DNA from: Paucidesulfovibrio longus DSM 6739
GTDB taxonomy: Bacteria; Desulfobacterota; Desulfovibrionia; Desulfovibrionales; Desulfovibrionaceae
DNA length: 64,000 nt
Reading direction: 5' to 3'
NCBI RefSeq assembly: GCF_000420485.1
Contig: NZ_ATVA01000012.1
Location: 434,001 to 498,000 of the forward strand
Shown: piece after piece, positions 1 through 64,000 of the stretch
Numbering within the stretch: position 1 is the stretch's first letter
Layout of the letters: each line of letters starts with the position of its first letter
Notes under the pieces: generated by a model
Told to the model about the DNA's origin: nothing
The model's input: only the letters and a program-made list of their open reading frames with translations
Database searches by the model: none
Program-made: the position numbers and the translations under genes

Positions 1-1
1 C

Positions 2-136
2 GCGACGGTGCTGGCCGCGTCCTTCCTCTGCGGCGCGGCCCTGGGGGCGTTCGGCGGCAATCCGGACGCGACCGCGGCGGCCAACGGCGAGTATTGGCCC
101 GGAGCCTACATCGCCTCAATCTATCAAAGCTATTGA
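2..136 (+). CDS. C-terminal fragment of an unidentified protein
   Basis: An open frame enters from the left edge and ends with TGA at 134-136, giving the last 44 codons of a gene that begins outside the window. The visible peptide starts with an Ala/Leu-rich stretch (ATVLAASFLCGAALGAFGG) that could be the end of a membrane helix. A short polar tail ending in IYQSY follows. The stop lies 6 nt before the next start, so the two genes are probably co-transcribed. The fragment is too short to name a family. Confidence 0.5.
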   Translation, partial: ATVLAASFLCGAALGAFGGNPDATAAANGEYWPGAYIASIYQSY

Positions 137-142
137 GGCGGG

Positions 143-640
143 ATGGACATGGCCGAAAAACGTCGCACTCTGACAGGCTATCTGCTGATCGGCTCCCTGG
201 CCGTGAACCTGCTCCTGGGAGGATACTTCATCGCCGGGCTGCTGCGGCACCCCTTCCATCCGCCGAATCCTTTTGTCGGGCTGCCCAACCCGCACCAGAT
301 TTCCGCCGTGCTGCCCGAAGACAGCAGGCCCTTGATCCGCTCCGTTCTGGATGTTCACGAAGGCGAGGTGCGGACCGCCATGACGCGTCTCTTCACGACG
401 CAGAAGCAGGTGGCCGCAGCCATGCGGGCCGAGCCGTTCGATCCGGACCGCCTGCGCGCGGTCCTGGACGAGTATTCCGCGCGGCAGATGGATTTGATCG
501 TCGCGCACCAGCATACCGTGGCGGACCTCGTGGGCAGGCTGGACGCGCAGGGCAGGGCGAACGTGGCCGAGCTGCTCAAGCTTCCGCCGCCGCCGAAGAA
601 TTTCAAAGGCAAGTTTCCTCCTCCGCCGCCCCAGGATTAA
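143..640 (+). CDS. Periplasmic heavy-metal-resistance/CpxP-like protein
   Basis: 165 aa. An N-terminal hydrophobic segment (about residues 13-33) is an uncleaved anchor or signal. The rest is a helical, charged periplasmic domain with many Arg, Asp and His residues and a Pro-rich tail (PPPPKNFKGKFPPPPPQD). Size, topology and the helical 'R..L..VLDEYSARQMDLI' region resemble the CpxP/ZraP-like periplasmic metal-sensor group, but no diagnostic motif is certain. Two in-frame ATGs (143 and 149) are possible. The gene follows the truncated gene by 6 nt and ends just before a strong terminator. Confidence 0.6.
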   Translation: MDMAEKRRTLTGYLLIGSLAVNLLLGGYFIAGLLRHPFHPPNPFVGLPNPHQISAVLPEDSRPLIRSVLDVHEGEVRTAMTRLFTTQKQVAAAMRAEPFDPDRLRAVLDEYSARQMDLIVAHQHTVADLVGRLDAQGRANVAELLKLPPPPKNFKGKFPPPPPQD

Positions 641-650
641 GCATACTTGA

Positions 651-680
651 GACGCCCCGACCGACGGGGCGTCTTTTTTT
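651..680 (+). terminator. Rho-independent terminator after the metal-resistance-like gene
   Basis: A perfect 9-bp stem (GACGCCCCG / CGGGGCGTC) with a 5-nt loop is followed by a run of seven T. It begins 10 nt after the stop codon at 640. Confidence 0.93.
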
Positions 681-741
681 GCGCGTTCGACTCCATGAAA
701 CACATTGCGCGCAGCGCAGAACCAACGCGGAGGAAAACGAA

Positions 742-1185
742 ATGAGAATTGGAAAACGTGTCGGCGCGGCCATGCTGCCGCTGATCTTGGCGACGGGTCT
801 GTTCCTGTTGGCTCCGGCGGCCTTGGCGGGGCAGGGCGGGCCGGAAGGACCCGGCGGACACGGTCCTGGTTTCGGGCCCGGCATCGCCGTGGAGAAGATC
901 GACGCGGACAGCGACGGTCGGATCAGCCAGGACGAGATCAGCGCCTACGCGGCCCGGCAGGCCACGGAAATCGACACGGACAAGAACGGCAAGGTCAGTA
1001 TCAAGGAATTGCGCGATCTTGAGGAGCGTCGCCGCGAGGCCATGCTGGAAAAGCGGTACCGCGCCATGGACAAGAACAATGACGGCGTGGTCAGCGTGGA
1101 GGAATACGAGCAGGCGCTGAAGGCGCGGTTCGAGTTTGTTCCGGCGGGTCGCGGCGGTCCCGGCGACATGCCCCCCCGGCAGTAA
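742..1185 (+). CDS. Secreted EF-hand calcium-binding protein
   Basis: 147 aa from ATG 742, preceded by a GGAGG ribosome site. A signal peptide (MRIGKRVGAAMLPLILATG... ending near ALAG) is followed by a Gly/Pro-rich linker. Three EF-hand loops follow: DADSDGRISQDE, DTDKNGKVSIKE and DKNNDGVVSVEE, each with the Dx[DN]xDG/NG pattern and a position-12 Glu. It probably binds Ca2+ in the periplasm. The frame is open further upstream through the previous gene, but the ribosome site and signal peptide fix this start. It is monocistronic, with terminators on both sides. Confidence 0.88.
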   Translation: MRIGKRVGAAMLPLILATGLFLLAPAALAGQGGPEGPGGHGPGFGPGIAVEKIDADSDGRISQDEISAYAARQATEIDTDKNGKVSIKELRDLEERRREAMLEKRYRAMDKNNDGVVSVEEYEQALKARFEFVPAGRGGPGDMPPRQ

Positions 1186-1208
1186 GCAGGGGAGGATGGC
1201 CTTGATGC

Positions 1209-1248
1209 GGGCGGCGATGGGGAGAAACCCCGTCAGCCGCCCTTTTTT
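1209..1248 (+). terminator. Terminator of the EF-hand gene, overlapping the 3' end of the opposing kinase gene
   Basis: The arms GGGCGGC (1209-1215) and GCCGCCC (1236-1242) enclose an inner GGGG/CCCC pairing, and six T follow. It overlaps the last codons of the minus-strand kinase gene, whose stop is at 1233-1235. Confidence 0.8.
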
Positions 1249-2849
1249 CGCGTCGATCCGCCGTCCGTCGTCGAAGCGTCCGCAGACGCGGTTTCGGGCG
1301 GGCGGGCGTTTCGGGGAGGGGCGGACTCGTTGGCGGGGAAGGCGACGGTGATCACGGTGCCGCGCCGGTCCCCGGTACGCACGGTGATGGTCGCCCCGTG
1401 CGTCCGGGCGATGAGCGCGGCGGAGTACGTGCCCAGTCCGGTGCCGTCCTCCTTGCCGTGGGTGACGTACTTTTCGAAAAAGCGGCTGCGCACGGGCGCG
1501 GGCACGGGAAGGGCGTTGCGGATGGAGATGCGCGTGCGCGTTCCCCGCCGGATATGGACCTCCACCGCGTCGCCGGGCCGGGATGCCTCGATGCCGTTGA
1601 CCAGCAGGTTCCGGAACATGGTGCAGAGCAGCCCTTCCTCGCCTTCCAGCAACAATTGCTCCGTGCCCTGGACCTCGCGTCCGTCCAGGCGCATGCCCAG
1701 GCGCACCTTGCGCTGGAGCAGCAGGGGGCGCAGCTCGTCCTCCAGCCCGCAGAGCAGCTGCACCGCGTCCACGCGCCCGGCCCGCAGGCGGTAGATGCCC
1801 TTTTCCATCTTGAAGAGGTCGAGCTGGTGCCGGATCATGTCCAGCATGCGGTAGCCCGCCGCCTCGATGCGGTGCAGGCATTCCCGGTGCTCGTCCGTGA
1901 GCCCGCCCAGGCGCAGCATCAGCTCCGGATAGCCGATCACGAGGTTGAGCGAGGATTTCAGGTCGTGGCTGTTGATGCGCTCGACCTCCTCGCGGATCAT
2001 CTCCGCCTCGCGCCGCACGCGGACCTCCTCGGCCAGGCGGCGGTTCTTCACGGCCAGTTCGGCGCGCTTGGCCTCCAGCTGATGCGTGCGCGTGGCCACC
2101 ATCTGCTCCAGAAGCTCGCGGTGCGAGCGCAGCCACTGGTCGCGCTTTTCCACCTCTTCGAGCATGGCGTTGAACATGCCCACCAGCGCGCCGATCTCGT
2201 CGTCCGCGGCGTAGCGCACCCGCTCGGAATAGTCCTTGCCGTCGGCGATGGCGTTCATGGCTCCGTGCAGCCGTTGCAGGGGCGTGGTGATGCGCCGCTG
2301 GAAAAAGCGGATCAGCAGCGTGCTCAGGCCCAGGGCGGCCAGGAGGATGGGCACGGAAACGGCGAGCTGCCTTGCCAGGATCGACCACTGGCCGTCCAGG
2401 CTGCATCCGAGGGTCAACTGGCCGGAACTTTCCCGGCCGGAGCGGATCACGCGGCGGACCAGGAGATCGGAAAAGGACAGCTCGTGTCCGTCCGAAAGGG
2501 GCGGATTCTCTGCCTTGCCGGGCGCGCGGATTTCCGGGGGGAGCGTCCCGTAGGAGGCGAAGAGCGCGCCTTCGGAGTCGCGCACCGCAGCCCAGGTGAT
2601 GTGGGGCACGAGGCGCAGGGCCGCGAGATTTTCCGAGGCGGTCTGCGGGTCGTGGAAGTCCAGGGCCGCCGCCGTGGACGCGGCCATGATCTCTGCCAGG
2701 GCCTGGGTTTTCTGGAGCGTGTCGGTGCGGTAGCCGTGCATCTGGAAGAGCGTGTTCAGGGCCAGGGCCAGGATCAGGGCCAGGCCGGTCACGCCGAGGA
2801 CGACCGCGCCCAGCTTGCGGCCCAGGGGCATGCGCGCGAAGCGGTTCAT
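1233..2849 (-). CDS. HAMP-domain sensor histidine kinase
   Basis: 538 aa. Two transmembrane segments (about residues 13-35 and 160-185) flank a periplasmic sensor region of about 125 residues. A HAMP domain and a long coiled coil (about 235-290) follow. The phospho-acceptor is His295 in NSHDLKSSL, which varies from the usual HE[LI]..P. The ATPase has an N-box (NLLVNGIEAS) and a G-box (GTGLGTYSA). It is the last gene of a four-gene operon, overlapping the YfiR-like gene by 4 nt. The operon's response regulator, the first gene, is the obvious partner. Confidence 0.9.
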   Translation of the reverse strand: MNRFARMPLGRKLGAVVLGVTGLALILALALNTLFQMHGYRTDTLQKTQALAEIMAASTAAALDFHDPQTASENLAALRLVPHITWAAVRDSEGALFASYGTLPPEIRAPGKAENPPLSDGHELSFSDLLVRRVIRSGRESSGQLTLGCSLDGQWSILARQLAVSVPILLAALGLSTLLIRFFQRRITTPLQRLHGAMNAIADGKDYSERVRYAADDEIGALVGMFNAMLEEVEKRDQWLRSHRELLEQMVATRTHQLEAKRAELAVKNRRLAEEVRVRREAEMIREEVERINSHDLKSSLNLVIGYPELMLRLGGLTDEHRECLHRIEAAGYRMLDMIRHQLDLFKMEKGIYRLRAGRVDAVQLLCGLEDELRPLLLQRKVRLGMRLDGREVQGTEQLLLEGEEGLLCTMFRNLLVNGIEASRPGDAVEVHIRRGTRTRISIRNALPVPAPVRSRFFEKYVTHGKEDGTGLGTYSAALIARTHGATITVRTGDRRGTVITVAFPANESAPPRNARPPETASADASTTDGGSTRKKGG

Positions 2850-3421
2850 GGCCGGGCCTCCGGTCCGGCGTCCGCCGTGGCCTCGACCTCCGCCCGCTGG
2901 TTCGCGCCGTGCTCGGCCCCGCGCACGATGGCCAGCTCCAGCAGCCGGGCGCTCAGTCCGAGGCCCGCGCGCGAGGCGGCCGCGGGATTGGCCAGCAGGC
3001 GCAGGCGGCTGCCCGACGGAATGAAGCTGATGATGCCTCCCAGGTCCGCGAAGGCGCTGTTTTCGCCCACGGTGAGCACGGGCCGACCGCCGATTTGTTG
3101 CAGGACGGCCGCGGCCTCGCGGGGGTTATCGGTGTTCAGGTAGAGCACCTGGCAGTCTTCGGCGGGCCAGGCCACGAGCCGGAAGCGGGCGGGGTCCGCG
3201 TCCCGAAACCAGGGGCGCAGGGGAGCCGGGTTTGCCGCGGCGATGACAAAGGGCCGGCCCGGAGCGGGCCGGGCCGCCTCGGGCCAATGCACGTACTTGA
3301 CGATGCGCTGGAGAAAGAGCGCCCGAAGCTGTTCGGGAGCCATGGCAGGACCGGCCCAGGCCGGAGCGCAGCAGAGCAGCGCGAGCAGGACGGCGACCAG
3401 ACTCTTGCTCAGAAATCCCAT
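2846..3421 (-). CDS. YfiR-family (DUF4154) periplasmic protein
   Basis: 191 aa with a cleavable signal peptide ending near AWAGP. The motif 'LFLQRIVKYVHWP' at the mature N-terminus and 'NPREAAAVLQQIGGRPVLTVGENSAFADLGGIISFI' in the middle are typical of YfiR/DUF4154 proteins. In other bacteria these periplasmic proteins modulate a membrane-bound partner. Here it overlaps the receptor gene by 13 nt and the kinase by 4 nt, so it may relay receptor occupancy to the kinase. That relay is inference. Confidence 0.82.
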   Translation of the reverse strand: MGFLSKSLVAVLLALLCCAPAWAGPAMAPEQLRALFLQRIVKYVHWPEAARPAPGRPFVIAAANPAPLRPWFRDADPARFRLVAWPAEDCQVLYLNTDNPREAAAVLQQIGGRPVLTVGENSAFADLGGIISFIPSGSRLRLLANPAAASRAGLGLSARLLELAIVRGAEHGANQRAEVEATADAGPEARP

Positions 3422-5415
3422 GTGACCCTCAGCGTGGCCGACGAGTCTTCCTCAAGCAGGCCGAAGCCCTCCTGCGCGCCCAGAAGGTTCTTGCCGATCA
3501 GCGCCAGGCGCAGGTTTTCGGATATGCGCCAGGAAAGGGCCGCGTCCAGGTTGAAGCCTTCGGAGGGGGGGCCGGGCGGGTCGTCCTGGTAATAGAGCGT
3601 GGCGTCCAGGTTCAGGCTGGAGCTGAGCCGGGTCAGGGCCTGAAGCCGCGCCTCCAGGGATTCGTCGTCGAGAACCTGGTTGTCCCCGCGCGGCTCGACC
3701 CAGCCGCCGTTGAAGTCCTGGGCGATCCAGGCCAGGGAGGGGCGCAGGGTCAGAAAGGACAGGGCGTTCCATTCCAGGGCCGCCTCCATGCCCCAGGTGT
3801 GGCCGTCGAGCACGTTGGCCAGGGTGGCTTCCGTGGCGGCGTTGGAGAGGTCGATCCCGACGAGATCGTGATAATCGTTGTAGAAGAGGGAGATGTCCAG
3901 GTCGAGGTCCGCTGCCAGTCCGCTGCGCCAGCCCGCCTCCCAGGTCACGAGTTCCTCGGACCGGAGATCCTCGGATTCGTGCACGCGGATGTTGCGTCCG
4001 TCGTAGCGGACTTCGTAGTTGCCGCCGCGCCGCCAGTTTTCCGGGGAACGCACCGACCGGGACAGCGCGGCCCAGAGTACGTCCTCGCCGAGGCGCCAGC
4101 TCATGCGCACCGTGGGCTGAAGTTCCAGGCCCGCGCCGGAGCCGTCCAGCTTGAGTCCGAACACGAGCTGGAGCCGGTCGTCCAGCAGGCCGATCTGGTC
4201 CTGGCCGAAGGCGCTCCACTGCGTGGCGGAAAGGGACGGCTCGTCCGTGCTGATGAAGTCGCCGCTCTCGACCTCGTCCCAGATGTGCCGGACTCCCGCC
4301 CCCCACATCAGGCTGTGGACGCCCAGGGGGGAGGCCAGGTGCTGCGCCTCCGCGTCCAGAACGTGGACCCTGGCTTCCAGGCCGCCGAGGGTTTCCAGGG
4401 CGCTGGTGTAGGAGCTGCGGACCTTCCAGCCCGAATTGAGTCCCGTGGCCCGGTCCCAGACGAACTGGGCGTAGCCGCTGTCGTTCTCTCTGGTCTGGGT
4501 GAATCCGTCCTGGTTCAGCGCCCCGAAGTGTTCCTCCACGGCCGAGGCGGTGTACGCGGCCTGGATCGAGTATTCGTCCGTGGGCGCGCCGGTCCAGTCC
4601 GCGCGGGCGGACGCCGAGGCCCGCCGCCATTGGCGGGAGCCGCCCTGTCCGGGGCCGGGGCCGGGCCGGGTGAAGCCGCTGCCGTCCACGTAGCTCCCGC
4701 CCATTCCCACGCGCCAGGCCAGATCGCTGGCCGCGTCGGCTGTGGCGTTGCCGTCCGTCGCCCCTCCTTGCCCGGACCCGCCCAGGCGCAGCGTCTGCCC
4801 GGCGTCGCCGTTGCTGCCCACGCTGCTGACCCCGTGCACGCCCTGGGTTTCCGAGGCGCGCTTGGTCACGATGCTGACCACGCCGTTGAAGGAGTCCAGG
4901 CCCCAGAGGCTGGTGCCCGGCCCGCGCACGACCTCGATGCGGGCGATGTCGTCCAGGGGGATGTCCAGGCTGGACCAGAACACGCCGGAGTAGGTGGGGG
5001 AGGTCACGGGGCGGCCGTCCAGGAGCACGAGAAGGTTGTTCGAGAGCATCCCGTTGAAGCCTCGGGCGCCCACGGCCCATTTGTCCGCGTCCGTGTGGGA
5101 GACGTGCAGGCCCGGCACGAGCCGGAGCACGTCCGGGACGGAAAGCGCGCCGGAACGGCGGATGTCCTCCTCGTCGAACACGCTCACGGCGGCGGCCACC
5201 CTGTTCAGCGGTTCCGGGCGGCGCATGGCCGAGACGACCTCCACCTGAAGAAGATCTTCGAGGTCCAGGTCGTCGCAGGAAGAATCCTCCGCCCGTGCGG
5301 ACGGGGCGGCCAGAAGCAGACAGGCCAGAAGCAGAAAGGCCAGAAGCAAGCCGCACGCAAGCGGGACCGCAGGAAAGCGGGCAAGGGGAAAGAGGCGGGG
5401 CGGCTCCGGCCTCAC
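3409..5415 (-). CDS. TonB-dependent outer-membrane receptor
   Basis: 668 aa from a GTG start that overlaps the regulator stop (GTGA). It has a signal peptide, then a TonB-box-like region (DLEDLLQVEVVSAMRR). The plug domain carries RIEVVRGPGTSLWGLDSFNGVVSIVTK, and a 22-strand-type beta barrel ends in an aromatic residue (LRVTWDF). The ligand is unknown. Co-transcription with a two-component pair and a YfiR-like protein suggests it has a sensing as well as an import role. Confidence 0.92.
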   Translation of the reverse strand: MRPEPPRLFPLARFPAVPLACGLLLAFLLLACLLLAAPSARAEDSSCDDLDLEDLLQVEVVSAMRRPEPLNRVAAAVSVFDEEDIRRSGALSVPDVLRLVPGLHVSHTDADKWAVGARGFNGMLSNNLLVLLDGRPVTSPTYSGVFWSSLDIPLDDIARIEVVRGPGTSLWGLDSFNGVVSIVTKRASETQGVHGVSSVGSNGDAGQTLRLGGSGQGGATDGNATADAASDLAWRVGMGGSYVDGSGFTRPGPGPGQGGSRQWRRASASARADWTGAPTDEYSIQAAYTASAVEEHFGALNQDGFTQTRENDSGYAQFVWDRATGLNSGWKVRSSYTSALETLGGLEARVHVLDAEAQHLASPLGVHSLMWGAGVRHIWDEVESGDFISTDEPSLSATQWSAFGQDQIGLLDDRLQLVFGLKLDGSGAGLELQPTVRMSWRLGEDVLWAALSRSVRSPENWRRGGNYEVRYDGRNIRVHESEDLRSEELVTWEAGWRSGLAADLDLDISLFYNDYHDLVGIDLSNAATEATLANVLDGHTWGMEAALEWNALSFLTLRPSLAWIAQDFNGGWVEPRGDNQVLDDESLEARLQALTRLSSSLNLDATLYYQDDPPGPPSEGFNLDAALSWRISENLRLALIGKNLLGAQEGFGLLEEDSSATLRVTWDF

Positions 5416-6113
5416 CGCACCTCCTCCGGCAGGGCGAGCAGGTAGCCCCGGCCCCGGATGGTCTTGATGCTGACGGCCTCGCCGAGCTTCTTGCGCAGAT
5501 TGCTCATGTGCACGTTGAGCACGTAGTCGTCGAAATCCGGACCCCGGCCCAGGGCGCGGCTCATGAGCGCCTCGCGTTCCACGACCATGCCCGCGCTCTG
5601 GAGCAGCAGCTCCAGGATGCAGAACTCGGCGGCGGTGAGGCGCAGGGGGCAGCCGTCGAGCACGGCGCTCTGGGCTCCGGGCACCAGCTCCAGCGTGCCC
5701 AGGCTGAGCCTCTCGGCGGGTCTGGATTTGCCTCCCGCCGTTTCGGACGTGCGCACGCTGCGGCGCAGGACCGCGCGGATGCGCGCCACCAGCTCGCGCA
5801 GGGGGAAGGGCTTGGGCACGTAGTCGTCCGCGCCCATTTCCAGACCCACGACCCGGTCGATCTCCTCGCTGCGTCCGGTGAGCATGATCACGGGCAGGGA
5901 GGACTCCGTGCGGATCTTGGTCAGCACGTCGAAGCCGTTCTGGTCCGGAAGCATCACGTCCAGCACGGCCAGCGCGTACTCCTCGCGGCGCAGTTTGCGC
6001 AGTCCTGCGGCCGCAGTGTGGGCCATGTCCAGGCTGAAGCCTTCGGACTTGAGGTAATTCTCAAGCAGTCCGCAGAGTTCCGTGTCGTCGTCGATGATCA
6101 GAATGCGGTCCAT
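5412..6113 (-). CDS. OmpR/PhoB-family response regulator
   Basis: 233 aa from ATG 6113, which has AGGGA upstream. The receiver domain has the acidic pocket DDD (8-10), phospho-acceptor Asp52 in LAVLDVMLP and a conserved KPF. The C-terminal winged helix has LRLTAAEFCILELLL and a terminal RGRGYLL. It heads the receptor/YfiR/kinase operon. CTCAAT repeats just upstream are candidate binding sites for this protein. Confidence 0.92.
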   Translation of the reverse strand: MDRILIIDDDTELCGLLENYLKSEGFSLDMAHTAAAGLRKLRREEYALAVLDVMLPDQNGFDVLTKIRTESSLPVIMLTGRSEEIDRVVGLEMGADDYVPKPFPLRELVARIRAVLRRSVRTSETAGGKSRPAERLSLGTLELVPGAQSAVLDGCPLRLTAAEFCILELLLQSAGMVVEREALMSRALGRGPDFDDYVLNVHMSNLRKKLGEAVSIKTIRGRGYLLALPEEVR

Positions 6114-6171
6114 ACCATTCCCTTTTTCAGTCAACATATACGTTTCGCAGTGCTGTAAAAACAAAAACACC

Positions 6172-6209
6172 CTCAATTAGTCTCAATCAACATTAAGAAT
6201 CATTGAGAC
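6172..6209. promoter_or_regulatory. CTCAAT direct repeats plus inverted repeat upstream of the response regulator
   Basis: CTCAAT occurs at 6172-6177 and again 10 bp later within GTCTCAAT (6180-6187). The inverted copy ATTGAGAC is at 6202-6209. Two direct half-sites about 10 bp apart are the usual spacing for OmpR-family regulators. The site lies 59-96 bp upstream of the regulator start, in the divergent intergenic region shared with flagellin. Confidence 0.5.
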
Positions 6210-6358
6210 AAAGAGAGGAGAACCGTTTCGCCCTCGGGTGCAACATGTATCCCCCATGAACGCAGCGACCTCCTGCTGCGTATACGTGGGCAGAAGGGAC
6301 TTCCGTCGGATGCGGAAGACTCGAATGCAAGGATGCATACATCATCAAGGAGGACGAC

Positions 6359-7216
6359 ATGTCTCTGGTAGTCAACAACAACCTCATGGCCAACTCGGCG
6401 TCGCGGTATCTTACGGATGCTTACAGCGCGCTGAGTTCCTCGACCGAGAAGCTCTCCTCGGGCCTGCGCATCAACTCCGCCTCGGACGACGCGGCGGGGC
6501 TCGCGGTGCGCGAGCTGATGCGCTCGGACATCTCCACCCTCAGCCAGGGCGTGCGCAACGCCAACGACGGCATCTCCATGATCCAGACCGCGGACGGCTC
6601 CCTCTCGGTGGTCGACGAGAAGCTCATCCGCATGAAGGAACTCGCCGAGCAGGCCGCCACGGGCACGTACACCTCGTCGCAGCGCATGATCATCGATTCG
6701 GAATACCAGGCCATGGCCTCGGAAATCACCCGGATCGCCTACTCCACGGACTTCAACGGCATCTACCTGCTCAACGGCAACCTTTCCGCAGACGGGCTGA
6801 CCGTGCATTTCGGCACGGGCAACGACTCCGCCGAGGACAAGTACGCCGTGGTCATCGGCAACTGCACCGCCTCCGCCCTGGGCATCGGCAACTCCAGCAC
6901 CAAGAATGCCGGGTACACCGTCTCCACCCAGGCCCAGGCCCAGGCCGCCCTGGAAGCCCTGGACGCGGCCATCACCTCCAAGGACAACATCCGCGCCAAT
7001 CTGGGCGCCATGGAAAACCGCCTCTCCGCCACCATCACCAACCTGGAGATCCAGGCCGAGAACCTGCAAGCCGCCGAGTCCCGCATCTCCGACGTGGACG
7101 TGGCCACGGAGATGACCAACTACACCAAGCAGCAGATCATCACCCAGTCGGCAGTGGCCATGCTCTCCCAGGCCAACTCCCTGCCGCAGATGGCGCTCTC
7201 GCTCATCGGCGGCTAG
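6359..7216 (+). CDS. fliC: Flagellin
   Basis: 285 aa behind a strong AGGAGG site. The conserved N-terminal D0/D1 helices (SLVVNNNLMANSASRYL ... LSSGLRINSASDDAAGLAVRE) and C-terminal D1/D0 (NLQAAESRISDVDVATEM ... LSQANSLPQMALSLI) are both complete. The variable central region is short, about 80 residues. It is transcribed alone, with a terminator downstream and the sigma-factor operon starting 350 bp later. Confidence 0.96.
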   Translation: MSLVVNNNLMANSASRYLTDAYSALSSSTEKLSSGLRINSASDDAAGLAVRELMRSDISTLSQGVRNANDGISMIQTADGSLSVVDEKLIRMKELAEQAATGTYTSSQRMIIDSEYQAMASEITRIAYSTDFNGIYLLNGNLSADGLTVHFGTGNDSAEDKYAVVIGNCTASALGIGNSSTKNAGYTVSTQAQAQAALEALDAAITSKDNIRANLGAMENRLSATITNLEIQAENLQAAESRISDVDVATEMTNYTKQQIITQSAVAMLSQANSLPQMALSLIGG

Positions 7217-7275
7217 CTCCCGGACGCTCCGCGGCGGGCTTCCCCAAGCCAACCGCCGCGACTCCTTAGTCACCA

Positions 7276-7307
7276 GAGGCCCGGCTTCCCCCGGGCCTCT
7301 CCTTTTT
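7276..7307 (+). terminator. Terminator after flagellin
   Basis: A 9-bp perfect stem (GAGGCCCGG / CCGGGCCTC) with a 6-nt loop is followed by TCC and five T, 60 nt after the flagellin stop. Confidence 0.88.
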
Positions 7308-7566
7308 GCCCGGCGGGAAATTCCTGCCTTCCCCGGCCAGGGAAGATTTTTCCCCCGCGCAAAACCGCAGCAAGACATGGCCCGAATCAGGCCGTTGAAG
7401 CTGTTTTTTCATCAAGATCGACGAATGCAGCTTGATGTTGACATGCAAAGCTTTGTCTTAGCTTTGTGAACAGCGAATACAAGTGAACGAAAGCAAATTT
7501 TCTTTAACTATCCATTAACATGCATCGGAATCAAGGTTGCTTCTGTCTTCCTGTCAGGAGGGCGCA
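7308..7566 (+). promoter_or_regulatory. AT-rich leader/promoter region of the sigma-factor operon
   Basis: This gene-free stretch is markedly more AT-rich than its neighbours. It contains AGCTTTGT twice, at 7449-7456 and 7460-7467 (11-bp phasing, one helical turn), and further AT tracts to 7530. No clear -35/-10 or sigma-28 pair can be assigned. The repeated octamer may be an activator site. Confidence 0.35.
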
Positions 7567-8136
7567 ATGCAACAGATCGCCAAAAACGAATTGTATTGGA
7601 AGACGAAGAGTGCAGATACGGCGCTTTTCGAGAAGTACACCGATCATATAAGGCGCTGCATAGCTTCTTTTTATAGATCGGTCGGTCGCAGCTACTCCCA
7701 AAACGAAATAGACGAGGTCTTTCAGGAAGCGGCCTGCAAGATCATCAGGAACGGATATGCGCTTCGGCACGATGCCCTGCGCAGCTCCATGCCCACCTGG
7801 CTCGGACTCATCGCCCGCACCACGGCCATCGATCATCTGCGCAAGAGCCGGGAAACGGTGGACCTCGACGTGGAGCTGCTCGCCGTGGACGAGGATTTCG
7901 ACGCGGCGCTGGAGCCGCTGCCCATCCCGCCGGGCGTGCTCACGGACCGCCAGCGCGAGGTTCTGGATCTCTATTTCTGCGAGGGCCTGGAAGCCGCTGA
8001 AATCGGCGAGCGCCTCGGCATCGAGCCGCGCACGGCCCGGAGCATCAAGCACCAGGCGCTCAAGCGTCTGCGCCGCCGGATGCGGCTGGACGCCGGATTC
8101 AACGAACGGATCAATTCGGGGAGGCGGTTCTCATGA
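7567..8136 (+). CDS. ECF-type sigma-70 family RNA polymerase sigma factor
   Basis: 189 aa. ATG 7567 follows AGGAGGG. The region-2-like helix has EIDEVFQEAACKIIRN ... TWLGLIARTTAIDHLRKSRE. Region 4 has LTDRQREVLDLYFCEGLEAAEIGERLGIEPRTARSIKHQALKRLRRRM. Regions 1 and 3 are missing, as in ECF factors. The stop overlaps the flgD start (ATGA), so it is translated with the flagellar genes and may control this or another flagellar promoter. No anti-sigma gene is adjacent. Confidence 0.85.
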   Translation: MQQIAKNELYWKTKSADTALFEKYTDHIRRCIASFYRSVGRSYSQNEIDEVFQEAACKIIRNGYALRHDALRSSMPTWLGLIARTTAIDHLRKSRETVDLDVELLAVDEDFDAALEPLPIPPGVLTDRQREVLDLYFCEGLEAAEIGERLGIEPRTARSIKHQALKRLRRRMRLDAGFNERINSGRRFS

Positions 8137-8795
8137 GCCTGGAAGCCATCATCAGCAGCACGACGAACACCACGACGGTCGCGGACGGCAGCAGCTCGAC
8201 CCTGGACTCGGACGCCTTTCTCCAGCTTCTGCTTACGGAGATCGAATACCAGGATCCGCTCGATCCCATGGACAACACCGAATACGTGGCGCAGCTCGCC
8301 CAGCTTTCCTCGCTGGAGCAGCTGACGAGCATCTCCTCCGGCATGGACGACGTGCTCGAAGCCGTCGGCCAGCAGACCTCGACCACGGCCCTGTTCTACC
8401 TCGGCGCCACGGTGGAGGCCGAGGGAGACAGCATCACCCTGGAGGACGGCGAGGCCGAGACCATGACCTTCATCCTCGCAGACGACGCCTCCTCGGTCAC
8501 GGCCAACGTCTACGGCTCGGACGGAAGCATCGTCAGCTCGGTCCTGCTCGGCGAGCTGGATTCCGGCTCCTACACCTTTGCCTGGGACGGAACGAACGCA
8601 GCGGGCGTCGTCGCGGACGACGGCGAGTACACCGTGGCCTTTTCCGCCGAGGACGAGGACGGCGCGAGCGTGGACGTGAGCACGACCATCAGCGGCGTGG
8701 TCAGCGGCGTGGAAACCACCTCTTCCGGCGTGGAGCTGACCCTTGCCGACGGCCGCACGGTGGCCCTTTCCGACATCACCAGTGTCTCGTTCTGA
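8133..8795 (+). CDS. flgD: Flagellar hook assembly (hook-capping) protein FlgD
   Basis: 220 aa. The N-terminal FlgD signature is 'DAFLQLLLTEIEYQDPLDPMDNTEYVAQLAQLSSLEQL'. A FlgD Ig-like domain (GSYTFAWDGTNAAGVVADDGEYTV) and a Tudor-like C-terminus follow. It scaffolds polymerisation of the hook protein encoded by the next gene. It overlaps the sigma gene by 4 nt. Confidence 0.95.
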   Translation: MSLEAIISSTTNTTTVADGSSSTLDSDAFLQLLLTEIEYQDPLDPMDNTEYVAQLAQLSSLEQLTSISSGMDDVLEAVGQQTSTTALFYLGATVEAEGDSITLEDGEAETMTFILADDASSVTANVYGSDGSIVSSVLLGELDSGSYTFAWDGTNAAGVVADDGEYTVAFSAEDEDGASVDVSTTISGVVSGVETTSSGVELTLADGRTVALSDITSVSF

Positions 8796-8821
8796 CCGGG
8801 ACGAATATCGAGGAGCACGAC

Positions 8822-10375
8822 ATGAGCATCACCGGTTCCATGTATGCTGGCGTGAGCGGTCTGGGCGCGCAGAGTCAGGCCGTTTCCGTCATTAGCAACA
8901 ACCTGGCCAACGCCAGCACCACGGGCTTCAAGTCCTCGTCCACGAATTTCGAGGACGTGTTCTACTCCAGCCTGTCCACGGGCGGCTCCACGGACCAGAT
9001 CGGTCACGGCGTGACCGTCTCCAGCGTGGACGTGAACTTCGAGCAGGGCTCCTACGAGGATTCCAGCTCGGTCACGGACATGGCCATCGACGGCGACGGC
9101 TTCTTCATCGTGGTCGATCCGGACACCGGGGACACCTACTACACCCGCGCGGGAGACTTCGAGCTCGACGAGAACGGCTACCTCTGCGACTCCAGCGGCA
9201 ACATCGTCCAGGGCTGGGTCGCGGACAGCGACGGCGACGCCACGGGCGTGCTCACGGACATCCAGATCCTGGAATCCCAGTCCGCGCCGAGCGCCACCAC
9301 GGAAATCTCCTTCCCGTCCATGAACATCGACTCGGACAGCGAGGACAATTGCGTGGCCTCCAACGCCTACACCGCGCTGTTCAACGCCTACGACGGCACG
9401 GCGGACACGCCCCTGGCCGAGTCGCTCTCCGCCTACGAGACCTCGATCACCGTCTACGACGAGAACGGCACGGCCCACGCCCTGACGCTGACCCTGGACG
9501 CGGCCGGAACCAACGACAGCGGGGAGCTGGTCTACGAATACACCCTGACCTGCGACCCGGACGAGGACCAGCGCGTGGTGGACGGCGTGGACGTGGGCGG
9601 CACCGAGGCCGCGGGCCTGCTCATGGCCGGAACGCTGACCTTCAGCACCGGCGGGCAGCTGACCTCCATGACCGCCTTCACCCTGGACGAGACCCTGACC
9701 AACGCGGCGGACCTGACGGACGAGTCCAACTGGGTGCTCGCGGGGTTCGGGGACAACGGCTACCCCCTGGCCCTGGCCAACTTCACGGGCGGGGAGGACC
9801 AGGAGATAGAGCTCAACCTGGGCCTTTCCAACGACCTGGCCAACACGGGCACGGGCTGGGACACCTCCGGCGGCATCGACTCCCTGGACGACATCACGGC
9901 CGCCACGGACGTTTCCGACCTGCCGGAGTTCAGCCAGATTTCGCGGGAATCCGGCGCCCTGACCAGCTACGATTCCAGCTCGGCCACCTACAGCGTGAGC
10001 CAGGACGGCTACGCAGCGGGCACGCTCCAGAACCTGATCATCGATGAGAACGGGGTCATCAGCGGCCTGTATTCCAACGGCCAGAGCGAGGAGCTTTACG
10101 TGGTCGCCCTGGCGGACTTCACCAACGAGAACGGCCTGTACTCCGAAGGCTCGAACCTCTGGTCCGCCACCACGGAGTCGGGCCAGGCGGTCATCGGCAC
10201 GGCGGGCAGCGCCGGGTTCGGCGAAATCGCCTCCAGCACCCTGGAAAGCTCCAACGTGGACACCGCCACGGAGATGACCAAGCTGATCATCGCCCAGTCC
10301 GTGTTCCAGGCCAACTCCAAGGTCATCACCACGGCGAACACCCTGCTCGAAACGGTCATCGGACTGAAGCGCTAG
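8822..10375 (+). CDS. flgE: Flagellar hook protein FlgE
   Basis: 517 aa from ATG 8822. The N-terminal rod/hook motif is MSITGSMYAGVSGLGAQSQ ... ISNNLANASTTGFKSS. The central D1/D2 domains and the C-terminal 'SSTLESSNVDTATEMTKLIIAQSVFQANSKVITTANTLL' are those of FlgE. The protein is very acidic (Asp, Glu, Ser and Thr rich). It lies 26 nt after flgD. Confidence 0.95.
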   Translation: MSITGSMYAGVSGLGAQSQAVSVISNNLANASTTGFKSSSTNFEDVFYSSLSTGGSTDQIGHGVTVSSVDVNFEQGSYEDSSSVTDMAIDGDGFFIVVDPDTGDTYYTRAGDFELDENGYLCDSSGNIVQGWVADSDGDATGVLTDIQILESQSAPSATTEISFPSMNIDSDSEDNCVASNAYTALFNAYDGTADTPLAESLSAYETSITVYDENGTAHALTLTLDAAGTNDSGELVYEYTLTCDPDEDQRVVDGVDVGGTEAAGLLMAGTLTFSTGGQLTSMTAFTLDETLTNAADLTDESNWVLAGFGDNGYPLALANFTGGEDQEIELNLGLSNDLANTGTGWDTSGGIDSLDDITAATDVSDLPEFSQISRESGALTSYDSSSATYSVSQDGYAAGTLQNLIIDENGVISGLYSNGQSEELYVVALADFTNENGLYSEGSNLWSATTESGQAVIGTAGSAGFGEIASSTLESSNVDTATEMTKLIIAQSVFQANSKVITTANTLLETVIGLKR

Positions 10376-10411
10376 CCCCAGGACAAAGCCGGGAAGGAGG
10401 AGGTCGCGGAC

Positions 10412-12424
10412 ATGCTCAACAACATCTACAACATCGGCGTCACGTCGCTGTCCAATGCGCAGGTCGGCGTCAGCAACGCCTCGAACAACATCGCCAACGC
10501 GGACACCGAAGGCTACGCGCGCACGCAGCTCGTCACCACCACCTCCTCGACCGTCACCATCAACGGGCTGGCCGCCGGCACGGGCGCGGACATCGTGGCC
10601 ATCCAGGCCCAGATCGACTCCTTCATAGAGGCCCAGTACCTGGACGCCTCCTCGGAATACGAAGCCTACACGGCCATCTACGAGCTGCTTTCCCAGGCCG
10701 AAAGCATCCTCAGCACGGACGAGGACAGCGGACTGGGCGCCTCGCTGGACGCGTTCTGGAGCGCCTGGAACGATCTCGCCGAGGATCCTTCCTCGGAGTC
10801 CGCCCGCGAGGCCCTGCTCGGCGTGTCCGAAACCCTGGTCTACGAATTGCGGTCCACATCCGAGGAACTGGACGAGCTGCAACGCGGCATCGAGGACGAG
10901 ATCGCGGCCCAGGTCGGCGAGGCCAACTCCCTGCTGGAGCAGATCGCCGAGCTGAACCTGGCCGTGGCCGCGGACCCCACGGACCTGGACGCGCTCTACG
11001 CGCGCAACCTGGCTGTCGAGAATCTGGCCGGGCTGATGGACATCACGGTTTCGGACGGCAGCAACGGCATGGTCGCCATCTACACCGCGGGAGGCACGCA
11101 GCTCCTGCAGGACGGCGAATGCAACGAGCTGGTCTATCTTTCCTCCTCCTCCACGGAGTCGCAGACGGACGCCTCCACCTGGGACGGCGAGATGAGCTTT
11201 TCCGGCGAATCCTCGGAAGAGATCCTCATGGAGTTCGTCAGCGGCGGCGCGGACGGCACGGCCCAGTTCAAGGTTTCCTACGACGGCGGCTCCACCTGGG
11301 AGACGGACGGGGACGGCAACGTGCTGCTCTACACGGCCTCGGCCACGGACCCCGCCGTGGTGGACGGCGTGGAGATCGTCTTTTCGGGCACGGGCGACCA
11401 CGCCGCGGGCGACCGCTACACCGCGACGGCCAAGTCCGGCCTCTACCTGACCCGGGACGGGGGCGACTCCTACAAGACCCTGACGCCCCTGACCGACTCC
11501 TCCGGCGAGAACAAGAGCGGGCGCATTTCCGGCGGCAGCCTCGCCGGGCTGTTCATCGCCCGCGACGACACCCTGGCCTCGCTTCAGGACGAGGTGGACG
11601 AGCTGGCCGAAGCCCTGATCTGGGAGGTCAACAAGCTGCATTCCCAGGGCGCGGGCCTGGAACACCAAAGCGCCCTCAGCGGCACCTGCGCCGCCGGGGA
11701 TTCCTCGGCGGTCCTTTCCGGGTCCGGCCTGGAATACGCGGAGAGAATCACGTCCGGGGAGCTGTCCCTGGTGAGCTACGACGCGGACGGCAACGTGCTC
11801 AGTCGGCAAGGCGTGACCATCGACCCGGACGCGGACACCCTGGACGACGTGGTCGCGGCGCTGAACGCCGCCTTCGGAGGGGAGCTGGCCTTCACCGTGG
11901 AATCGGACGGCACCGTGAGCATCCAGACCGGCACGGCGGATTCCTTCGAGATCGCCTCGGACGAGACGGGCCTCCTGGCCGCCCTCGGCCTGAACACCTA
12001 CTTCACCGGCTCGGACGCCGGGGACATCGCGCTGAACTCCGCCGTGGCGACGGACGCCTCCCACGTGAACTGCCAGGTGGCGGAAACCGACGGCACGGTC
12101 TCCTCGGGCAGCAACGACACGGCCACGGCCATTTCCGAGCTGGCCTCCGCCGAGGTCGAGGTGGGCGGAAACACGTCCACCCTGGGCGACCACCTCTCCG
12201 CGCTCATCTCCGGGGTCGGCTCCGCAGTGGCCTCGGCGGAGTTGAAGCAGACCTACGCGGAAACCTCATGGACCTATTACCAGGAGCAGAAGCAGTCCGT
12301 TTCCAGCGTGAACACGGACGAGGAGCTGATCAGCCTGACCAAGTACCAGCAGCAGTACGAGGCCGCCGCCCGGATCATCGAGGCCGCGAACAACATGTTC
12401 GAAATCATTCTGGATATGGGTTGA
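10412..12424 (+). CDS. flgK: Hook-filament junction protein FlgK (HAP1)
   Basis: 670 aa. The N-terminus 'SLSNAQVGVSNASNNIANADTEGYARTQ' and the C-terminus 'SVNTDEELISLTKYQQQYEAAARIIEAANNMFEIIL' are diagnostic. It forms the junction between hook and filament together with FlgL. The middle domain is larger than in enterobacterial FlgK (about 550 aa) and strongly acidic. It carries two short repeats of a Gly/Asp-rich beta motif (DGGSTWETDGDGN). Confidence 0.94.
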   Translation: MLNNIYNIGVTSLSNAQVGVSNASNNIANADTEGYARTQLVTTTSSTVTINGLAAGTGADIVAIQAQIDSFIEAQYLDASSEYEAYTAIYELLSQAESILSTDEDSGLGASLDAFWSAWNDLAEDPSSESAREALLGVSETLVYELRSTSEELDELQRGIEDEIAAQVGEANSLLEQIAELNLAVAADPTDLDALYARNLAVENLAGLMDITVSDGSNGMVAIYTAGGTQLLQDGECNELVYLSSSSTESQTDASTWDGEMSFSGESSEEILMEFVSGGADGTAQFKVSYDGGSTWETDGDGNVLLYTASATDPAVVDGVEIVFSGTGDHAAGDRYTATAKSGLYLTRDGGDSYKTLTPLTDSSGENKSGRISGGSLAGLFIARDDTLASLQDEVDELAEALIWEVNKLHSQGAGLEHQSALSGTCAAGDSSAVLSGSGLEYAERITSGELSLVSYDADGNVLSRQGVTIDPDADTLDDVVAALNAAFGGELAFTVESDGTVSIQTGTADSFEIASDETGLLAALGLNTYFTGSDAGDIALNSAVATDASHVNCQVAETDGTVSSGSNDTATAISELASAEVEVGGNTSTLGDHLSALISGVGSAVASAELKQTYAETSWTYYQEQKQSVSSVNTDEELISLTKYQQQYEAAARIIEAANNMFEIILDMG

Positions 12425-12440
12425 TCCCGGAGGGACCGCC

Positions 12441-13631
12441 ATGCGCATCAGCACCTCGCAGATATACGACATGTCCATCAGGAACCTGACCACGACCCTG
12501 TCCGACTATGTGGCCATGAACGAGAAGAACAGCTCGCTGCTGGAGGTCGCCAAGGCCTCGGACGATCCCTCGGCCATGGGCGACATCCTGGGGCTGCGGG
12601 GCGAGGCTTCGGCCATCCAGGGCTGGATCGACAACTGCGGCGCGGCCTCGGACCTGCTCAGCCTCGCGGACGAATCGCTCCAGTCCGCTTCCGAGGCGAT
12701 CACCTCCTGCCTGGAGCTGGCCGAGCAGGGCTCCACCGGAACATATTCCGCGGACCAGCTCGCCATGCTCGCCATCGAGGCGCGCGAAGCCCTGCAGAAC
12801 CTCCTGGAGGTGGCCAACGCCAAGCTCGGCAGCCAGGCCGCCTTTGCCGGCAACGACATCACCTCGGACGCCTACGAGCTGGGCCTCGGCCTGACCATGG
12901 TGGACGGCGCGGTGACCGCCTCCAACGCGGCCGTCATCACGGGCGGGACCGACGAGACCATCTGGGTCCAGTTCGACGAGTCCGGCGAGATCGGCACGGA
13001 CGAGCTGGACTACCGCTACTCCACGGACGGCGGGGAAACCTGGACCTCGGCCACCCTGGCCGCCGGGGACACCGCGCTCGATCTCGGCGGCGCGACCGTG
13101 TCCTTTGACCCGGGGAGCCAGGCAACGGCCGCGGACGGCGAGGGCGAAGGCGCGGGCTTCATGGTCCGCCCGGCCATGACCTACGTCGGGGCGGGCCGCA
13201 ACACCGAGCTGAACATCAGCGAGGGCACGGACGTGGCCATCACCACCGTGGGCAGCGACATTTTCGGCGGCCTCGATTCGTCCGGGGAAGCCTACGAAGA
13301 GCCCAATCTCTTCGAAACCCTCGGCGATCTCGTGGCCTACCTGGAAACGGGAAACCACGACGGCGTGGCCGAGTGCCTGGCGAGCCTGAAGGATTGCCAG
13401 GTTAATCTGGAGGACGGTCTGGCGGGGGTGGGCGCGCGCGAAACCCGCGTGAACTACACCGAGGAGAGCATGACCATCCTTTCGGAGCTGGTCACGGAAA
13501 CCAAGAGCGGCAAGGAGGACGCGGACGAGACCACGCTGCTCGTGGAATTGTCCCAGGCCCAGTACGTCTACAAGTCCGTGCTTTCCACGACCTCGGACCT
13601 CATCGGCCTGAGCTTGCTCGATTACATCTAG
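12441..13631 (+). CDS. flgL: Hook-filament junction protein FlgL (HAP3)
   Basis: 396 aa, starting 16 nt after flgK behind GGAGGG. The flagellin-like N-terminus is MRISTSQIYDMSIRNLTTTL ... KASDDPSAMGDILGLR. The C-terminus is LVELSQAQYVYKSVLSTTSDLIGLSLLDYI. The middle contains the same 'YSTDGGETWTSATLAAGD' beta motif seen in FlgK, which suggests the two share a domain. It is a structural part of the hook-filament junction. Confidence 0.93.
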   Translation: MRISTSQIYDMSIRNLTTTLSDYVAMNEKNSSLLEVAKASDDPSAMGDILGLRGEASAIQGWIDNCGAASDLLSLADESLQSASEAITSCLELAEQGSTGTYSADQLAMLAIEAREALQNLLEVANAKLGSQAAFAGNDITSDAYELGLGLTMVDGAVTASNAAVITGGTDETIWVQFDESGEIGTDELDYRYSTDGGETWTSATLAAGDTALDLGGATVSFDPGSQATAADGEGEGAGFMVRPAMTYVGAGRNTELNISEGTDVAITTVGSDIFGGLDSSGEAYEEPNLFETLGDLVAYLETGNHDGVAECLASLKDCQVNLEDGLAGVGARETRVNYTEESMTILSELVTETKSGKEDADETTLLVELSQAQYVYKSVLSTTSDLIGLSLLDYI

Positions 13632-13640
13632 GGGAGCGAG

Positions 13641-15353
13641 ATGACGTATATTTCCACGACATCCAGCGAAGTCACCACCTACGAATCCGTTTCCGGGGAC
13701 ATCTCCTTCGACGGCCTGGGCAACGGCACGGACTTTTCGGAGATCATCGACGCCACCATCGACGCGGAGAGCTATCTTCTCGAGGAGTACCAGACCCAGC
13801 TGGAGGAGCAGGAATACATCGTGGACATGCTCGACCAGCTGTCGGACGAGTTCGACGCGCTGGAGGAGATCCTCGCCGACTTCGACACCGTGGCGGAGTT
13901 CCTGGAATTCAGCGTGGCCAGCACGGACGATGCGGTTGCCGCCGTGGCCGATACGGGCGCCGTGCCCTCTTCGGGAACGCACACCCTGGAGGTGGGCCAG
14001 CTCGCGGAGAACGACATCTGGATCAACACGGCCACCGCCTTCGAGAATTCGGATGATGTCGTCGCCGCCGAGGACACCACGCTGACGCTCTCCTACGCCG
14101 GGGTGGAGGTCGGGGTGGACGTGCTTTCGGGCACCACGGCCGAGGAACTGGCGGACTTGGTCAGCGCGGCCTTCGACGGCAAGATCGAGGCCAGCCTGCT
14201 CAACAACGGCAGCGCGTACCTGCTGACCTTCAGCGGCGTGGACACGGGCGCGGACAACGTCATTTCCATCGTGGACACCGGCAGCCTGAGCTTCTCGGCG
14301 GACGGCTTCGAAAACACCCAGGCCGCTTGCGACGCCTGGCTCAAGGTGGACGGCTACCCCTCGGACGCGGACGAATGGATCACCCGTTCCGGCAACGAGA
14401 TCGAGGATCTGATCACGGGGCTCGACCTGACGCTGACCGACGTCACGGACGGCGCGGCGCGGCTCACCGTGGGGTACGACACGGACGCCATGACCGAGAA
14501 GGTCGAAACCTTCGTGGAGTCGGTCAACCAGATCATCCTGGACATTCAGACCGTGACGGGCCGCGTGACCACCTACGTGGAAAACGACGCCGGCGAGGAA
14601 GAAGAGGCTCCGGCCGTCAAGAGCTACGCCCTGGACATTATCTACGCGGAGCTGAAGAGCATCCTTTCCGGCTCGGCGTCCGGCTCCACGGACGGCGACA
14701 CCTATTCCGTGCTCTCCCAGATAGGCATAAGCACGGACGCGGACGAGGATTCGGAGACCTTCGGCCAACTGCTGCTGGACGAGGACGAACTGGCCGAGGC
14801 CCTGGACGCGGATCCCAGGTCCGTGGCCGAGCTGTTCGCCTCCACGGACGAGGCGGTCTGCGAGGACGGGCAGGTCTCCTATGTTTCCATGATCGAAGGG
14901 ATCACGGAAACCGGGGACCACGACATCTCCTATGTGGTCGAGGGCGGGGTGCTGGTTTCCGCCACCATCGACGGCGAGGACGCGCTCATCGACGGCTGGA
15001 ACATCGAAGGCGCGTCCGGCACGGACGCCCAGGGCCTGCTGGTGAGCGTGCTGGACCAGGCGGAAGGCGCGCACGACTCCTCTCTGAGCATCAAGCAGGG
15101 CAAGGTCGTGGAGCTCATGGAGGCGCTGGAAAAGTGGACCGACTCCGATTCCGGCACGCTGACCATCCTGATGAACTACTGCGACGAGAACATCGATTCC
15201 CTCGAAGACCAGATCGACAACGAGGAGGTGCGCCTGAGCACCCTGGAAACGAGTCTGAACCGCCGGTACTCGAACCTGGATTCGGTGCTGGCCGAATATG
15301 AGGCCCTTTCCGACACCCTGGATTCGCTGATTTCGAAACTGGACAGCGATTAG
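13641..15353 (+). CDS. fliD: Flagellar filament cap protein FliD (HAP2)
   Basis: 570 aa. The N-terminal FliD domain contains 'SFDGLGNGTDFSEIIDATIDAESYLLEEYQTQLEE'. Central hook-IN/D2-D3 regions follow, and the C-terminal coiled coil is 'LEDQIDNEEVRLSTLETSLNRRYSNLDSVLAEYEALSDTLDSLISKL'. It caps the growing filament and folds flagellin. It is the last gene of the operon. The 114 nt after it contain an imperfect hairpin (CGCCCGTG ... CACGGGCG) but no clear T tract. Confidence 0.92.
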   Translation: MTYISTTSSEVTTYESVSGDISFDGLGNGTDFSEIIDATIDAESYLLEEYQTQLEEQEYIVDMLDQLSDEFDALEEILADFDTVAEFLEFSVASTDDAVAAVADTGAVPSSGTHTLEVGQLAENDIWINTATAFENSDDVVAAEDTTLTLSYAGVEVGVDVLSGTTAEELADLVSAAFDGKIEASLLNNGSAYLLTFSGVDTGADNVISIVDTGSLSFSADGFENTQAACDAWLKVDGYPSDADEWITRSGNEIEDLITGLDLTLTDVTDGAARLTVGYDTDAMTEKVETFVESVNQIILDIQTVTGRVTTYVENDAGEEEEAPAVKSYALDIIYAELKSILSGSASGSTDGDTYSVLSQIGISTDADEDSETFGQLLLDEDELAEALDADPRSVAELFASTDEAVCEDGQVSYVSMIEGITETGDHDISYVVEGGVLVSATIDGEDALIDGWNIEGASGTDAQGLLVSVLDQAEGAHDSSLSIKQGKVVELMEALEKWTDSDSGTLTILMNYCDENIDSLEDQIDNEEVRLSTLETSLNRRYSNLDSVLAEYEALSDTLDSLISKLDSD

Positions 15354-15467
15354 GCAGGAAATGCGGCCCGCAAAGGGACTTTGGACGCCCGTGCGGCTTG
15401 AGTTTTCCCCACGGGCGAAGTAGCGTGGACCGGACTTGTCCGTTCACCGCGTTCCGAGGGGGCCTGT

Positions 15468-16712
15468 TTGCCGTTTCTTCGCCGAATCCGCCGATTCGCC
15501 GTCTGCCTTGCGCTGCTTTCCGTTTCCGCGCTGGGCTTCGCGCTGCTTTTCGGCTGCGGGGAGGGCGGCGCGCCCCAGAACCCGGCGGCCCGGCCGCCGG
15601 GCGTGTCCGACTCCGAGATCGTGCTCGGCTCCTCCCTGGCGCTCACGGGGCACGCCGGATACCTCGGCACCCAGACCCTGCGCGGGGCGCAGGCCTACCT
15701 GCGCGGCGTCAACGAGCAGGGCGGCGTCTACGGAAGGCGCATCCGCGTCATCGCCAAGGACGACGCCTACGACCCGCCGCGCTGCCTCGCCAACACCCAG
15801 AAGTTCATCGTGGACGGCGACGTTTTCGCCCTGTTCTGCTACGTGGGCACGCCCACCACGGTCAAGGTTCTGCCCATGATCCGCGAAGCGGGCATCCCGC
15901 TGCTGGGCATGTTCACCGGGGCAAACGCCCTGCGGGAACCCTTCAACCGCTACGTCATCAACATCCGCGCCTCCTACTACGAGGAAACCGAGGCCGCCGT
16001 GCGCCATCTGGTTCACGAACTCGGAATGACGCGCATCGCGGTCTTCTACCAGTACGACGCCTACGGTTTCGACGGCCTGGTGGGCGCCGAGCTGGCCCTG
16101 AAGAACTTCGGCCTGGAGCCCGTTGCCCGCGGTTCCTACATCCGCGGCACCCAGGACGTGGAAGAGGGGCTGGAGCGCGTGCGCGATTCCGGAGCCCAGG
16201 CCGTGGTCATGGTCGGCACCTACGGCGCCTGCGCGCGGTTCATCCTGCGCGCCGGCGAGGAGGGCTTCGACCCGGTCTTCTACAACGTTTCCTTCGTCGG
16301 CGCCGAGGAACTGGCCCGGCGGCTCGGGCCGGACTCCCCCCGCCGGGTGATCATGTCCCAGGTGGTGCCCCCGGTGAGCGGAAACATCGCTCCGAACAGC
16401 GAGGCGCGCGTGGATTCGGAATACGTGGAGGCTCTGCGGCGCTGGTTTCCCGGCGAGCCGCCGAGCTTCGCCGGACTGGAGGGCTACCTCAACGCGCGCA
16501 TCCTGGTGGAGGGGCTGCTCCGGGCCGGGCCGAACCTGACCCGCGAGGGCTTCATCGACGCCATCGAGTCCATCCGGGACTTCCGGCTCGCTCCGGGGCT
16601 GGACTTCACCTTCGGGCCGCAGGACCACCAGGGCATGGATCAGGTCTATTTCACCCGGCTGGTGAACGGCCGCTTCGAACTGTTCACCGACTGGTCCTTC
16701 CTGCGGCGCTAG
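15468..16712 (+). CDS. Branched-chain-amino-acid-type periplasmic binding lipoprotein
   Basis: 414 aa from a TTG start behind GAGGGGG. The lipobox LLFGCGE indicates a lipoprotein. The fold is that of type-1 periplasmic binding proteins (LivJ-like): SEIVLGSSLALTGHAGYLG ... GVYGRRIRVIAKDDAYDP. No ABC permease or ATPase is nearby. A kinase and a regulator follow at once (10 nt), so it is more likely the ligand-sensing part of a signalling unit than a transporter component. The role is inference. Confidence 0.85.
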   Translation: MPFLRRIRRFAVCLALLSVSALGFALLFGCGEGGAPQNPAARPPGVSDSEIVLGSSLALTGHAGYLGTQTLRGAQAYLRGVNEQGGVYGRRIRVIAKDDAYDPPRCLANTQKFIVDGDVFALFCYVGTPTTVKVLPMIREAGIPLLGMFTGANALREPFNRYVINIRASYYEETEAAVRHLVHELGMTRIAVFYQYDAYGFDGLVGAELALKNFGLEPVARGSYIRGTQDVEEGLERVRDSGAQAVVMVGTYGACARFILRAGEEGFDPVFYNVSFVGAEELARRLGPDSPRRVIMSQVVPPVSGNIAPNSEARVDSEYVEALRRWFPGEPPSFAGLEGYLNARILVEGLLRAGPNLTREGFIDAIESIRDFRLAPGLDFTFGPQDHQGMDQVYFTRLVNGRFELFTDWSFLRR

Positions 16713-16722
16713 GGGAAAAGGC

Positions 16723-18720
16723 ATGGACGTGCAAAAGCGCATCGGAACGGCCTTCGCCCGGCTCAGCCTTCGCAACAAGCTGCTCTTTTCCATGCTCGTG
16801 GCCGTGCTCTTCATCAGCGTGACCATCGCCTTCGTGGCCCGCTGGATTCTCGTCTCCTCCCTGACGGGCGAGCTGGAGATGCGCGGCAGCGCCATCGCCC
16901 ATTCCGTGGCCGAGCGCGGGGCCAGCCATATCCTGGACAACAACATCCCGCCGCTGCTCAGCCTCATCTTCGACGAGGTCAGGCTGCACGAGCGCCGCGA
17001 CCTGATCTCCTACATCTTCATCGAGGACCAGCAGGGCGAGGTGCTGGCGCACACGCTGACCCGGCCCCTGCCCGAAACCCTGCGCGGCAACCCCCTGCCC
17101 CCCGGAGCCGAGGAGAGCACCAAGCTCATGGAGGACGGGGACCGCTCCATCTACGACATCGCCGTGCCCATCAACGAGGGCCTCTACCGCATCGGGGCCG
17201 TGCACGTGGGCCTGAACAAGGACCACATCGACAGCCTCGTGGCCAAGCTGCGCCTGACCTTCCTGGGCTTCATCTCCGGCGTCATCGTGATCACGCTCTT
17301 TCTCAGCGGCTATCTGACCCGGCACATCGCCCAGCCCGTGACCCGGCTGACCCGGCTGGCGGACGAGATCAGCCAGGGGAATTTCGACGTGCCCCTGGCC
17401 GTGGACGGCGAATCGGACTGGGACAACCGCTCCTGCCCGGCCTTCAAGAACACGGACCTGCCCTGCTGGCACCTGGACCAGTCCACCCTGGGCGACGACG
17501 GCACGCTGCGCCGCTGCGCCCACTGCGCCTTCTACCACGAGGTCGAGGGCGACGAGCTGGTGCAGCTCGGCAATTCCTTCCGGAACATGGTCTGGAGCAT
17601 CCGGCTCTACCGCCACCGCCTGCGCGAGTCCGAGGAGAAATACCGCTCCCTGTTCGACAGCGGGCCGGATCCCATTTTCGTGGTCGAGCTGGCCAGCGGG
17701 GAAATCCGCGACGCCAACCCGCGCGCCGAGGAGCTTTACGGCTACGAGCGCGGCGATCTGGTGGGCCGGTCCTTCGTGCTCCTCGGCCCGGAACACAACG
17801 CCGAATGCCTGCAACGCTTCCGCGACGAGTGCGAAACGGGCTGCGTCTACTATCCCAAGCTGATCCACTACCGCCGCGACAACGAGCCCTTTTTCGTGAA
17901 CATGCACGCCTGCCCCATTTCCTATCGCGGCAGGTCGGCCATCATCGTGGCGGCCGCGGACATCACCGAAATGATCGAGAAGGACGCCCAGCTGATCCAG
18001 GCCGCCAAGATGAAGACCCTGGGCGAGATGAGCGCGGGCGTGGCCCACGAGCTGAACCAGCCCCTGAACGCCATCAAGATGGGCAGCGAATATCTGGCCC
18101 TGGAGGGCGAAGGGCTGGCGATCGGGGACGGGCAGCGGCGCGAGGTGCTCGCGGAGATCAGCACCCAGGTGGACCGCGCCTCGGAGATCATCAACACCCT
18201 GCGCGCCTTCGGCCGCAAGTCCGACCTGATTACGGAAAAAGTCGATCTGAACGCTCCGGTGCGGGCCGTGCTTTCCATGATCCGGCGGCAGTTCGAGCTG
18301 GAGAACATCCGTTTCGATCTGGAGCTGACGGACGGGCTGTCCCCGTTCCTCGGCCACAGCAACCGGCTCCAGCAGGTCTTTTTCAACCTCTTCACCAACG
18401 CGCGCGACGCCATCGACGCCTACGAGCCGGAAAACGGGGAAAACCCCAGGCGCATCAGCATCCGCACCGGCATGACCGAGGGCCGGGCCTGGGCCGAGGT
18501 CGGCGACACGGGCGGCGGCATCCCGGAGAACGTCCGGGCCAAGATTTTCGAACCCTTCTTCACCACCAAGGAAACCGGCCAGGGCATGGGGCTCGGCCTG
18601 GCCATCAGCTACGGAATCGTAAAAGACTATGGCGGGGAAATCCGCATTCAGAGCGGACCGGGCCAGGGCACGGTCTTCCGCCTGGAATTTCCCGTCGCCG
18701 CCCCAGGGGGGAGCGCATGA
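16723..18720 (+). CDS. Sensor histidine kinase with HAMP, Cys-rich insert and PAS domain
   Basis: 665 aa. An N-terminal helix and a second helix near residue 185 bracket a periplasmic region. HAMP follows, then an insert with Cys238, Cys248, Cys265 and Cys268 (CPAF...PCW...CAHC). A PAS domain ([21 protein letters not shown]) comes next, then HisKA with His442 in [11 protein letters not shown]. The ATPase domain has N-, G1- and G2-type boxes ([29 protein letters not shown]). The Cys pattern resembles a putative metal- or Fe-S-binding 'two-CW' motif and could give redox sensing. It overlaps the next gene by ATGA. Confidence 0.9.
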
Positions 18721-19433
18721 ACAAGCGAATTCTGGTCATCGACGACGAAAAACCCACGCTGCGCATCTTTCGGCTGCTGCTCTCCGCCTACGGCTACGAG
18801 GTCCACACCGCCGAGAACGGGCAGGAGGGGCTGGATGTTTTCGAGTCCGTGCGGCCCGACATCGTGCTCACGGACATCAAGATGCCGATCATGGACGGCA
18901 TCGAGGTGCTCAAGAACATCAAGCGCATCAGCCCCTACGCGGAAGTGGTGGTCATCACCGGGCACGGCGACATCGAGCTGGCGCTTCAGGCGCTGCACTT
19001 CGACGCCACGGACTTCATCAACAAGCCCGTGCGCCGCGAGGTGCTGGAAAAGGCGCTGGAGCGCGCCCAGGAGCGGCTGGCCATCTCCCGCCGCGAGGAG
19101 GAGCAGGTCGGCGTGGACCAGGAGGGCGAGGAGGTCGTGATCCGGGTCCGGGGCAACGTCTCCAACCTGACCGTGCCGCGCCTGCGCGAGGCCTTTGCCG
19201 TGGCCTGCGGCCTGGGCGCGCAGCGGATCTCCGTCCGCTTCGAGAAGAGCGTTTCCATCAACGGCGCGGGCATTTCCGCCCTGTCCGAGTGCCTTCAGGA
19301 ATGCGCCAGGAAGGGACTTTCCGCCAGGATCCAGGGGCTTTCAAGAAATTTCCGCACGGTCTTTCAGATGGTCGGCATCGCCAATCTGGCCGAGCTGGAA
19401 CCGGAAGAGCAGGCGCCGTCCGAAACGTCCTGA
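18717..19433 (+). CDS. Response regulator with receiver and STAS domains
   Basis: 238 aa. The receiver has the acidic pair Asp9-Asp10, phospho-acceptor Asp53 in VLTDIKMP and Lys in INKPV. After a charged linker a STAS-like domain begins (about 135-230): EVVIRVRGNVSNLTVPRLREAF ... VSINGAGISALSECLQECARKGLSARIQGLSRNFRTVFQMVGI. There is no DNA-binding domain. STAS outputs usually act by protein-protein contact, for example with anti-sigma proteins. The kinase upstream is the likely phosphodonor. Confidence 0.88.
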   Translation: MNKRILVIDDEKPTLRIFRLLLSAYGYEVHTAENGQEGLDVFESVRPDIVLTDIKMPIMDGIEVLKNIKRISPYAEVVVITGHGDIELALQALHFDATDFINKPVRREVLEKALERAQERLAISRREEEQVGVDQEGEEVVIRVRGNVSNLTVPRLREAFAVACGLGAQRISVRFEKSVSINGAGISALSECLQECARKGLSARIQGLSRNFRTVFQMVGIANLAELEPEEQAPSETS

Positions 19434-19449
19434 GCCTCTTTCAGGGGGA

Positions 19450-20073
19450 TCAGTCCTTGGGCAGCTTCTCCAGCTCCCGCACGATCGTGCCCAGGTCGGG
19501 CCGGGTGTTGATGTCGTGGACTTCGATGAAGCGGATCACGCCCTGCTTGTCGATGAGCACCAGGGCGCGCTCGGCCATGCCGTCCGAGCGCAGCAGCCCG
19601 TAGCTGTCGGCCACGGCCCCGTGGGGCCAGAAGTCCGAGAGCACGGGAAAGTTCAATCCTTCCATCGCCTCGATCCAGGCGTGCTGGCTGGGCAGGTTGT
19701 CCACGCTGATGCCCAGGAGCTGGGTGTCGTAGCGTCCGAAGAGTTCCAGCGCCAGATTGAAGCCGGGCCACTGGTCCGAGCAGACCGGGGTCCAGGCTGC
19801 GGGCACGAAGCTGAGCAGGACGTTTTTTCTGCCCCGGTAGTCCGAGAGGCGGATGCGCGTCGCTTTTCCTCCCTCTCCGGCCACGGGCAGGGAGAAATCC
19901 GGAGCCGTTTCGCCCACGCGCACCTTGAGCACGCTGTCGCGCGGGGGGAGCCTGCCCGGATCGTAGATGCTGTCCTTCAGCCCGTGGTCCGCCAGGGCCG
20001 GAGCCGGGGCCAGAGGGCAGGAGAGCAGCGCGGCCAGGGCCAGCGCGCCGAGCAGCGTCCTTTTCATCTTCAT
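19450..20073 (-). CDS. Periplasmic AhpC/TSA-type peroxiredoxin (redoxin)
   Basis: 207 aa from ATG 20073 with a signal peptide (cleavage near PALADH). The redoxin core is ETAPDFSLPV ... NVLLSFVPAAWTPVCSDQWP, with peroxidatic Cys98 in the TxxC motif. A resolving Cys is not evident, so it is probably a 1-Cys or partner-dependent enzyme. It overlaps the upstream thioredoxin-like gene by 4 nt, and the two probably act as an exported thiol-redox pair. Confidence 0.85.
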   Translation of the reverse strand: MKMKRTLLGALALAALLSCPLAPAPALADHGLKDSIYDPGRLPPRDSVLKVRVGETAPDFSLPVAGEGGKATRIRLSDYRGRKNVLLSFVPAAWTPVCSDQWPGFNLALELFGRYDTQLLGISVDNLPSQHAWIEAMEGLNFPVLSDFWPHGAVADSYGLLRSDGMAERALVLIDKQGVIRFIEVHDINTRPDLGTIVRELEKLPKD

Positions 20074-20636
20074 TCCAATCCTCCCTTTTGCAGCATTTCG
20101 TCGAACATCTTCTCCAGGCTCTCCGGGGAGCCTTCGTGGGCGGAGACGACTTCCAGCCGGTCCCTGCCCGCATTGCGCAGCAGCAGGAAGTAGGGCGTGC
20201 CCACGTTGCCCAGGGCCTCGTGCAGGGCGTAGTCCTCGTCGGGCAGCAGCGGGAAGGGCGTGGCGAACTTTTCCGCGTAGAAGCCCACCTCGTACTGCGT
20301 GTTGCCCGTGCCCACGCCCACGAAGCGCAAGCGGTCGGCCAGCCCGCTCTTGCGGGCGCGCTCGTAGAGCTTGTTCACGCCGGGGGCGTCGCGCTGGCAG
20401 TAGGGGCAATACATGCTGAAGATCTCCACGAAGAGAAACTCGGCCTTGATGTCCGAGAGGCGCAGGGGCGTGGAGGAGACGCCGAGGTAGTCCAATTGTC
20501 CGGGGGCGAGTCTGCCGGAGAGGAGCAGGTCAGGGAAGAGCGCGTCCCCGGAGGTATTCTGGGCGTGCGCCGGGACGCCCAGGGGCAGCGCGATCAGCAG
20601 CGCGAGCAGCAGGGTCGAGGAAATGCGCAGGGTCAT
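20070..20636 (-). CDS. Periplasmic thioredoxin-like protein
   Basis: 188 aa from ATG 20636 (GGAGAC upstream). A signal peptide ends near PAHAQ. The thioredoxin fold has a Cys77-Pro-Tyr-Cys80 active site (IFSMYCPYCQRDAPG) and the cis-Pro region NVGTPYFLLLR. It could reduce or recharge the peroxiredoxin encoded next. It lies downstream of the fdhB copy 1 terminator, so it is a separate unit from the formate dehydrogenase genes. Confidence 0.85.
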   Translation of the reverse strand: MTLRISSTLLLALLIALPLGVPAHAQNTSGDALFPDLLLSGRLAPGQLDYLGVSSTPLRLSDIKAEFLFVEIFSMYCPYCQRDAPGVNKLYERARKSGLADRLRFVGVGTGNTQYEVGFYAEKFATPFPLLPDEDYALHEALGNVGTPYFLLLRNAGRDRLEVVSAHEGSPESLEKMFDEMLQKGGLE

Positions 20637-20692
20637 GGGCTTGTCTCCTGTGTTTCGAGGTTCGAACCGAGCATAGCACGCCTCGGCGGAAA

Positions 20693-20739
20693 AAGACAAA
20701 ACGGCCCCGGCCGGAACGAGTCCGGGAACCGGGGCCGCG
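20693..20739 (-). terminator. Terminator of the fdhAB copy 1 operon
   Basis: On the minus strand CGGCCCCGG pairs with CCGGGGCCG around an inner TCCGG/CCGGA hairpin. It is followed by TTTTGTCTTTTT, about 75 nt after the fdhB stop. Confidence 0.85.
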
Positions 20740-20813
20740 GGAGCTCCGAGGTCCGGGCGGGAACCGTTCCCGCCCGGAGGTTTCGGAGGTGTTCTTGCTT
20801 GGCGTCTCGCGCG

Positions 20814-21545
20814 CTAGGCCTTGGTCATGCGCTGCACGGGCCGTCCGAGCTTGGCCAGGAACTGCTTCCTGGTCATGGGCTGGCGGACGGGCGAGGCGTC
20901 GCTGTAGGCCGAGAGGGTCTGGTGGTACTTCTCCGGCGGGAAGGCCGCCAGGAAGATCACCCGCACGTCGTCCGGGTCCACGAGCTGCGCGTCGGGGAAG
21001 CGCTTTTGCGCTTCGGCCAGCCGCGCTTCGGCCAGCTTGAGCATCTCGTCGCGCTCGCCGAAGTTCATGGTGCCCGTGGGGCAGCTCTGCACGCAGGCGG
21101 GCAGCCTGCCCATGCGCACGCGGTCGATGCACATGTCGCACTTGTAGACGATCCCGGTTTCCGGATCCTGACGCGGAATGTCGTAGGGACAGGCGTCGCG
21201 GATGTCCTGGAAGACTTCCTTGGCCGTGAGCGGGGTGTAGATGACCGCGCCCGTGGCCTCGTCGTGCAGGATCGCGCCCTCGTTTTCCGTGGCCATCTGG
21301 CAGGGCGGCTGGACGCAGTGGCGGCACTGGTCGGGCAGGAACAGCCACTGGAGCCTGCCGTCGATGATCTGCTCCGAGAAGCGGACCAGCCGGATGGTCT
21401 TGCCCGAGAGGTCTTCGGGGTTCTGGTGGGATCCGCGGTTCACGGTCTGTTCCGCGGGGAGCTTCTTCCATTGCTTGCAGGCGATCTGACAACCCCGACA
21501 GGCGGTGCACTTGGTCAGGTCGACAAAGAAGGTCTTTCCGTCCAT
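20814..21545 (-). CDS. fdhB: Formate dehydrogenase iron-sulfur (beta) subunit, copy 1
   Basis: 243 aa with GGAGGAG before ATG 21545. Four [4Fe-4S] motifs are visible: CTACRGCQIACKQW, CRHCVQPPC, the CPYDIPRQ region and CDMCIDRVRMGRLPACVQSCP. It carries electrons from the catalytic subunit, encoded 10 nt upstream, to periplasmic acceptors such as cytochromes c. It has no signal peptide and is presumably exported with the TAT-tagged alpha subunit. It closely resembles copy 2. Confidence 0.95.
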   Translation of the reverse strand: MDGKTFFVDLTKCTACRGCQIACKQWKKLPAEQTVNRGSHQNPEDLSGKTIRLVRFSEQIIDGRLQWLFLPDQCRHCVQPPCQMATENEGAILHDEATGAVIYTPLTAKEVFQDIRDACPYDIPRQDPETGIVYKCDMCIDRVRMGRLPACVQSCPTGTMNFGERDEMLKLAEARLAEAQKRFPDAQLVDPDDVRVIFLAAFPPEKYHQTLSAYSDASPVRQPMTRKQFLAKLGRPVQRMTKA

Positions 21546-21555
21546 GTCTCCTCCT

Positions 21556-24500
21556 TTACGCCTTGCGGACGTTGACCATGAAGGCCTTGGTTTCGGGGAT
21601 GCCCGTGTTCGGGTCGCCCACGGACGGCGTCAGGATGTTGGCGGAGTCGCCGCCGTCCTTGGGCCAGGTCCAGCCGAAGTGCCAGGGCAGGCCCACCTGG
21701 TGGACCTCCACGCCCTGGATGTCGAAGGGCTTCATGCGCGGAGTGACGATGGCGATGGCCCAGATGGAGCCTCGCAGGCTCTCGACCGTGACCCTTTCGC
21801 CGTTGGCGATGCCCCGCAACTTGGCCAGCTGCGGGCTCATCTCCACGAAGACCTGAGGCTCGGTTTCGATCAGCCAGTCCTGGTTGCGGGTCATGACGCC
21901 GGTCTGCCAATGCTCGGTGACGCGGTAGGTCGTGCCCACGAAGGGATAGCGCGGATCGCACACGGCCTTTTCCTCGTCGGAGAAGCTGATGGCAGTGGGG
22001 TTGTGCAGCTGGTCGGAGAAGGGATGCGACTTCACCGGGCATTCCAGCGGCTCGTAGTATTCGGGGAAGGGACCGTCGGCGCGTCCCGGCCCGAAGATCT
22101 GGCCGTAGCCGTGCTTGCGCATGATGAAGGCGTGCTTGGTGCCGGGAGCCCAGCCGCCGTCGGGCACGTCGCCGACCCACTTCTCGCCGTTCCACTGGAT
22201 GACCGGCTTCTGCGGCGCGTAGGGCTTGCCCTTGAGGTCCACGGAGGCGCGGTTGTAGAGCACGCGGCGGTTCACGGGCCAGCACCAGCTCCAGTTCGGG
22301 AAGAGGCCGATGTTGGCCTGTTCCGGGGTCTGGGACAGGTCGCGGCGCGCGGCCATGTTGCCCTTCTCCGTGTAGGAGTGGCAGTAGAGCCAGTTGCCCG
22401 ACATGGTCGATCCGTCCGCCTGGAGGAAGGCGAAGCTGGGAACCAGCTCGCCCTTCTTGTAGAGCTTGCCCTTGATCTCGGTGTCCTTGGTGAAGTAGCC
22501 GTTGATCAGCTTGGCGGTCTTGTTGGAATCGAAGACGCCCTTTTCAGCGATGGCGTCCCAGGTCAGCCTGGTGATGGGCTCGGGGAACGCGCCGCCCTTC
22601 TTGGCGTACAGCTTGCGGATCTTCTCCATCAGCTCGTACATGATGTCGCCGTCGGGGCGCTGGTCGCCGGGGGCGTCCGGGCCCTTGTAGCGCCACTGCA
22701 TCCAGCGGCCGGAGTTGGTCACGGAGCCTTCCTTCTCCACGGAGACGACGCAGGGCAGGAAGAAGACCTCGGTCTTGATCTGCTTGGGATCCATGCCCGG
22801 TCCTTCCCAGAACCAGCCGGTCTCGTTGGGGAAGATGTTCACGTTCACGAGCCAGTCCAGCTTGGTCAGGGCCTGGCGCGTCTTGTTCGAGTTGGCGCCG
22901 GAGCAGGCGGGGTTCATGCCCCAGGCGAAGAGCCCCTTGAACTGGCCCTCGTCCATCTTGTCGAAGAGGGTCAGCCAGGCGTATTCGCTGGCCTTGCGGT
23001 TATCCAGCTTGGGCAGCCAGCGGTAGGCCTTGGCCGGATCGTCTTCCTGCCACATGGACTTGATCAGGCTGGCCATGTACTTCGGGTAGTTCTGCCACCA
23101 GTTGGCCGATTCGGGATCGTGGGACACCGGGGTGTACTTGGTGTTGTGCACCTCCAGGGTATCCTCGCCCGCCAGCGGGGTTTGCAGGTAGCCGGGCAGG
23201 ATGTGGTAGAGCAGGCAGTGGTCCGTGGAGCCCTGCACGTTGGATTCGCCGCGCAGCGCGTTCACGCCGCCGCCGGCCACGCCGATGTTGCCGAGCAGCA
23301 GCTGGATCATGGCCATGCTGCGGATGTTCTGCACGCCCACGGTGTGCTGGGTCCAGCCCATGGCGTACATGATGGTTCCGGCCTTGTCCCGCTTGCCCGT
23401 GGCCGCGTAGGTTTCGTAGAGCTGGACCAGTTCGGCCTTGCTCATGCCGGAGATGGCCGCGACCTTGTCCAGGCTGTAGCGGGCGTAGTGCTTCTTGAGC
23501 AGCTGGTAGACGCAGTCGGGATCCTTGAGGCTCTCGTCGCGCACGGGCACGCCGTTTTCGTCCATCTGGAAGGCCCAGGTCTTCTTGTCGTAGGACCGGG
23601 TCTTGGGATCGTAGCCGGAGAAGAGGCCGTCGTCGAACTTGAATTCCTTGACCACCTTGAAGGCGGCGTTGGTGTAGTTGACGACGTATTCCTTGAAGAT
23701 CAGGTCGTTGTCGAGAATGTACTTGATCATGCCGCCGAGCACGGCGATGTCCGCGCCGGAGCGGATGCCCGCGTAGATGTCGGCCTTGGCCGAGGTGCGC
23801 GTGAAGCGCGGGTCCACGTGGATCAGGGTCGCGCCCCGTTCCTGCGCCCGCGTCACCCACTTGAAGGAGATGGGATGGTTTTCGGCAGCGTTGCTGCCCA
23901 TGATAAGAATGCAATCACTGTTCTGAAGGTCAGTCCAGTGGTTGGTCATCGCGCCGCGTCCGAACGACTCTGCCAGAGCCGCAACAGTGGCGCTGTGTCA
24001 AATACGTGCCTGGTGCTCTATGTACACCAGGCCGAGGGAACGGAGCATGGTCTGGAAAGCCCAGCACTCCTCGTTGTCCAGGGCGGCGGAGCCGAGCGAC
24101 GCGATGGCGTCGGTGCGGTTGACTTCCTGCCCCTTGGCGTTGTGGGTCTTGAAGCTCGCGTCGCGCGTCTTCTTCACGCGGTCCGCGATCTGGTCCAGAG
24201 CCCACTCCCAGGAAACTTCCTTGAACTTGGTCGCGCCCGGAGCGCGGTAGAGCGGCTTTTCCGGTCGGCGGGGGTTGTCGCCCAGCTGCCAGATGCTCGC
24301 GCCCTTGGCGCAGAGCGCGCCCTCGTTGATGGGATGGTCGGGGTCGCCCTCGATGTTCACGGCCTTCATGGTCTTGAGGGACGTGTTCACGATCAGGCCG
24401 CAACCCACGGCGCAATAACAGCAGATCGTGGTGCTTTGCTTGCTCCACTCGGGGGAAAGCATGGTCGCGCGGTCTACGACCGGGACGGTGTGCCTGCACC

Positions 24501-24573
24501 CGAGGCCCCCGAAGGCCGTGACCGCGGCCGCGGTCGCGGAGAGCTTCAGGAAGTGCCTTCGATTCATGCTCAT
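21556..24573 (-). CDS. fdhA: Formate dehydrogenase catalytic subunit, copy 1, selenocysteine-containing
   Basis: 1005 aa when the in-frame TGA at 24000-23998 is read as Sec192. Start ATG 24573 lies 6-11 nt after GGAGGA. The N-terminus has a twin-arginine signal (NRRHFLKLS). A [4Fe-4S] motif follows (CCYCAVGCG ... ALCAKGASIW), then ARI-Sec-HSATVAALAESFGRG, the usual Mo/W ligand context. The bis-MGD domains run to the end. The frame is the same on both sides of the TGA and both flanks align with copy 2. The codons after TGA are unusual for this genome and can form a bacterial SECIS. The soluble periplasmic FdhAB of Desulfovibrio also has Sec192. It is preceded by the 77-aa ORF. Confidence 0.95.
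23959..24000 (-). promoter_or_regulatory. UGA(Sec) codon and predicted SECIS in fdhA copy 1
   Basis: TGA occupies 24000-23998. Downstream, UGC/GCA pair around a GGCUCUG apical loop, with ACU/AGU forming the lower stem after a small bulge. The loop sits about 21-27 nt from the UGA, close to the E. coli fdhF arrangement (loop GGUCU). The codons ACT GTT GCG GCT CTG GCA differ from the GC-ending synonyms in copy 2, as expected if RNA structure is selected. Confidence 0.8.
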
Positions 24574-24607
24574 CCAAATCCTCCTTTGCCTGAATGTTTC
24601 GAAACGG

Positions 24608-24841
24608 TCAGCGGCCGCGGGTCTCGCGGCCGAGAGCCACGAGCAGACCATAGCCGGATACGGGCCGGGGGCGTTCCATGCCGCGCGCGAACACGCGCCC
24701 CTCGTCCGAACGCGCTGCCGGGCGGAGGGTCATGTTCGCGGCTGCCCAGGAAACGCCTGTCAGCGAGTGCCCCAGCCCGGCAAAAGGCAGGGGGGTCGCT
24801 TCGGCTCGGACCGCTTTCGCTGGTTTGGGAGATCTACGCAT
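24608..24841 (-). CDS. Small protein (77 aa) preceding fdhA copy 1, unrecognised family
   Basis: ATG 24841 follows AAGGAGAG by about 9 nt; the stop is 34 nt before fdhA. The sequence has PAK (7-9), LPFxGLGH (18-25), AAxMxLR (34-40) and a C-terminal VSGYGLLVALGRETRGR. A paralog of exactly the same length precedes fdhA copy 2 at the same distance. The two align without gaps at about 37/77 identities, and in the last 17 codons seven of eight codon differences are silent. This indicates selection on the protein. There is no TAT motif and no clear membrane helix; it is basic and Arg-rich. It could be an accessory or maturation factor, or a leader peptide. I do not recognise the family. Confidence 0.8.
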   Translation of the reverse strand: MRRSPKPAKAVRAEATPLPFAGLGHSLTGVSWAAANMTLRPAARSDEGRVFARGMERPRPVSGYGLLVALGRETRGR

Positions 24842-24863
24842 CGACAAAATCTCTCCTTGTCTG

Positions 24864-24881
24864 ATTCTCCCTTCGGAGAAT
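24864..24881 (-). promoter_or_regulatory. Leader hairpin before the 77-aa ORF, copy 1
   Basis: A perfect 7-bp stem ATTCTCC / GGAGAAT with a 4-nt loop lies 23 nt upstream of the start codon, next to the ribosome site. An equivalent hairpin lies at the same distance upstream of the copy 2 ORF. Confidence 0.6.
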
Positions 24882-24928
24882 TTCGATGGGAATACAAACA
24901 AGGCGATCATCCGTTGGGTTCTACACTG

Positions 24929-24948
24929 CTATTTTGAGCATAATAAAT
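24929..24948 (-). promoter_or_regulatory. Conserved AT-rich element upstream of fdh operon copy 1
   Basis: Read on the plus strand, CTATTTTGAGCATAATAAAT matches TTATTTGACATAATAAAAGG at copy 2 at nearly the same distance (about 90-107 bp) from the ORF start. On the transcribed strand it contains TATTAT, a possible -10. It may be a promoter core or an operator. Confidence 0.5.
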
Positions 24949-24960
24949 CGGCGCAAACAA

Positions 24961-24986
24961 AAAGGCCCCGGACCGAAGTCCGGGGC
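24961..24986 (-). terminator. Terminator of the fdhAB copy 2 operon
   Basis: A perfect 10-bp stem, GGCCCCGGAC / GTCCGGGGCC, with a 4-nt loop is followed on the minus strand by five T. It separates the two tandem fdh operons, so each has its own promoter. Confidence 0.95.
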
Positions 24987-25043
24987 CGGTTTGTCCGCGC
25001 CGGCATGCCCCTGCCGGGAGTCGGCGCGGTGGAGGCGTCGGGA

Positions 25044-25766
25044 TCAGCTTCGCATGGCCTTGACGGGCCGCGCCATGGTGGCGAGCAGCTCCATGCGGTT
25101 CAGCTTGCGCGGGCCGTTCTCGGCGTAGGCCGTGAGGAACTCGTAGTAATTCGCGGGCGGGAAGGCCGCGAGAAAGACCACTCGCACGTCGTCCTGGTCC
25201 ACGATCTGGGCCTGCGGGAACTTGACCTTGGCCTCGGCCAGGGCTTCCTCGGCCATCTTGAGCATCTCCGCCCGGTCGCCGAAGTGCATGGTGTTCGAGG
25301 GGCAGGTCTTGACGCAGGCCGGCTCCAGGCCGATGCGCACCCGGTCGAGGCACATGTCGCACTTGATGCTGGCCTTGGTCTTCGGATCCTGCCGCGGAAT
25401 GTCGTAGGGGCAGGCGTCGCGGATGTCCTGGAAGTTCTCCTTGGCGGTCAGCTCGGTGTGGATGACGGCGCCGGTTTCCTTGTCCTGGGTGATGGCGTCC
25501 GGGTTCTGGGTGGCCATCTGGCAGGGGGGGATCAGGCAGTGGCGGCACTGATCCGGCATGAACAGCCAGCGCAGCTTGCCGTCGATCATCTTTTCCGAGA
25601 AGCGGATGATCTTCAGGGTGTGGTCGTTCATGTCCATGGGATTCTGGTACGTCCCGTGGTTTTCGGTCTTGCCGGCCGGGAGCTTTTTCCATTGCTTGCA
25701 GGCCACCTGGCAGCCCCGGCAGGCGATGCACTTGGTCAGGTTTACGAAGAAGGACTTGCCTTCCAT
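25044..25766 (-). CDS. fdhB: Formate dehydrogenase iron-sulfur (beta) subunit, copy 2
   Basis: 240 aa with GGAGGATC before ATG 25766. It has the same four [4Fe-4S] motifs as copy 1 (CIACRGCQVACKQW, CRHCLIPPC, CPYDIPRQ, CDMCLDRVRIGLEPACVKTCP). It starts 10 nt after fdhA copy 2 and is the presumed electron outlet of the Cys-type enzyme. The C-terminus ends in RPVKAMRS, versus RPVQRMTKA in copy 1. Confidence 0.95.
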   Translation of the reverse strand: MEGKSFFVNLTKCIACRGCQVACKQWKKLPAGKTENHGTYQNPMDMNDHTLKIIRFSEKMIDGKLRWLFMPDQCRHCLIPPCQMATQNPDAITQDKETGAVIHTELTAKENFQDIRDACPYDIPRQDPKTKASIKCDMCLDRVRIGLEPACVKTCPSNTMHFGDRAEMLKMAEEALAEAKVKFPQAQIVDQDDVRVVFLAAFPPANYYEFLTAYAENGPRKLNRMELLATMARPVKAMRS

Positions 25767-25776
25767 GTGATCCTCC

Positions 25777-28700
25777 TTAGAGCTTGCGGACGTTGGCCAT
25801 GAAGACCTTGGTCTCTGGGATGCCGGTGTTCGCGTCGCCGACGGACGGCGTCAGCAGGTTGGCGGAGTCGCCGCCGCTGCCGTCTTCCGGGAACTGCCAG
25901 CCGAAGCACCAGGGCATGCCGATGGGGTACACGGTCTTGCCCATGACGGTGAGCGGCTGGATTCTCGGCGTGACGATGGCCACTGCCCAGATGCTGCCGC
26001 GCACGCTTTCCACCTGGACCTTCTCGCCGTTGGCGATGCCGAGCTTTTCGGCCAGCTGCGTGCTCATCTCCACGAACATCTGGGGCTGGGCCTCCAGCAG
26101 CCAGGGCACATGGCGCGTCATGCAGCCGGTCTGCCAATGCTCGGTGAGCCGGTAGGTGGTGGCCACGTAGGGGAACTTCGGATCGGCCACGGCCATCTTC
26201 TCCTCCACGAAGCGCAGGGCCGCCGGGTTGGTGACCTGCTTGGAGAAGGGATGCTTGCCGAAGGGGTTCTCCATGGGCTCGTAGTGTTCCGGGAAGGGGC
26301 CGTCGTTGCGGCCGGGGCCGAAGTCGTGGCCGTGGCCGTGGGGCAGCATGATGAACGAGTACTTCTCGCCCGGAGCCCAGCCGCCGTCCGGCACGTCGCC
26401 GTACCACTTCTTGTTGGCCGCGTCCCACTGGATGACGGGCTTCTGCGGGGCGTAGGGCTTGCCTTCCATGGTGCAGCTGGCGCGGTTGTAGAGAATGCGG
26501 CGGTTCACGGGCCAGCACCAGCTCCACTTGGGGAAGAGGCCGATGTTGGCCTGTTCCGGGGTCTGGGTCTTGTCGCGGCGCGCGCCCATGTTGCCGTCCT
26601 CGGTGAAGGAGTTGCAGTAGAGCCAGTTGCCCGAGCTGGTGGAGCCGTCGTCCTGGAGCATGGCGAAGCTCGGGACCAGGGTGCCCTTCTTGTAGGTCTT
26701 GTCCTTGATGGTCACGTCCTTCAGGAAGTAGCCGTTGATGAGCTTGGCCACCTGGGTCGAGCTGTATTCGCCCTTTTCCTTCCAGAGGTCCACGGAGAGG
26801 TTCAGGATGGGTTCGGGCATCGGCCCGCCCTCCTTGGCGTAGAGCTTCTTCACCTCGTCGTAGAGCTTGGTCATGATGTGGCCGTCGGACATGGTCTCGC
26901 CCATGGTCTTCGGCCCCTGGTAGCGCCACTGCATCCAGCGGCCGGAGTTGGTCACGGAGCCTTCCTTCTCGACGGAAACGCAGCAGGGCAGGAAGAAGAC
27001 CTCGGTCTTGACCTTTTTCGGGTCCATGCCCGGCCCGCGCCAGAAGGAGCCGGTCTCGTTGTCGAAGATGTTCACGTTGACCATCCAGTCCAGGTTGGCC
27101 ATGGCCTCGCGGTTCTTGCCCGCGTTGGCTCCGCCGCAGGCCGGGTTCTGGCCCCAGGCGAAAAAGCCCGTGAATTCCTTCTTGTGCATGGAGTTGAAGA
27201 GCTGGAGCCAGGTGTAGGTCTTGTCGTCCTCCACCTTGGGCAGCCAGCCGTAGGACGTGGCCGGGTCCGCGTCCGGATACATGGCCTTGAGGAAGCTGGC
27301 CATGTACTTGGGATAGTTCTGCCACCAGGCCGCGCTCTTGGGATCCTTGGCTCCGGCCAGGTGCGGCGCGGTCACGGTCTTGAGGTAGGCGTCCAGGCTG
27401 TCCCAGGCGGCCTTGGCCGTGGCCAGGTAGCCGGGATAGTTCTGCCAGAGCAGGGCGTGGTCCGTGGAGCCCTGCACGTTGGACTCGCCGCGCAGCGCGT
27501 TCACGCCGCCGCCGGAAACGCCGATGTTGCCGAGCAGGAGCTGCACGATGGACATGGTGCGGATGTACTGCACGCCCACGGTGTGCTGGGTCCAGCCCAT
27601 GGCGTACATGATGGTCCCGGCCTTGTCCGGCTTGCCCGTGGCCGCGAAGAGCTTGTAGAATTCCAGCAGCGCGGCCTTGTCCGCGCCGGAGGTGGCGACC
27701 ACGTTGTCCACGCCGTAGCGCTCGTAGTGCTTCTTCATCAGCTGGTAGACGCAGCGCGGGTGCTTCAGGCTCGGATCCTTCTTGGGCAGCCCTTCGGCGT
27801 CCATCTCGAAGGCCCACTGGGACTTGTCGTAGCGGCCCACGTAGTCCTGCTCGTCCGGGTTCTTGAGGTAGCCGGAGAAGAGGCCGTCCTTGAACCCGTA
27901 CTTCTCGCCCACGATGAAGGTCGCGTTGGTGTGCGCGACCACGTAGTCCTTCTGGATCAGGTCGTTGTCCAGGATGTACTTGATCAGACCGCCGAGCACC
28001 GCGATGTCCGTGCCCGCGCGGATCTGACAGAAGAGGTCCGCCTTGGAGGACGTCCGGGTGAAGCGCGGATCCACGCTGATGAGCTTGGCGCCCTTGCGCA
28101 TGGCCCGCTCGACCCAGGTGAAGGAAATGGGATGGTTCTCGGCCGCGTTGCTGCCCATGATCAGGATGCAGTCGCTGTTGCCGATGTCGCACCAGTGGTT
28201 GGTCATGGCCCCGCGGCCGAAGGACTCGGCCAGGGCCGCCACGGTGGAGCTGTGGCAGATGCGGGCCTGGTGCTCGACCCAGACCATGCCCAGGGCGCGC
28301 TGGATGGCCTGGTAGGTCCAGCATTCCTCGTTGTCGATGGCCGCCGAGCCCACGGACGCGATGCCGTTGGTCCGGTTCACGACCTGTCCCTTGGCGTTCT
28401 TGACCGTGAAGCTCTCGTCGCGGGACTTCTTGACGCGCTTGGCGATTTCGCCCAAGGCCCAGTCCCAGCTCACTTCCTTCCACTTGTCGCTGTGGGGCGC
28501 GCGGTACATGGGCTTGAGCACGCGCTTGCTGCCCTCGGCGAGCTGCCAGATGGACGAGCCTTTGGGGCAGAGGGCGCCCTCGTTCACGGGATGGTCCGGG
28601 TCGCCTTCGATGTTCACGGCGCGCCCGGTCTTGAGGGACGTATTCACGATCAGCCCGCAGCCCACGGCGCAGTAGCAGCATACGCTGGTGGTCTGCTTGC

Positions 28701-28830
28701 TCCACTTGGGAGTGAGCATTGCGGCCCGGTCCTGGGCCAGGGCGACCTGGGCCCGGCCTATCCCTCCGAAGGCGGCCAATACTGCCGCGCCCGCGGAGAG
28801 TTTCATGAAATGTCTTCGATTGATGCGCAT
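25777..28830 (-). CDS. fdhA: Formate dehydrogenase catalytic subunit, copy 2, cysteine-type
   Basis: 1017 aa. GGAGGATC precedes ATG 28830. The TAT signal is NRRHFMKLSAG. The [4Fe-4S] motif is CCYCAVGCGLIVN ... ALCPKGSSIW, and the bis-MGD domains are complete. The Mo/W ligand position is Cys192 (TGC at 28257-28255) in ARICHSSTVAALAESFGRG, exactly where copy 1 has Sec192. It is otherwise highly similar to copy 1. It heads its own operon after the second 77-aa ORF. A Cys enzyme is expected to work without selenium, usually at lower turnover. Confidence 0.96.
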   Translation of the reverse strand: MRINRRHFMKLSAGAAVLAAFGGIGRAQVALAQDRAAMLTPKWSKQTTSVCCYCAVGCGLIVNTSLKTGRAVNIEGDPDHPVNEGALCPKGSSIWQLAEGSKRVLKPMYRAPHSDKWKEVSWDWALGEIAKRVKKSRDESFTVKNAKGQVVNRTNGIASVGSAAIDNEECWTYQAIQRALGMVWVEHQARICHSSTVAALAESFGRGAMTNHWCDIGNSDCILIMGSNAAENHPISFTWVERAMRKGAKLISVDPRFTRTSSKADLFCQIRAGTDIAVLGGLIKYILDNDLIQKDYVVAHTNATFIVGEKYGFKDGLFSGYLKNPDEQDYVGRYDKSQWAFEMDAEGLPKKDPSLKHPRCVYQLMKKHYERYGVDNVVATSGADKAALLEFYKLFAATGKPDKAGTIMYAMGWTQHTVGVQYIRTMSIVQLLLGNIGVSGGGVNALRGESNVQGSTDHALLWQNYPGYLATAKAAWDSLDAYLKTVTAPHLAGAKDPKSAAWWQNYPKYMASFLKAMYPDADPATSYGWLPKVEDDKTYTWLQLFNSMHKKEFTGFFAWGQNPACGGANAGKNREAMANLDWMVNVNIFDNETGSFWRGPGMDPKKVKTEVFFLPCCVSVEKEGSVTNSGRWMQWRYQGPKTMGETMSDGHIMTKLYDEVKKLYAKEGGPMPEPILNLSVDLWKEKGEYSSTQVAKLINGYFLKDVTIKDKTYKKGTLVPSFAMLQDDGSTSSGNWLYCNSFTEDGNMGARRDKTQTPEQANIGLFPKWSWCWPVNRRILYNRASCTMEGKPYAPQKPVIQWDAANKKWYGDVPDGGWAPGEKYSFIMLPHGHGHDFGPGRNDGPFPEHYEPMENPFGKHPFSKQVTNPAALRFVEEKMAVADPKFPYVATTYRLTEHWQTGCMTRHVPWLLEAQPQMFVEMSTQLAEKLGIANGEKVQVESVRGSIWAVAIVTPRIQPLTVMGKTVYPIGMPWCFGWQFPEDGSGGDSANLLTPSVGDANTGIPETKVFMANVRKL

Positions 28831-28864
28831 TCAGATCCTCCTTAGCCTGTGAGTTGTGGAACGT

Positions 28865-29098
28865 TCAGCGGCCACGGATTTCACGGCCGAGGGCCACAAG
28901 CAGCCCATAGCCCGATACGTGTCGTCGCAGCGGCGGGGCGCGATGCCGCACTCCCTTGCCGGGCGGCGTTTCCGTCCGGCGCAGGCGCATCGTCGCGGCG
29001 ACCCGGCGAACGTCCGCCAGCACGTGCCCAAGCCCGAGAAAGGGCAGGGTGCGTTCCGTGTCCGTGTCCGGTTTCGCAGGGTGGAAGGTGTTCTTCAC
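28865..29098 (-). CDS. Small protein (77 aa) preceding fdhA copy 2, unrecognised family
   Basis: A GTG start at 29098 follows AAGGAGACG; the stop is 34 nt before fdhA. It has the same length, position and motifs as the copy 1 ORF: PAK, LPFLGLGH, AATMRLR and VSGYGLLVALGREIRGR. The middle (about residues 41-60) is not conserved and is basic in both. Several codon differences near the end are silent, which supports translation. No homologous family is recognised. A role in FdhA folding, cofactor insertion or regulation is inferred only from position. Confidence 0.78.
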   Translation of the reverse strand: MKNTFHPAKPDTDTERTLPFLGLGHVLADVRRVAATMRLRRTETPPGKGVRHRAPPLRRHVSGYGLLVALGREIRGR

Positions 29099-29121
29099 GA
29101 TACAGCGTCTCCTTTTCTGCT

Positions 29122-29142
29122 ATTTCCCTTGTACCGGAAAAT
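29122..29142 (-). promoter_or_regulatory. Leader hairpin before the 77-aa ORF, copy 2
   Basis: ATTTCCC pairs with GGAAAAT (one G-U wobble on the transcribed strand) across a 7-nt loop. It starts 24 nt upstream of the GTG, matching the copy 1 hairpin in position and in its ATTyyCC arm. Confidence 0.5.
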
Positions 29143-29189
29143 CGGGCGGAGACAACGGAAAACCAGTCAAAACAACGGGTTGAACATGT

Positions 29190-29209
29190 CTTATTTGACA
29201 TAATAAAAG
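29190..29209 (-). promoter_or_regulatory. Conserved AT-rich element upstream of fdh operon copy 2
   Basis: TTATTTGACATAATAA is a TTATT-N6-AATAA dyad and aligns with the element before copy 1. It is the best candidate for a shared promoter or regulator site. The rest of 29143-29291 holds no gene. Confidence 0.5.
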
Positions 29210-29291
29210 GCGAAAACGCAGTGGTCGAGGCGGGTTGGAGCTGCCGGCGCGGTGTTATAATTGTCGGGGCGGCGGGATAAAGGTCAGGGAG

Positions 29292-30173
29292 TCAGACCAG
29301 GTCGCAGAGAAAGCCGAGGAGTTGGTCGAAGATGGGCCGGGTGCGGTTGTTGAAGCGGAATTCCAGTTCCTTGAGATAGAGGGCGAAGCGCTGGCAGGAG
29401 ATGCCGCGAAAGCTGCGCAGCCGCTCCTTGGCCATGCACCAGAATTCGTCTTGGCTCGCGTCGATGAAGGGCGGTTCGTCCGAGCGGCGGATGATGCCGT
29501 AGGGCAGGCTCTCGTTGCCGCAGAAGACGAGGGCCGCATAGTCGCGGTAGCGGTCGGTGTAGACGAGGTTGCCCGCCCGCTGAAGCTTGAGGTGGAAGTT
29601 GAGATGGAAGTGGAACACGGTTTCGGCCTGGAATCCGGGCATGAGGTCGATGAAGACCAGGTCGTCCTTCCGCAGCAGCCCGAACACGGGGATGGTGTCC
29701 TGGCGCATCTGCTTGGGACCGCCCGTGAGGCGGTTGCCCTTGAGGTAGGAATCCAGCCCGGTTTCCGGGCCGAGCAGCTGGGCCGCGTCCGCCGAGTGGG
29801 CCAGAATGGCGAAGCGCAGCGCGGTCAGGGCCTTGTAGACGGTATTGTAGGATAGGCCCAGTTCCTCCTTGATCTGGTGCGGGGAAAGCTCCCGCACGAA
29901 GCGCTCCGTAAGCTTGAGCCACTCCGTGCAGGAAAGGGCGCCGTTGTTGATCCAGCGCCCGCTGAAGGGCTGAAAGGTGTATTTGCAGGCCGAGCAGCGC
30001 AGCCTGCCGCCCGAAAGGCTGTAGATGCGCCGCACGCGGCAGCGCGGGCACTCCGGCTCGCCGTCGGGCCAGCAGCGCTTGAGCAGGTGTTCCCTGGCCC
30101 GGTCCTCGTCCTCGACCAGGGCCTCGTAATCCGGAGGCAGGGCCGTGAACGCGGGAAGATCGCAGCGGTTCAT
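29292..30173 (-). CDS. IS1595/ISXO2-like transposase-derived protein, probably domesticated
   Basis: 293 aa. An N-terminal zinc ribbon (Cys42, Cys45, Cys60, Cys63) is followed by an HTH-like region (ELSPHQIKEELGLSYNTVYKAL). The RNase-H-like core has Asp141, Asp207 in VYTDRYRDY, and DEFW (242-245) where active relatives have an E-x-F-W motif, so the third acid is altered or shifted. It begins 23 nt after fdhE on the same strand, and I see no terminal inverted repeats. It may be a co-opted DNA-binding protein in the formate dehydrogenase island. Confidence 0.7.
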   Translation of the reverse strand: MNRCDLPAFTALPPDYEALVEDEDRAREHLLKRCWPDGEPECPRCRVRRIYSLSGGRLRCSACKYTFQPFSGRWINNGALSCTEWLKLTERFVRELSPHQIKEELGLSYNTVYKALTALRFAILAHSADAAQLLGPETGLDSYLKGNRLTGGPKQMRQDTIPVFGLLRKDDLVFIDLMPGFQAETVFHFHLNFHLKLQRAGNLVYTDRYRDYAALVFCGNESLPYGIIRRSDEPPFIDASQDEFWCMAKERLRSFRGISCQRFALYLKELEFRFNNRTRPIFDQLLGFLCDLV

Positions 30174-30196
30174 GCGCCTCGCCTCGCCATCTCGCC

Positions 30197-31081
30197 CTAG
30201 AAGCCCCAGGCCGAGAGCGTGGCGCGGGTGTAGCCCTGGTCCAGGGCCACGAAGTCCAGGGCCATGGAATCGAGGTCGTCGAATTCGGGCAGGGGCGCGC
30301 GGTCCAGCTCCCGGAAATCGATGGTCTTGACGTAGTGCTTGCAGGTCTTGCAGACGTCAACGCGGAATCCCGGCTCTTCCTTGACGGTGAAGAAGGTCAG
30401 CTTGGTCTGGTCGTCCTCGTTGCAGACGGGGCAGGCCAGCCGCCGCACGCGGTATTCGTGGCGGCAGAAGGAGCAGGTCACGTGGCGGAAGCCTTCCTTC
30501 TGGCGCAGGGTCGAGATCAGAGGCATTTCGCCGCAGATGGGGCAGGCGGGCTGGTTCCAGGTTCCGGCCTTGGGCAGGTTTTCGGCCAGGGCCTCGGCCG
30601 CGGACCAGATGCCTGGCGCCAGGGCGGAATACGCCAGGAAATACGCCGTGCGCGGCGCTTCGGGCCACTTCTCGGCCCATTGGGCAAAGAAGGCGTCGTC
30701 CGTAAGCACCTTGTCGAAAAGCGTCTGCGCGCTCAATTCGCCGGATTCGAGTTCCGCGCGCAGGGCCTGGGCCGCTTCGGCCAGGGGGCCTTCGGCCTCG
30801 CAGGTCAGCGCGAGCAGTTGGTCGAAGAGTTCGGCAGCCTGCTTTTCGTCCACGGGAAAGCGCTCGCGGCCGAGCAGCGGCTTGCCCTGGAGAACCTCAT
30901 CGGGCGAGGCGAGCTGGTCCGCCGAGGGCAGGACGATGTTCGCCGCTTCACGGGAGGCGAGCTGCAAACGGGTCACGCGCTCCAGGAAATCCACCAGACT
31001 CCCGGGCAGGAGATTCCGGTTGCGGATCAGGGCCAGGGTGGCGTCGAGACGTTTTTCGAATTCGGGTCGGTCGTAGCTCAT
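30197..31081 (-). CDS. fdhE: Formate dehydrogenase accessory protein FdhE
   Basis: 294 aa from ATG 31081. Conserved cysteine pairs of FdhE are present: CPICGEMP, CSFCRHEYRVRRLACPVCNEDD and VCKTCKHYVKTID. These form rubredoxin-like metal sites. FdhE is cytoplasmic and acts on the TAT-exported catalytic subunit before translocation. It lies between moeA and the fdh structural operons. The frame extends upstream to 31396 without a plausible start, so the shorter protein is preferred. Confidence 0.9.
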   Translation of the reverse strand: MSYDRPEFEKRLDATLALIRNRNLLPGSLVDFLERVTRLQLASREAANIVLPSADQLASPDEVLQGKPLLGRERFPVDEKQAAELFDQLLALTCEAEGPLAEAAQALRAELESGELSAQTLFDKVLTDDAFFAQWAEKWPEAPRTAYFLAYSALAPGIWSAAEALAENLPKAGTWNQPACPICGEMPLISTLRQKEGFRHVTCSFCRHEYRVRRLACPVCNEDDQTKLTFFTVKEEPGFRVDVCKTCKHYVKTIDFRELDRAPLPEFDDLDSMALDFVALDQGYTRATLSAWGF

Positions 31082-31272
31082 GTGCGCTCCAGGTTGATGT
31101 GGTGGTGTGAAACTATGAGGAAGAACGACGGCTGCCCATCTTTTTCTACCTACCCACAGTTTGACACTGATCCAATCAAAGTGAAGCAAAAAAAGGATGT
31201 TATTGTGCCATGAAAAACATGATGAAGGGTTTGCGCAAACCAAAACCTGGGGAATCCGGCGGGTTGGGAGTG
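31082..31272 (-). promoter_or_regulatory. AT-rich fdhE upstream region with a 14-bp palindrome
   Basis: No gene lies in this interval. A perfect palindrome GGTTTGCGCAAACC lies at 31228-31241. TTTGA ... TCAAA dyad arms also occur near 31167-31187. These could be regulator sites for fdhE. No reliable -35/-10 can be assigned. Confidence 0.35.
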
Positions 31273-32568
31273 TTATAATCCGATCAGGCCGAGATCGCCG
31301 CAGAGCAGTTCCAGGCATTGGCCGGGGCGGAGTTCGCTGTCCGGCGGCAGCACGGCCACGGCGTGGGCCTCGGCCAGGGCGCGCAGCGAGGGCCACTCGT
31401 CCCCGTGCAGCGGGACCGCGGCGAGCTGCCCGTCAGCGAGGTTCAGGGAGCAGGGCAGCAGCCACTCGCTGCCCCGGCGCGTGCGCAGCCCCGTGCGGAG
31501 CGCGGCGCGCAGTCCCGCGTCCGGAGGCAGGCCGCAGAGTTGCCGGGCCAGGGGCAGTGCCAGGCCGTGCAGGCAGGCGAAGACCGCGGCGGGAGGGCCG
31601 GGCAGGCCCAGCAGCAGCACGTTGGCCTTGCCCGCGTCGCGGCGCAGCGCGGCAAAGGCGTTTTTCCCGGGCCGGACATCCAGACCCGCGAAAAGGGTCT
31701 TGAATCCCGCCTGTTCCGCAGCCTTGCGGGCGTAGTCGCGCTCGCTGCGGCCCGTGCCGCCCGTGGTCACGATCAATGCGGGGCGCGGATTGAACTCGAC
31801 GGTCTCGCGCAGGGCCGCGGTCACGGCGGCGAGGTCGTCGGGCAGCACGCTGCAATGCGCCGCTTCCAGGCCCCAGGAGCGCAGCAGGTTCGCGACCAGG
31901 ACCACGTTGTCCGCGGGAATGCGGTCCGGGTCGCCGTGCGGCGCTGGCGCGGCCAGCTCGCTGCCCAGGCCGAACATGGCGAAGGCCGGGCGCGGGTGCA
32001 CGGGCAGTTCTTCCACGCGGGCGCGCGTGAGCACGGCTCCTGCCTGGGAGGTGATGCGCGTTCCGCTGCGGGCCAGGAGGCTGCCTGCGGGCAGGTCGCC
32101 GCCCTGGGGCAGGATGAAGGCATGCTGTTGCGCCGGTTCGGAAAGAAGAATGGCCTGGTCTTGCGGGCCGGGAGGCTCGGCAAGGTTCTCGAAGGGGATG
32201 ACGGCGTCGGCTCCCGGCGGCAGGGGGGCTCCCGTGAGGATGCGGACGGCCTTGCCCCGCGCCAGGGCTTGCGGCTGGCGGGCGTCCGCGGTCAGGCGTC
32301 CCTGGGTGGCGAGGCGCAGCGGGGTCTCGGCGCTTGCCGCGCCCGTGTCCTCGGCCCGCAGGGCATAGCCGTCCCGCAGGGAAACCGCGCATTCCGGCAC
32401 GCCGATCTCTGCGCGGAGATCCGCCGCAGCGACGCGGCCCACTGCCTGCCAGGGGGGGAGGCGGAGGGGCGCGGGCCGGGGAGCGCTCCGCAGCAGCAGG
32501 GCCACGGCCTGCGCGCGGGTGGGGCGTTCTTTCCGGTCCGGCGTGGTAGATGCGTGCGGCGTATTCAC
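31273..32568 (-). CDS. moeA: Molybdopterin molybdenumtransferase MoeA-like protein
   Basis: 431 aa from a GTG start directly after the fdhD stop (TGAGGTG), suggesting translational coupling. An ATG at 32628 inside fdhD is an alternative start and would give 451 aa. MoeA landmarks are SLRDGYALRAEDT, VRILTGAPLPPGADAVIPFE, a divergent TTGGTG loop and LLLGLPGPPAAVF. It inserts molybdate or tungstate into molybdopterin. The GSG-type loop TTGGTGRSERDY departs from the usual S/TGG.S.GDYD, so it is a divergent MoeA. Its place between fdhD and fdhE suggests it serves these formate dehydrogenases. Confidence 0.85.
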   Translation of the reverse strand: MNTPHASTTPDRKERPTRAQAVALLLRSAPRPAPLRLPPWQAVGRVAAADLRAEIGVPECAVSLRDGYALRAEDTGAASAETPLRLATQGRLTADARQPQALARGKAVRILTGAPLPPGADAVIPFENLAEPPGPQDQAILLSEPAQQHAFILPQGGDLPAGSLLARSGTRITSQAGAVLTRARVEELPVHPRPAFAMFGLGSELAAPAPHGDPDRIPADNVVLVANLLRSWGLEAAHCSVLPDDLAAVTAALRETVEFNPRPALIVTTGGTGRSERDYARKAAEQAGFKTLFAGLDVRPGKNAFAALRRDAGKANVLLLGLPGPPAAVFACLHGLALPLARQLCGLPPDAGLRAALRTGLRTRRGSEWLLPCSLNLADGQLAAVPLHGDEWPSLRALAEAHAVAVLPPDSELRPGQCLELLCGDLGLIGL

Positions 32569-32569
32569 C

Positions 32570-33352
32570 TCAGGACTGTAGGACGCGGCCCTTGTCGTTG
32601 TAAACCCAGAAGCGTCCTCCCCGGACATTGCCCACCAGGGTGATTCCGGTCTGGCGGGCCAGCTTCACCGTGAAGCTGGTGGCCACGGCGGTGGAGACCA
32701 GCACCGGGATGCCGATGCGGACCACCTTGAGCAGGATTTCCGAGGCCACGCGGCCCGTGGTCACGATCATCTTGTCGTCCACGGAAATGTTGTTCAGGAA
32801 GCATTCGCCGCAGATCATGTCGATGGCGTTGTGCCTGCCGATGTCTTCCCGGAAGAGGAGCATCTCGTCCGGGGTGCAGAGCGAGGAGTTGTGGCAGCCG
32901 CGCGTGCGCCCGTAGAGGGCCGAGCGGTTGTGCAGCTCCTCCGCGAGGGCGAGGATCTGTTCGGGCCGCACGCGCACGTCGCCGTTCAGCCGCCGTTTGG
33001 AAATGGTCTGCACGTTGCGCCCGAAGTTGGTGCCCTTGCCGCATCCCGAAGTGATGGACCGCTCCATGAGCCTGTCCTTCCAGGGATCGTGGCAGGTTTC
33101 CACGTCGGCCAGGATGCGTCCGTCCTCCTCGCGCACGTGCAGGTCGGTGATCTGCTCCGGGCTGGAAAGGAAGGCGTCGGACTTGAGAAAGCCCACGGCC
33201 AGGTATTCGGGCTGCTTGCCCGTGCAGAGCAGCGTGACCACCTCGCGTCCGTTGAGCCGGATGGTCAGGGGGATTTCCCGGATGGATTCCACGGGGGCCT
33301 TTGCAAAGCCGCCTCCGGAATACTCCATGACCTCATAGCGCTCTGAATCCAT
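32570..33352 (-). CDS. fdhD: Formate dehydrogenase sulfurtransferase FdhD
   Basis: 260 aa, ATG 33352 after AGGAGAG. FdhD signatures are PLTIRLNGREVVTLLCTG, the Cys104 region TSGCGKGT (where most family members have a CxxC), FREDIGRHNAIDMICGE and ASFTVK-type C-terminal residues (ATSFTVKLARQTGITLVG). FdhD passes sulfur to the Mo/W-bisPGD cofactor of formate dehydrogenase. Here one of the two usual active-site cysteines appears replaced (GCGKG). It is the first gene of the fdhD-moeA unit. Confidence 0.93.
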   Translation of the reverse strand: MDSERYEVMEYSGGGFAKAPVESIREIPLTIRLNGREVVTLLCTGKQPEYLAVGFLKSDAFLSSPEQITDLHVREEDGRILADVETCHDPWKDRLMERSITSGCGKGTNFGRNVQTISKRRLNGDVRVRPEQILALAEELHNRSALYGRTRGCHNSSLCTPDEMLLFREDIGRHNAIDMICGECFLNNISVDDKMIVTTGRVASEILLKVVRIGIPVLVSTAVATSFTVKLARQTGITLVGNVRGGRFWVYNDKGRVLQS

Positions 33353-33478
33353 GCGTCTCTCCTGCTTTCCGCGCTCCCGATGGATAGTCGGTTCATTTTC
33401 ATATATAGCTGGCCGACGCGAAGAGTTGCAACGTAAAATCATATCCCAGCGGTTTTGCACCGCTCGCGGGGGAGGAGC

Positions 33479-33988
33479 ATGGGGCCGAAGATCGTCTGCA
33501 TCGTGGGCAAGAAGAAATCCGGAAAGACCACTTTTCTCGAAGCGCTGGTCCCGGCGCTCAAGGAGTTGGGCCTGCGGGTGGGCACGGTCAAGCACGACGC
33601 CCATTCCTTCGACATGGACCATGAGGGCAAGGATTCCTGGCGCCATCGCCGGGCCGGGGCGGACAGCGTGGCCGTTTCCTCGCCGACGCAGCTGGCCCTG
33701 ATCAAGAGCGTGGACCGGGAGCTGGGCCTGCCCGAGCTGGCCCTGGAATTCTTCGCGGATCGGCAGGTCGTCCTGGCCGAGGGCTATTTCCGCTCGGACA
33801 TGCCCAAGGTGGAGGTGCATCGCTCCGAAGCCCACGCCGAACCGCTCTGCAACGCGGAAAACGCGGCGGAGAAGAAGCTCCTGGCCCTTGTTTCGGACAC
33901 GAAGCAGGATCTCGGCGTGCCGTTTTTCGGCCTGGACCAGGCCCGCGAGGTGGCCCGGCTCATCGCGGACCGGCTGCTCGGAATCTGA
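33479..33988 (+). CDS. mobB: Molybdopterin-guanine dinucleotide biosynthesis adaptor MobB
   Basis: 169 aa with GGAGGAG before ATG. The Walker A loop GKKKSGKTTF near the N-terminus and 'LRVGTVKHDAHSFDMDHEGKDSWRHRRAGADSVAVSS' are diagnostic of MobB. It is a GTP-binding partner of MobA in making the bis-MGD cofactor of FdhA. It is divergent from fdhD and convergent with mobA (5-nt gap). Confidence 0.93.
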   Translation: MGPKIVCIVGKKKSGKTTFLEALVPALKELGLRVGTVKHDAHSFDMDHEGKDSWRHRRAGADSVAVSSPTQLALIKSVDRELGLPELALEFFADRQVVLAEGYFRSDMPKVEVHRSEAHAEPLCNAENAAEKKLLALVSDTKQDLGVPFFGLDQAREVARLIADRLLGI

Positions 33989-33993
33989 GCAGG

Positions 33994-34608
33994 CTAGAGT
34001 CCGCGTTCCCTGGCCAGGGCCTCGGCGCGCGCCAGTTCCTGCGGGGTGTTCAGGTTTCGGAAGGAGAGCAGGTCCGGGTCGTGGGGCCGCAGGAGCGATA
34101 CCGGCACCTCCCGCACGCGCACCTCGGAAAAGAAGCGGATGATCTTGAAGTCGCCCCGGTCCAGCTGGGCCTTGATGTGGGGCAGGCAGCGGCGCGAGTA
34201 GACCGCGCAGAGCGGCTCCCGGTAGCCGTCCTCCTTGAGGGGGGCGAGCACGTCCAGTTCGGGCCGGAATTCCTCCAGCAGGGCGCGCACCAGCCCCGGC
34301 TGGAGAAAGGGCACGTCGCAGGCGGCGAAAAAGGCGTGCTGGGCGCGCACGGCGCTCAGTCCGGCGTGGATGCCCGTGAGCGAGCTGCGCGCGTCCACAA
34401 GGTCCAGGGCCACGGGCAGGCCGTATTCCGCATAGGGTTCGGCCTCGCGCGCGGCAATGACGATTTCCTCGAAGATGTCCCCGTAGACCCGGAGCAGGCG
34501 GTCCAGGATCCTCCTGCCGCCCACCTCCACGAACGCCTTGCGCACGTTGCCCATGCGCGTTCCCAATCCTCCGGCGAGGATCACTCCGGCCACGTCGTTT
34601 CGCTTCAT
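33994..34608 (-). CDS. mobA: Molybdenum cofactor guanylyltransferase MobA
   Basis: 204 aa. The nucleotidyltransferase signature is VILAGGLGTRMGNVRKAFVEVGGR. The region SLTGIHAGLSAV and the metal-binding FFAACDVPFLQP are MobA landmarks. It attaches GMP to molybdopterin, giving the MGD used by both formate dehydrogenases here. It converges on mobB with almost no spacer. Confidence 0.93.
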   Translation of the reverse strand: MKRNDVAGVILAGGLGTRMGNVRKAFVEVGGRRILDRLLRVYGDIFEEIVIAAREAEPYAEYGLPVALDLVDARSSLTGIHAGLSAVRAQHAFFAACDVPFLQPGLVRALLEEFRPELDVLAPLKEDGYREPLCAVYSRRCLPHIKAQLDRGDFKIIRFFSEVRVREVPVSLLRPHDPDLLSFRNLNTPQELARAEALARERGL

Positions 34609-34679
34609 CGCTTGAGGATAGAGCAGTCCGCACGGAAAGAAAAGCGCGGACGCCGTTTTGACCTGCGGCTTGCGCCGCG

Positions 34680-36074
34680 TCAGCGGTTGATGCCGCGTTC
34701 CTTCATCAGCGCGTAGAGCCGCGCGCGGGAAAGCCCGGAAATGCGGCAGGCGTCGCGGATGTCGCCGTCCGTATGCAGCAGCAGGGTCCGCAGGTAGCCG
34801 CGCTCGAAATCGGAAAGAGCCTTGGCGCGGGCGTCGCGCAGGGGGGTGAGCTTCTCCGGGGGAACGGTCTCGGCCTGGGGTTTCCGCTTGGCTTGCGGGG
34901 TGCCCATGCCCGCGCTGACCATCTGCACGCGGATGTGCATGGGCAGGTGCCGTGGGTAGAGCAGGGGCTCGCTTCCGGCCATGGACACGGCGCGCTCCAG
35001 GGCGTGGAAAAGCTCGCGGATGTTTCCGGGCCAGTCGTAGTTCATGAGCGTGTCCAGGAAATCGGGCGAGAATCCCTTGCGCGGCAGGGAGAGCCGCTTG
35101 CAGACCCGGCTGATCTGGTAGCAGGCGAGCTGGTTGATGTCTTCGGTGATCTCGCGCAGGGGCGGCAGCTCGATGCCGATGCCCAGAAGCCGGAAATGCA
35201 GGTCGCTGCGGAACCCGTCGTTCTGGGCCATCTTGCCCAGGTCGCGGTTGGTGGCGGCCACGAGCCGGAAGTCCGAGCTTTCCTCCTGCGTGGCCCCGAC
35301 AGGCCGGAACCGGCGGGTTTCGAGCACGCGCAGAAAGACCCGCTGCACCGCCGGGGGCAGCTCGCCCACCTCGTCCAGGAAAAGCGTCCCGCCGTGGGCC
35401 TGCTTGACCAGTCCCACGGCGCGGGAATCCGCGCTGGTGAACGCGCCGCGCTCGTGCCCGAAGAGCACGGACTCCGCCAGGGAGGCGGGCAGGGCCGCGC
35501 AGTCCACCACGATGAAGGCCTTGTCGCAGCGGCGGCTGTTTTCATGCACCGCCCTGGCGAAAAGCTCCTTGCCCGTGCCTGTTTCCCCGGTCACGAGCAC
35601 GTTGGCCTCGCTGCCCGCCGCCTGGGCCACCTGGTCCAGGGCCGCGAGCAGGGCGGGGCCGTTTCCGATGATTTCCTTGCGCTTGAGGGCCACGGCGATG
35701 CTGCGGCGGGAGCTGCGGAAGCCTTCGATGCGGCTGATGACCACCAGGAGCCGCTCCAGGCTCGGCGGCTTGGCGAAGACGTTCCAGGCTCCGGCCCGGA
35801 TGGCTTCCTGGGCCAGGTCGTGGTCGCCGGATTCCGCGAGCACGACCACTTCGGGCGCGTCTTCGCTGTGGCGGAGCTGGGAGAGGGTGGCGAGCACGTC
35901 GCCGTCCGGATGATTGTCCGCCAGGAACACGGCGGAGTAGGAATGAAGCTGGGCCATGCGCAGCCCTTTCGTGCGGTCGGAGGCGCAGTCCACCTCGATC
36001 CCGTTCTTGCGGAAAGACGAGGCGAGACGCTCCACGCAGGACTTGTCCTTGTCGATGATCAGCACTCGGGCCAC
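34680..36074 (-). CDS. Sigma-54-dependent transcriptional activator (NtrC family)
   Basis: 464 aa from a GTG start at 36074 with GGGAGG upstream. The receiver-like domain has LIIDKDKS and 'AVFLADNHPDGD', where the phospho-Asp seems displaced by one residue, and KPPS at the lysine. The AAA+ domain has Walker A GETGTGKE, the sigma-54 contact loop GAFTSAD, Walker B GGTLFLDEVGEL and an arginine finger region. A Fis-type HTH (DIRDACRISGLSRARLYALMKERGI) ends it. It is divergent from the Hdr operon and likely its activator. Confidence 0.9.
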   Translation of the reverse strand: MARVLIIDKDKSCVERLASSFRKNGIEVDCASDRTKGLRMAQLHSYSAVFLADNHPDGDVLATLSQLRHSEDAPEVVVLAESGDHDLAQEAIRAGAWNVFAKPPSLERLLVVISRIEGFRSSRRSIAVALKRKEIIGNGPALLAALDQVAQAAGSEANVLVTGETGTGKELFARAVHENSRRCDKAFIVVDCAALPASLAESVLFGHERGAFTSADSRAVGLVKQAHGGTLFLDEVGELPPAVQRVFLRVLETRRFRPVGATQEESSDFRLVAATNRDLGKMAQNDGFRSDLHFRLLGIGIELPPLREITEDINQLACYQISRVCKRLSLPRKGFSPDFLDTLMNYDWPGNIRELFHALERAVSMAGSEPLLYPRHLPMHIRVQMVSAGMGTPQAKRKPQAETVPPEKLTPLRDARAKALSDFERGYLRTLLLHTDGDIRDACRISGLSRARLYALMKERGINR

Positions 36075-36261
36075 GGCAACCTCCCTCGCGGCGGGCTGGT
36101 CCTCGGCTTGCCGGGCCTCCCCTGGGGAGAGCCCCGGCATGAATGAGCATGATACATGCTATGCTCCGGCGTCCGTGAATTGTCAATGCACGTAGAAAAT
36201 TGGTTCGAAGCTGTTTCAAAAGCGCTCGAAATCGACTTGTGAACACTGTTTTGAGCCATAT

Positions 36262-36276
36262 TCTTGCGCGGCAAGA
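36262..36276. promoter_or_regulatory. Dyad 1, TCTTGC-N3-GCAAGA, candidate activator site
   Basis: A perfect 6-bp inverted repeat with a 3-bp spacer. An identical dyad, with only the spacer differing by one base, recurs 123 bp downstream. It lies 188 bp upstream of the activator gene. Confidence 0.6.
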
Positions 36277-36384
36277 CAGCCCGGTGCACCCCGGCAAGCT
36301 CGGCGCAGGTGATGGTCTTTTCCCGGCGCGCCCTGGCAGGGGGCGCCTCCTCGCTCCGGACTCTCCAAGCATTCACCATCCGTC

Positions 36385-36399
36385 TTGCGCAGCAAGACA
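36385..36399. promoter_or_regulatory. Dyad 2, TCTTGC-N3-GCAAGA, candidate activator site
   Basis: The same arms as dyad 1, with spacer GCA instead of GCG. It is 106 bp upstream of the sigma-54-like promoter, a normal distance for an enhancer-type site. Confidence 0.6.
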
Positions 36400-36504
36400 G
36401 GTCTTTCCCGACGAGATGGGAAATCCCCGTTTTTTCAATATGTCGCGCCTCCCGGCAGACCCGTTTCACGGACACGGACCCGGATTATCGGGCGAATCCC
36501 TTCC

Positions 36505-36520
36505 GGGCACGCTTCTTGAG
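36505..36520 (+). promoter_or_regulatory. Candidate sigma-54 (-24/-12) promoter of the Hdr operon
   Basis: GGGCAC-N5-TTGAG matches the TGGCAC-N5-TTGCW consensus in spacing and core GG and TTG bases. The normally strong -12 GC is GA here. The position, about 180 bp before the first gene and downstream of both dyads, supports it. Confidence 0.4.
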
Positions 36521-36701
36521 ATAGGGAGCAGGAGAACGCCGCGACCGGGTCGGCGCAGGCTTGGCCGCCCCGGCGGGAAAAAGTCGCTGCAAAGCCCGGA
36601 TGATGCGCGTTTTCGCCGGGAAAGGGGCCGCAGGCGGAACATTCTCCAAGTCCCCAGGGCGAAACGCGCGGGAGTGGAGACAGCCGACCGGAGGGGGAGC
36701 C

Positions 36702-36971
36702 TTGAAGCGAAGAAAATGGAATCCGGAAACCAAGGCCAAGGTCGTGCTCGATGGGCTGCTCAACGGGCAGGTCAGCGAGGTTTGCCGGGAGTACAACATT
36801 CGCCCCGGCCAGTACTACAAATGGCGTGACTATTTCTTCACGCACTGCGCCAGGGTCTTCGAGGAGACGCCGCGCAGCCCGGAAGCGGCGGCGCTCGCAG
36901 CCGAAAACGAAAAGCTCAAGAGGCTCGTGGGCGAGCTGACCCTGGAACTGAACCAGAAGGGCAACAGTTAG
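36702..36971 (+). CDS. IS3-family OrfA-like helix-turn-helix protein
   Basis: 89 aa from a TTG start with GGAGGGGG about 5 nt upstream. 'KRRKWNPETKAKVVLDGLLNGQVSEVCREYNIRPGQYYKWRDYFF' is the HTH of transposase OrfA. A short coiled coil (AAENEKLKRLVGELTLELNQK) follows. No OrfB or inverted repeats are present. The stop is only 13 nt from hdrA. It appears to be a retained regulatory-type HTH protein leading the Hdr operon; its function is unknown. Confidence 0.75.
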   Translation: MKRRKWNPETKAKVVLDGLLNGQVSEVCREYNIRPGQYYKWRDYFFTHCARVFEETPRSPEAAALAAENEKLKRLVGELTLELNQKGNS

Positions 36972-36984
36972 GAGGGAGCCGAAG

Positions 36985-39021
36985 ATGTCCAATCGCATCG
37001 GGGTCTACATCTGCCACTGCGGCAGCAACATCGCGGGCAAGGTCGACTGCTCCGGCGTGGCCAGGTATGCCGGCGGCCTGCGCGACGTGGTCGTGGCCCG
37101 CGACTACCAGTTCATGTGCTCGGATCCGGGACAGGATCTGATCATCGGCGACGTGCGCAATCTGGGGTTGACCCGCGTGGTGGTGGCCTCCTGCTCGCCG
37201 AGGCTGCACGAGAAGACCTTCCAGAAGGCCCTGGCCCGCGCCGGGCTGAATCCCTACATGCTCCAGCACACCTGCATCCGCGAGCACTGTTCCTGGGTCA
37301 CGGAGGATCCGGACGAGGCCACGGCCAAGGCCATGATGCTCGTGGCCGCCGCCGTGGACCGGGTCGGGCGGCACCAGGAGCTGCATTCCCGCGAGGTGGA
37401 CGTGCTCCCGGACGTGCTCGTGGTCGGCGCGGGCATAGCGGGCATCCAGGCGGCCCTGGACATCGCCAAGTCCGGCCACATGGTCCACCTCGTGGAAAAG
37501 GGGCCGTCCATCGGCGGGCACATGGCCCAGTTCGACAAGACCTTCCCGACCCTGGACTGCGCGGCCTGCATTTCCACGCCCAAGATGGTCGCCGTGGCCC
37601 AGGAGCCGAACATCAGCCTGCACACCTGCGCCGAGGTCAGCGAGGTTTCCGGCTTCGTGGGCAACTACAAGGTCAAGGTCCGGCTGCGTCCCCGCTATGT
37701 GGACGTGGACAAGTGCACGGGCTGCGGCACCTGCCTGGAAAAATGCCCGACCCGCGTGCCGAGCGAATTCGAGGAGGGACTGGGACTGCGCAAGGCCATC
37801 TACCGCAACTCGCCCCAGGCCGTGCCGAACACCCCGGTCATCGACCCGCTGCACTGCAAGAAGATCACCAAGGACAAGTGCGGAGCCTGCGAAAAGTTCT
37901 GCCCCACCGGGGCCATCGACTACCACCAGCAGGAACGCTTCATGGAGCTTGAGGTCGGCAGCATCGTGCTGGCCACGGGCTACGATACCCTCGATCCCAC
38001 GCCCATGACCGAATACGGCTTCGGCCGCTACCCGGAAGTCTACACCGCGCTCCAGTTCGAGCGGCTGAACAACGCCACCGGACCCACGAGCGGGAAGATA
38101 CTGATGAAGAACGGGGAAAAGCCCGAATCCGTGGCCATCATCCATTGCGTGGGCTCGCGGGACAAGAACCACCACGCCTACTGCTCCCGGACCTGCTGCA
38201 TGTACGCGCTCAAGTACGACCACCTGATCAAGGATAAGGTCGGGCACCACGTCCAGGTGACCAACTTCTACATCGACATGCGCTGCTTCGGAAAGGGCTA
38301 CGAGGAATTCTACGAGCGGGTCCAGAAGGAGGGCGTGACCTTTGTCCGGGGCCGTCCGGCCGAGGTCACGGACCAGGCGCGCACCCCGGAAGAGCGGGGC
38401 AAGCTCATCGTCGTGGCCGAGGACACGCTCTCCGGGCTGCCCCTGCGCGTGCCCGTGGACATGGTCGTGCTCTGCACGGCCATGCAGGCCCGCGACGACG
38501 CCTCGGAAGTGGCCCGCGTCTTCGGCATCTCCCAGGGCCAGGACGGCTTCTTCCTGGAAGAGCATCCCAAGCTCGGCCCGGTTTCCACGGCCACGGACGG
38601 CGTGTTCCTGGCCGGAGCCTGCCAGGGGCCGAAGGACATCCCGGACGCCGTGGCCCACGCCTCGGGCGGCGCAGCCCAGGCCCTGGCCCTGGCCGCGCGC
38701 GGCCGCGTGTCCATCTCGCCGACCACGAGCTGGATCAACCCGGACGTCTGCGCGGGCTGCCGCGTCTGCGTGGGGCTTTGCGCCTATTCCGCCATCGATT
38801 TCGACGAGCGCCGCAAGGTGGCCGTGGTCAACGAGGCCATGTGCAAGGGCTGCGGCTCCTGCGCGGGCTACTGCCCGTCCGGCGCGGCCCAGATCAAGCA
38901 CTTCAACGAGCCGCAGGTCTTCAGCGAACTGGAGGGGCTGCTCTCGGAACTGCGCGGGGCCGGAGGCCCGGCGGTGCGCATCAAGGTGGAAGACGGCGCG
39001 CGCGACAAGATGACGACCTGA
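36985..39021 (+). CDS. hdrA: HdrA-like FAD iron-sulfur subunit
   Basis: 678 aa, GGAGGG before ATG. The N-terminal HdrA domain (RIGVYICHCGSNIAGKVDC) has conserved Cys. An FAD-binding Rossmann motif follows (DVLVVGAGIAGIQAALDIAKSG), then GGHMAQFDKTFPTLDCAACISTPKM. Two [4Fe-4S] motifs occur mid-protein (CTGCGTCLEKCP, CGACEKFCPTGA) and two near the C-terminus (CAGCRVCVGLCAYSA, CKGCGSCAGYCPSGA). HdrA flavins perform electron bifurcation or confurcation in heterodisulfide-reductase-like complexes. Confidence 0.94.
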   Translation: MSNRIGVYICHCGSNIAGKVDCSGVARYAGGLRDVVVARDYQFMCSDPGQDLIIGDVRNLGLTRVVVASCSPRLHEKTFQKALARAGLNPYMLQHTCIREHCSWVTEDPDEATAKAMMLVAAAVDRVGRHQELHSREVDVLPDVLVVGAGIAGIQAALDIAKSGHMVHLVEKGPSIGGHMAQFDKTFPTLDCAACISTPKMVAVAQEPNISLHTCAEVSEVSGFVGNYKVKVRLRPRYVDVDKCTGCGTCLEKCPTRVPSEFEEGLGLRKAIYRNSPQAVPNTPVIDPLHCKKITKDKCGACEKFCPTGAIDYHQQERFMELEVGSIVLATGYDTLDPTPMTEYGFGRYPEVYTALQFERLNNATGPTSGKILMKNGEKPESVAIIHCVGSRDKNHHAYCSRTCCMYALKYDHLIKDKVGHHVQVTNFYIDMRCFGKGYEEFYERVQKEGVTFVRGRPAEVTDQARTPEERGKLIVVAEDTLSGLPLRVPVDMVVLCTAMQARDDASEVARVFGISQGQDGFFLEEHPKLGPVSTATDGVFLAGACQGPKDIPDAVAHASGGAAQALALAARGRVSISPTTSWINPDVCAGCRVCVGLCAYSAIDFDERRKVAVVNEAMCKGCGSCAGYCPSGAAQIKHFNEPQVFSELEGLLSELRGAGGPAVRIKVEDGARDKMTT

Positions 39022-39055
39022 ACCACGGAAACATCTGAAGCAAGGGGAGGACGAT

Positions 39056-39541
39056 ATGGACGCTCACGCGGCGCAGGCCGAGGCAATGGAAACCGGGACC
39101 GCGGGCATGACCGGGACCGGGGAGCAGTTCGAGCCCACCATCGTGGCCTTTGTCTGCAACTGGTGCACCTACACCGCCGCCGACCTGGCGGGAACCTCGC
39201 GCATGATCCAGAAGCCGAATCTGCGGCTGGTGCGGATGATGTGCACGGGCATGGTGGATCCCAAATACGTCATCAAGGCGCTGCTTTCCGGCGCGGACGC
39301 CGTGCTCATCAGCGGCTGCCACCCCGGCGACTGCCACTACATCAACGGCAACTACAAAGCCCGCAGGCGGGTCAAGCTGCTCAAGGAGATCCTGCCGCAG
39401 TTCGGCGTGGACACCCGGCGCCTGCGCCTGACCTGGGTCGGGGCCAGCGAGGGCAACGAATTCGCGGCCACCGTGAATTCGCTGGTGGAGGAAATTCGTG
39501 AGCTGGGGCCCATCGAAAGCCGCAGCCTCAGGGCGATCTAG
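39056..39541 (+). CDS. mvhD: MvhD-like [2Fe-2S] electron-transfer subunit
   Basis: 161 aa. 'FEPTIVAFVCNWCTYTAADLAGTSRM', 'LVRMMCTGMVDPKYVIKALLSGADAVLISGCHPGDCHYINGNYKARRRV' and the C-terminal 'LRLTWVGASEGNEFAATVNS' are typical of MvhD/FlpD. It normally links a hydrogenase or dehydrogenase to HdrA. It follows hdrA by 34 nt, so it probably feeds electrons to the HdrA flavin. Confidence 0.93.
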   Translation: MDAHAAQAEAMETGTAGMTGTGEQFEPTIVAFVCNWCTYTAADLAGTSRMIQKPNLRLVRMMCTGMVDPKYVIKALLSGADAVLISGCHPGDCHYINGNYKARRRVKLLKEILPQFGVDTRRLRLTWVGASEGNEFAATVNSLVEEIRELGPIESRSLRAI

Positions 39542-39558
39542 GCAGGGGGAGAAAGAAG

Positions 39559-40704
39559 ATGACCACGACGGCGAAGCTCGAAGTGCAAAACAACGATCCC
39601 GTGGCCGCGTTGCAGCGGATGATGCGCAAGATGCTGGAATCGGGGGGGGTGGGCGGCGTGCTCGCCCCGCTGCATCTCGGCGGAGGAATGCCCATGCCCA
39701 GCCTGGTCACGGACCCGGACGAGCTGGTCCGGGCCGACCCGCTGGCTCCGGCCTTTCCCATGAACGGGGCCAAGATGCTCGCCCGGCTGACCAGGGGGCA
39801 CGGCGACGAACGCATCGCCGCGGTGATGCGGCCCTGCGAGGTCCGGGCCTTTGTGGAACTCTGCAAGCTCAACCAGGGCAGCCTGGACGACGTGCTGCTC
39901 GTCTCCGTGGACTGCCTCGGCGCATACGGCAACACGGACTACCTCCGCTTCAAGGGCGAGGACGACCCGATCCAGAGCACCCTGGGCTTTCTCGGCAAGG
40001 TCGGGGGGAGCAAGGAAACCGCGCGCGGCGGGTACGACGTGGCCGGGGCCTGCCGGGTCTGCGAACACCCCGCGACCCAGATGGCCGACGTGAGCGTGGG
40101 CCTGGCGGGCGTGAACCTGACCGAGGCCCTGCCCGTGATGGCCAACACGGCGCGGGGCGAGGCCCTGCTGGCCTCGCTGGGCCTGGAGGACTGGGAACCG
40201 CAGCCCGCCAGGACAGAGGCCCTGGGCAGGCTCGTGGAAAAGCGCACGGCCGAGCGCGACGCCATGTTCGAGCGCACGGCCGCGGCCACGGGCAGCCTGG
40301 GCGACCTGGCCGAATACCTTTCCAGCTGCGTGAATTGCTACAACTGCCGGGTGGCCTGCCCGGTCTGCTACTGCCGGGAGTGCGTCTTCGTCACGGACGT
40401 GTTCGACCACAAGCCCTGGCAATACCTCGGCTGGGCCAAGCAGAAGGGCATGCTCAAGATGCCCACGGACACGGTCTTCTACCACCTGACCCGCATGGCC
40501 CACATGAGCACCGCCTGCGTGGGCTGCGGCCAGTGTTCCAACGCCTGCCCCAACGACGTGCCCGTGATGGAGCTGTTCCGCACGGTGGCGGCGCGCACGC
40601 AGCAGGGCTTCGGCTACGAGCCGGGCCGGAGCATGGACGACGCCCCGCCCCTCTCGGTGTTCAAGGAAAACGAGTTCAACGAGGTCGTCTCGCACATGGC
40701 CTAG
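39559..40704 (+). CDS. FrhB/FdhB-like iron-sulfur flavoprotein subunit
   Basis: 381 aa with GGGGGAG before ATG. The segment 'RIAAVMRPCEVRAFVELCKLNQGSLDDVLLVSVDCLGAYG' resembles the F420 hydrogenase/dehydrogenase beta-subunit family. The C-terminus has CVNCYNCRVACPVCYCREC and CVGCGQCSNACP cluster motifs. It may provide the oxidoreductase site that replaces a hydrogenase in this Hdr complex. The physiological donor cannot be read from sequence: formate, NAD(P)H and ferredoxin are all possible. Confidence 0.8.
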   Translation: MTTTAKLEVQNNDPVAALQRMMRKMLESGGVGGVLAPLHLGGGMPMPSLVTDPDELVRADPLAPAFPMNGAKMLARLTRGHGDERIAAVMRPCEVRAFVELCKLNQGSLDDVLLVSVDCLGAYGNTDYLRFKGEDDPIQSTLGFLGKVGGSKETARGGYDVAGACRVCEHPATQMADVSVGLAGVNLTEALPVMANTARGEALLASLGLEDWEPQPARTEALGRLVEKRTAERDAMFERTAAATGSLGDLAEYLSSCVNCYNCRVACPVCYCRECVFVTDVFDHKPWQYLGWAKQKGMLKMPTDTVFYHLTRMAHMSTACVGCGQCSNACPNDVPVMELFRTVAARTQQGFGYEPGRSMDDAPPLSVFKENEFNEVVSHMA

Positions 40705-40722
40705 GCTGCAATGGAGGACGCG

Positions 40723-43700
40723 ATGCGCAAGGAATACGGAGCATTGGTGGTCGGAGCCGGCATCGGCGGCATCCGCGCGGCCCTGGATCTGGCCGTGTCC
40801 GGGCACAAGGTCGCCCTGGTGGACCGCAGGCCCAACCACGGCGGCATCCTGACCCAGCTCGACCATCAATTTCCCAGCGACAACTGCGGCATGTGCAAGA
40901 TGCTGCCGCTCATGGCCCGGGACTCCTCCAGCCAGTACTGCCTGCGCAAGGGGTTGTTCCACGACAATATCGACATCTGGCTGAACACGGAGCTGACCGC
41001 GCTGGAAGGCGACCCCGGCCAGTTCCAGGCCACCCTGACCCGGCGTTCGCCCCTGGTGGACCCGCAGAAGTGCATCAGTTGCGGCGCGTGCGCCGCGGTC
41101 TGCCCGGTGCGGGTGCCCAGCGAATTCAACGCCGGGCTGTCCCAGCGCAGCGCCGTGTACCTGCCCGTGCCCCACGCCATTCCCAACCACTACGTGGTGG
41201 ACCTGGACAACTGCGCGCGCTGCTGGAAGTGCTTCGAGGCCTGCCCCACGGGGGCCATCGACTTCAAGCTCGACGAGCGCGGGGGCTTCCGCATTCTCGC
41301 CGTGGTGCCGGACGCCACGGATTCCCAGCTGCTCCTGAACCTGCTCGACCAGGCCGGGTTCCCGGCCCTCTTCGCCCGGGACCAGGACAAGGCCCTGGAC
41401 ATGCTCGCGGACGGCGAACCCGCCGGGCTGCTGCTCCTGGACATGGCCCTGGGCGAGAGCGGGGTGGAGCGGGTGCTCAGCCGGGCCGCCGAGCTGCGGC
41501 CGGAGATGCCCGTGGTGCTGCTGGCCGGACCGGACGAGGCGGAAAAGGCCGTCGAGCTGGTGGAGCAGTCCGCGAGCGCGCCTCCGGGCGCGGCCACGGG
41601 CAAGAACGCCCGCGAGTGGATCGCGAAGCCCATCGAGGAAGGCACCTTCGTGCCCTGGCTGGACAAGCTCTACGTGCGCCTGGCCTCGGACGAGACCCTG
41701 ACCTTCGACGTGGGCGCGGTGATCCTGGCGGGCGGTTTCGACTGCCACGATCCCGGCCCGAAGAACGACGTGCTCGGCTACGGCAACTATCCCGGCATCG
41801 TCACCGCCGTGGAGTTCGAGCGCATGCTCTCCTCCTCCGGGCCGACAGGCGGCAAGGTCGTCCGGCCCGACGGCGCGCCCGTGCGCCGCATCGCCTGGCT
41901 CCAGTGCGTGGGTTCCCGCGATCTCAAGAAGGGCGTGAACTATTGCAGCTCCATCTGCTGCATGTTCTCCATCAAGGAGGCGCTGCTGGCCCGGAAGGCG
42001 TTGGGCGAGGGCACCGAGGCCACGATCTTCTACATGGACATGCGCACCTTCGGAAAGGATTTCCAGCGCTACCGCGACCGGGCCGAGAGCGAGCAGGGCG
42101 TGCGCTTCGTGCGCAGCCGTCCGCACTCGATCATTCCGGCCGAGGGCGGCGGCCTGAGCGTGGGCTGGTTCGGGGACGACGGCGTCCAGCACGAGGAGTC
42201 CTTCGACATGGTCGTGCTGGCCGTGGGGGCCAAGCCCCCGAAGGGCGTGGACAAGCTGGCCCGCGCCGCCGGAGTGGAGCTGAACGAGCACGGCTTCGTG
42301 GCCACCCGGCCCCTGGCCCCGGCCCGCACCAGCCGCCACGGCGTGTTCGCGGCGGGCGCGTTTTCCGCCCCGCGCGACATCGCGGAATCCGTGATCATGG
42401 CCGGAGCCGCGGCCCAGGGCGCGGCAAGGCTGATCAAGATCCACGACGTGCTCGCCGGGCTGCACGAGGAGGCCGCGCCGGAGTACCCGGACGTGTCCCG
42501 CGAGGAACCGCGCGTGCTCGTGGCGGTCTGCTCCTCCTGCCCGACCCTGGAACAGCGCCTGGATCTGGAGCGGCTTTTCGGCAGGCTGGAAGCCCTGCAT
42601 TCCGTGGTCAGCGTGGCCCGCGTGGGCTCCTCCTGCACGGCGGAAGGCTGGGGCGAGGTCGAGCGGCTGGCCCGCGAGCTGAAGCCCAACCGCATCCTCA
42701 TCGGCGCGTGTATGCCCTACGCCTACGTGCCCCGGCTCCGCGAGCTGGGCCGCGCCGTGGGCCTGAACCCGGCGCTCATGGACGTGGTGGACATCTACAC
42801 CCCGACTTTCCCCGGCGGCGTGGACGACAAGCGGCGCATGGAGCGGGAGATCTACGCCGTGCTGGCCACGGCCGTGGCCCGGCTGGAAGGCGCGGACCCG
42901 GTTCCCCCGCCCGTGACGGTGAACGTGACCAAGGCCGCCCTCGTGGTCGGGGGCGGGGTCGCGGGCATGACCGCTGCCGCGGCCATCGCGGACCACGGCT
43001 TCGAGGTCTGCCTCGTGGAAAAGGAGGAGCAGCTCGGCGGCATGTCCATGCGGCTGTACTCCACCCTGGAGGGCGCGGACCCGCGTAAGCACATGGAAGA
43101 TCTCGTCACCCAGGTGGAGAAGCATCCCAACGTCAAGGTCTTCAAGGATACGCGGGTGGCCCTTTCCGAGGGCAGCGCGGGCCGTTTCCGCACCGCGCTG
43201 TTCACCCCGCGCGGCCCGGTCACCTTCGAGCACGGCGTGACCCTTCTGGCCACGGGCGGCAGCGAGGCCAAGGTCTACGACTACGGCTTCAAGGTCCACA
43301 AGTCCGTGATGACCCAGCTGCGCCTGGAAGAGGCCCTGGCCACGGGAACCCTGGACGTCACGGAGCTGAAGCGCGTGGTCATGATCCAGTGCTGGCGCTC
43401 GCGCGAGGAGGAGCGGAACTATTGCAGCCGGGTCTGCTGCTCCCAGGCGCTCAAGAACGTGCTGGCCCTCAAGGCCCGCAATCCCAAGCTGGAGATCGTG
43501 GTCTTCTACCGGGACATCATGGCCTACGGATTCAAGGAGGCCTACTACACCGAGGCGCGCAGGGCCGGGGCCATCTTCGTGCGCTACGACCCGGAGCGCA
43601 AACCCGCGGTCGCGTTCGTGGAAGGCAAGCCCGTGGTCACGGCCCCGGACCCGATTCTCGGCCGGGACGTGGAGCTCGGCGCGGACCTGCTGGTGCTGTC

Positions 43701-44223
43701 CAGCGGGGTCGAGCCGGCCGAGGTGGACGACCTCGTGGAGATCTTCGGGGTCGAAACCAACCAGGACGGCTTCTTCCAGGAGGCCGAGTCCAAGTGGCGG
43801 CCCGTGGACTTCCTCAAGCAGGGCGTGTTCCTCTGCGGGCTGGCGCATTCGCCCATGAACATGGGCGAGGCCGTGGCCTCGGCCCAGGCCGCTGCCCAGC
43901 GCGCGCTGCGCATCCTCAGCGCGGAGACCATCGCCCGCGAGAGCGTGGTGGCCCAGGTGCGCGACTCGCTCTGCTCGCTGTGCCAGCGCTGCGTGGAGGC
44001 CTGCCCCTACGGCGCGCGCAGCGTGGACCTGGAACACGGGCGCATCCTGGTGGACGAAATCCTCTGCCAGGGCTGCGGCGCGTGCGCCGCGGTCTGCCCG
44101 AACTCGGCCACGGTCCTTTCCGGATACCACGACGCGCCTGTCATGGCGCTCATCGACGCGGCCCTGGAGCAGCCCTTCGGCCCGGCCAAGGGCTATTCCG
44201 CCGCCGCAAAGGAGCAGCACTGA
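40723..44223 (+). CDS. Double HdrA-like protein with an internal receiver-like domain
   Basis: 1166 aa. ATG 40723 is favoured because GGAGG ends 5 nt upstream. An ATG at 40711 would add 4 residues. The first HdrA unit has GALVVGAGIGGIRAALDLAVSG and two [4Fe-4S] motifs (CISCGACAAVCP, CARCWKCFEACP). It is interrupted at about 190-320 by a CheY-like domain with Asp240 (LLLLDMAL) and Lys302 (AKPI). An HdrA N-terminal-type module follows at about 600-720. A second HdrA unit has AALVVGGGVAGMTAAAAIA and C-terminal clusters CSLCQRCVEACP and CQGCGACAAVCP. It overlaps hdrC by 1 nt. Confidence 0.9.
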   Translation: MRKEYGALVVGAGIGGIRAALDLAVSGHKVALVDRRPNHGGILTQLDHQFPSDNCGMCKMLPLMARDSSSQYCLRKGLFHDNIDIWLNTELTALEGDPGQFQATLTRRSPLVDPQKCISCGACAAVCPVRVPSEFNAGLSQRSAVYLPVPHAIPNHYVVDLDNCARCWKCFEACPTGAIDFKLDERGGFRILAVVPDATDSQLLLNLLDQAGFPALFARDQDKALDMLADGEPAGLLLLDMALGESGVERVLSRAAELRPEMPVVLLAGPDEAEKAVELVEQSASAPPGAATGKNAREWIAKPIEEGTFVPWLDKLYVRLASDETLTFDVGAVILAGGFDCHDPGPKNDVLGYGNYPGIVTAVEFERMLSSSGPTGGKVVRPDGAPVRRIAWLQCVGSRDLKKGVNYCSSICCMFSIKEALLARKALGEGTEATIFYMDMRTFGKDFQRYRDRAESEQGVRFVRSRPHSIIPAEGGGLSVGWFGDDGVQHEESFDMVVLAVGAKPPKGVDKLARAAGVELNEHGFVATRPLAPARTSRHGVFAAGAFSAPRDIAESVIMAGAAAQGAARLIKIHDVLAGLHEEAAPEYPDVSREEPRVLVAVCSSCPTLEQRLDLERLFGRLEALHSVVSVARVGSSCTAEGWGEVERLARELKPNRILIGACMPYAYVPRLRELGRAVGLNPALMDVVDIYTPTFPGGVDDKRRMEREIYAVLATAVARLEGADPVPPPVTVNVTKAALVVGGGVAGMTAAAAIADHGFEVCLVEKEEQLGGMSMRLYSTLEGADPRKHMEDLVTQVEKHPNVKVFKDTRVALSEGSAGRFRTALFTPRGPVTFEHGVTLLATGGSEAKVYDYGFKVHKSVMTQLRLEEALATGTLDVTELKRVVMIQCWRSREEERNYCSRVCCSQALKNVLALKARNPKLEIVVFYRDIMAYGFKEAYYTEARRAGAIFVRYDPERKPAVAFVEGKPVVTAPDPILGRDVELGADLLVLSSGVEPAEVDDLVEIFGVETNQDGFFQEAESKWRPVDFLKQGVFLCGLAHSPMNMGEAVASAQAAAQRALRILSAETIARESVVAQVRDSLCSLCQRCVEACPYGARSVDLEHGRILVDEILCQGCGACAAVCPNSATVLSGYHDAPVMALIDAALEQPFGPAKGYSAAAKEQH

Positions 44224-44759
44224 TGAACGCGAAGCATGCCGATCCCGCGGCGGAGATCCGCGAGCACATGGCCGCCTGCATGCAGTGCGGCACCTGCTCG
44301 GCCTCCTGCCCCAACGCGGCGTTCATGGACGTGAGCCCGCGCAGGCTCTGGCGGCTGGCCCAGCTGAACCGCATGGACCTGGTCGCGGCCAGCCGGACCT
44401 TCTGGATGTGCAGCGCCTGCTACATGTGCACGCTGCGCTGCCCGCGCGGGCTGCCCACCACCGAGACCATGTACGCGCTCAAGCGGCTGGCCGCGCGGAC
44501 GGACGCCCCCGGAGCCAGGTCGCGCCAGGCCTTTTACCGCGCCTTTGCCGAAAATCTGGAGCATTGGGGCCGGGTGCAGGAGGGCGCGCTCATGAACACC
44601 TATCTGCGGCGCAAGGCCAACCCGCTGCTGGCGCTGTCCTTCGCGCCCCTGGGCTGGAAGCTGCTGCGCCGGGGCAAGATGCACCTGCCGCGCGGCGGGC
44701 ACAAGGGACGGCTCGGCCCGCTGCTGAACAAGGTCCGCGAAATGGAGGCCCGGCCATGA
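44223..44759 (+). CDS. hdrC: HdrC-like iron-sulfur subunit
   Basis: 178 aa. Two [4Fe-4S] motifs, CMQCGTCSASCP and CSACYMCTLRCP, sit in the HdrC context (DVSPRRLWRLAQLNRMD ... FWMCSACYMCTLRCPRGLP). It has a basic C-terminus and no membrane helix. It passes electrons from the HdrA units to HdrB. It starts inside the previous stop (TGATG) and overlaps hdrB (ATGA). Confidence 0.93.
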   Translation: MNAKHADPAAEIREHMAACMQCGTCSASCPNAAFMDVSPRRLWRLAQLNRMDLVAASRTFWMCSACYMCTLRCPRGLPTTETMYALKRLAARTDAPGARSRQAFYRAFAENLEHWGRVQEGALMNTYLRRKANPLLALSFAPLGWKLLRRGKMHLPRGGHKGRLGPLLNKVREMEARP

Positions 44760-45703
44760 AGTACGCCTACTATCCCGGCTGCTCGCTGACTTCGAGCGCG
44801 GTGGAATACGACATGAGCACCCGCGCGGTGCTCGCGGCCCTGGGGGCCGAGGTGGAGGAGATTCCGGACTGGACCTGCTGCGGGGCCGGCTCGGCGGAAA
44901 ACGTGGGGCGGCTCATGTCCCTGGCCCTGCCGGCGCGCAATCTGGCCCTGGCCGAGCGCGACCTTCCGGGCCTGGAGATTCTGGCGCCGTGCAGCTCCTG
45001 CTACCTGAACCTGCGCCGGGCGCACGAGCAGGCCCGCTCCAGCAGGGCCGTCGCCGCCGAGCTGGGCGAGGCCCTGGACGCCGAGGGGCTGACCCTCACT
45101 GCCCAGGCTCCGGTGCGCCACCTGCTGGACGTGCTCGCGAACGACATCGGCCCGGAGCGGATCAAGGCGGCCTGCACGCGCGACCTCACGGGCCTGGCCA
45201 TAGCGCCGTACTACGGCTGCCAGGCGCTCAGGCCCTATGCGGACTTCGACGATCCGAACAGGCCCGCGAGCATGGACGGGCTGATCCGGGCGCTGGGCGC
45301 GGAGCCGCTGGACTGGGACATGGGCGCGCGCTGCTGCGGGGCCTCGCTGATGGTCACGCACAAGGAGGCCGCGCTGGAGGCCGTTGGGGCGATCCTCGGC
45401 GCGGTGCGCGGGGCCCACGCCGTGGTCACGGTCTGCCCCATGTGCCAGATGAACCTGGAAGCCTACCAGGGCGAGGCCCTGGCCCGCATCGGCGGCGGGG
45501 AGCGCGTCAGCGTGCTCTACCTGCCGCAGCTCATCGGCCTGGGCCTGGGGCTGGATCAGAAGGAGCTGGGCATGGGCAAGAATCTGGCGCTGACGGAACG
45601 TCTGCGCGCCAAGCTGCGACGGGTGGACATGCCCATGGCGGCGCACGCGGAGCAGGGCAGGGGCGGAGAGGAAGACATTCAAACACCCGGAACAGGAGGG
45701 TGA
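44756..45703 (+). CDS. hdrB: HdrB-like subunit with two CCG cysteine domains
   Basis: 315 aa. Both CCG motifs are intact: YYPGCSL ... WTCCGAGS ... CSSCYLNL, and YYGCQAL ... ARCCGASL ... CPMCQMNL. In methanogen HdrB these hold two noncubane [4Fe-4S] clusters that reduce the disulfide substrate. In a sulfate reducer the partner may be a DsrC-type protein or another disulfide; this is inference. The tail after about residue 285 is low-complexity. Confidence 0.94.
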   Translation: MKYAYYPGCSLTSSAVEYDMSTRAVLAALGAEVEEIPDWTCCGAGSAENVGRLMSLALPARNLALAERDLPGLEILAPCSSCYLNLRRAHEQARSSRAVAAELGEALDAEGLTLTAQAPVRHLLDVLANDIGPERIKAACTRDLTGLAIAPYYGCQALRPYADFDDPNRPASMDGLIRALGAEPLDWDMGARCCGASLMVTHKEAALEAVGAILGAVRGAHAVVTVCPMCQMNLEAYQGEALARIGGGERVSVLYLPQLIGLGLGLDQKELGMGKNLALTERLRAKLRRVDMPMAAHAEQGRGGEEDIQTPGTGG

Positions 45704-45707
45704 GATC

Positions 45708-46655
45708 ATGTTCAAGGACATCGTAGTCGGAGTGACTCCGAGCGGAGTGGACGAGTGTGCCGTGGAAGCCGCCATCGGTTTCGCGCAGCGTTTCGAGGCC
45801 AAGCTCTACATGGTGCACGTGGCGGGCATGGACAGCAGCTGGGGCGACATGCGTCACCTGGAGCCGTCCGGCGAGACCGAGCGGGTCAAGGGGCGCATCC
45901 TGGAGCATTACGCCGAGAAGCTCAAGGGCGTGGAGCAGCTCCAGGTGCACGTGGTGCCGGGAATTCCCCACGCCGAGATCCTGCGCCTGGCCCGCAAGGT
46001 CAATTCGGATCTGATCATCATGGGCCCGCACACCAAGGAACACGCCGAGAAGCGTTCGGCCATGTGGGGCATGGCGGGCAGCACCCTGGAGCGCGTGAGC
46101 CAGAAGGCCCGCTGTCCGGTGATGATCGTGACCCGCGCCACCCCCTACGGCGAGCACAAGTTCGAGAAGATCCTCGTGGCCACGGACTTCTCCGAGCAGG
46201 CCGAATGCGCCGTGAACTACGGCGGCCAGCTCGTGCGCCAGTACAAGGCCGCCATGACCCTGCTGCACGTGGTCAACACGGACGGGCTGGCCGGGCAGAT
46301 GCCCGACGAGGAGCTCAAGCGGCTGGTGGCCCAGAACCGCGAACGCATGGAAGAGGAGTACGCCGACCGGCTCAAGGGAGTGGCCAGTTGCGAGTACGAG
46401 TGCGTCGCGGGCAAGCCCGCCATGGACATCCTCAAGGCCGCGCGGCTCACGGGCGCGGACCTGATCCTCATGGCCCACCATTCCAAGGAGATCGATCCGG
46501 AAAAGGCCTTCCTGGGCTCCACCGTGACCCAGGTGGCCCTGAACGCGACCTGCCCGACCATGAGCGTGAACCGCCACTTCGATTTGCGCTGCGGGCTGAT
46601 GTACGAGCAGGACGGATCCGTGACCGCGGAACGGGCCGCGGCCGCCGCGGGCTGA
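45708..46655 (+). CDS. Tandem universal stress protein (UspA domains)
   Basis: 315 aa with two UspA domains (about 1-145 and 150-300). The first begins FKDIVVGVTPSGVDECAVEAA and the second FEKILVATDFSEQAECAVNYG. The nucleotide-binding motif GSTLERVSQKARCPVMIV (G-2x-G-9x-GS type) is partly preserved in both. It starts 4 nt after hdrB. A stress or ATP-sensing accessory role in the Hdr operon is inferred. Confidence 0.9.
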   Translation: MFKDIVVGVTPSGVDECAVEAAIGFAQRFEAKLYMVHVAGMDSSWGDMRHLEPSGETERVKGRILEHYAEKLKGVEQLQVHVVPGIPHAEILRLARKVNSDLIIMGPHTKEHAEKRSAMWGMAGSTLERVSQKARCPVMIVTRATPYGEHKFEKILVATDFSEQAECAVNYGGQLVRQYKAAMTLLHVVNTDGLAGQMPDEELKRLVAQNRERMEEEYADRLKGVASCEYECVAGKPAMDILKAARLTGADLILMAHHSKEIDPEKAFLGSTVTQVALNATCPTMSVNRHFDLRCGLMYEQDGSVTAERAAAAAG

Positions 46656-46670
46656 TGAACACCTGCGGAC

Positions 46671-46701
46671 GGGAGGACGGGACCGCGAGTCCCGCCCTCC
46701 C
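46671..46701 (+). other. Strong stem-loop inside the Hdr operon, without a T tract
   Basis: GGGAGGACGGGAC pairs with GTCCCGCCCTCCC (one mismatch) around a CGCGA loop, 15 nt after the UspA stop. No T run follows, so it may be an mRNA-processing or stability element or a partial terminator, rather than an intrinsic terminator. Confidence 0.6.
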
Positions 46702-46752
46702 CCATCCGCGCCCGGAATGCCGCTTGGACACGGAAGCGGAAGGAGTGAATCG

Positions 46753-48105
46753 ATGCAGGAAGCCACGCAGAGCGCCACCGGGACCATCCCGCCCCTGATT
46801 CCCGGCGAGAGCGGATTTTTGAGCAGGGTCAAGGACATCCTGCCCCAGGGCGGCAACCTCTCCATGTGCCTGACCTGCGGGCTTTGCGCGTCGGGCTGTC
46901 CGGCGGCGGGGCTGCACGGCATGGACCCGCGCAAGTTCCTGCGGCTTTGCGCCTGGGGCCAGGACGAGGAGGCCACCACGACCCCGTGGGTCTGGATGTG
47001 CACCATGTGCTACCGCTGCGTGCACGCCTGCCCCATGGAGGTGAACATCCCGCAGCTGGTCTACGAGGCGCGCGCCTCCTGGCCCAGGGAGAAGAAGCCC
47101 AAGGGCATCGTGGGATCCTGCGACCAGGGCCTGCGCACCGAGGGGGCCAGCGCCGTGGGCATCTCTAGCGAGGATTTCGCCTTCGTGGTCGGGGACGTGC
47201 TGGAGGAGGTCCGCGAGGACCAGCCGGACTGGGCGGAGCTGAAGGCTCCCATCGACAAGGCCGGGGCGTATTTCTTCGTGAACCAGAACTCGCGCGAGCC
47301 GGTCAAGGAGCCGGAGGAGATGGTGCCGCTCTGGAAGATCCTGCATCTGGCCGGAGCGGACTGGACCTACGGCAGCCACGGCTGGGGCGCGGAGAACTAC
47401 TGCATGTTCGCGGCAGAGGACGAGAACTGGAAGGCCGTGCTCGAAAAGCAGGTGCGCGGGGTGCGCGAGCTGGGCTGCAAGTCCTGGATCAACATCGAAT
47501 GCGGGCATTCCTTCTATTCGGTCTGGGCCGGGTTGCAGCGCTTCCACATCGACCTGGACATCGAGTTCGACCACATCGTGCGCTGGTACGCGCGCTGGAT
47601 CCGCGAGGGCAGGCTGAACCCCAGCAGCGACTGGAACCGCGAGCTGGGGCTGACCTTCACGGTGCAGGATCCCTGCATGGCCGTGCGCAAGTCCATGGGC
47701 ATGGCCTTTGCCGAGGATCTGCGCTTCGTGGTCCGGCGCTGCGTGGGCGAGGAGCACTTCGTGGACATGGTCCCCAACGGGGTCAACAACTATTGCTGCG
47801 GCGGGGGCGGAGGATTCCTGCAGGCCGGGCTCAAGGAGGCCCGCCGGCGCTACGGCCAGGTCAAGGCCCGGCAGATATTGGCCACGGGCGCGCAGTACGT
47901 GGTCACGCCCTGCCACAACTGCCACGCGCAGATCGAGGATCTGTCCGAGGCCTGCGAGGGCGGCTGGCACACGGTCAATCTCTGGACCATGCTCTGCCTC
48001 AGCCTGGGCGTTCTGGGAGAAAACGAGCGGGCCTACCTCGGACCGGAGCTGGCCCGGGTGGGGCTGGGGGAAACCGCGGCCATAAAGGGGGAAGACCATG
48101 CCTGA
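46753..48105 (+). CDS. HdrD/GlpC-like iron-sulfur protein, cysteine form
   Basis: 450 aa from ATG 46753 (AGGAG upstream). Two N-terminal [4Fe-4S] motifs occur, CLTCGLCASGCP and CTMCYRCVHACP. The C-terminal CCG region has IECGHSFY (Cys250), DPC, NYCCGGGGGFLQ and PCHNCHAQ. It resembles HdrD/GlpC-type Fe-S oxidoreductase subunits. It has a close paralog just downstream in which Cys250 is selenocysteine; the two reading frames overlap by 8 nt. It probably exchanges electrons with the Hdr complex. Confidence 0.9.
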   Translation: MQEATQSATGTIPPLIPGESGFLSRVKDILPQGGNLSMCLTCGLCASGCPAAGLHGMDPRKFLRLCAWGQDEEATTTPWVWMCTMCYRCVHACPMEVNIPQLVYEARASWPREKKPKGIVGSCDQGLRTEGASAVGISSEDFAFVVGDVLEEVREDQPDWAELKAPIDKAGAYFFVNQNSREPVKEPEEMVPLWKILHLAGADWTYGSHGWGAENYCMFAAEDENWKAVLEKQVRGVRELGCKSWINIECGHSFYSVWAGLQRFHIDLDIEFDHIVRWYARWIREGRLNPSSDWNRELGLTFTVQDPCMAVRKSMGMAFAEDLRFVVRRCVGEEHFVDMVPNGVNNYCCGGGGGFLQAGLKEARRRYGQVKARQILATGAQYVVTPCHNCHAQIEDLSEACEGGWHTVNLWTMLCLSLGVLGENERAYLGPELARVGLGETAAIKGEDHA

Positions 48106-49414
48106 AGCGACGATGAACACGTCCGGGGACAAGCCGCTGGTGGTGCCCGGCGAGAGCCGGTTCCTGAACCGGGTCAAGGAGCTGCTGCCCCAGGGGGGCA
48201 ACCTCTCCATGTGCCTGACCTGCGGGCTTTGCGCGTCCGGCTGCCCGGCCTCCGGGCTGCACGACATGGACCCGCGCAAGTTCCTGCGGCTCTGCGCCTG
48301 GGGCCAGGACGAGGAGGTGACCACGACCCCGTGGGTCTGGATGTGCACCATGTGCCAGCGCTGCATCTACGCCTGTCCCATGCACATCGACATTCCCCGG
48401 CTGGTCTACGAGGCGCGGGCCGCCTGGCCGCGCGAGTCGCGGCCCAAGGGCATTCTCGGCTCCTGCGAGCAGGCCCTGAAGACCGAGGGCAACTCGGCCA
48501 TGGGCGCGCGCAGCGAGGACTTCCAGTTCGTGGTCGAGGATATCCTGGAGGAGGTCCGCGAGGAGCAGCCCGACTGGGCCGACCTGGCCGTGAGCTTCAA
48601 CCGGGAGGGCGCGGAATACTTCCTGAACCAGAACTCGCGCGAGCCCGTGACCGAGCCGGACGAAATGATTCCGCTCTGGAAGATTCTGCACACCGTGGGC
48701 GCGGACTGGACCTACTCCACGCGCGGCTGGGCCGCGGAGAACTACTGCATGTTCCTGGCGGACGACGCCTCCTGGGAGGCCGTGGTCCGCAACAAGGTCG
48801 AGGCCGTGGAGGCGCTGGGCTGCCGATATTGGCTGAACACGGAGTGAGGGCACGAACTCTTCGCAATCCGGTCCGGATTGCAAAAGTTCGGGATCAAGCC
48901 CAAGTTCGAGATCGAAAGCATCATCCGGCTCTACGCGCGCTGGATTCGGGAGGGCAAGCTCAAGGTCAGCTCCGACTGGAACAAGGATCTCGGCGTGACC
49001 TTCACGGTCCAGGATCCCTGCCAGCTCGTGCGCAAGGGCTACGGCGACCCCGTGGCCGACGACCTGCGCTTCGTGGTCAAGTCCGTCGTGGGCGAGGAGC
49101 ACTTCATCGACATGGCCCCGAACAGGTCCAACAACTATTGCTGCGGCGGGGGCGGCGGGTATCTCCAGTCCGGGTTCACGGACGAGCGCCGCAAGTACGG
49201 CGACCGCAAGCTGCGGCAGATTCTGGAAACCAAGGCGGATTACTGCATCGCGCCCTGCCACAACTGCCACTCCCAGATTCACGACCTCTCGGAGCACTCC
49301 GGGCGGCATTTCCCTGTGGTCCACCTCTGGACCCTGATCTGCCTGTCCATGGGCTGTCTGGGTGAAAACGAGCGCGGCTATCTCGGCGACGACCTGGCCG
49401 AGGTCGGGCTGTAG
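48098..49414 (+). CDS. HdrD/GlpC-like iron-sulfur protein, selenocysteine form
   Basis: 438 aa when the in-frame TGA at 48845-48847 is read as Sec250. The frame is continuous on both sides and both halves align with the preceding paralog, whose Cys250 (TGC at 47500-47502, motif IECGH) matches the TGA exactly. N-terminal motifs CLTCGLCASGCP and CTMCQRCIYACP and C-terminal DPC, NYCCGGGGGYLQ and PCHNCHSQ are present. A stem-loop with a GGUCC loop follows the TGA, and the codons there (GGA TTG CAA AAG) are unlike the gene's GC-rich usage. The alternative, a nonsense mutation splitting the gene, is less likely. Confidence 0.9.
48845..48881 (+). promoter_or_regulatory. UGA(Sec) codon and predicted SECIS in the HdrD/GlpC-like gene
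   Basis: TGA is at 48845-48847. A perfect 7-bp stem GCAATCC (48863-48869) / GGATTGC (48875-48881) with a GGTCC loop starts 15 nt later. The GGU-containing loop is close to the GGUCU loop of E. coli fdhF SECIS. Confidence 0.85.
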
Positions 49415-49434
49415 AACGGCTCCCCTGTGCGTCC

Positions 49435-49464
49435 AAGGGCCGGTTCTTCGGAACCGGCCCTTTT
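49435..49464 (+). terminator. Terminator of the Hdr operon
   Basis: A 12-bp stem AAGGGCCGGTTC / GAACCGGCCCTT with a TTCG tetraloop ends in four T. It begins 20 nt after the stop of the selenoprotein gene. Confidence 0.93.
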
Positions 49465-49705
49465 CGTGCTCGGTTTTCCGGCGGGGATGAGCATTTTTTT
49501 TCGCGCATGTGTACGGGGGGTTGCCTTCATCCGGGAAATCAAGCAGGGTGTGAACGCCGTTTCAGAGGGGGCGGGGCGCTTCCCTTGGCGGCGATATTGC
49601 TGTATCGCCGTTTTTCGAAACGCCGGACTTCTTTTCCGCTGCACAGCCGTTCCTGGCGATGCGGTGGCTTTTTTTGTGTGTTCTCCAACAATCTTCGGAG
49701 CTGTT

Positions 49706-50482
49706 TTGCGTAATCTTGTCTCGATTGCGGTTCTTGCCGCTGTCCTGGTCTTTTTCGTTTGTTCCTCTCCGGCCCAGGCGCAGGAAACGATCCAGGTCTC
49801 CTTCAACCCCTATCCGCCCGCGGTCACGGTGGACGCCGACGGCAATCCCCAGGGCTACGACATCCGCCTGCTGGAACTGCTCGCCGAGCGTCTCGGCCTG
49901 CGGATCGAATACCACCATTATCCGTTTTCGCGCGGCCTGCGGCTCATGGAAACCGGCGAGATCGATCTGATGATCGGCGTGCTGCGCCGTCCGGAGCGGG
50001 AAAAATATCTCTTTTTCGTGCAGCCGCCCTACCAGAAGAGCGTGTCCACGGCGTTCTACGTGCGCAAGGGCGAGGAAGGGCGCATCCGCCGCCACGAGGA
50101 TCTTTACGGCCTGAGGATCGGCACGGGCATCGACGTGCGCTACTATCCCCGCTTCGATGCGGATGCCCGCCTGGACAAGGACGCGGTGCGCGCCGGATTG
50201 ATGAACTTCAAGCGTCTGATCGCGGGCCGCGTGGACGCGGTGGCCATGAACGAGGAGGTGGGCGACTACCGCGTCGCCGCCGACGGCTTCCAGGCCGAGA
50301 TCGGCAAGGCCGAGTACGTGCACGTGGAATCGCAGGAGGTGCACGTGGTCCTTTCCAAAAAGTCGCGGTTCGCTCCACGCCTGGAGGAGTTCAACAAGGT
50401 CATGGCCGAACTGCTGGCCGAGGGAGCCCGCCAACGGCTCAAGGCCGAGTACCTTCGGGAGCAGCCGCCGGATGGGGATTAG
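49706..50482 (+). CDS. Periplasmic amino-acid-type substrate-binding protein (SBP_bac_3)
   Basis: 258 aa from a TTG start with GGAG 8 nt upstream. This start places a clean signal peptide (LVSIAVLAAVLVFFVCSSPAQA) at the N-terminus. The frame is open to 49427, but the extra residues look non-coding. Family features are VDADGNPQGYDIRLLELLAERLGL and METGEIDLMIGVLRRPER. There is no ABC permease nearby, so it may act as a sensor or orphan binding protein. Its 3' end overlaps the opposing gene by 44 nt. Confidence 0.82.
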   Translation: MRNLVSIAVLAAVLVFFVCSSPAQAQETIQVSFNPYPPAVTVDADGNPQGYDIRLLELLAERLGLRIEYHHYPFSRGLRLMETGEIDLMIGVLRRPEREKYLFFVQPPYQKSVSTAFYVRKGEEGRIRRHEDLYGLRIGTGIDVRYYPRFDADARLDKDAVRAGLMNFKRLIAGRVDAVAMNEEVGDYRVAADGFQAEIGKAEYVHVESQEVHVVLSKKSRFAPRLEEFNKVMAELLAEGARQRLKAEYLREQPPDGD

Positions 50483-51923
50483 GCGAGTGTTGCGCGGCGG
50501 GCTCCTCTCTGCCGCGCCGGGCCAGGGCCTGGTACTGGCACCCGGCGAGCAGGAAGAGCAGGCCGCTCGCATACGGGGAGAAGGCCTCCTCCTGGAAGAG
50601 GGAATTGACGAGGATGACCACCAGCGCGAGAATGAAGACGTATTCGCGCAGCGCTCCGCCCGCCGTTTCCAGAAGGCGGTGCAGCTCGACGGCGACCCTC
50701 CTGTAGAAGGCCACGAAGACCCCGGCGAAGACCCCCACCTGATAGAGCAGCACTCCCAGTCCGCTTTCCAGGGCGAAGTCCGCCCTGCCCAGATCCTGCC
50801 AGGCGGACCAGCCCGGCATCCCGAACTTCTTGATGAGCATGTATTGCTGGGACAGGTTTCCCCCCAGGCCGAGGCCGTTCCCCAGCGGATGCTGCGGGAA
50901 CATCTTCAGGGAGGTGGTCAGTCCGATGACGTGCCAGTCCTTGACGGCGGTGCCGTAGATCACCGCCGCGACCACGTATCCCGCCAGCAGGGCGAAGGAG
51001 AGCGGGAAGTGGCGCTGGCCGAGCGCGCGCCTGCACCCCACGAGCGCGAAGGCGAAGAAGGTGGTGATGATCGCGCCCTTGACCCCCGTGACCACGGCCA
51101 GGAGCAGCACCAGCGCGGCCAGGGCATGGCGCCGCAGGTAGACCGCGATGAGGGCCAGCAGCGAGAGCAGGTAGCTCTGGCTGACGTGGTGCATGACGGT
51201 CCCAAGCAGCCGTCTGGAATAGATGTCGTGGATTCCCGGCAGGTTCATGAAGCGGAAATGCAGCCACTGCGAAACGTCCGTGCCGAATTCCCAGTCCACG
51301 TATTTGACCTTCAGGAACTCGTAGGAGGAGCTGAACTCGTACCAGGCGTTGTCCAGCAGCAGCTCCAGCAGGCAGATGAACAGGGAGACGAGCAGGAGCC
51401 GGTAGAGAATCCGGACGAGATACTCGAAAGGATGCTTCTCCCCGAAGAGCGCGCCGATGCAGAAGAGGAAGATTCCGTTGGCGTAGTAGCGGAAGTAGGA
51501 AGCCGCGGAGGAGAAGGAGGAACGCGAGGTTCCGATGGCGCCGTAGACGCAGAGGATCGCCAGCGTGGCCAGGATGTAGAGCAGGGTTTTCCGGTCCAGG
51601 ATGCCCTTGAGCGCGACCACGGCCAGGGAAAGGGTTCCGATGATGGCGATGATGGCGAAATGCACGCCCTGGAGCAGGGTCAGGTCCGCCTTGGTCGAGA
51701 TGAACGGCGAGAGGAAGGTATAGAGCAGGTTCTGGAAGATGATGCAGATCAGCAGGAAGATGACGGAGGAGGTCAGGTTGACGAAGAAGAGCATGGTCAC
51801 GGCGAAGCAGGTCACGGCGATGCCGAGCGGGCCGGAAAAGATGTTCACGGCCGTGAACGCGGTGATCAGCAGGCCGCAGAAGGCCATGAGCGCAGCGATG
51901 TTGACGGAGACGGTTCTTTGCAT
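50439..51923 (-). CDS. O-antigen ligase/polymerase-like membrane protein
   Basis: 494 aa from ATG 51923. At least ten hydrophobic helices are visible. A large periplasmic loop with 'HPLGNGLGLGGNLSQQYM' matches the Wzy/WaaL-type pattern (HPL.G.G.G). It probably polymerises or ligates repeat units of the exopolysaccharide made by this locus. It is the last gene of the minus-strand operon, and its C-terminal tail is low-complexity. Confidence 0.8.
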   Translation of the reverse strand: MQRTVSVNIAALMAFCGLLITAFTAVNIFSGPLGIAVTCFAVTMLFFVNLTSSVIFLLICIIFQNLLYTFLSPFISTKADLTLLQGVHFAIIAIIGTLSLAVVALKGILDRKTLLYILATLAILCVYGAIGTSRSSFSSAASYFRYYANGIFLFCIGALFGEKHPFEYLVRILYRLLLVSLFICLLELLLDNAWYEFSSSYEFLKVKYVDWEFGTDVSQWLHFRFMNLPGIHDIYSRRLLGTVMHHVSQSYLLSLLALIAVYLRRHALAALVLLLAVVTGVKGAIITTFFAFALVGCRRALGQRHFPLSFALLAGYVVAAVIYGTAVKDWHVIGLTTSLKMFPQHPLGNGLGLGGNLSQQYMLIKKFGMPGWSAWQDLGRADFALESGLGVLLYQVGVFAGVFVAFYRRVAVELHRLLETAGGALREYVFILALVVILVNSLFQEEAFSPYASGLLFLLAGCQYQALARRGREEPAAQHSPNPHPAAAPEGTRP

Positions 51924-51973
51924 CCTTCCTGCCCCGGCCTTGGAGCCGTGCGTTTCTTTCCGGGAATCCCGGC

Positions 51974-53386
51974 CTATCGGCAGCGCGTGCGCTTGCGCGC
52001 CTGCCTGTTGGAGATGAACAGCAGCGCGAGCGTCCCGAAATATGCGGCCGCGCCCGCCGCGACCAGCAGCCCGAGCCGGACGGCTCCTCCGCCTCCGGGC
52101 AGCGCCTGAATCGTGGCGTACATGGCCCCGGCCGCCAGGAGATAGGCCGCGGTCCTGCGCAGGTCGAGCCGCAGCCCCAGGCGCGCGCCCAGAAATGCGA
52201 AGCTGATGCCCAGGCCCAGGGCGTGCATCGCGATGGTGGAGAGGGCCGCGCCCAGCCCGGCCCAGCGGCTGATGAACAGGGGCTTGCAGACCAGGGCCAC
52301 GAGCACCAGGACCAGGAACGCCTTGAAGAATTCCCTGGGTTTTTTCTGGATCAGGAAACGGATGTCCACATACTGGGACTTGAGCTGTTCCAGGAACGAG
52401 CTGACCGCCACCAGGGAGATCAGCGACGCGCCGAAGGCCGCGAATTCCGGTCCGAGCAGCACGAAGCAGATTTCCCTGCGCAGGGCCACGATGCCGAAGA
52501 ACATGGGGATGGAAAACAGCAGGAGCTGGTCGAGGTTGAGGTTGAGCTGCTCGTTGGAGCGGTCCAGCCCGTGCTTGCGGAAGGCGTTGATGGCCAGGGG
52601 AAAGCCCACGAGCTGCACCGAGACGAAGATGACGTTCATGGAGAAGCGGGTCAGGTCGTGGACGGCGGAGAAGAGCCCGTTGGCCTGCTCGCCGTGGAAG
52701 TAGATCAGCAGCGACCTGTCCAGCCAGATGATGAAGAAGGTGAAGACCACCCCGCAGGACATGGGAAAGGTCAGCAGAAAGATGTGGCGGATCGCCGTGC
52801 CGGAAATGCCGCGCAGCACCTCGCGCGGCCGCCAGTGGCGGAAGATCGAGATCGCCGCGATGGCCGCCAGGGAGCCGAACAGCCCGACCAGGGCTCCTGC
52901 CACGCCGTAGCCCCAGTAGACCAGCAGCGTGCCCAGGAGAAGACCGAGCAGGGACTTGGTCAGGTTCATGGCGCTGTATTCCAGCGGGCGGATCGAGGCC
53001 CGCAGGAGTTCGAGATGCGTTTCGAACCAGGCGTGCAGCATCAGCAGCAGGGGAATCAGCAGCAGGGTCGGCAGGGAATAGTCCCCCAGGGAGACCAGGC
53101 AGATGGGCGCGGTGTAGGCCAGGGAGATCAGGCTGGAGAGGACGAAGGCCTTGGCCGCGATGCGCTTGACCTTGCGGTTTCCGGCTCCCTTCAGGGAAAA
53201 GCGCAGCAGCGCGATGCGGATCCAGTGGTAGAAGAGGGCGTTGCCGAAGAAGATCACGGCCACGATGAAGGTGTAGCGGCCGTATTCCTCCGGGCTCAGC
53301 AGCCGGGTGTAGAAGACGATGAGCAGAAGGCCGCACGCCGAGGGCAGGGCGCGTCCCAGGAAATAGAGAAGAAAGTTTCTGTGCAT
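51974..53386 (-). CDS. Polysaccharide flippase (Wzx/MATE-like)
   Basis: 470 aa from ATG 53386. It has 12-14 predicted transmembrane helices starting with 'LLYFLGRALPSACGLLLIVFYTRLLSPEEYGRYTF', the usual start of Wzx-type flippases. It moves lipid-linked repeat units across the inner membrane. An in-frame start at 53467 would add a polar N-terminus and is less likely. Confidence 0.85.
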   Translation of the reverse strand: MHRNFLLYFLGRALPSACGLLLIVFYTRLLSPEEYGRYTFIVAVIFFGNALFYHWIRIALLRFSLKGAGNRKVKRIAAKAFVLSSLISLAYTAPICLVSLGDYSLPTLLLIPLLLMLHAWFETHLELLRASIRPLEYSAMNLTKSLLGLLLGTLLVYWGYGVAGALVGLFGSLAAIAAISIFRHWRPREVLRGISGTAIRHIFLLTFPMSCGVVFTFFIIWLDRSLLIYFHGEQANGLFSAVHDLTRFSMNVIFVSVQLVGFPLAINAFRKHGLDRSNEQLNLNLDQLLLFSIPMFFGIVALRREICFVLLGPEFAAFGASLISLVAVSSFLEQLKSQYVDIRFLIQKKPREFFKAFLVLVLVALVCKPLFISRWAGLGAALSTIAMHALGLGISFAFLGARLGLRLDLRRTAAYLLAAGAMYATIQALPGGGGAVRLGLLVAAGAAAYFGTLALLFISNRQARKRTRCR

Positions 53387-53474
53387 GCTCTCGGCTTGTT
53401 CCCTGCGGCTGCCCTGCCTGTTCGATTTTTGTTCCGTGCCTGCGGCGGTTTTGCCCGGCCGGGCCAAGGCCGGT

Positions 53475-55688
53475 TCATTGCGCCCTGAACCAATGCCTCA
53501 GCGAGCGCACCAGCCACTCGTGCTCCGCCGCCTCTGTCAGCTCCGCTCTTTCCCGGTCCGTTCGGACCAGCGCGGGAAGCATGTTCCTGTGGTCCCGCCA
53601 GATTCCCAGATCCTTCCATTCCTCGGACCCGGCGGCCGCGCGCCGGAGATAGGCGAAGGCCGCGGCGTGGTAGCGCCGCTTGTCTTCCTCGAAGTAGGCC
53701 CGCTCCTCCAGGGCGTAGTTGGCCAGGGCCAGGGAGAAGAATATCTGCGGATTGCGCGGGGCCAGCATCAGCACCGTGTCCAGATAATGCTCCGCGGCCT
53801 TGTATTCCTCATAGAGCAGGTCCGGGGCGTTGATGGCGCAGAGGTAGAGATAGAACCAGTTCTCCTCGTTGCTCGGCTGGAGCCGGGCCGCCTGCTTGAA
53901 GTATCCTGCGGCGGTGCGCAGGGTGAAGGCGTCCAGGCGCGGGTCGCCCGACGCGGCGAAGAGGTAGAGCTTGCCCAGTTCGCGGATGCGGTTCGGGTTT
54001 CCGGGTTCGACCTCCAGGGAGCGGGTCAGGCGCTCCTTGGGCAGCACGGCCAGGGGTCTGGTCATGTTTTCCCGCACGGGGTGGAGCGTCTCCGCCCGCA
54101 GCCGAAGATCGGCCTGCCAGGCGCAGACCGAGGCCAGGGCCAGCAGCCCGAGGGCCAAGCCCGGCTGGAGTAGCGCGCGTCCCCGCCGGGCGCTGCGGCC
54201 TTGGTCCGGCGCGGTTTCCTCCGCGCTCTGGAGCGGAGCCGTGAGAAAGAGCAGGGGCAGCGCGCAGACCGCCGCGAAGCAGAAGAGGTTCGCCGGGACG
54301 TGGAAGTTGAAGTCCACGAGGTTGTGCAGGGCGATGCTCACGAAAAAGAAGGACACGGCCCTGGCCATGCCCCGGTTCAAGGCGCGGCTGGGCATGTCCC
54401 AGGACCGGAAGCACGCGGCGATGAGCGCCGCGCTGAGGGCGGCGGCCAGGAGAAGGCCGGGCAGACCGAGTTCGATGCCGATCTGAAGCCAGTCGTTGTG
54501 CGTGTAGAAGAGGTTCGTCAGCCCTGCGAATTTTGGCATGGCCACGGCGGAATACGCTTCGTTGAAGTTGCCCAGGCCCACGCCCGTGAGCGGGTTGTCT
54601 CGGAGCAGCGGCAGGCTGGAGCTGAAGATGTCCAGGCGCATCTTCAGCTCCTCGAAGCTGACGAAGCGTTGCAGGACGTGGCTCGTGCCGATGAAGGCCA
54701 GGGCCAGCAGCACCGGGATGGAGCCGAGGAGCGCGAACCGCGTGACCCGGATGCGGGAGCGGGCGGCCGCGCCCGCCAGGGCCAGGACGGCTCCGGCCAG
54801 GAGCGCGCTGATCATGCCGCCCCTGGAACCCGTCAGAAAGAGGGTCGTGATGAGCAGGACGGGAACCAGGAATCCGGCGTCGGCTTGCAGCCGCACCACC
54901 AGCGGCACGCCGTTTCGCGAGCGGGCGCGGGCCTTGTGCCGGACGCGGCCCCGCAGCCAGACGGCAAGGGCCAGGGAAACCGGGATGCAGAGTTCCAGGA
55001 ACCCCGCGAGATGGTTCCGGTTCAGGTATGTTCCGGTGACGAAGCCGGGATGCAGGGTGTTTTCCCACCACCAGATGCTCTGTCGCGGACCGAAGGTCTG
55101 GTAGGTGCCGTAAAAGCATTGGAAGAGGCCCATGGCCACGATGCAGAAGGCCAGGGTCCGGACGCGCTCGGTGGTGCGCAGCGTGGCGCAGGCGATGAAG
55201 AAGAGAAACAGCGCCGGAGCGTATTTGACGATGTCGTCCAGCGTGCGTTGCGGGTCGATGGAAAGAGGAATCCAGCCGGGCCCGTCCGTGACGCCGTTGA
55301 GCGTCAGCAGATCCCAGCGGGCTGCCCCGGCAGGGGAGAGCGCCCGGACCAGCCAGGGCGGAAGGGGCACGAGCTGGAGCAGCGGCAGAAGGCCGAAGAG
55401 CAGGAGCAGCACGGCCAGCCTGGCGGGCACGACGACGGGCCGGAAGACGACGGCTCTTTCGTCGGGCAGCCGCGCTATCCAGCAGCGCGAGGCGAACAGG
55501 ACCAGCAGAAGCGCGGCGCAGCCGATGGAGGTGGGCGTCTGCGCGTTCAGGTAGACGCCGCCGAAGGCCAGCTGGTTGAATGCCAGGATGGCGAGCATTC
55601 CGTAAAACAGCAGAGAGTCGGCGAGAACGAGCGGCAGCGGCGGGCGCGGCGCGGCGACGTGTCTGCGGGTTCGGCGCGGGGCGGACAT
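53475..55688 (-). CDS. O-antigen-polymerase-like protein with C-terminal TPR region
   Basis: 737 aa from ATG 55688; a TTG at 55715 is possible. It has about 12 membrane helices with the Wzy-type segment 'DNPLTGVGLGNFNEAYSAVAMP' and 'YTHNDWLQIGIELGLPGL'. A soluble C-terminal part with TPR-like repeats follows ('GYFKQAARLQPSNEENWFYLYL', 'AAEHYLDTVLMLAPRNPQIFF'). It is probably the polymerase of the pathway, with the other ligase-like protein as the second. Confidence 0.85.
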   Translation of the reverse strand: MSAPRRTRRHVAAPRPPLPLVLADSLLFYGMLAILAFNQLAFGGVYLNAQTPTSIGCAALLLVLFASRCWIARLPDERAVVFRPVVVPARLAVLLLLFGLLPLLQLVPLPPWLVRALSPAGAARWDLLTLNGVTDGPGWIPLSIDPQRTLDDIVKYAPALFLFFIACATLRTTERVRTLAFCIVAMGLFQCFYGTYQTFGPRQSIWWWENTLHPGFVTGTYLNRNHLAGFLELCIPVSLALAVWLRGRVRHKARARSRNGVPLVVRLQADAGFLVPVLLITTLFLTGSRGGMISALLAGAVLALAGAAARSRIRVTRFALLGSIPVLLALAFIGTSHVLQRFVSFEELKMRLDIFSSSLPLLRDNPLTGVGLGNFNEAYSAVAMPKFAGLTNLFYTHNDWLQIGIELGLPGLLLAAALSAALIAACFRSWDMPSRALNRGMARAVSFFFVSIALHNLVDFNFHVPANLFCFAAVCALPLLFLTAPLQSAEETAPDQGRSARRGRALLQPGLALGLLALASVCAWQADLRLRAETLHPVRENMTRPLAVLPKERLTRSLEVEPGNPNRIRELGKLYLFAASGDPRLDAFTLRTAAGYFKQAARLQPSNEENWFYLYLCAINAPDLLYEEYKAAEHYLDTVLMLAPRNPQIFFSLALANYALEERAYFEEDKRRYHAAAFAYLRRAAAGSEEWKDLGIWRDHRNMLPALVRTDRERAELTEAAEHEWLVRSLRHWFRAQ

Positions 55689-55704
55689 CGTGTCTGGACC
55701 CTGC

Positions 55705-56481
55705 TCAGACCGCAAGACGGATCGGGCTGCCCGCGGCCTTGGCGGGCGCGCCGCGGTTCTGCGGCAGCTCCTCGCCCAGGAGCACGGCCAGGGGGTTGTC
55801 GCGGACGAGCAGGCAGGCTTCCTCCTCGCTTTTCAGGAGCGCGGCGGCTTCGTTCACGGCCCGGAGCAGCTCCGGCGGCCTGCCGTCCCGCGAGTGGGCG
55901 TCCGAGGCGAGCAGGTGGACCATGCGCCTGCGCAGCAGGGACTGGGCGCATTTCCTGGCCGGTCGGCCGAACTGGCCGCAAAGGCTGGAGGCCGTGACCT
56001 GGACCAGCGCGCCGAGATCCACCAGGGTCCGGAGCGCCTCCGGATTGCGCTGGACCTCGTGATAGCGTTCGGGATGCGCGATGACGATGCGCGCGCCGAG
56101 CAGGCGCAGCTCGAAGAAGAGCGCGTCGAAGCCCTGAGGAATCCCGAAAACGGGGAATTCGACCAGCACGTAATTGGTGTCGTTGATCGTGGACAGCCCG
56201 CCTTCGCGGAAAAGGAGCGGCAGCTCCGTGCAGGCGTGGTTTTCCGCGCCGGGCAGCACCGTGATGCGGATGCCTTCGGCGTCGAGCCGTGCGTTCAGCT
56301 CCCGGACGCGCTCGCCCACGGCCTCCCTGCTGATGCCGTAGATGCCGTCGAAGCAGTGCGGCGTGGCCACCATGGTGGTGATGCCGTCCGCTTCGGCCCG
56401 GCGGCACATGTCCAGGCTCTCCTCCATGTCGGAGGGGCCGTCGTCCACGCCGGGAAGGATATGCGAATGCAGGTCTATCAT
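55705..56481 (-). CDS. PHP-type tyrosine-protein phosphatase (CpsB/YwqE-like)
   Basis: 258 aa from ATG 56481. PHP metal motifs are MIDLHSHILPGVDDGP, MVATPHCFDG, VLPGAENH, IVIAHPERYHEVQRNP and LLASDAHSRDGRPP. Such enzymes dephosphorylate the Tyr tail of BY-kinases, and the kinase gene ends 4 nt upstream. Together they set the phosphorylation cycle that controls polymer export. Confidence 0.93.
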   Translation of the reverse strand: MIDLHSHILPGVDDGPSDMEESLDMCRRAEADGITTMVATPHCFDGIYGISREAVGERVRELNARLDAEGIRITVLPGAENHACTELPLLFREGGLSTINDTNYVLVEFPVFGIPQGFDALFFELRLLGARIVIAHPERYHEVQRNPEALRTLVDLGALVQVTASSLCGQFGRPARKCAQSLLRRRMVHLLASDAHSRDGRPPELLRAVNEAAALLKSEEEACLLVRDNPLAVLLGEELPQNRGAPAKAAGSPIRLAV

Positions 56482-56485
56482 GCCG

Positions 56486-58693
56486 TCAAATTCGTGTGAT
56501 GTAGTGTGTCTTCTTTGGTCCGCCACGTTCCGTATCCCCGGAGGAGTCTCCGTAGTAATAATAGTAGTAGTGGTTGTAGTAGTAGTCGCCTTGCGTCTGA
56601 TCCACGTTGTTTAGGACCGCTCCGAGAATGTTGGCTCCGGATTCGCGGATTTTTTCTATGGCGTTTCGCGCTGGGCCGCGCCTGGTCTCAAACGCGTGGC
56701 AGACCAGGATGACCCCGTCCGCCTGGGCGGCGAGGATCACGGCATCGGCCACTGCCGTGACCGGGGGCGTGTCGATGATGATCCTGTCGTAGCGCTGGCG
56801 CACGTATTCGATGAACTGGGCCATGCGCGGGGAGCTGAGCAGCTCCGTCGGGTTCGGGGGAATCGGCCCTGCCGGGCAGAAGAAGAGGTTTTCCTGCTCC
56901 GTGGCGAAGCTGACGGTCTTCTGCCCCTGGATGTTGGTCAGGATGTTCGTCAGCCCCTGGGGGGCCTGCTGCTGGAAGAATCGGTGCAGCCTCGGCTTGC
57001 GCATGTCGCAGTCGATGAGCAGGGTGCGCGCGCCCGTCTGGGCGAAGGTGGCCGCGAGGTTCGCCGAGGTGGTGGACTTGCCTTCGCCGGGCGAGGAGCT
57101 GGAAACCTGGATGACCTTGGGCGCGACCTCGGCCTTGGAGAAGAGGATGCTCGTGCGCAGGCCCCGGTAGGCTTCGCTGCATACGGATCGCGGTTCCGTG
57201 ATGGTGATCAGCGGTTCCGGACCGTCGAGCAGGGGATCGATCTCGAAGGCGGGGATGTGTCCCAGGAAGGGGATCTTGAGCACGTCCTTGACGTCGTCCG
57301 GGGTCTTCAATGTGTCGTCGAGATATTCGGCGAAAAATGCGAGCCCCACGCCGAGGGAGAGGCCGAAAATCAGGCCCAGGGCCATGTTCAGGAGTTTCTT
57401 GGGCCGGTGGATTTCCTGGGGAACCTCGGCCTTGTCCACGATGCGGATGTTGCCGGTGTTCATGCTCTCTTCGAGCGAGGCCTCCTTGAAGCGCTTGATG
57501 AGCAGGTCGTGCATTTCCTCGGCGGTCTTCACCTCGCGCTTGAGCGCGTTGTACTCGGTGGAGAGCTTGTTCAGCCCCAAGGCGGCCATCTTCTGCTTGT
57601 CCAGCGCCTCGATGAGCGAGCGTTCGCGGGCGAGGGCCGCGTCGTATTCGCTCTTCAGCGAGGCGACCACCTGCTGCGCTTCCAGACGCATCCGCGAGCG
57701 CAGATTGCTCAGCTCGGCCTTGATGGCCTTGATCTGGGGATGGTTCGGCCCCTTTTTCTGTGAGAGTTCCGAAAGAGTCTTGACCAGCTCGACTTCGCTT
57801 TCCTTGATGGACTGGATGAAGTCGTTGTTCAGCACTTCGGGAATGGCTTCGATGGGCGTGCCCTTTTCGAGCGCCAGCCGGGTCTGCTCGTAGCGGGTCT
57901 GGGCTTCGACGCGCAGGCCCTGGACCTCGATGACCTGGGTGTTGATCTCCGCGAGCTTCTGGGCCGTGACGTTTTCCTCGTCCTCGGTGAAGTCGGTGAT
58001 GATGTCGTGCTTTTCGCGGAAGGCCTGAAAGCGTTTCTGGGCCTCGTCCACCTTGTCGCGTTCTTCCTGGATGCGCTGGTTCAGCCAGTTCACGGCGTCG
58101 TTGACCGCTTCGAGCTGCACGCCGAGGTTATGGTCGATGTAGGCCCGGGCAAAGGCGTTGGCGATGTCCGCCGCGGCCTTGGGATCCTTGGCCACGAAGC
58201 CGATGTCCACGATGCGGCTGTTGCGGATCGGGGACACGTCCAGGTTGTCCTCCATGGCTTCCAGCAGGTCTTCTTCCACCCGCGCGAGCCTGGCCGCTGT
58301 CTTTTCCGCCTCGGTCATGCTGAAGTTGAAGAAATCCCTGATCTTGGAGAAGTCCACGAGCTTGTCCGGAAAGAACTCCTCGCTGTGGTAGAGGTCGAGC
58401 TGCCGGGCCACCTGCCGGGCCACGGACCGGCTGCGGATGATCTCGTACTGGGTCTGGTAGTAGTCGCTCGAACTTCCTTCCACGGACATGATCTCCTCGA
58501 AGGAGACCACGTTGGGGTTGTCCTTCTCGATGACGATGCGCGTCACGGCCTTGTAGACCGGGGTCATGGCGAAGGAGAGGAAGGTCACGACGACCACGAC
58601 GAAGAGCGTGGTGATCGCGATGAGCCTGCGGCGTTTCCGCAGGACGAGGAAATGCTCAAGAATATTGAAATCGTTGAATACTTCTGTGCTCAT
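56486..58693 (-). CDS. wzc: Polysaccharide co-polymerase fused to bacterial tyrosine kinase (Wzc-like)
   Basis: 735 aa. The N-terminal Wzz domain is anchored by two helices (about 22-45 and 430-450) with a coiled-coil periplasmic part between. The cytoplasmic kinase has Walker A SSSPGEGKSTTSANLA, Walker A' LLIDCDMRKP and Walker B IIIDTPPV. The tail has a Tyr cluster, YYY at 704-706 and six Tyr at 709-714, plus Tyr731. Autophosphorylation of such clusters controls oligomer assembly. It lies between wza and the phosphatase gene. Confidence 0.95.
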   Translation of the reverse strand: MSTEVFNDFNILEHFLVLRKRRRLIAITTLFVVVVVTFLSFAMTPVYKAVTRIVIEKDNPNVVSFEEIMSVEGSSSDYYQTQYEIIRSRSVARQVARQLDLYHSEEFFPDKLVDFSKIRDFFNFSMTEAEKTAARLARVEEDLLEAMEDNLDVSPIRNSRIVDIGFVAKDPKAAADIANAFARAYIDHNLGVQLEAVNDAVNWLNQRIQEERDKVDEAQKRFQAFREKHDIITDFTEDEENVTAQKLAEINTQVIEVQGLRVEAQTRYEQTRLALEKGTPIEAIPEVLNNDFIQSIKESEVELVKTLSELSQKKGPNHPQIKAIKAELSNLRSRMRLEAQQVVASLKSEYDAALARERSLIEALDKQKMAALGLNKLSTEYNALKREVKTAEEMHDLLIKRFKEASLEESMNTGNIRIVDKAEVPQEIHRPKKLLNMALGLIFGLSLGVGLAFFAEYLDDTLKTPDDVKDVLKIPFLGHIPAFEIDPLLDGPEPLITITEPRSVCSEAYRGLRTSILFSKAEVAPKVIQVSSSSPGEGKSTTSANLAATFAQTGARTLLIDCDMRKPRLHRFFQQQAPQGLTNILTNIQGQKTVSFATEQENLFFCPAGPIPPNPTELLSSPRMAQFIEYVRQRYDRIIIDTPPVTAVADAVILAAQADGVILVCHAFETRRGPARNAIEKIRESGANILGAVLNNVDQTQGDYYYNHYYYYYYGDSSGDTERGGPKKTHYITRI

Positions 58694-58696
58694 GGA

Positions 58697-59782
58697 CTAT
58701 CTTCTGCTCGTGTAGGAGGCCGGAACGAGGATGATGTCGTTGGGCCGGATGAAGATGTCGCCGCCGTCGTAGCCCTTTTCCGCGATGTCGCCGACGCGGA
58801 CCCGCAGCACCTCCTGCTTGCCGTCCTGCAGGCGCACGATGGTGGAGCGGTTCGGCTCGGCCTTGTAGGTGTAGCCCCCGGCCATGCCGATGGCTTCCAC
58901 GATGGTGATCCGGCGCTCGGGCTCCTCGAGCACGTATTCTCCGGGCGTGTTGACCTGGCCGAGCACGAAGATCTTGTCCGGCTTGGGCACGTAGATGATG
59001 TCGTTGTCCTGGAGCGGGAAGTTGGCGTAGAGATCCTGCCCGGAAACCAGGCGGCGCACGTCGATGTCGATGGCCAGCCGCAGGCCGGGCTGGAAGGCGT
59101 CGGCGTTGCGGATCAGCGTGGCCTTGAAGATGTCGTGCGCGTCGCGTTGCTGGTAGGCGTTCTTGCGCGCCTCGGCCAGCACGTCGAGCAGCTTGACGGA
59201 ACTGGTCAGAGGGTAGCGCCCCGGCGAGGGCACCTTGCCCAGCACAAGGACGTGCTGGCTGAGATATTCGGCTACGGAAACGCTGACCTGCGGGTCCACC
59301 AGCACGCCGCGCTGCACGTAGAGGCCTTCCAGGTTGCGTTCGATCTCCGGGGTGGTCAGCCCGGCCACCTTGATCTGGCCCAGCAGCGGCAGGGTGATGG
59401 TTCCGTCCGAGGTCACGGGGACGGTCTCGCGGGAGAGGTCCGGCTCCTCGTAGACGTCCACCCGGAGCACGTCGTTGCCGCCCACGCGGTAGTTCTCCTC
59501 CACGACGGTGTGGCTGTAATAGTCGGAATTGACGTATTCCAGCGCGGTCATGGGCACGGCCTTGGCCACGAAGCTCCGCACCTGCGGAGGCATGGCGTCG
59601 TCGGTTCCCTGGGATTGGCGGATGCGTTCGACCTCTTCCCATTCGGCGGGGTCCAGGGCGGCGAGCGAGGAGTCCGAGGGCTTGAGGACTTTGAGCGTCG
59701 GACCGGAACAGGCGATGATCCCGGGCAGGATCAGCAAAGTCGCGGAGAGGATCAGCAGGCGGGCAATGTTCATCGTACGCAT
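58697..59782 (-). CDS. wza: Polysaccharide export outer-membrane lipoprotein (Wza-like)
   Basis: 361 aa from ATG 59782. The lipobox is LPGIIACSG. The poly-export domain begins 'YRVGGNDVLRVDVYEEPDLSRETVPVTSDGTITLPLLGQIKVAGLT', and SLBB domains follow (VLGKVPSPGRYPL, VLGQVNTPGEYVL). It forms the outer-membrane channel for the polymer and works with the Wzc-like protein encoded 4 nt downstream. Confidence 0.95.
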   Translation of the reverse strand: MRTMNIARLLILSATLLILPGIIACSGPTLKVLKPSDSSLAALDPAEWEEVERIRQSQGTDDAMPPQVRSFVAKAVPMTALEYVNSDYYSHTVVEENYRVGGNDVLRVDVYEEPDLSRETVPVTSDGTITLPLLGQIKVAGLTTPEIERNLEGLYVQRGVLVDPQVSVSVAEYLSQHVLVLGKVPSPGRYPLTSSVKLLDVLAEARKNAYQQRDAHDIFKATLIRNADAFQPGLRLAIDIDVRRLVSGQDLYANFPLQDNDIIYVPKPDKIFVLGQVNTPGEYVLEEPERRITIVEAIGMAGGYTYKAEPNRSTIVRLQDGKQEVLRVRVGDIAEKGYDGGDIFIRPNDIILVPASYTSRR

Positions 59783-59844
59783 CCAATGATCTTGTGGTGC
59801 CGTTGAAAAGAAAAAGAGAGCCGAAGCGGACGCGGCGGAACAGT

Positions 59845-59878
59845 CCGCGCATGGGGAAGGCGTTTTCCCCATGCGCGG
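59845..59878 (-). other. 14-bp perfect stem-loop between the Ala-rich gene and wza
   Basis: CCGCGCATGGGGAA (59845-59858) pairs with TTCCCCATGCGCGG (59865-59878) around a 6-nt loop. No T tract follows in either direction. It could be a partial terminator or an mRNA-stabilising element giving the upstream genes different expression from wza. Confidence 0.6.
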
Positions 59879-59895
59879 GCGGCGACCGGGATGGT

Positions 59896-60588
59896 CTAGC
59901 CTCCGCTCGTCCCGCCGGGGGCGCCGAGACCAGCGCCGGCCACGTTGGTGCCGCCGATGGACGCGGCGGCCTGGGCGTTGGCCAGCGAGCCCTGGGCGGC
60001 TTGGCTGGCGGCGGCGACGGCGCCGAAATCACCGGCTCCGAGGCTGGCCGAGGCCTGGGCGGCCTGGCTGGCAGCGGCCTGGGCCATGGAAGCCATGGCG
60101 TCCGCGGAGAAGCTGGCCACGGTGGCCGCGTCCACTTCGGCCTGGGTGGTGGCGCTGGCGAATCCTCCGGCTGCCTGCGCAAAGCCCTGGCCGGAAACGG
60201 CGCTGGCCTGGGCTGCGGCAGCGTGGGCCACGGCCGCGTCGCCTATGGCAGCGGCTTCTTCGGGGGTGGTCGCGGCGGCCATGGAAGCCGCGAGTCCCTG
60301 GGCCGTGGAGAGTTCGCTCTGCGCGGCGGCCATGGCGGCCTTGGCGGAATCAAGAGCGGCCTGCGCCTCTTCGGCGGCCATGGCGTCTCCGGCGGCAACG
60401 GCGCTGTCCACGGCGGCCTGGGCCGCTTCCACGGAGACGGCTGCGTTGTTCACGGCCTGCTGCGCGGCGGATACGGCGCTGTCCACCTCCGCCTGGGTCG
60501 CGGCCAGGGCCGCCCCCGTGAACAAGAGCAGCAGCAGGACGACGCCGAAGGCCGTCGTGGCGCTGATCCGTTTTCTCTTATGATGCAT
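59896..60588 (-). CDS. Secreted alanine-rich helical protein, unknown
   Basis: 230 aa after a strong GGAGGG site. A signal peptide (TTAFGVVLLLLLFTGAALAA) precedes a body made almost entirely of Ala, Ser, Gln, Val, Glu and Gly. The motif TQAEVD[SA]A occurs twice (near 31 and 148), and a Gly-rich tail (GAPGGTSGG) ends it. Long Ala-rich amphipathic helices are likely. It lies between the C39-like gene and wza in the exopolysaccharide operon, so it may be a matrix or structural protein. No family is recognised. Transcript, spacing and signal peptide argue it is real despite low complexity. Confidence 0.75.
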   Translation of the reverse strand: MHHKRKRISATTAFGVVLLLLLFTGAALAATQAEVDSAVSAAQQAVNNAAVSVEAAQAAVDSAVAAGDAMAAEEAQAALDSAKAAMAAAQSELSTAQGLAASMAAATTPEEAAAIGDAAVAHAAAAQASAVSGQGFAQAAGGFASATTQAEVDAATVASFSADAMASMAQAAASQAAQASASLGAGDFGAVAAASQAAQGSLANAQAAASIGGTNVAGAGLGAPGGTSGG

Positions 60589-60624
60589 GGATTCCCTCCT
60601 TTTGAGGAATGGCTCGTTCCGTAG

Positions 60625-61218
60625 TTATCTCGACGCCACCAGGAGCATGGCGTTCTCCCGCTTGGCCCACATCTGTTCGAACCTCGGCCGCGGAATCCTG
60701 ACCTTGCCGTACATGGGGTCCAGCACCCGGACGGAGTCCTCGTCCACCTCCATCACGAGCACGAAGTGGCTGTATTCGAGGATGGCGACGTTCTTCAGGG
60801 TCTCGTAGGCCGGCCCCACCAGGGGCGCGCGGGCCGCGAACTGCATGCGGTACTCGTTGTAGCTGATCATGATCGGCACCATCACCGGGCGCTTTTTCGT
60901 CAGCTGTCCCTCCAGAAAGTTGATGTTCCCCGTAATGCCGAACGCCTGGAGCCCGGTGCCGGCCGCGATGTCCTTGAGCTCGCCGACCGTGTAGCCCGTG
61001 CTCCGGTTGCGGGGCGGGGTCTTGTCCAGGATGGTCCGCTGGTCCGCCTCCACCCCCCAGTATTCCAGGAGGCTTTGCAGGCAGGCCGCCCCGCAGCTGT
61101 AGCTCTCGACCTGCTTGTGAAAGGCGAGTTCGATTCCGTCCGTGGACGCCAGGCAGAGCAGGGCCAGCAGCAATGCCGGGACGCAGAGCAGGGCGGTTTT
61201 GGGGACGGCGCCGCGCAT
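60625..61218 (-). CDS. Exported C39-like cysteine peptidase
   Basis: 197 aa with a hydrophobic N-terminus (LLCVPALLLALLCLAS). The papain-like triad of the C39 family is visible: Cys42 in SYSCGAACLQSLL, His151 in YSHFVLV and Asp167 in VLDPMYG. C39 domains usually cleave double-Gly leaders in bacteriocin exporters. Here the domain stands alone and periplasmic, beside an Ala-rich secreted protein that ends in Gly-rich sequence. It starts 4 nt after the PilZ gene. Confidence 0.85.
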   Translation of the reverse strand: MRGAVPKTALLCVPALLLALLCLASTDGIELAFHKQVESYSCGAACLQSLLEYWGVEADQRTILDKTPPRNRSTGYTVGELKDIAAGTGLQAFGITGNINFLEGQLTKKRPVMVPIMISYNEYRMQFAARAPLVGPAYETLKNVAILEYSHFVLVMEVDEDSVRVLDPMYGKVRIPRPRFEQMWAKRENAMLLVASR

Positions 61219-61222
61219 CGTC

Positions 61223-61933
61223 CTACCTGCTGCGAACCGTGGCCATGGCCAGCTCGCGCGGGGAGAACAGCTCGGCCAGGGTTTCCTGGCTGAAGCTCAG
61301 CGCGCGCTCGAACTGAAGCCCGATCTTGTCGCCCACCATCCATGACAATGCCGCCGGGATTTCCGACAGCTGCATTTTCTTTTTGCCGTTGACCTCTATT
61401 TCCAGGGAAAGGCGCGTCACTTCCGGCGGCGGAGCCTGTCCCTTGGCCAGCTTGATGCCGATTCCGCCCTTGCTGATGTCCACCAGGCAGCCTTCGCAGA
61501 CGACCTGGTTGTCCGCGCCGAGCAGGCTGACCTTGGCCGTGTCCGGGGCGGTCGTGATCCGGGCGAAACGTCGGCCGTCCGGCCGCCAGACCTGGGCGGC
61601 GATCCTGCTGACCGTCTCGACGATGGACCGGCGGCGCGCCGCGGCGTAGCCGAGCACGAAGGGCGGCAACAGGAAGAAGGCGATCTGGAACAGCGTGCTG
61701 AGAATGTGCGGGGTCAGCGCGTAATCCCCGCCGGAAACCGAAGAAACGGGATTCTGCTGCTCCATCTGCTCCAGCTGCTGAAGCTCGGCCGGGTCGAAAG
61801 ATTTGCCCTGGGCCAGCGCCTGCGCGGGCGCGCCCGAAAGCAGGACAACGGCCAAGAGAATCCACGCCCCTTTTTTCAGGAGCGCGGGCAGGGTTGGAAT
61901 GGTCCTTGCGTAAGGCGATGTCGTGATCCGCAT
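61223..61933 (-). CDS. Membrane protein with PilZ (c-di-GMP-binding) domain
   Basis: 236 aa. An N-terminal signal or anchor and a second helix near residues 77-97 are followed by a cytoplasmic PilZ domain. The c-di-GMP motifs are RRFAR (121-125) and DISKGG (152-157, DxSxGG). It is the first gene of the nine-gene polysaccharide operon, so c-di-GMP may control synthesis or export post-translationally. A repeat of the stop and next ribosome site couples it to the C39 gene. Confidence 0.85.
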   Translation of the reverse strand: MRITTSPYARTIPTLPALLKKGAWILLAVVLLSGAPAQALAQGKSFDPAELQQLEQMEQQNPVSSVSGGDYALTPHILSTLFQIAFFLLPPFVLGYAAARRRSIVETVSRIAAQVWRPDGRRFARITTAPDTAKVSLLGADNQVVCEGCLVDISKGGIGIKLAKGQAPPPEVTRLSLEIEVNGKKKMQLSEIPAALSWMVGDKIGLQFERALSFSQETLAELFSPRELAMATVRSR

Positions 61934-62298
61934 GAATATCTCGATCCCTGAACAGATGCGCCGTTCAATTTACGGTAAGATAAGCAAGAGCTGTTCCGGG
62001 CGGACCGGGCAGGGGGGGCGGAAAGCGAAGCCGGCGGCGAACCCTTGCGAGACGCCTGTTTCAGGGGGGTCAACCTTTGGGATGTCCTTACGTATCCTCG
62101 GATTTGAGCTCGTAATCGCAAGACGAAAAAACAGGAATAATTCGCAGATGCCGGAGTATCGGATGCAACCTCCCGTTATGCAGCGGTTTTCAGCGTTCCG
62201 AAATTGTCGAACGCGTCCGGGAAAATCGGACCCTCAACGGGGCGGTTGCGGTTTCCGCAAGGTTGCTCCACGGCAAGCGCATGATTTTTCGGGTCATC
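61934..62298. other. Divergent intergenic region, no clear gene
   Basis: About 365 bp separate the PilZ and Sel1-like genes. Parts near 61965-61990 and 62120-62150 are AT-rich and may hold promoters. I see no convincing promoter pair, no repeat and no RNA gene. Confidence 0.4.
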
Positions 62299-63186
62299 AT
62301 GGTGGCGAAGATGCGCTCTGAGGCAGGGGGGGCGCAGGCTTCCCGGCCTCCGGGGAGGTATGCCGCGCGCGGCGGGGTTCTGTGCGTCCTGGCGGCGCTG
62401 GTGGCCGCCGCATGGATTGGTCCGGCGGTTTTGCCTGGGCAATGCGCCGAGCGGGACGCCTCTGCACCTCCGGGGACCGCCTCGGCCTGGTTGGCGGCGG
62501 CCAGGGCCGGGGACGGACGCGCCCAGTTCGAGATCGCCAGCCTGCATCTTTCCGGCCAATGGGGCGCGCAGGACGAGGCCCAGGCCATCTACTGGCTGCA
62601 ACGCTCGGCCGAGCAGGGGTTCGCTCCGGCTTTTCTGCTCCTGACGCATATCTATTCGCATGGAACCGGACTTCGGCCCCCTGATCCGGGGAAGGCCGCG
62701 CTCTGGGCAGCCCGTCTCGTCAATTCCGAGCACTCCGGACTTGCGGAAACGCAACACACCGCGGGAACCTGGAGCAGGGACGGGAACGCGCGCGTGCGCT
62801 TGTCCGAGGAGGAGGTTCTGCTGCTGCAAGTGCTGCGTTCCGACTACGCGGAACGCATGCAGGGCGCGGGAGCGCCGGAAACGGGCAGCGACGGGAACCA
62901 CGGCGAGATCCTCTCGCGCCGCCGCAGGCTGGCCGAGCAGCTCAATTCGGGACTGACGCGCCAGTCGCGCTGGGTCGTGGATCCGTTCAGCACCTGCCTG
63001 ATCTGGTTTCAGGAACCCCAGGGCGACGAATTCGTCCGCTGGGACGGGATCTGCGATGCCGAGGGGTTTGCCACGGGCCGGGGCACGCTTTCCTTCCGCT
63101 CGCAAAGCAACGGTCAGATAACGCGCTGTTCGGGAATCATGAACGCGGGCATCATCGTGGAAGGCGAATTCATGGAAGGGGAGTGA
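62299..63186 (+). CDS. Sel1-repeat-like membrane-anchored protein
   Basis: 295 aa from ATG 62299; ATG 62281 is equally possible and no ribosome site decides. A hydrophobic helix (GGVLCVLAALVAAAWIG) is followed by two Sel1-like repeats (AAARAGDGRAQFEIASLHLSGQWGAQDEAQAIYWLQRSAEQGFAPAFLLLTHIY, then GKAALWAARLVN). The C-terminal 100 residues have a beta-strand-rich MORN-like stretch (FVRWDGICDAEGFATGRGTLSF ... GIIVEGEFMEGE). The function is unknown, probably in the cell envelope. Confidence 0.7.
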   Translation: MVAKMRSEAGGAQASRPPGRYAARGGVLCVLAALVAAAWIGPAVLPGQCAERDASAPPGTASAWLAAARAGDGRAQFEIASLHLSGQWGAQDEAQAIYWLQRSAEQGFAPAFLLLTHIYSHGTGLRPPDPGKAALWAARLVNSEHSGLAETQHTAGTWSRDGNARVRLSEEEVLLLQVLRSDYAERMQGAGAPETGSDGNHGEILSRRRRLAEQLNSGLTRQSRWVVDPFSTCLIWFQEPQGDEFVRWDGICDAEGFATGRGTLSFRSQSNGQITRCSGIMNAGIIVEGEFMEGE

Positions 63187-63196
63187 GCGTCCCAAA

Positions 63197-64000
63197 GTGG
63201 AAAACCGCAAGGCGTGGACAGGAGCGGCGCGAGGCCGCGCGCTTTTCCGGCTGTCCGGCGTCTTGGCGCTGGTCTTGCTGCTGGTGCCGTTGCGTGCGAC
63301 CCTGTATCCCGACATGACCATCAAGATCGTGACCATGAATTGCGGGGACGGCAATTCCGAGACCAGCGCCTATGAAGCTGTGCGGGAGATCCTGCGCGGG
63401 CAGGGGCGGCCGGACATCGTGTTCCTTCAGGAGCCGCGCATGACCGCCGGGGAAATGCGCCGTTTCTACGGCTACGGCAACGCCGTGGTGGGGGCTTCCG
63501 GCGAGCCCGCCTACTGGAGCCCGGCCGTGCTCACGGACTACCCCGTGCGCAAGGTCTGGGGCGTGCCCTTCGACGGCACGTTCGAGGGGCGCGACGTGGC
63601 CACCTGCGCCCTGCTGGAGATCGAAGGGGAGCCGTGCCTGGCCTGCTCGGTGCATCTGGAGCACGTGGCCGCGTTTCAGAGAGGCGCGGACCAGGTCGTG
63701 GAAACGGACTTCGTCCGCCTTTTCCGGCTGATCTGGGGCGAGCTGTTCCGGGAGACGCACCGCACCGCCTCGATCCGCCGGATTCTCGCACTGATCCGCG
63801 AGTCCGGCGCGTCCTCGGTGATCCTGGGAGGGGACTTCAACACCATCGGGCCGTCGCGGACCATCCGCGCCGTGCGCGAGGAGTACGAGGACACCCTGGG
63901 CTACGGCCTGGAGGCGTTGGGTGGGACGTTCCGGAAGATCGATTTTCCCATCAAGCCGCGCATCGACTTCATCTTTCATTCCCGGGACTGGCGCTGCCGG
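63197..64000 (+). CDS. Endonuclease/exonuclease/phosphatase-family protein, truncated by window end
   Basis: 268 codons from GTG 63197 run off the right edge with no stop. An N-terminal helix (LSGVLALVLLLVPL) suggests export or anchoring. Family residues are Asn48 (TMNCGDGN), Glu79 (LQEPR), His153 (SVHLEH), Asp213 and Asn215 (GGDFNT) and Asp257 (RIDFIF). The final catalytic His would lie beyond the edge. It could be a phosphodiesterase or nuclease; the substrate is unknown. It starts 10 nt after the Sel1-like gene. Confidence 0.85.
   Translation, partial: MENRKAWTGAARGRALFRLSGVLALVLLLVPLRATLYPDMTIKIVTMNCGDGNSETSAYEAVREILRGQGRPDIVFLQEPRMTAGEMRRFYGYGNAVVGASGEPAYWSPAVLTDYPVRKVWGVPFDGTFEGRDVATCALLEIEGEPCLACSVHLEHVAAFQRGADQVVETDFVRLFRLIWGELFRETHRTASIRRILALIRESGASSVILGGDFNTIGPSRTIRAVREEYEDTLGYGLEALGGTFRKIDFPIKPRIDFIFHSRDWRCR

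Follow-up and report, generated by a model that had tools for sequence, protein, structure and literature searches.

TIGR02811, the 'formate dehydrogenase region TAT target', is a small ORF of unknown function found at fdh loci, with an N-terminal TAT signal and a short conserved C-terminal block. The reading of molybdoenzyme Tat signals is the step in which NarJ/TorD/DmsD, NapD, FdhE and FdhD act. FdhE is the suspected reader of formate dehydrogenase Tat signals before export; a review argues for probable binding of the FdnG Tat signal by FdhE, with direct proof lacking (PMC10609526). For small ORFs located upstream of a presumed target (SecM, MifM, VemP, ApdA/ApdP and CutF), features of known arrest and monitoring peptides were taken for comparison from two papers (PMC7897499, PMC9973294).

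The window (the whole stretch of 64,000 nucleotides of Paucidesulfovibrio longus DSM 6739 that was analysed) contains two small genes, each upstream of an fdhA gene (Table 1). Like TIGR02811, their family sits beside formate dehydrogenase genes, but it carries no N-terminal twin-arginine signal, and the C-terminal motifs of the two differ. The initial annotation had set both ORFs apart from the known small TAT protein, and this distinction holds: neither protein has a twin-arginine signal by eye, and the TIGR02811 cut-off was exceeded in 0 of 120 Desulfovibrionia genomes, on which count a diverged kinship between the two families was also rejected. Sub-threshold TIGR02811 matches occurred in 65 of the 120 genomes, all of them, among the matches listed, in reading frames of at least 127 aa. 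Compared with NarJ/TorD/DmsD, NapD, FdhE and FdhD, the small protein (about 60-85 aa across the family) would act in the same step but resembles the ligand rather than the reader, and no NarJ/TorD helical domain or FdhE/FdhD domain was found in the two window proteins and 21 members (Pfam, E ≤ 1). With SecM, MifM, VemP, ApdA/ApdP and CutF it shares, by analogy of arrangement, a position directly upstream of a putatively regulated gene, a possible sensor and a conserved C-terminus; it differs from them in that neither a Sec/Tat signal nor a membrane segment is visible, the end is not RAPP-type or proline-rich, and a hairpin hiding the Shine-Dalgarno motif at the junction with fdhA was not detected. 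Among the open-licence PMC papers listed in literature searches, none describes the small family or a transposase-derived fdh gene in its title or the start of its abstract.

Table 1. Positions within the window of the small genes, their conserved blocks and neighbouring features
Feature	Position	Strand	Remarks
fdhB1, 4Fe-4S subunit	20814..21545	-	Pfam domains
fdhA1, Tat signal at start, in-frame TGA (selenocysteine)	21556..24573	-	
Small gene 1, 77 aa, upstream of selenocysteine-type fdhA1	24608..24841	-	ATG start at 24841; homologs found
Block 2 of small protein 1, VSGYGLLVALGRETRGR, residues 61-77	24611..24661	-	Alignment, codon comparison
Block 1 of small protein 1, PFAGLGHSLTGVSWAA, residues 19-34, FdhA-signal-like motif	24740..24787	-	Alignment, profile comparison, column shuffles
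Terminator-like stem-loop between fdhB2 and small gene 1	24964..24987	-	Highest G-C stem among 8 sites
fdhB2, 4Fe-4S subunit	25044..25766	-	Pfam domains
fdhA2, 1017 aa, no in-frame TGA, Cys replaces Sec	25777..28830	-	Molybdopterin, Fe4S4 and TAT_signal domains (TAT_signal just under cut-off)
Small gene 2, 77 aa, upstream of cysteine-type fdhA2	28865..29098	-	GTG start at 29098
Block 2 of small protein 2, VSGYGLLVALGREIRGR	28868..28918	-	Alignment, codon comparison
Block 1 of small protein 2, PFLGLGHVLADVRRVA, residues 19-34	28997..29044	-	Alignment, profile comparison, column shuffles
IS1595/ISXO2-type transposase-like gene	29292..30173	-	Catalytic residues not conserved
fdhE, candidate reader of FdhA signal	30197..31105	-	Frame as given to Pfam; true start may be slightly inside
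fdhD, FdhD/NarQ family	32570..33346	-	Pfam domains

An fdhA-tied protein family of Desulfovibrionia

Small genes 1 and 2 belong to a real, conserved, protein-coding family of Desulfovibrionia that is tied to fdhA and present in many of these sulfate reducers. The initial annotation had placed both ORFs correctly, each with 77 codons plus stop and 34 nt from its end to the fdhA start (24573 and 28830); the ungapped alignment of the two proteins, given there as about 37 identities, has 36 of 77. Both genes are coded on the minus strand, and plus-strand translation of the same stretches yields something else. A Shine-Dalgarno-like AAGGAG precedes both, and small gene 1 has a longer in-frame alternative from an ATG at 24910 (100 aa). 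Whole-genome search with small protein 1 as query recovered small gene 2 at E 4.4e-11, beyond chance.

Family alignments contain two conserved blocks, LPFxGLGx(D)L..V...A (block 1) and GYxLLVxLGREIRGR-stop (block 2), separated by a linker that is hypervariable but almost constant in length: the distance from the PF of block 1 to the C-terminus is 55-64 residues (mean 58.8, sd 2.1, n=104). Of 104 proteins, 81 end in RGR and 12 in LGS, the stop codons of the same number of genes are TGA (62), TAA (34) and TAG (8), and the alignment has no conserved cysteines. Over the last 17 codons of the two window genes, 16 of 17 residues are the same and seven of the eight differing codons differ silently, exactly as annotated; the selection on protein sequence read from this pattern is borne out by pooled pN/pS values of 0.39 (block 1), 0.73 (linker) and 0.17 (block 2) from 125 non-independent pairs. 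These silent changes and pN/pS values favour a protein over an RNA element, which was rejected (no Rfam family anywhere in the window, no unusual folding of the junction). An in-frame start codon with a Shine-Dalgarno motif stands ahead of block 1 in 73 of 104 genes versus 9 of 104 in a shifted frame, a control that favours this outcome in that stops often cut the shifted frame.

Homologs do stand upstream of other fdhA genes within Desulfovibrionia, where fdhA is directly downstream of all 106 full-length matches examined. The intervening gap is 20-42 nt in 92 and 73-74 nt in 6 of the 98 loci with a measured gap, and fdhA has a separate Shine-Dalgarno motif in 57 of 60 loci. The small gene is missing from 68 of 80 named fdhA loci, most of these titled as other groups. 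Of the 123 close fdhA matches within Desulfovibrionia, at least 29 also lack it; one genome (G273) has a broken copy before fdhA, so the gene can be lost.

Pfam returned no family at E ≤ 1 for both window proteins and 21 members. NCBIfam gave 0 families for the window proteins and, for the 21 members, three unrelated chance-level matches, none of them TIGR02811. The AlphaFold model of the small protein is weak (pLDDT 63.8, pTM 0.22) and predicts block 2, at low confidence, as a C-terminal helix.

Likeness of block 1 to the FdhA Tat signal

Block 1 is a statistically clear look-alike, at the level of sequence, of the final section of the signal peptide that FdhA carries for Tat export (AFGGLGFDLxPVxAxA), the pattern F-x-G-L-G-x-x-L-x-x-V-x-x-x-A being present in both. 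This likeness, which the initial annotation did not mention, is a pointer to mechanism. Profile-profile (HMM-HMM) comparison of the small family with the FdhA signal gave a P of 5.8e-9 over 36 columns, and in a column-shuffle test the score was reached by 0 of 2000 shuffles, with the best placement exactly on LAFGGLGFDLKPVKARA. Blind whole-genome searches used a profile built solely from small proteins. Among 395 sampled genomes of the phylum, four from outside Desulfovibrionia matched at E ≤ 1e-3, three of them at the FdhA Tat signal; in 11 chosen Desulfovibrionia genomes (E ≤ 0.01), nine of 12 matches fell at the start of fdhA, the others being one true small gene, one broken small gene and one unrelated match.

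Profile comparison, shuffles and genome searches agree that the likeness is to the FdhA signal and not to Tat signals in general, with a small comparison set of other Tat-like starts whose 15 rows are mostly not genuine signals. The small-protein profile scored a median of 18.6 bits on close FdhA signals (195 rows) and 6.5 bits on the distant FdhA type (13 rows); the latter is also above background, so to some degree the motif is shared by FdhA other than that linked to the small gene. Block 1 matched the FdhA signal of its own operon at 5.52 of 11 columns versus 5.23 after shuffling (0 of 2000 shuffles reached 5.52, n=103), an effect that is small and confounded by relatedness.

The small protein nevertheless differs from an FdhA Tat signal: it stands alone as a protein, has a C-terminal block of its own and lacks both RR motif and hydrophobic core, and inspection of alignments of 21 and 91 members found neither a conserved RR-x-F nor a hydrophobic core before block 1. 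The idea that block 2 might also mimic FdhA (GYGLLV against GCGLIV/VGCGLIVHT of FdhA), prompted by visual inspection and a single HMM alignment (L015), was dropped for want of significance (shuffle counts of 508 and 1484 out of 2000). Counting against the decoy reading proposed below, the signals of FdhA1 and FdhA2 in the window are off-consensus (GLGCRHT and GIGRAQV), while their small partners retain GLGHxL.

Candidate roles of the small protein

The sequence comparisons suggest that the small protein helps control FdhA maturation; the initial annotation had named a dedicated FdhA chaperone, maturation factor or regulatory peptide as possible roles. As the best reading, and a tentative one, we propose a decoy or placeholder in the cytoplasm, presented to the reader of the FdhA signal, with FdhE as first candidate. 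Having no twin arginines or hydrophobic core, the protein would stay in the cytoplasm, where block 1 would sit in the site that the FdhA signal normally occupies on an FDH-specific maturation factor (most likely FdhE, less so FdhD or another factor), block 2 would make a second contact, and the linker would set the distance between them. The decoy might thus keep the signal reader loaded or tuned, such that FdhA would be released to the Tat translocase only once its cofactors are in. A close form of FdhE occurs in 57 of 57 small-positive genomes of the 120-genome sample, and also in 21 sampled genomes with no intact small gene, so FdhE does not need the small protein. The window's own FdhE served as probe because Pfam PF04216 (FdhE_N) found nothing in the 120 genomes, although it matches E. 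coli. TorD-type proteins (PF02613) were rejected as partner, being present in 53 of 120 genomes and absent from small-positive genomes such as G001, G004 and G030. A natural, fdhA-linked protein with a signal look-alike would provide a direct bait and competitor for the FdhA-signal reader, and FDH activity could serve as the readout for its deletion. Since the FDHs of Desulfovibrio are under study as catalysts of CO2 reduction, an unrecognised gene for maturation or dosage ahead of fdhA would also be relevant to producing the enzyme.

The main rival, which we consider unlikely, is a cis-acting nascent-chain monitor like SecM, MifM or CutF, in which block 1 would be the sensor caught outside the ribosome by an FDH maturation factor and block 2 would slow or hold the ribosome at the stop codon, setting translation of fdhA 20-40 nt downstream. 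The layout of an upstream small ORF with a variable linker and strongly conserved last 16 residues ending at the stop codon is consistent with this, as is the distance of PF from the C-terminus, which would place it just outside a ribosome tunnel that holds 30-40 residues. However, no RNA structure hiding the fdhA Shine-Dalgarno motif was detected (mean junction fold z of -0.09 over the first 60 of 104 loci; motif half paired, n=57), the stop codons vary, the end is not of RAPP type, and no Sec/Tat signal or hydrophobic segment is visible on inspection of the alignments. A precedent in a cofactor-enzyme operon is CutF (PMC9973294). It is somewhat less likely again that the look-alike, read as a nascent chain by an FDH-specific chaperone, couples free chaperone, and with it maturation capacity, to fdhA translation; if true, a Tat-exported molybdoenzyme would have a maturation monitor comparable to SecM, but serving cofactor maturation rather than the Sec translocase.

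Just as doubtful, if not more so, is an escort that would bind apo-FdhA (or FdhAB) where the FdhA signal folds back, keep the N-terminus closed until the cofactors are inserted, and then leave. The invariant order of small gene and fdhA (106/106 matches) and the constrained length between the blocks, as for a bipartite ligand, would fit, but fold-back of the signal onto the enzyme is an assumption and close FdhA proteins manage without the small gene (29 tested negatives).

That the small protein is instead a partner or effector of the transposase-like protein, as an fdh-specific regulatory pair, appears improbable. The small gene occurs in 57 of 76 genomes with the transposase-like protein and 0 of 44 without it (Fisher P 2e-17 over all 120 genomes and 3e-4 among the 78 with close FdhE, computed with 56 small-positive genomes before G321 was added, and too small because the genomes are related), and of 14 loci, picked mostly near fdhE, 12 have the small gene downstream of the transposase-like gene. 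Yet this gene, a usual neighbour of fdhE or fdhA in Desulfovibrionia without intact catalytic residues, also precedes fdhA where the small gene is missing (G026, G042, G321:C77, G324, G326, G328), and the pairing leaves the likeness of block 1 to the FdhA signal unexplained. Least probable of all is that the small gene is a decayed tandem duplicate of the 5' end of fdhA, or an ordinary leader ORF, retained solely to couple translation: partial duplication would give both block 1 similarity and adjacency, and the broken gene in G273 fits, but purifying selection acts on both blocks and most strongly at a C-terminus without demonstrable FdhA similarity, the spacing between blocks is fixed, and fdhA has its own Shine-Dalgarno motif.

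Transcription

The small protein and FdhA are probably made from the same mRNA. The terminator-like stem-loop between fdhB2 and small gene 1, from a scan that found 8 such sites versus 4.3 expected, may make small gene 1, fdhA1 and fdhB1 a transcription unit of their own. Another locus that was looked up, DVU2483, is a cytochrome c according to PMC10920352 and PMC3114432 and was set aside. In D. vulgaris, DVU0586 precedes the fdhA gene DVU0587 by locus number, and PMC3431258 reports raised DVU0586 mRNA in biofilms, unmatched by protein.

The small genes and their linkage to fdhA

The initial annotation described two 77-codon reading frames, one upstream of each fdhA; both were confirmed, on the minus strand. 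They align without gaps as claimed, with an exact count of 36/77 identities in place of about 37, and the remaining details held: of the last 17 codons eight differ, seven of them silently, and each fdhA starts 34 nt beyond the end of its small ORF. The fdhAB genes of the window are tandem copies, one of a selenocysteine (TGA) type and one of a cysteine type. Since fdhA2 has no in-frame TGA, the small gene is not restricted to selenocysteine-type fdhA. A terminator-like stem-loop stands between fdhB2 and small gene 1, and therefore each small gene may be the first gene of its own small gene-fdhA-fdhB unit.

Coordinates of the features discussed, in the window unless a surveyed genome (G) and contig (C) are named
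Feature	Position	Strand	Remark
Small gene 1	24841-24608	-	77 codons
fdhA1	24573-21556	-	in-frame TGA (selenocysteine)
Small gene 2	29098-28865	-	77 codons
fdhA2	28830-25777	-	no in-frame TGA
Transposase-like gene	29292-30173	-	IS1595/ISXO2-like; at first sight an inserted transposase
FDH maturation cluster	30197-34608		fdhE, moeA, fdhD, mobB, plus a mobA-like frame (by eye)
Broken small gene (L333)	G273:C2:263041-263169		one TAG within the match
fdhA of G321	G321:C108:23100		after a small gene at the usual distance

Homologues were sought with a single sequence against 59 relatives and then with a 21-row profile (A1) against 348 genomes of the class, which we call Desulfovibrionia because the named genera carrying the gene (Pseudodesulfovibrio, Humidesulfovibrio) belong there. 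The profile matched in 157 of the 348 genomes at E ≤ 1e-2, a count that can only overstate how many carry the small gene, because in at least six genomes (G007, G044, G126, G138, G183 and G328) every listed match was the start of an fdhA. Among the loci collected, the match covered the entire length in 107 rows, one of which (L015) was FdhA itself. The homologue search and linkage check that had been proposed gave a uniform answer: fdhA came next after the small gene in 106/106 full-length matches (98 by a first sequence pattern and 8, with a CxFC-containing FdhA, by inspection), these being the best-scoring matches and not a random draw, with 104 distinct sequences. The gap to fdhA, measured in 98 cases, was 20-42 nt in 92 and 73-74 nt in 6. 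In a sister family of the order, fdhA is preceded by diverged small proteins whose C-termini read NRETRGS, NREIRGS or NRETGGS (L222, L227, L239 and L255).

Counted from the fdhA side in named genomes (80 fdhA loci, the best 80 of 193; in 8 of the 80 the upstream DNA was shorter than 700 nt), the small gene lay within 700 nt upstream in 12; eight of these are titled Pseudodesulfovibrio, Halodesulfovibrio, Humidesulfovibrio, Solidesulfovibrio or unnamed Desulfovibrionales, L084, L090 and L092 bear wide titles, and L086 is a Desulfobacterium sp. metagenome bin. No small gene was found upstream in 68 of these 80 loci, mostly other Desulfobacterota groups and Nitrospirota by title. Among the matches listed for 120 complete class genomes are 123 close FdhA (E 7e-119 or better). 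The small gene accompanies 76 of them, was sought but not found at 29 (including a weak match, L252, E 6.5e-5, taken as a cytochrome-like frame), and 18 were left unassigned; of these 18, G038 and G043 carry the small gene by the single-sequence search and G273 has a broken copy directly before fdhA; the small gene can therefore decay. A more distant, second FdhA type (CPFC[SA]V motif; L261-L278) had the small gene in 0 of 15 readable loci, three being unreadable. By eye, several of these loci have a ModE-like reading frame upstream. A distant FdhE form was found in genomes with the distant FdhA type, which suggests two cognate FdhA/FdhE sets.

Likeness of the small protein to the FdhA Tat signal

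Across 91 small proteins (<85% similarity), the F and both G of PFxGLG in the first conserved block (block 1) and the G of GY in the C-terminal block 2 were invariant, and P (90/91), the L of GLG (90/91), the E of GRE (90/91), the R before E (88/91) and the last-but-one G (88/91) nearly so. The linker between the blocks is hypervariable in sequence, yet block 1 keeps a near-constant spacing from the C-terminus (55-64 residues from PF, mean 58.8, sd 2.1; n=104 at 40 bits or more, diverged lower-scoring members left out). Pooled over 125 pairs of sequences, which are non-independent because they share members, pN/pS was 0.39 in block 1, 0.73 in the linker and 0.17 in block 2. An in-frame start with a Shine-Dalgarno sequence lay before block 1 in 73/104 small genes versus 9/104 in a shifted frame, where stops end many scans early. 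An AlphaFold model from 13 sequences contained two helices only (28-35 and 63-74; pLDDT 63.8, pTM 0.22). The small proteins had no Pfam or Rfam match and the two window proteins no NCBIfam match; single members gave three NCBIfam matches, at chance level.

In sequence, block 1 (LPFxGLGFDLxxVxxxA) resembles the end of the FdhA Tat signal (LAFGGLGFDLKPVKARA), a likeness seen by eye and then tested statistically. When the profile of the 91 small proteins was aligned by HMM-HMM comparison to that of 67 FdhA N-termini, the probability was 95.9 (P 5.8e-9, 36 columns); the true score was reached by 0/2000 block-1 column-order shuffles, and the best placement fell exactly on the FdhA signal segment. 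Column shuffles revealed no significant likeness of block 2 to FdhA. In a blind test of the small-protein profile against 395 genomes across the phylum (E ≤ 1e-3), 11 genomes matched, 7 within the class; of the four others, G418, G479 and G651 matched at the FdhA Tat signal and G682 at an unrelated frame. Within the class, 11 genomes chosen for weak or unresolved results yielded 12 matches at E ≤ 1e-2: nine FdhA starts, one true small gene (G321), one broken copy (G273) and one unrelated frame (G323). The profile scored close FdhA signals at a median of 18.6 bits (195 redundant rows, all loci), the distant type at 6.5 bits (13 rows) and other Tat-like starts at a median of 0.0 bits (15 rows, of which the majority are no genuine Tat signals and the best is itself an FdhA). 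FdhA of loci lacking the small gene also bears the motif, which therefore probably arose earlier in FdhA than in the small protein.

The transposase-like neighbour

In 12 of 14 loci, mostly picked for a nearby fdhE, a transposase-like gene lies upstream of the small gene; in G001 and G296 it stands beside fdhE, away from the small gene. Further loci of this gene are L285-L293, L296-L298 and L315-L326. At a cut-off that we set at E ≤ 1.1e-47, which excludes some eight matches of lower significance (E 1e-39 to 1e-27), the 120 genomes gave 82 matches in 76 genomes, thus nearly one per genome, and 69/82 lay ≤2.5 kb from fdhE or ≤1.1 kb upstream of fdhA. The gene is a regular member of these fdh clusters.

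These genomes also contain clearly mobile IS1595 relatives, which have only about 220-240 codons, show 25-30% identity and in several genomes occur in multiple copies. The residues that we take to be the catalytic N and following E were present in 6/6 mobile copies and 0/34 fdh-linked rows (28 loci, six twice); the two presumed catalytic D were kept in 21/34 and 28/34 of these rows, the alignment being gappy around the first, and the four zinc-ribbon cysteines in 34/34. An inverted-repeat scan around the window copy found two pairs, neither flanking the gene on both sides. Judged by sequence, the protein is probably a domesticated relative of a transposase, perhaps DNA-binding, and possibly a regulator of fdh.

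Possible roles of the small protein

For E. coli formate dehydrogenase, a review presents FdhE as the suspected Tat-signal reader, its direct role being unproven (PMC10609526). In the cells considered here the FdhA motif presumably has a reader. Of the 120 sampled genomes, 57 carry the small gene (56 plus G321); each of these also has FdhE in its close form, which occurs as well in 21 other sampled genomes without an intact small gene. Because FdhE is a suspected reader and its close form accompanies every small gene in the sample, we tentatively propose, with considerable doubt, that the small protein is a decoy or placeholder acting on the reader of the FdhA signal; its block 1 would act on whatever reads that signal, FdhE being the suspected one.

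That the small protein instead acts in cis as a nascent-chain monitor is rather unlikely, since folding of the junction in 60 loci showed no mRNA structure that conceals the fdhA Shine-Dalgarno sequence and the small protein shows no export signal. We consider it unlikely that it escorts FdhA. The small gene was found in 57/76 sampled genomes with the transposase-like gene and in 0/44 without it, which speaks for a regulatory pair formed by the two products, though this reading is improbable. Least credible is a simple leader ORF or a remnant, since both blocks show purifying selection.
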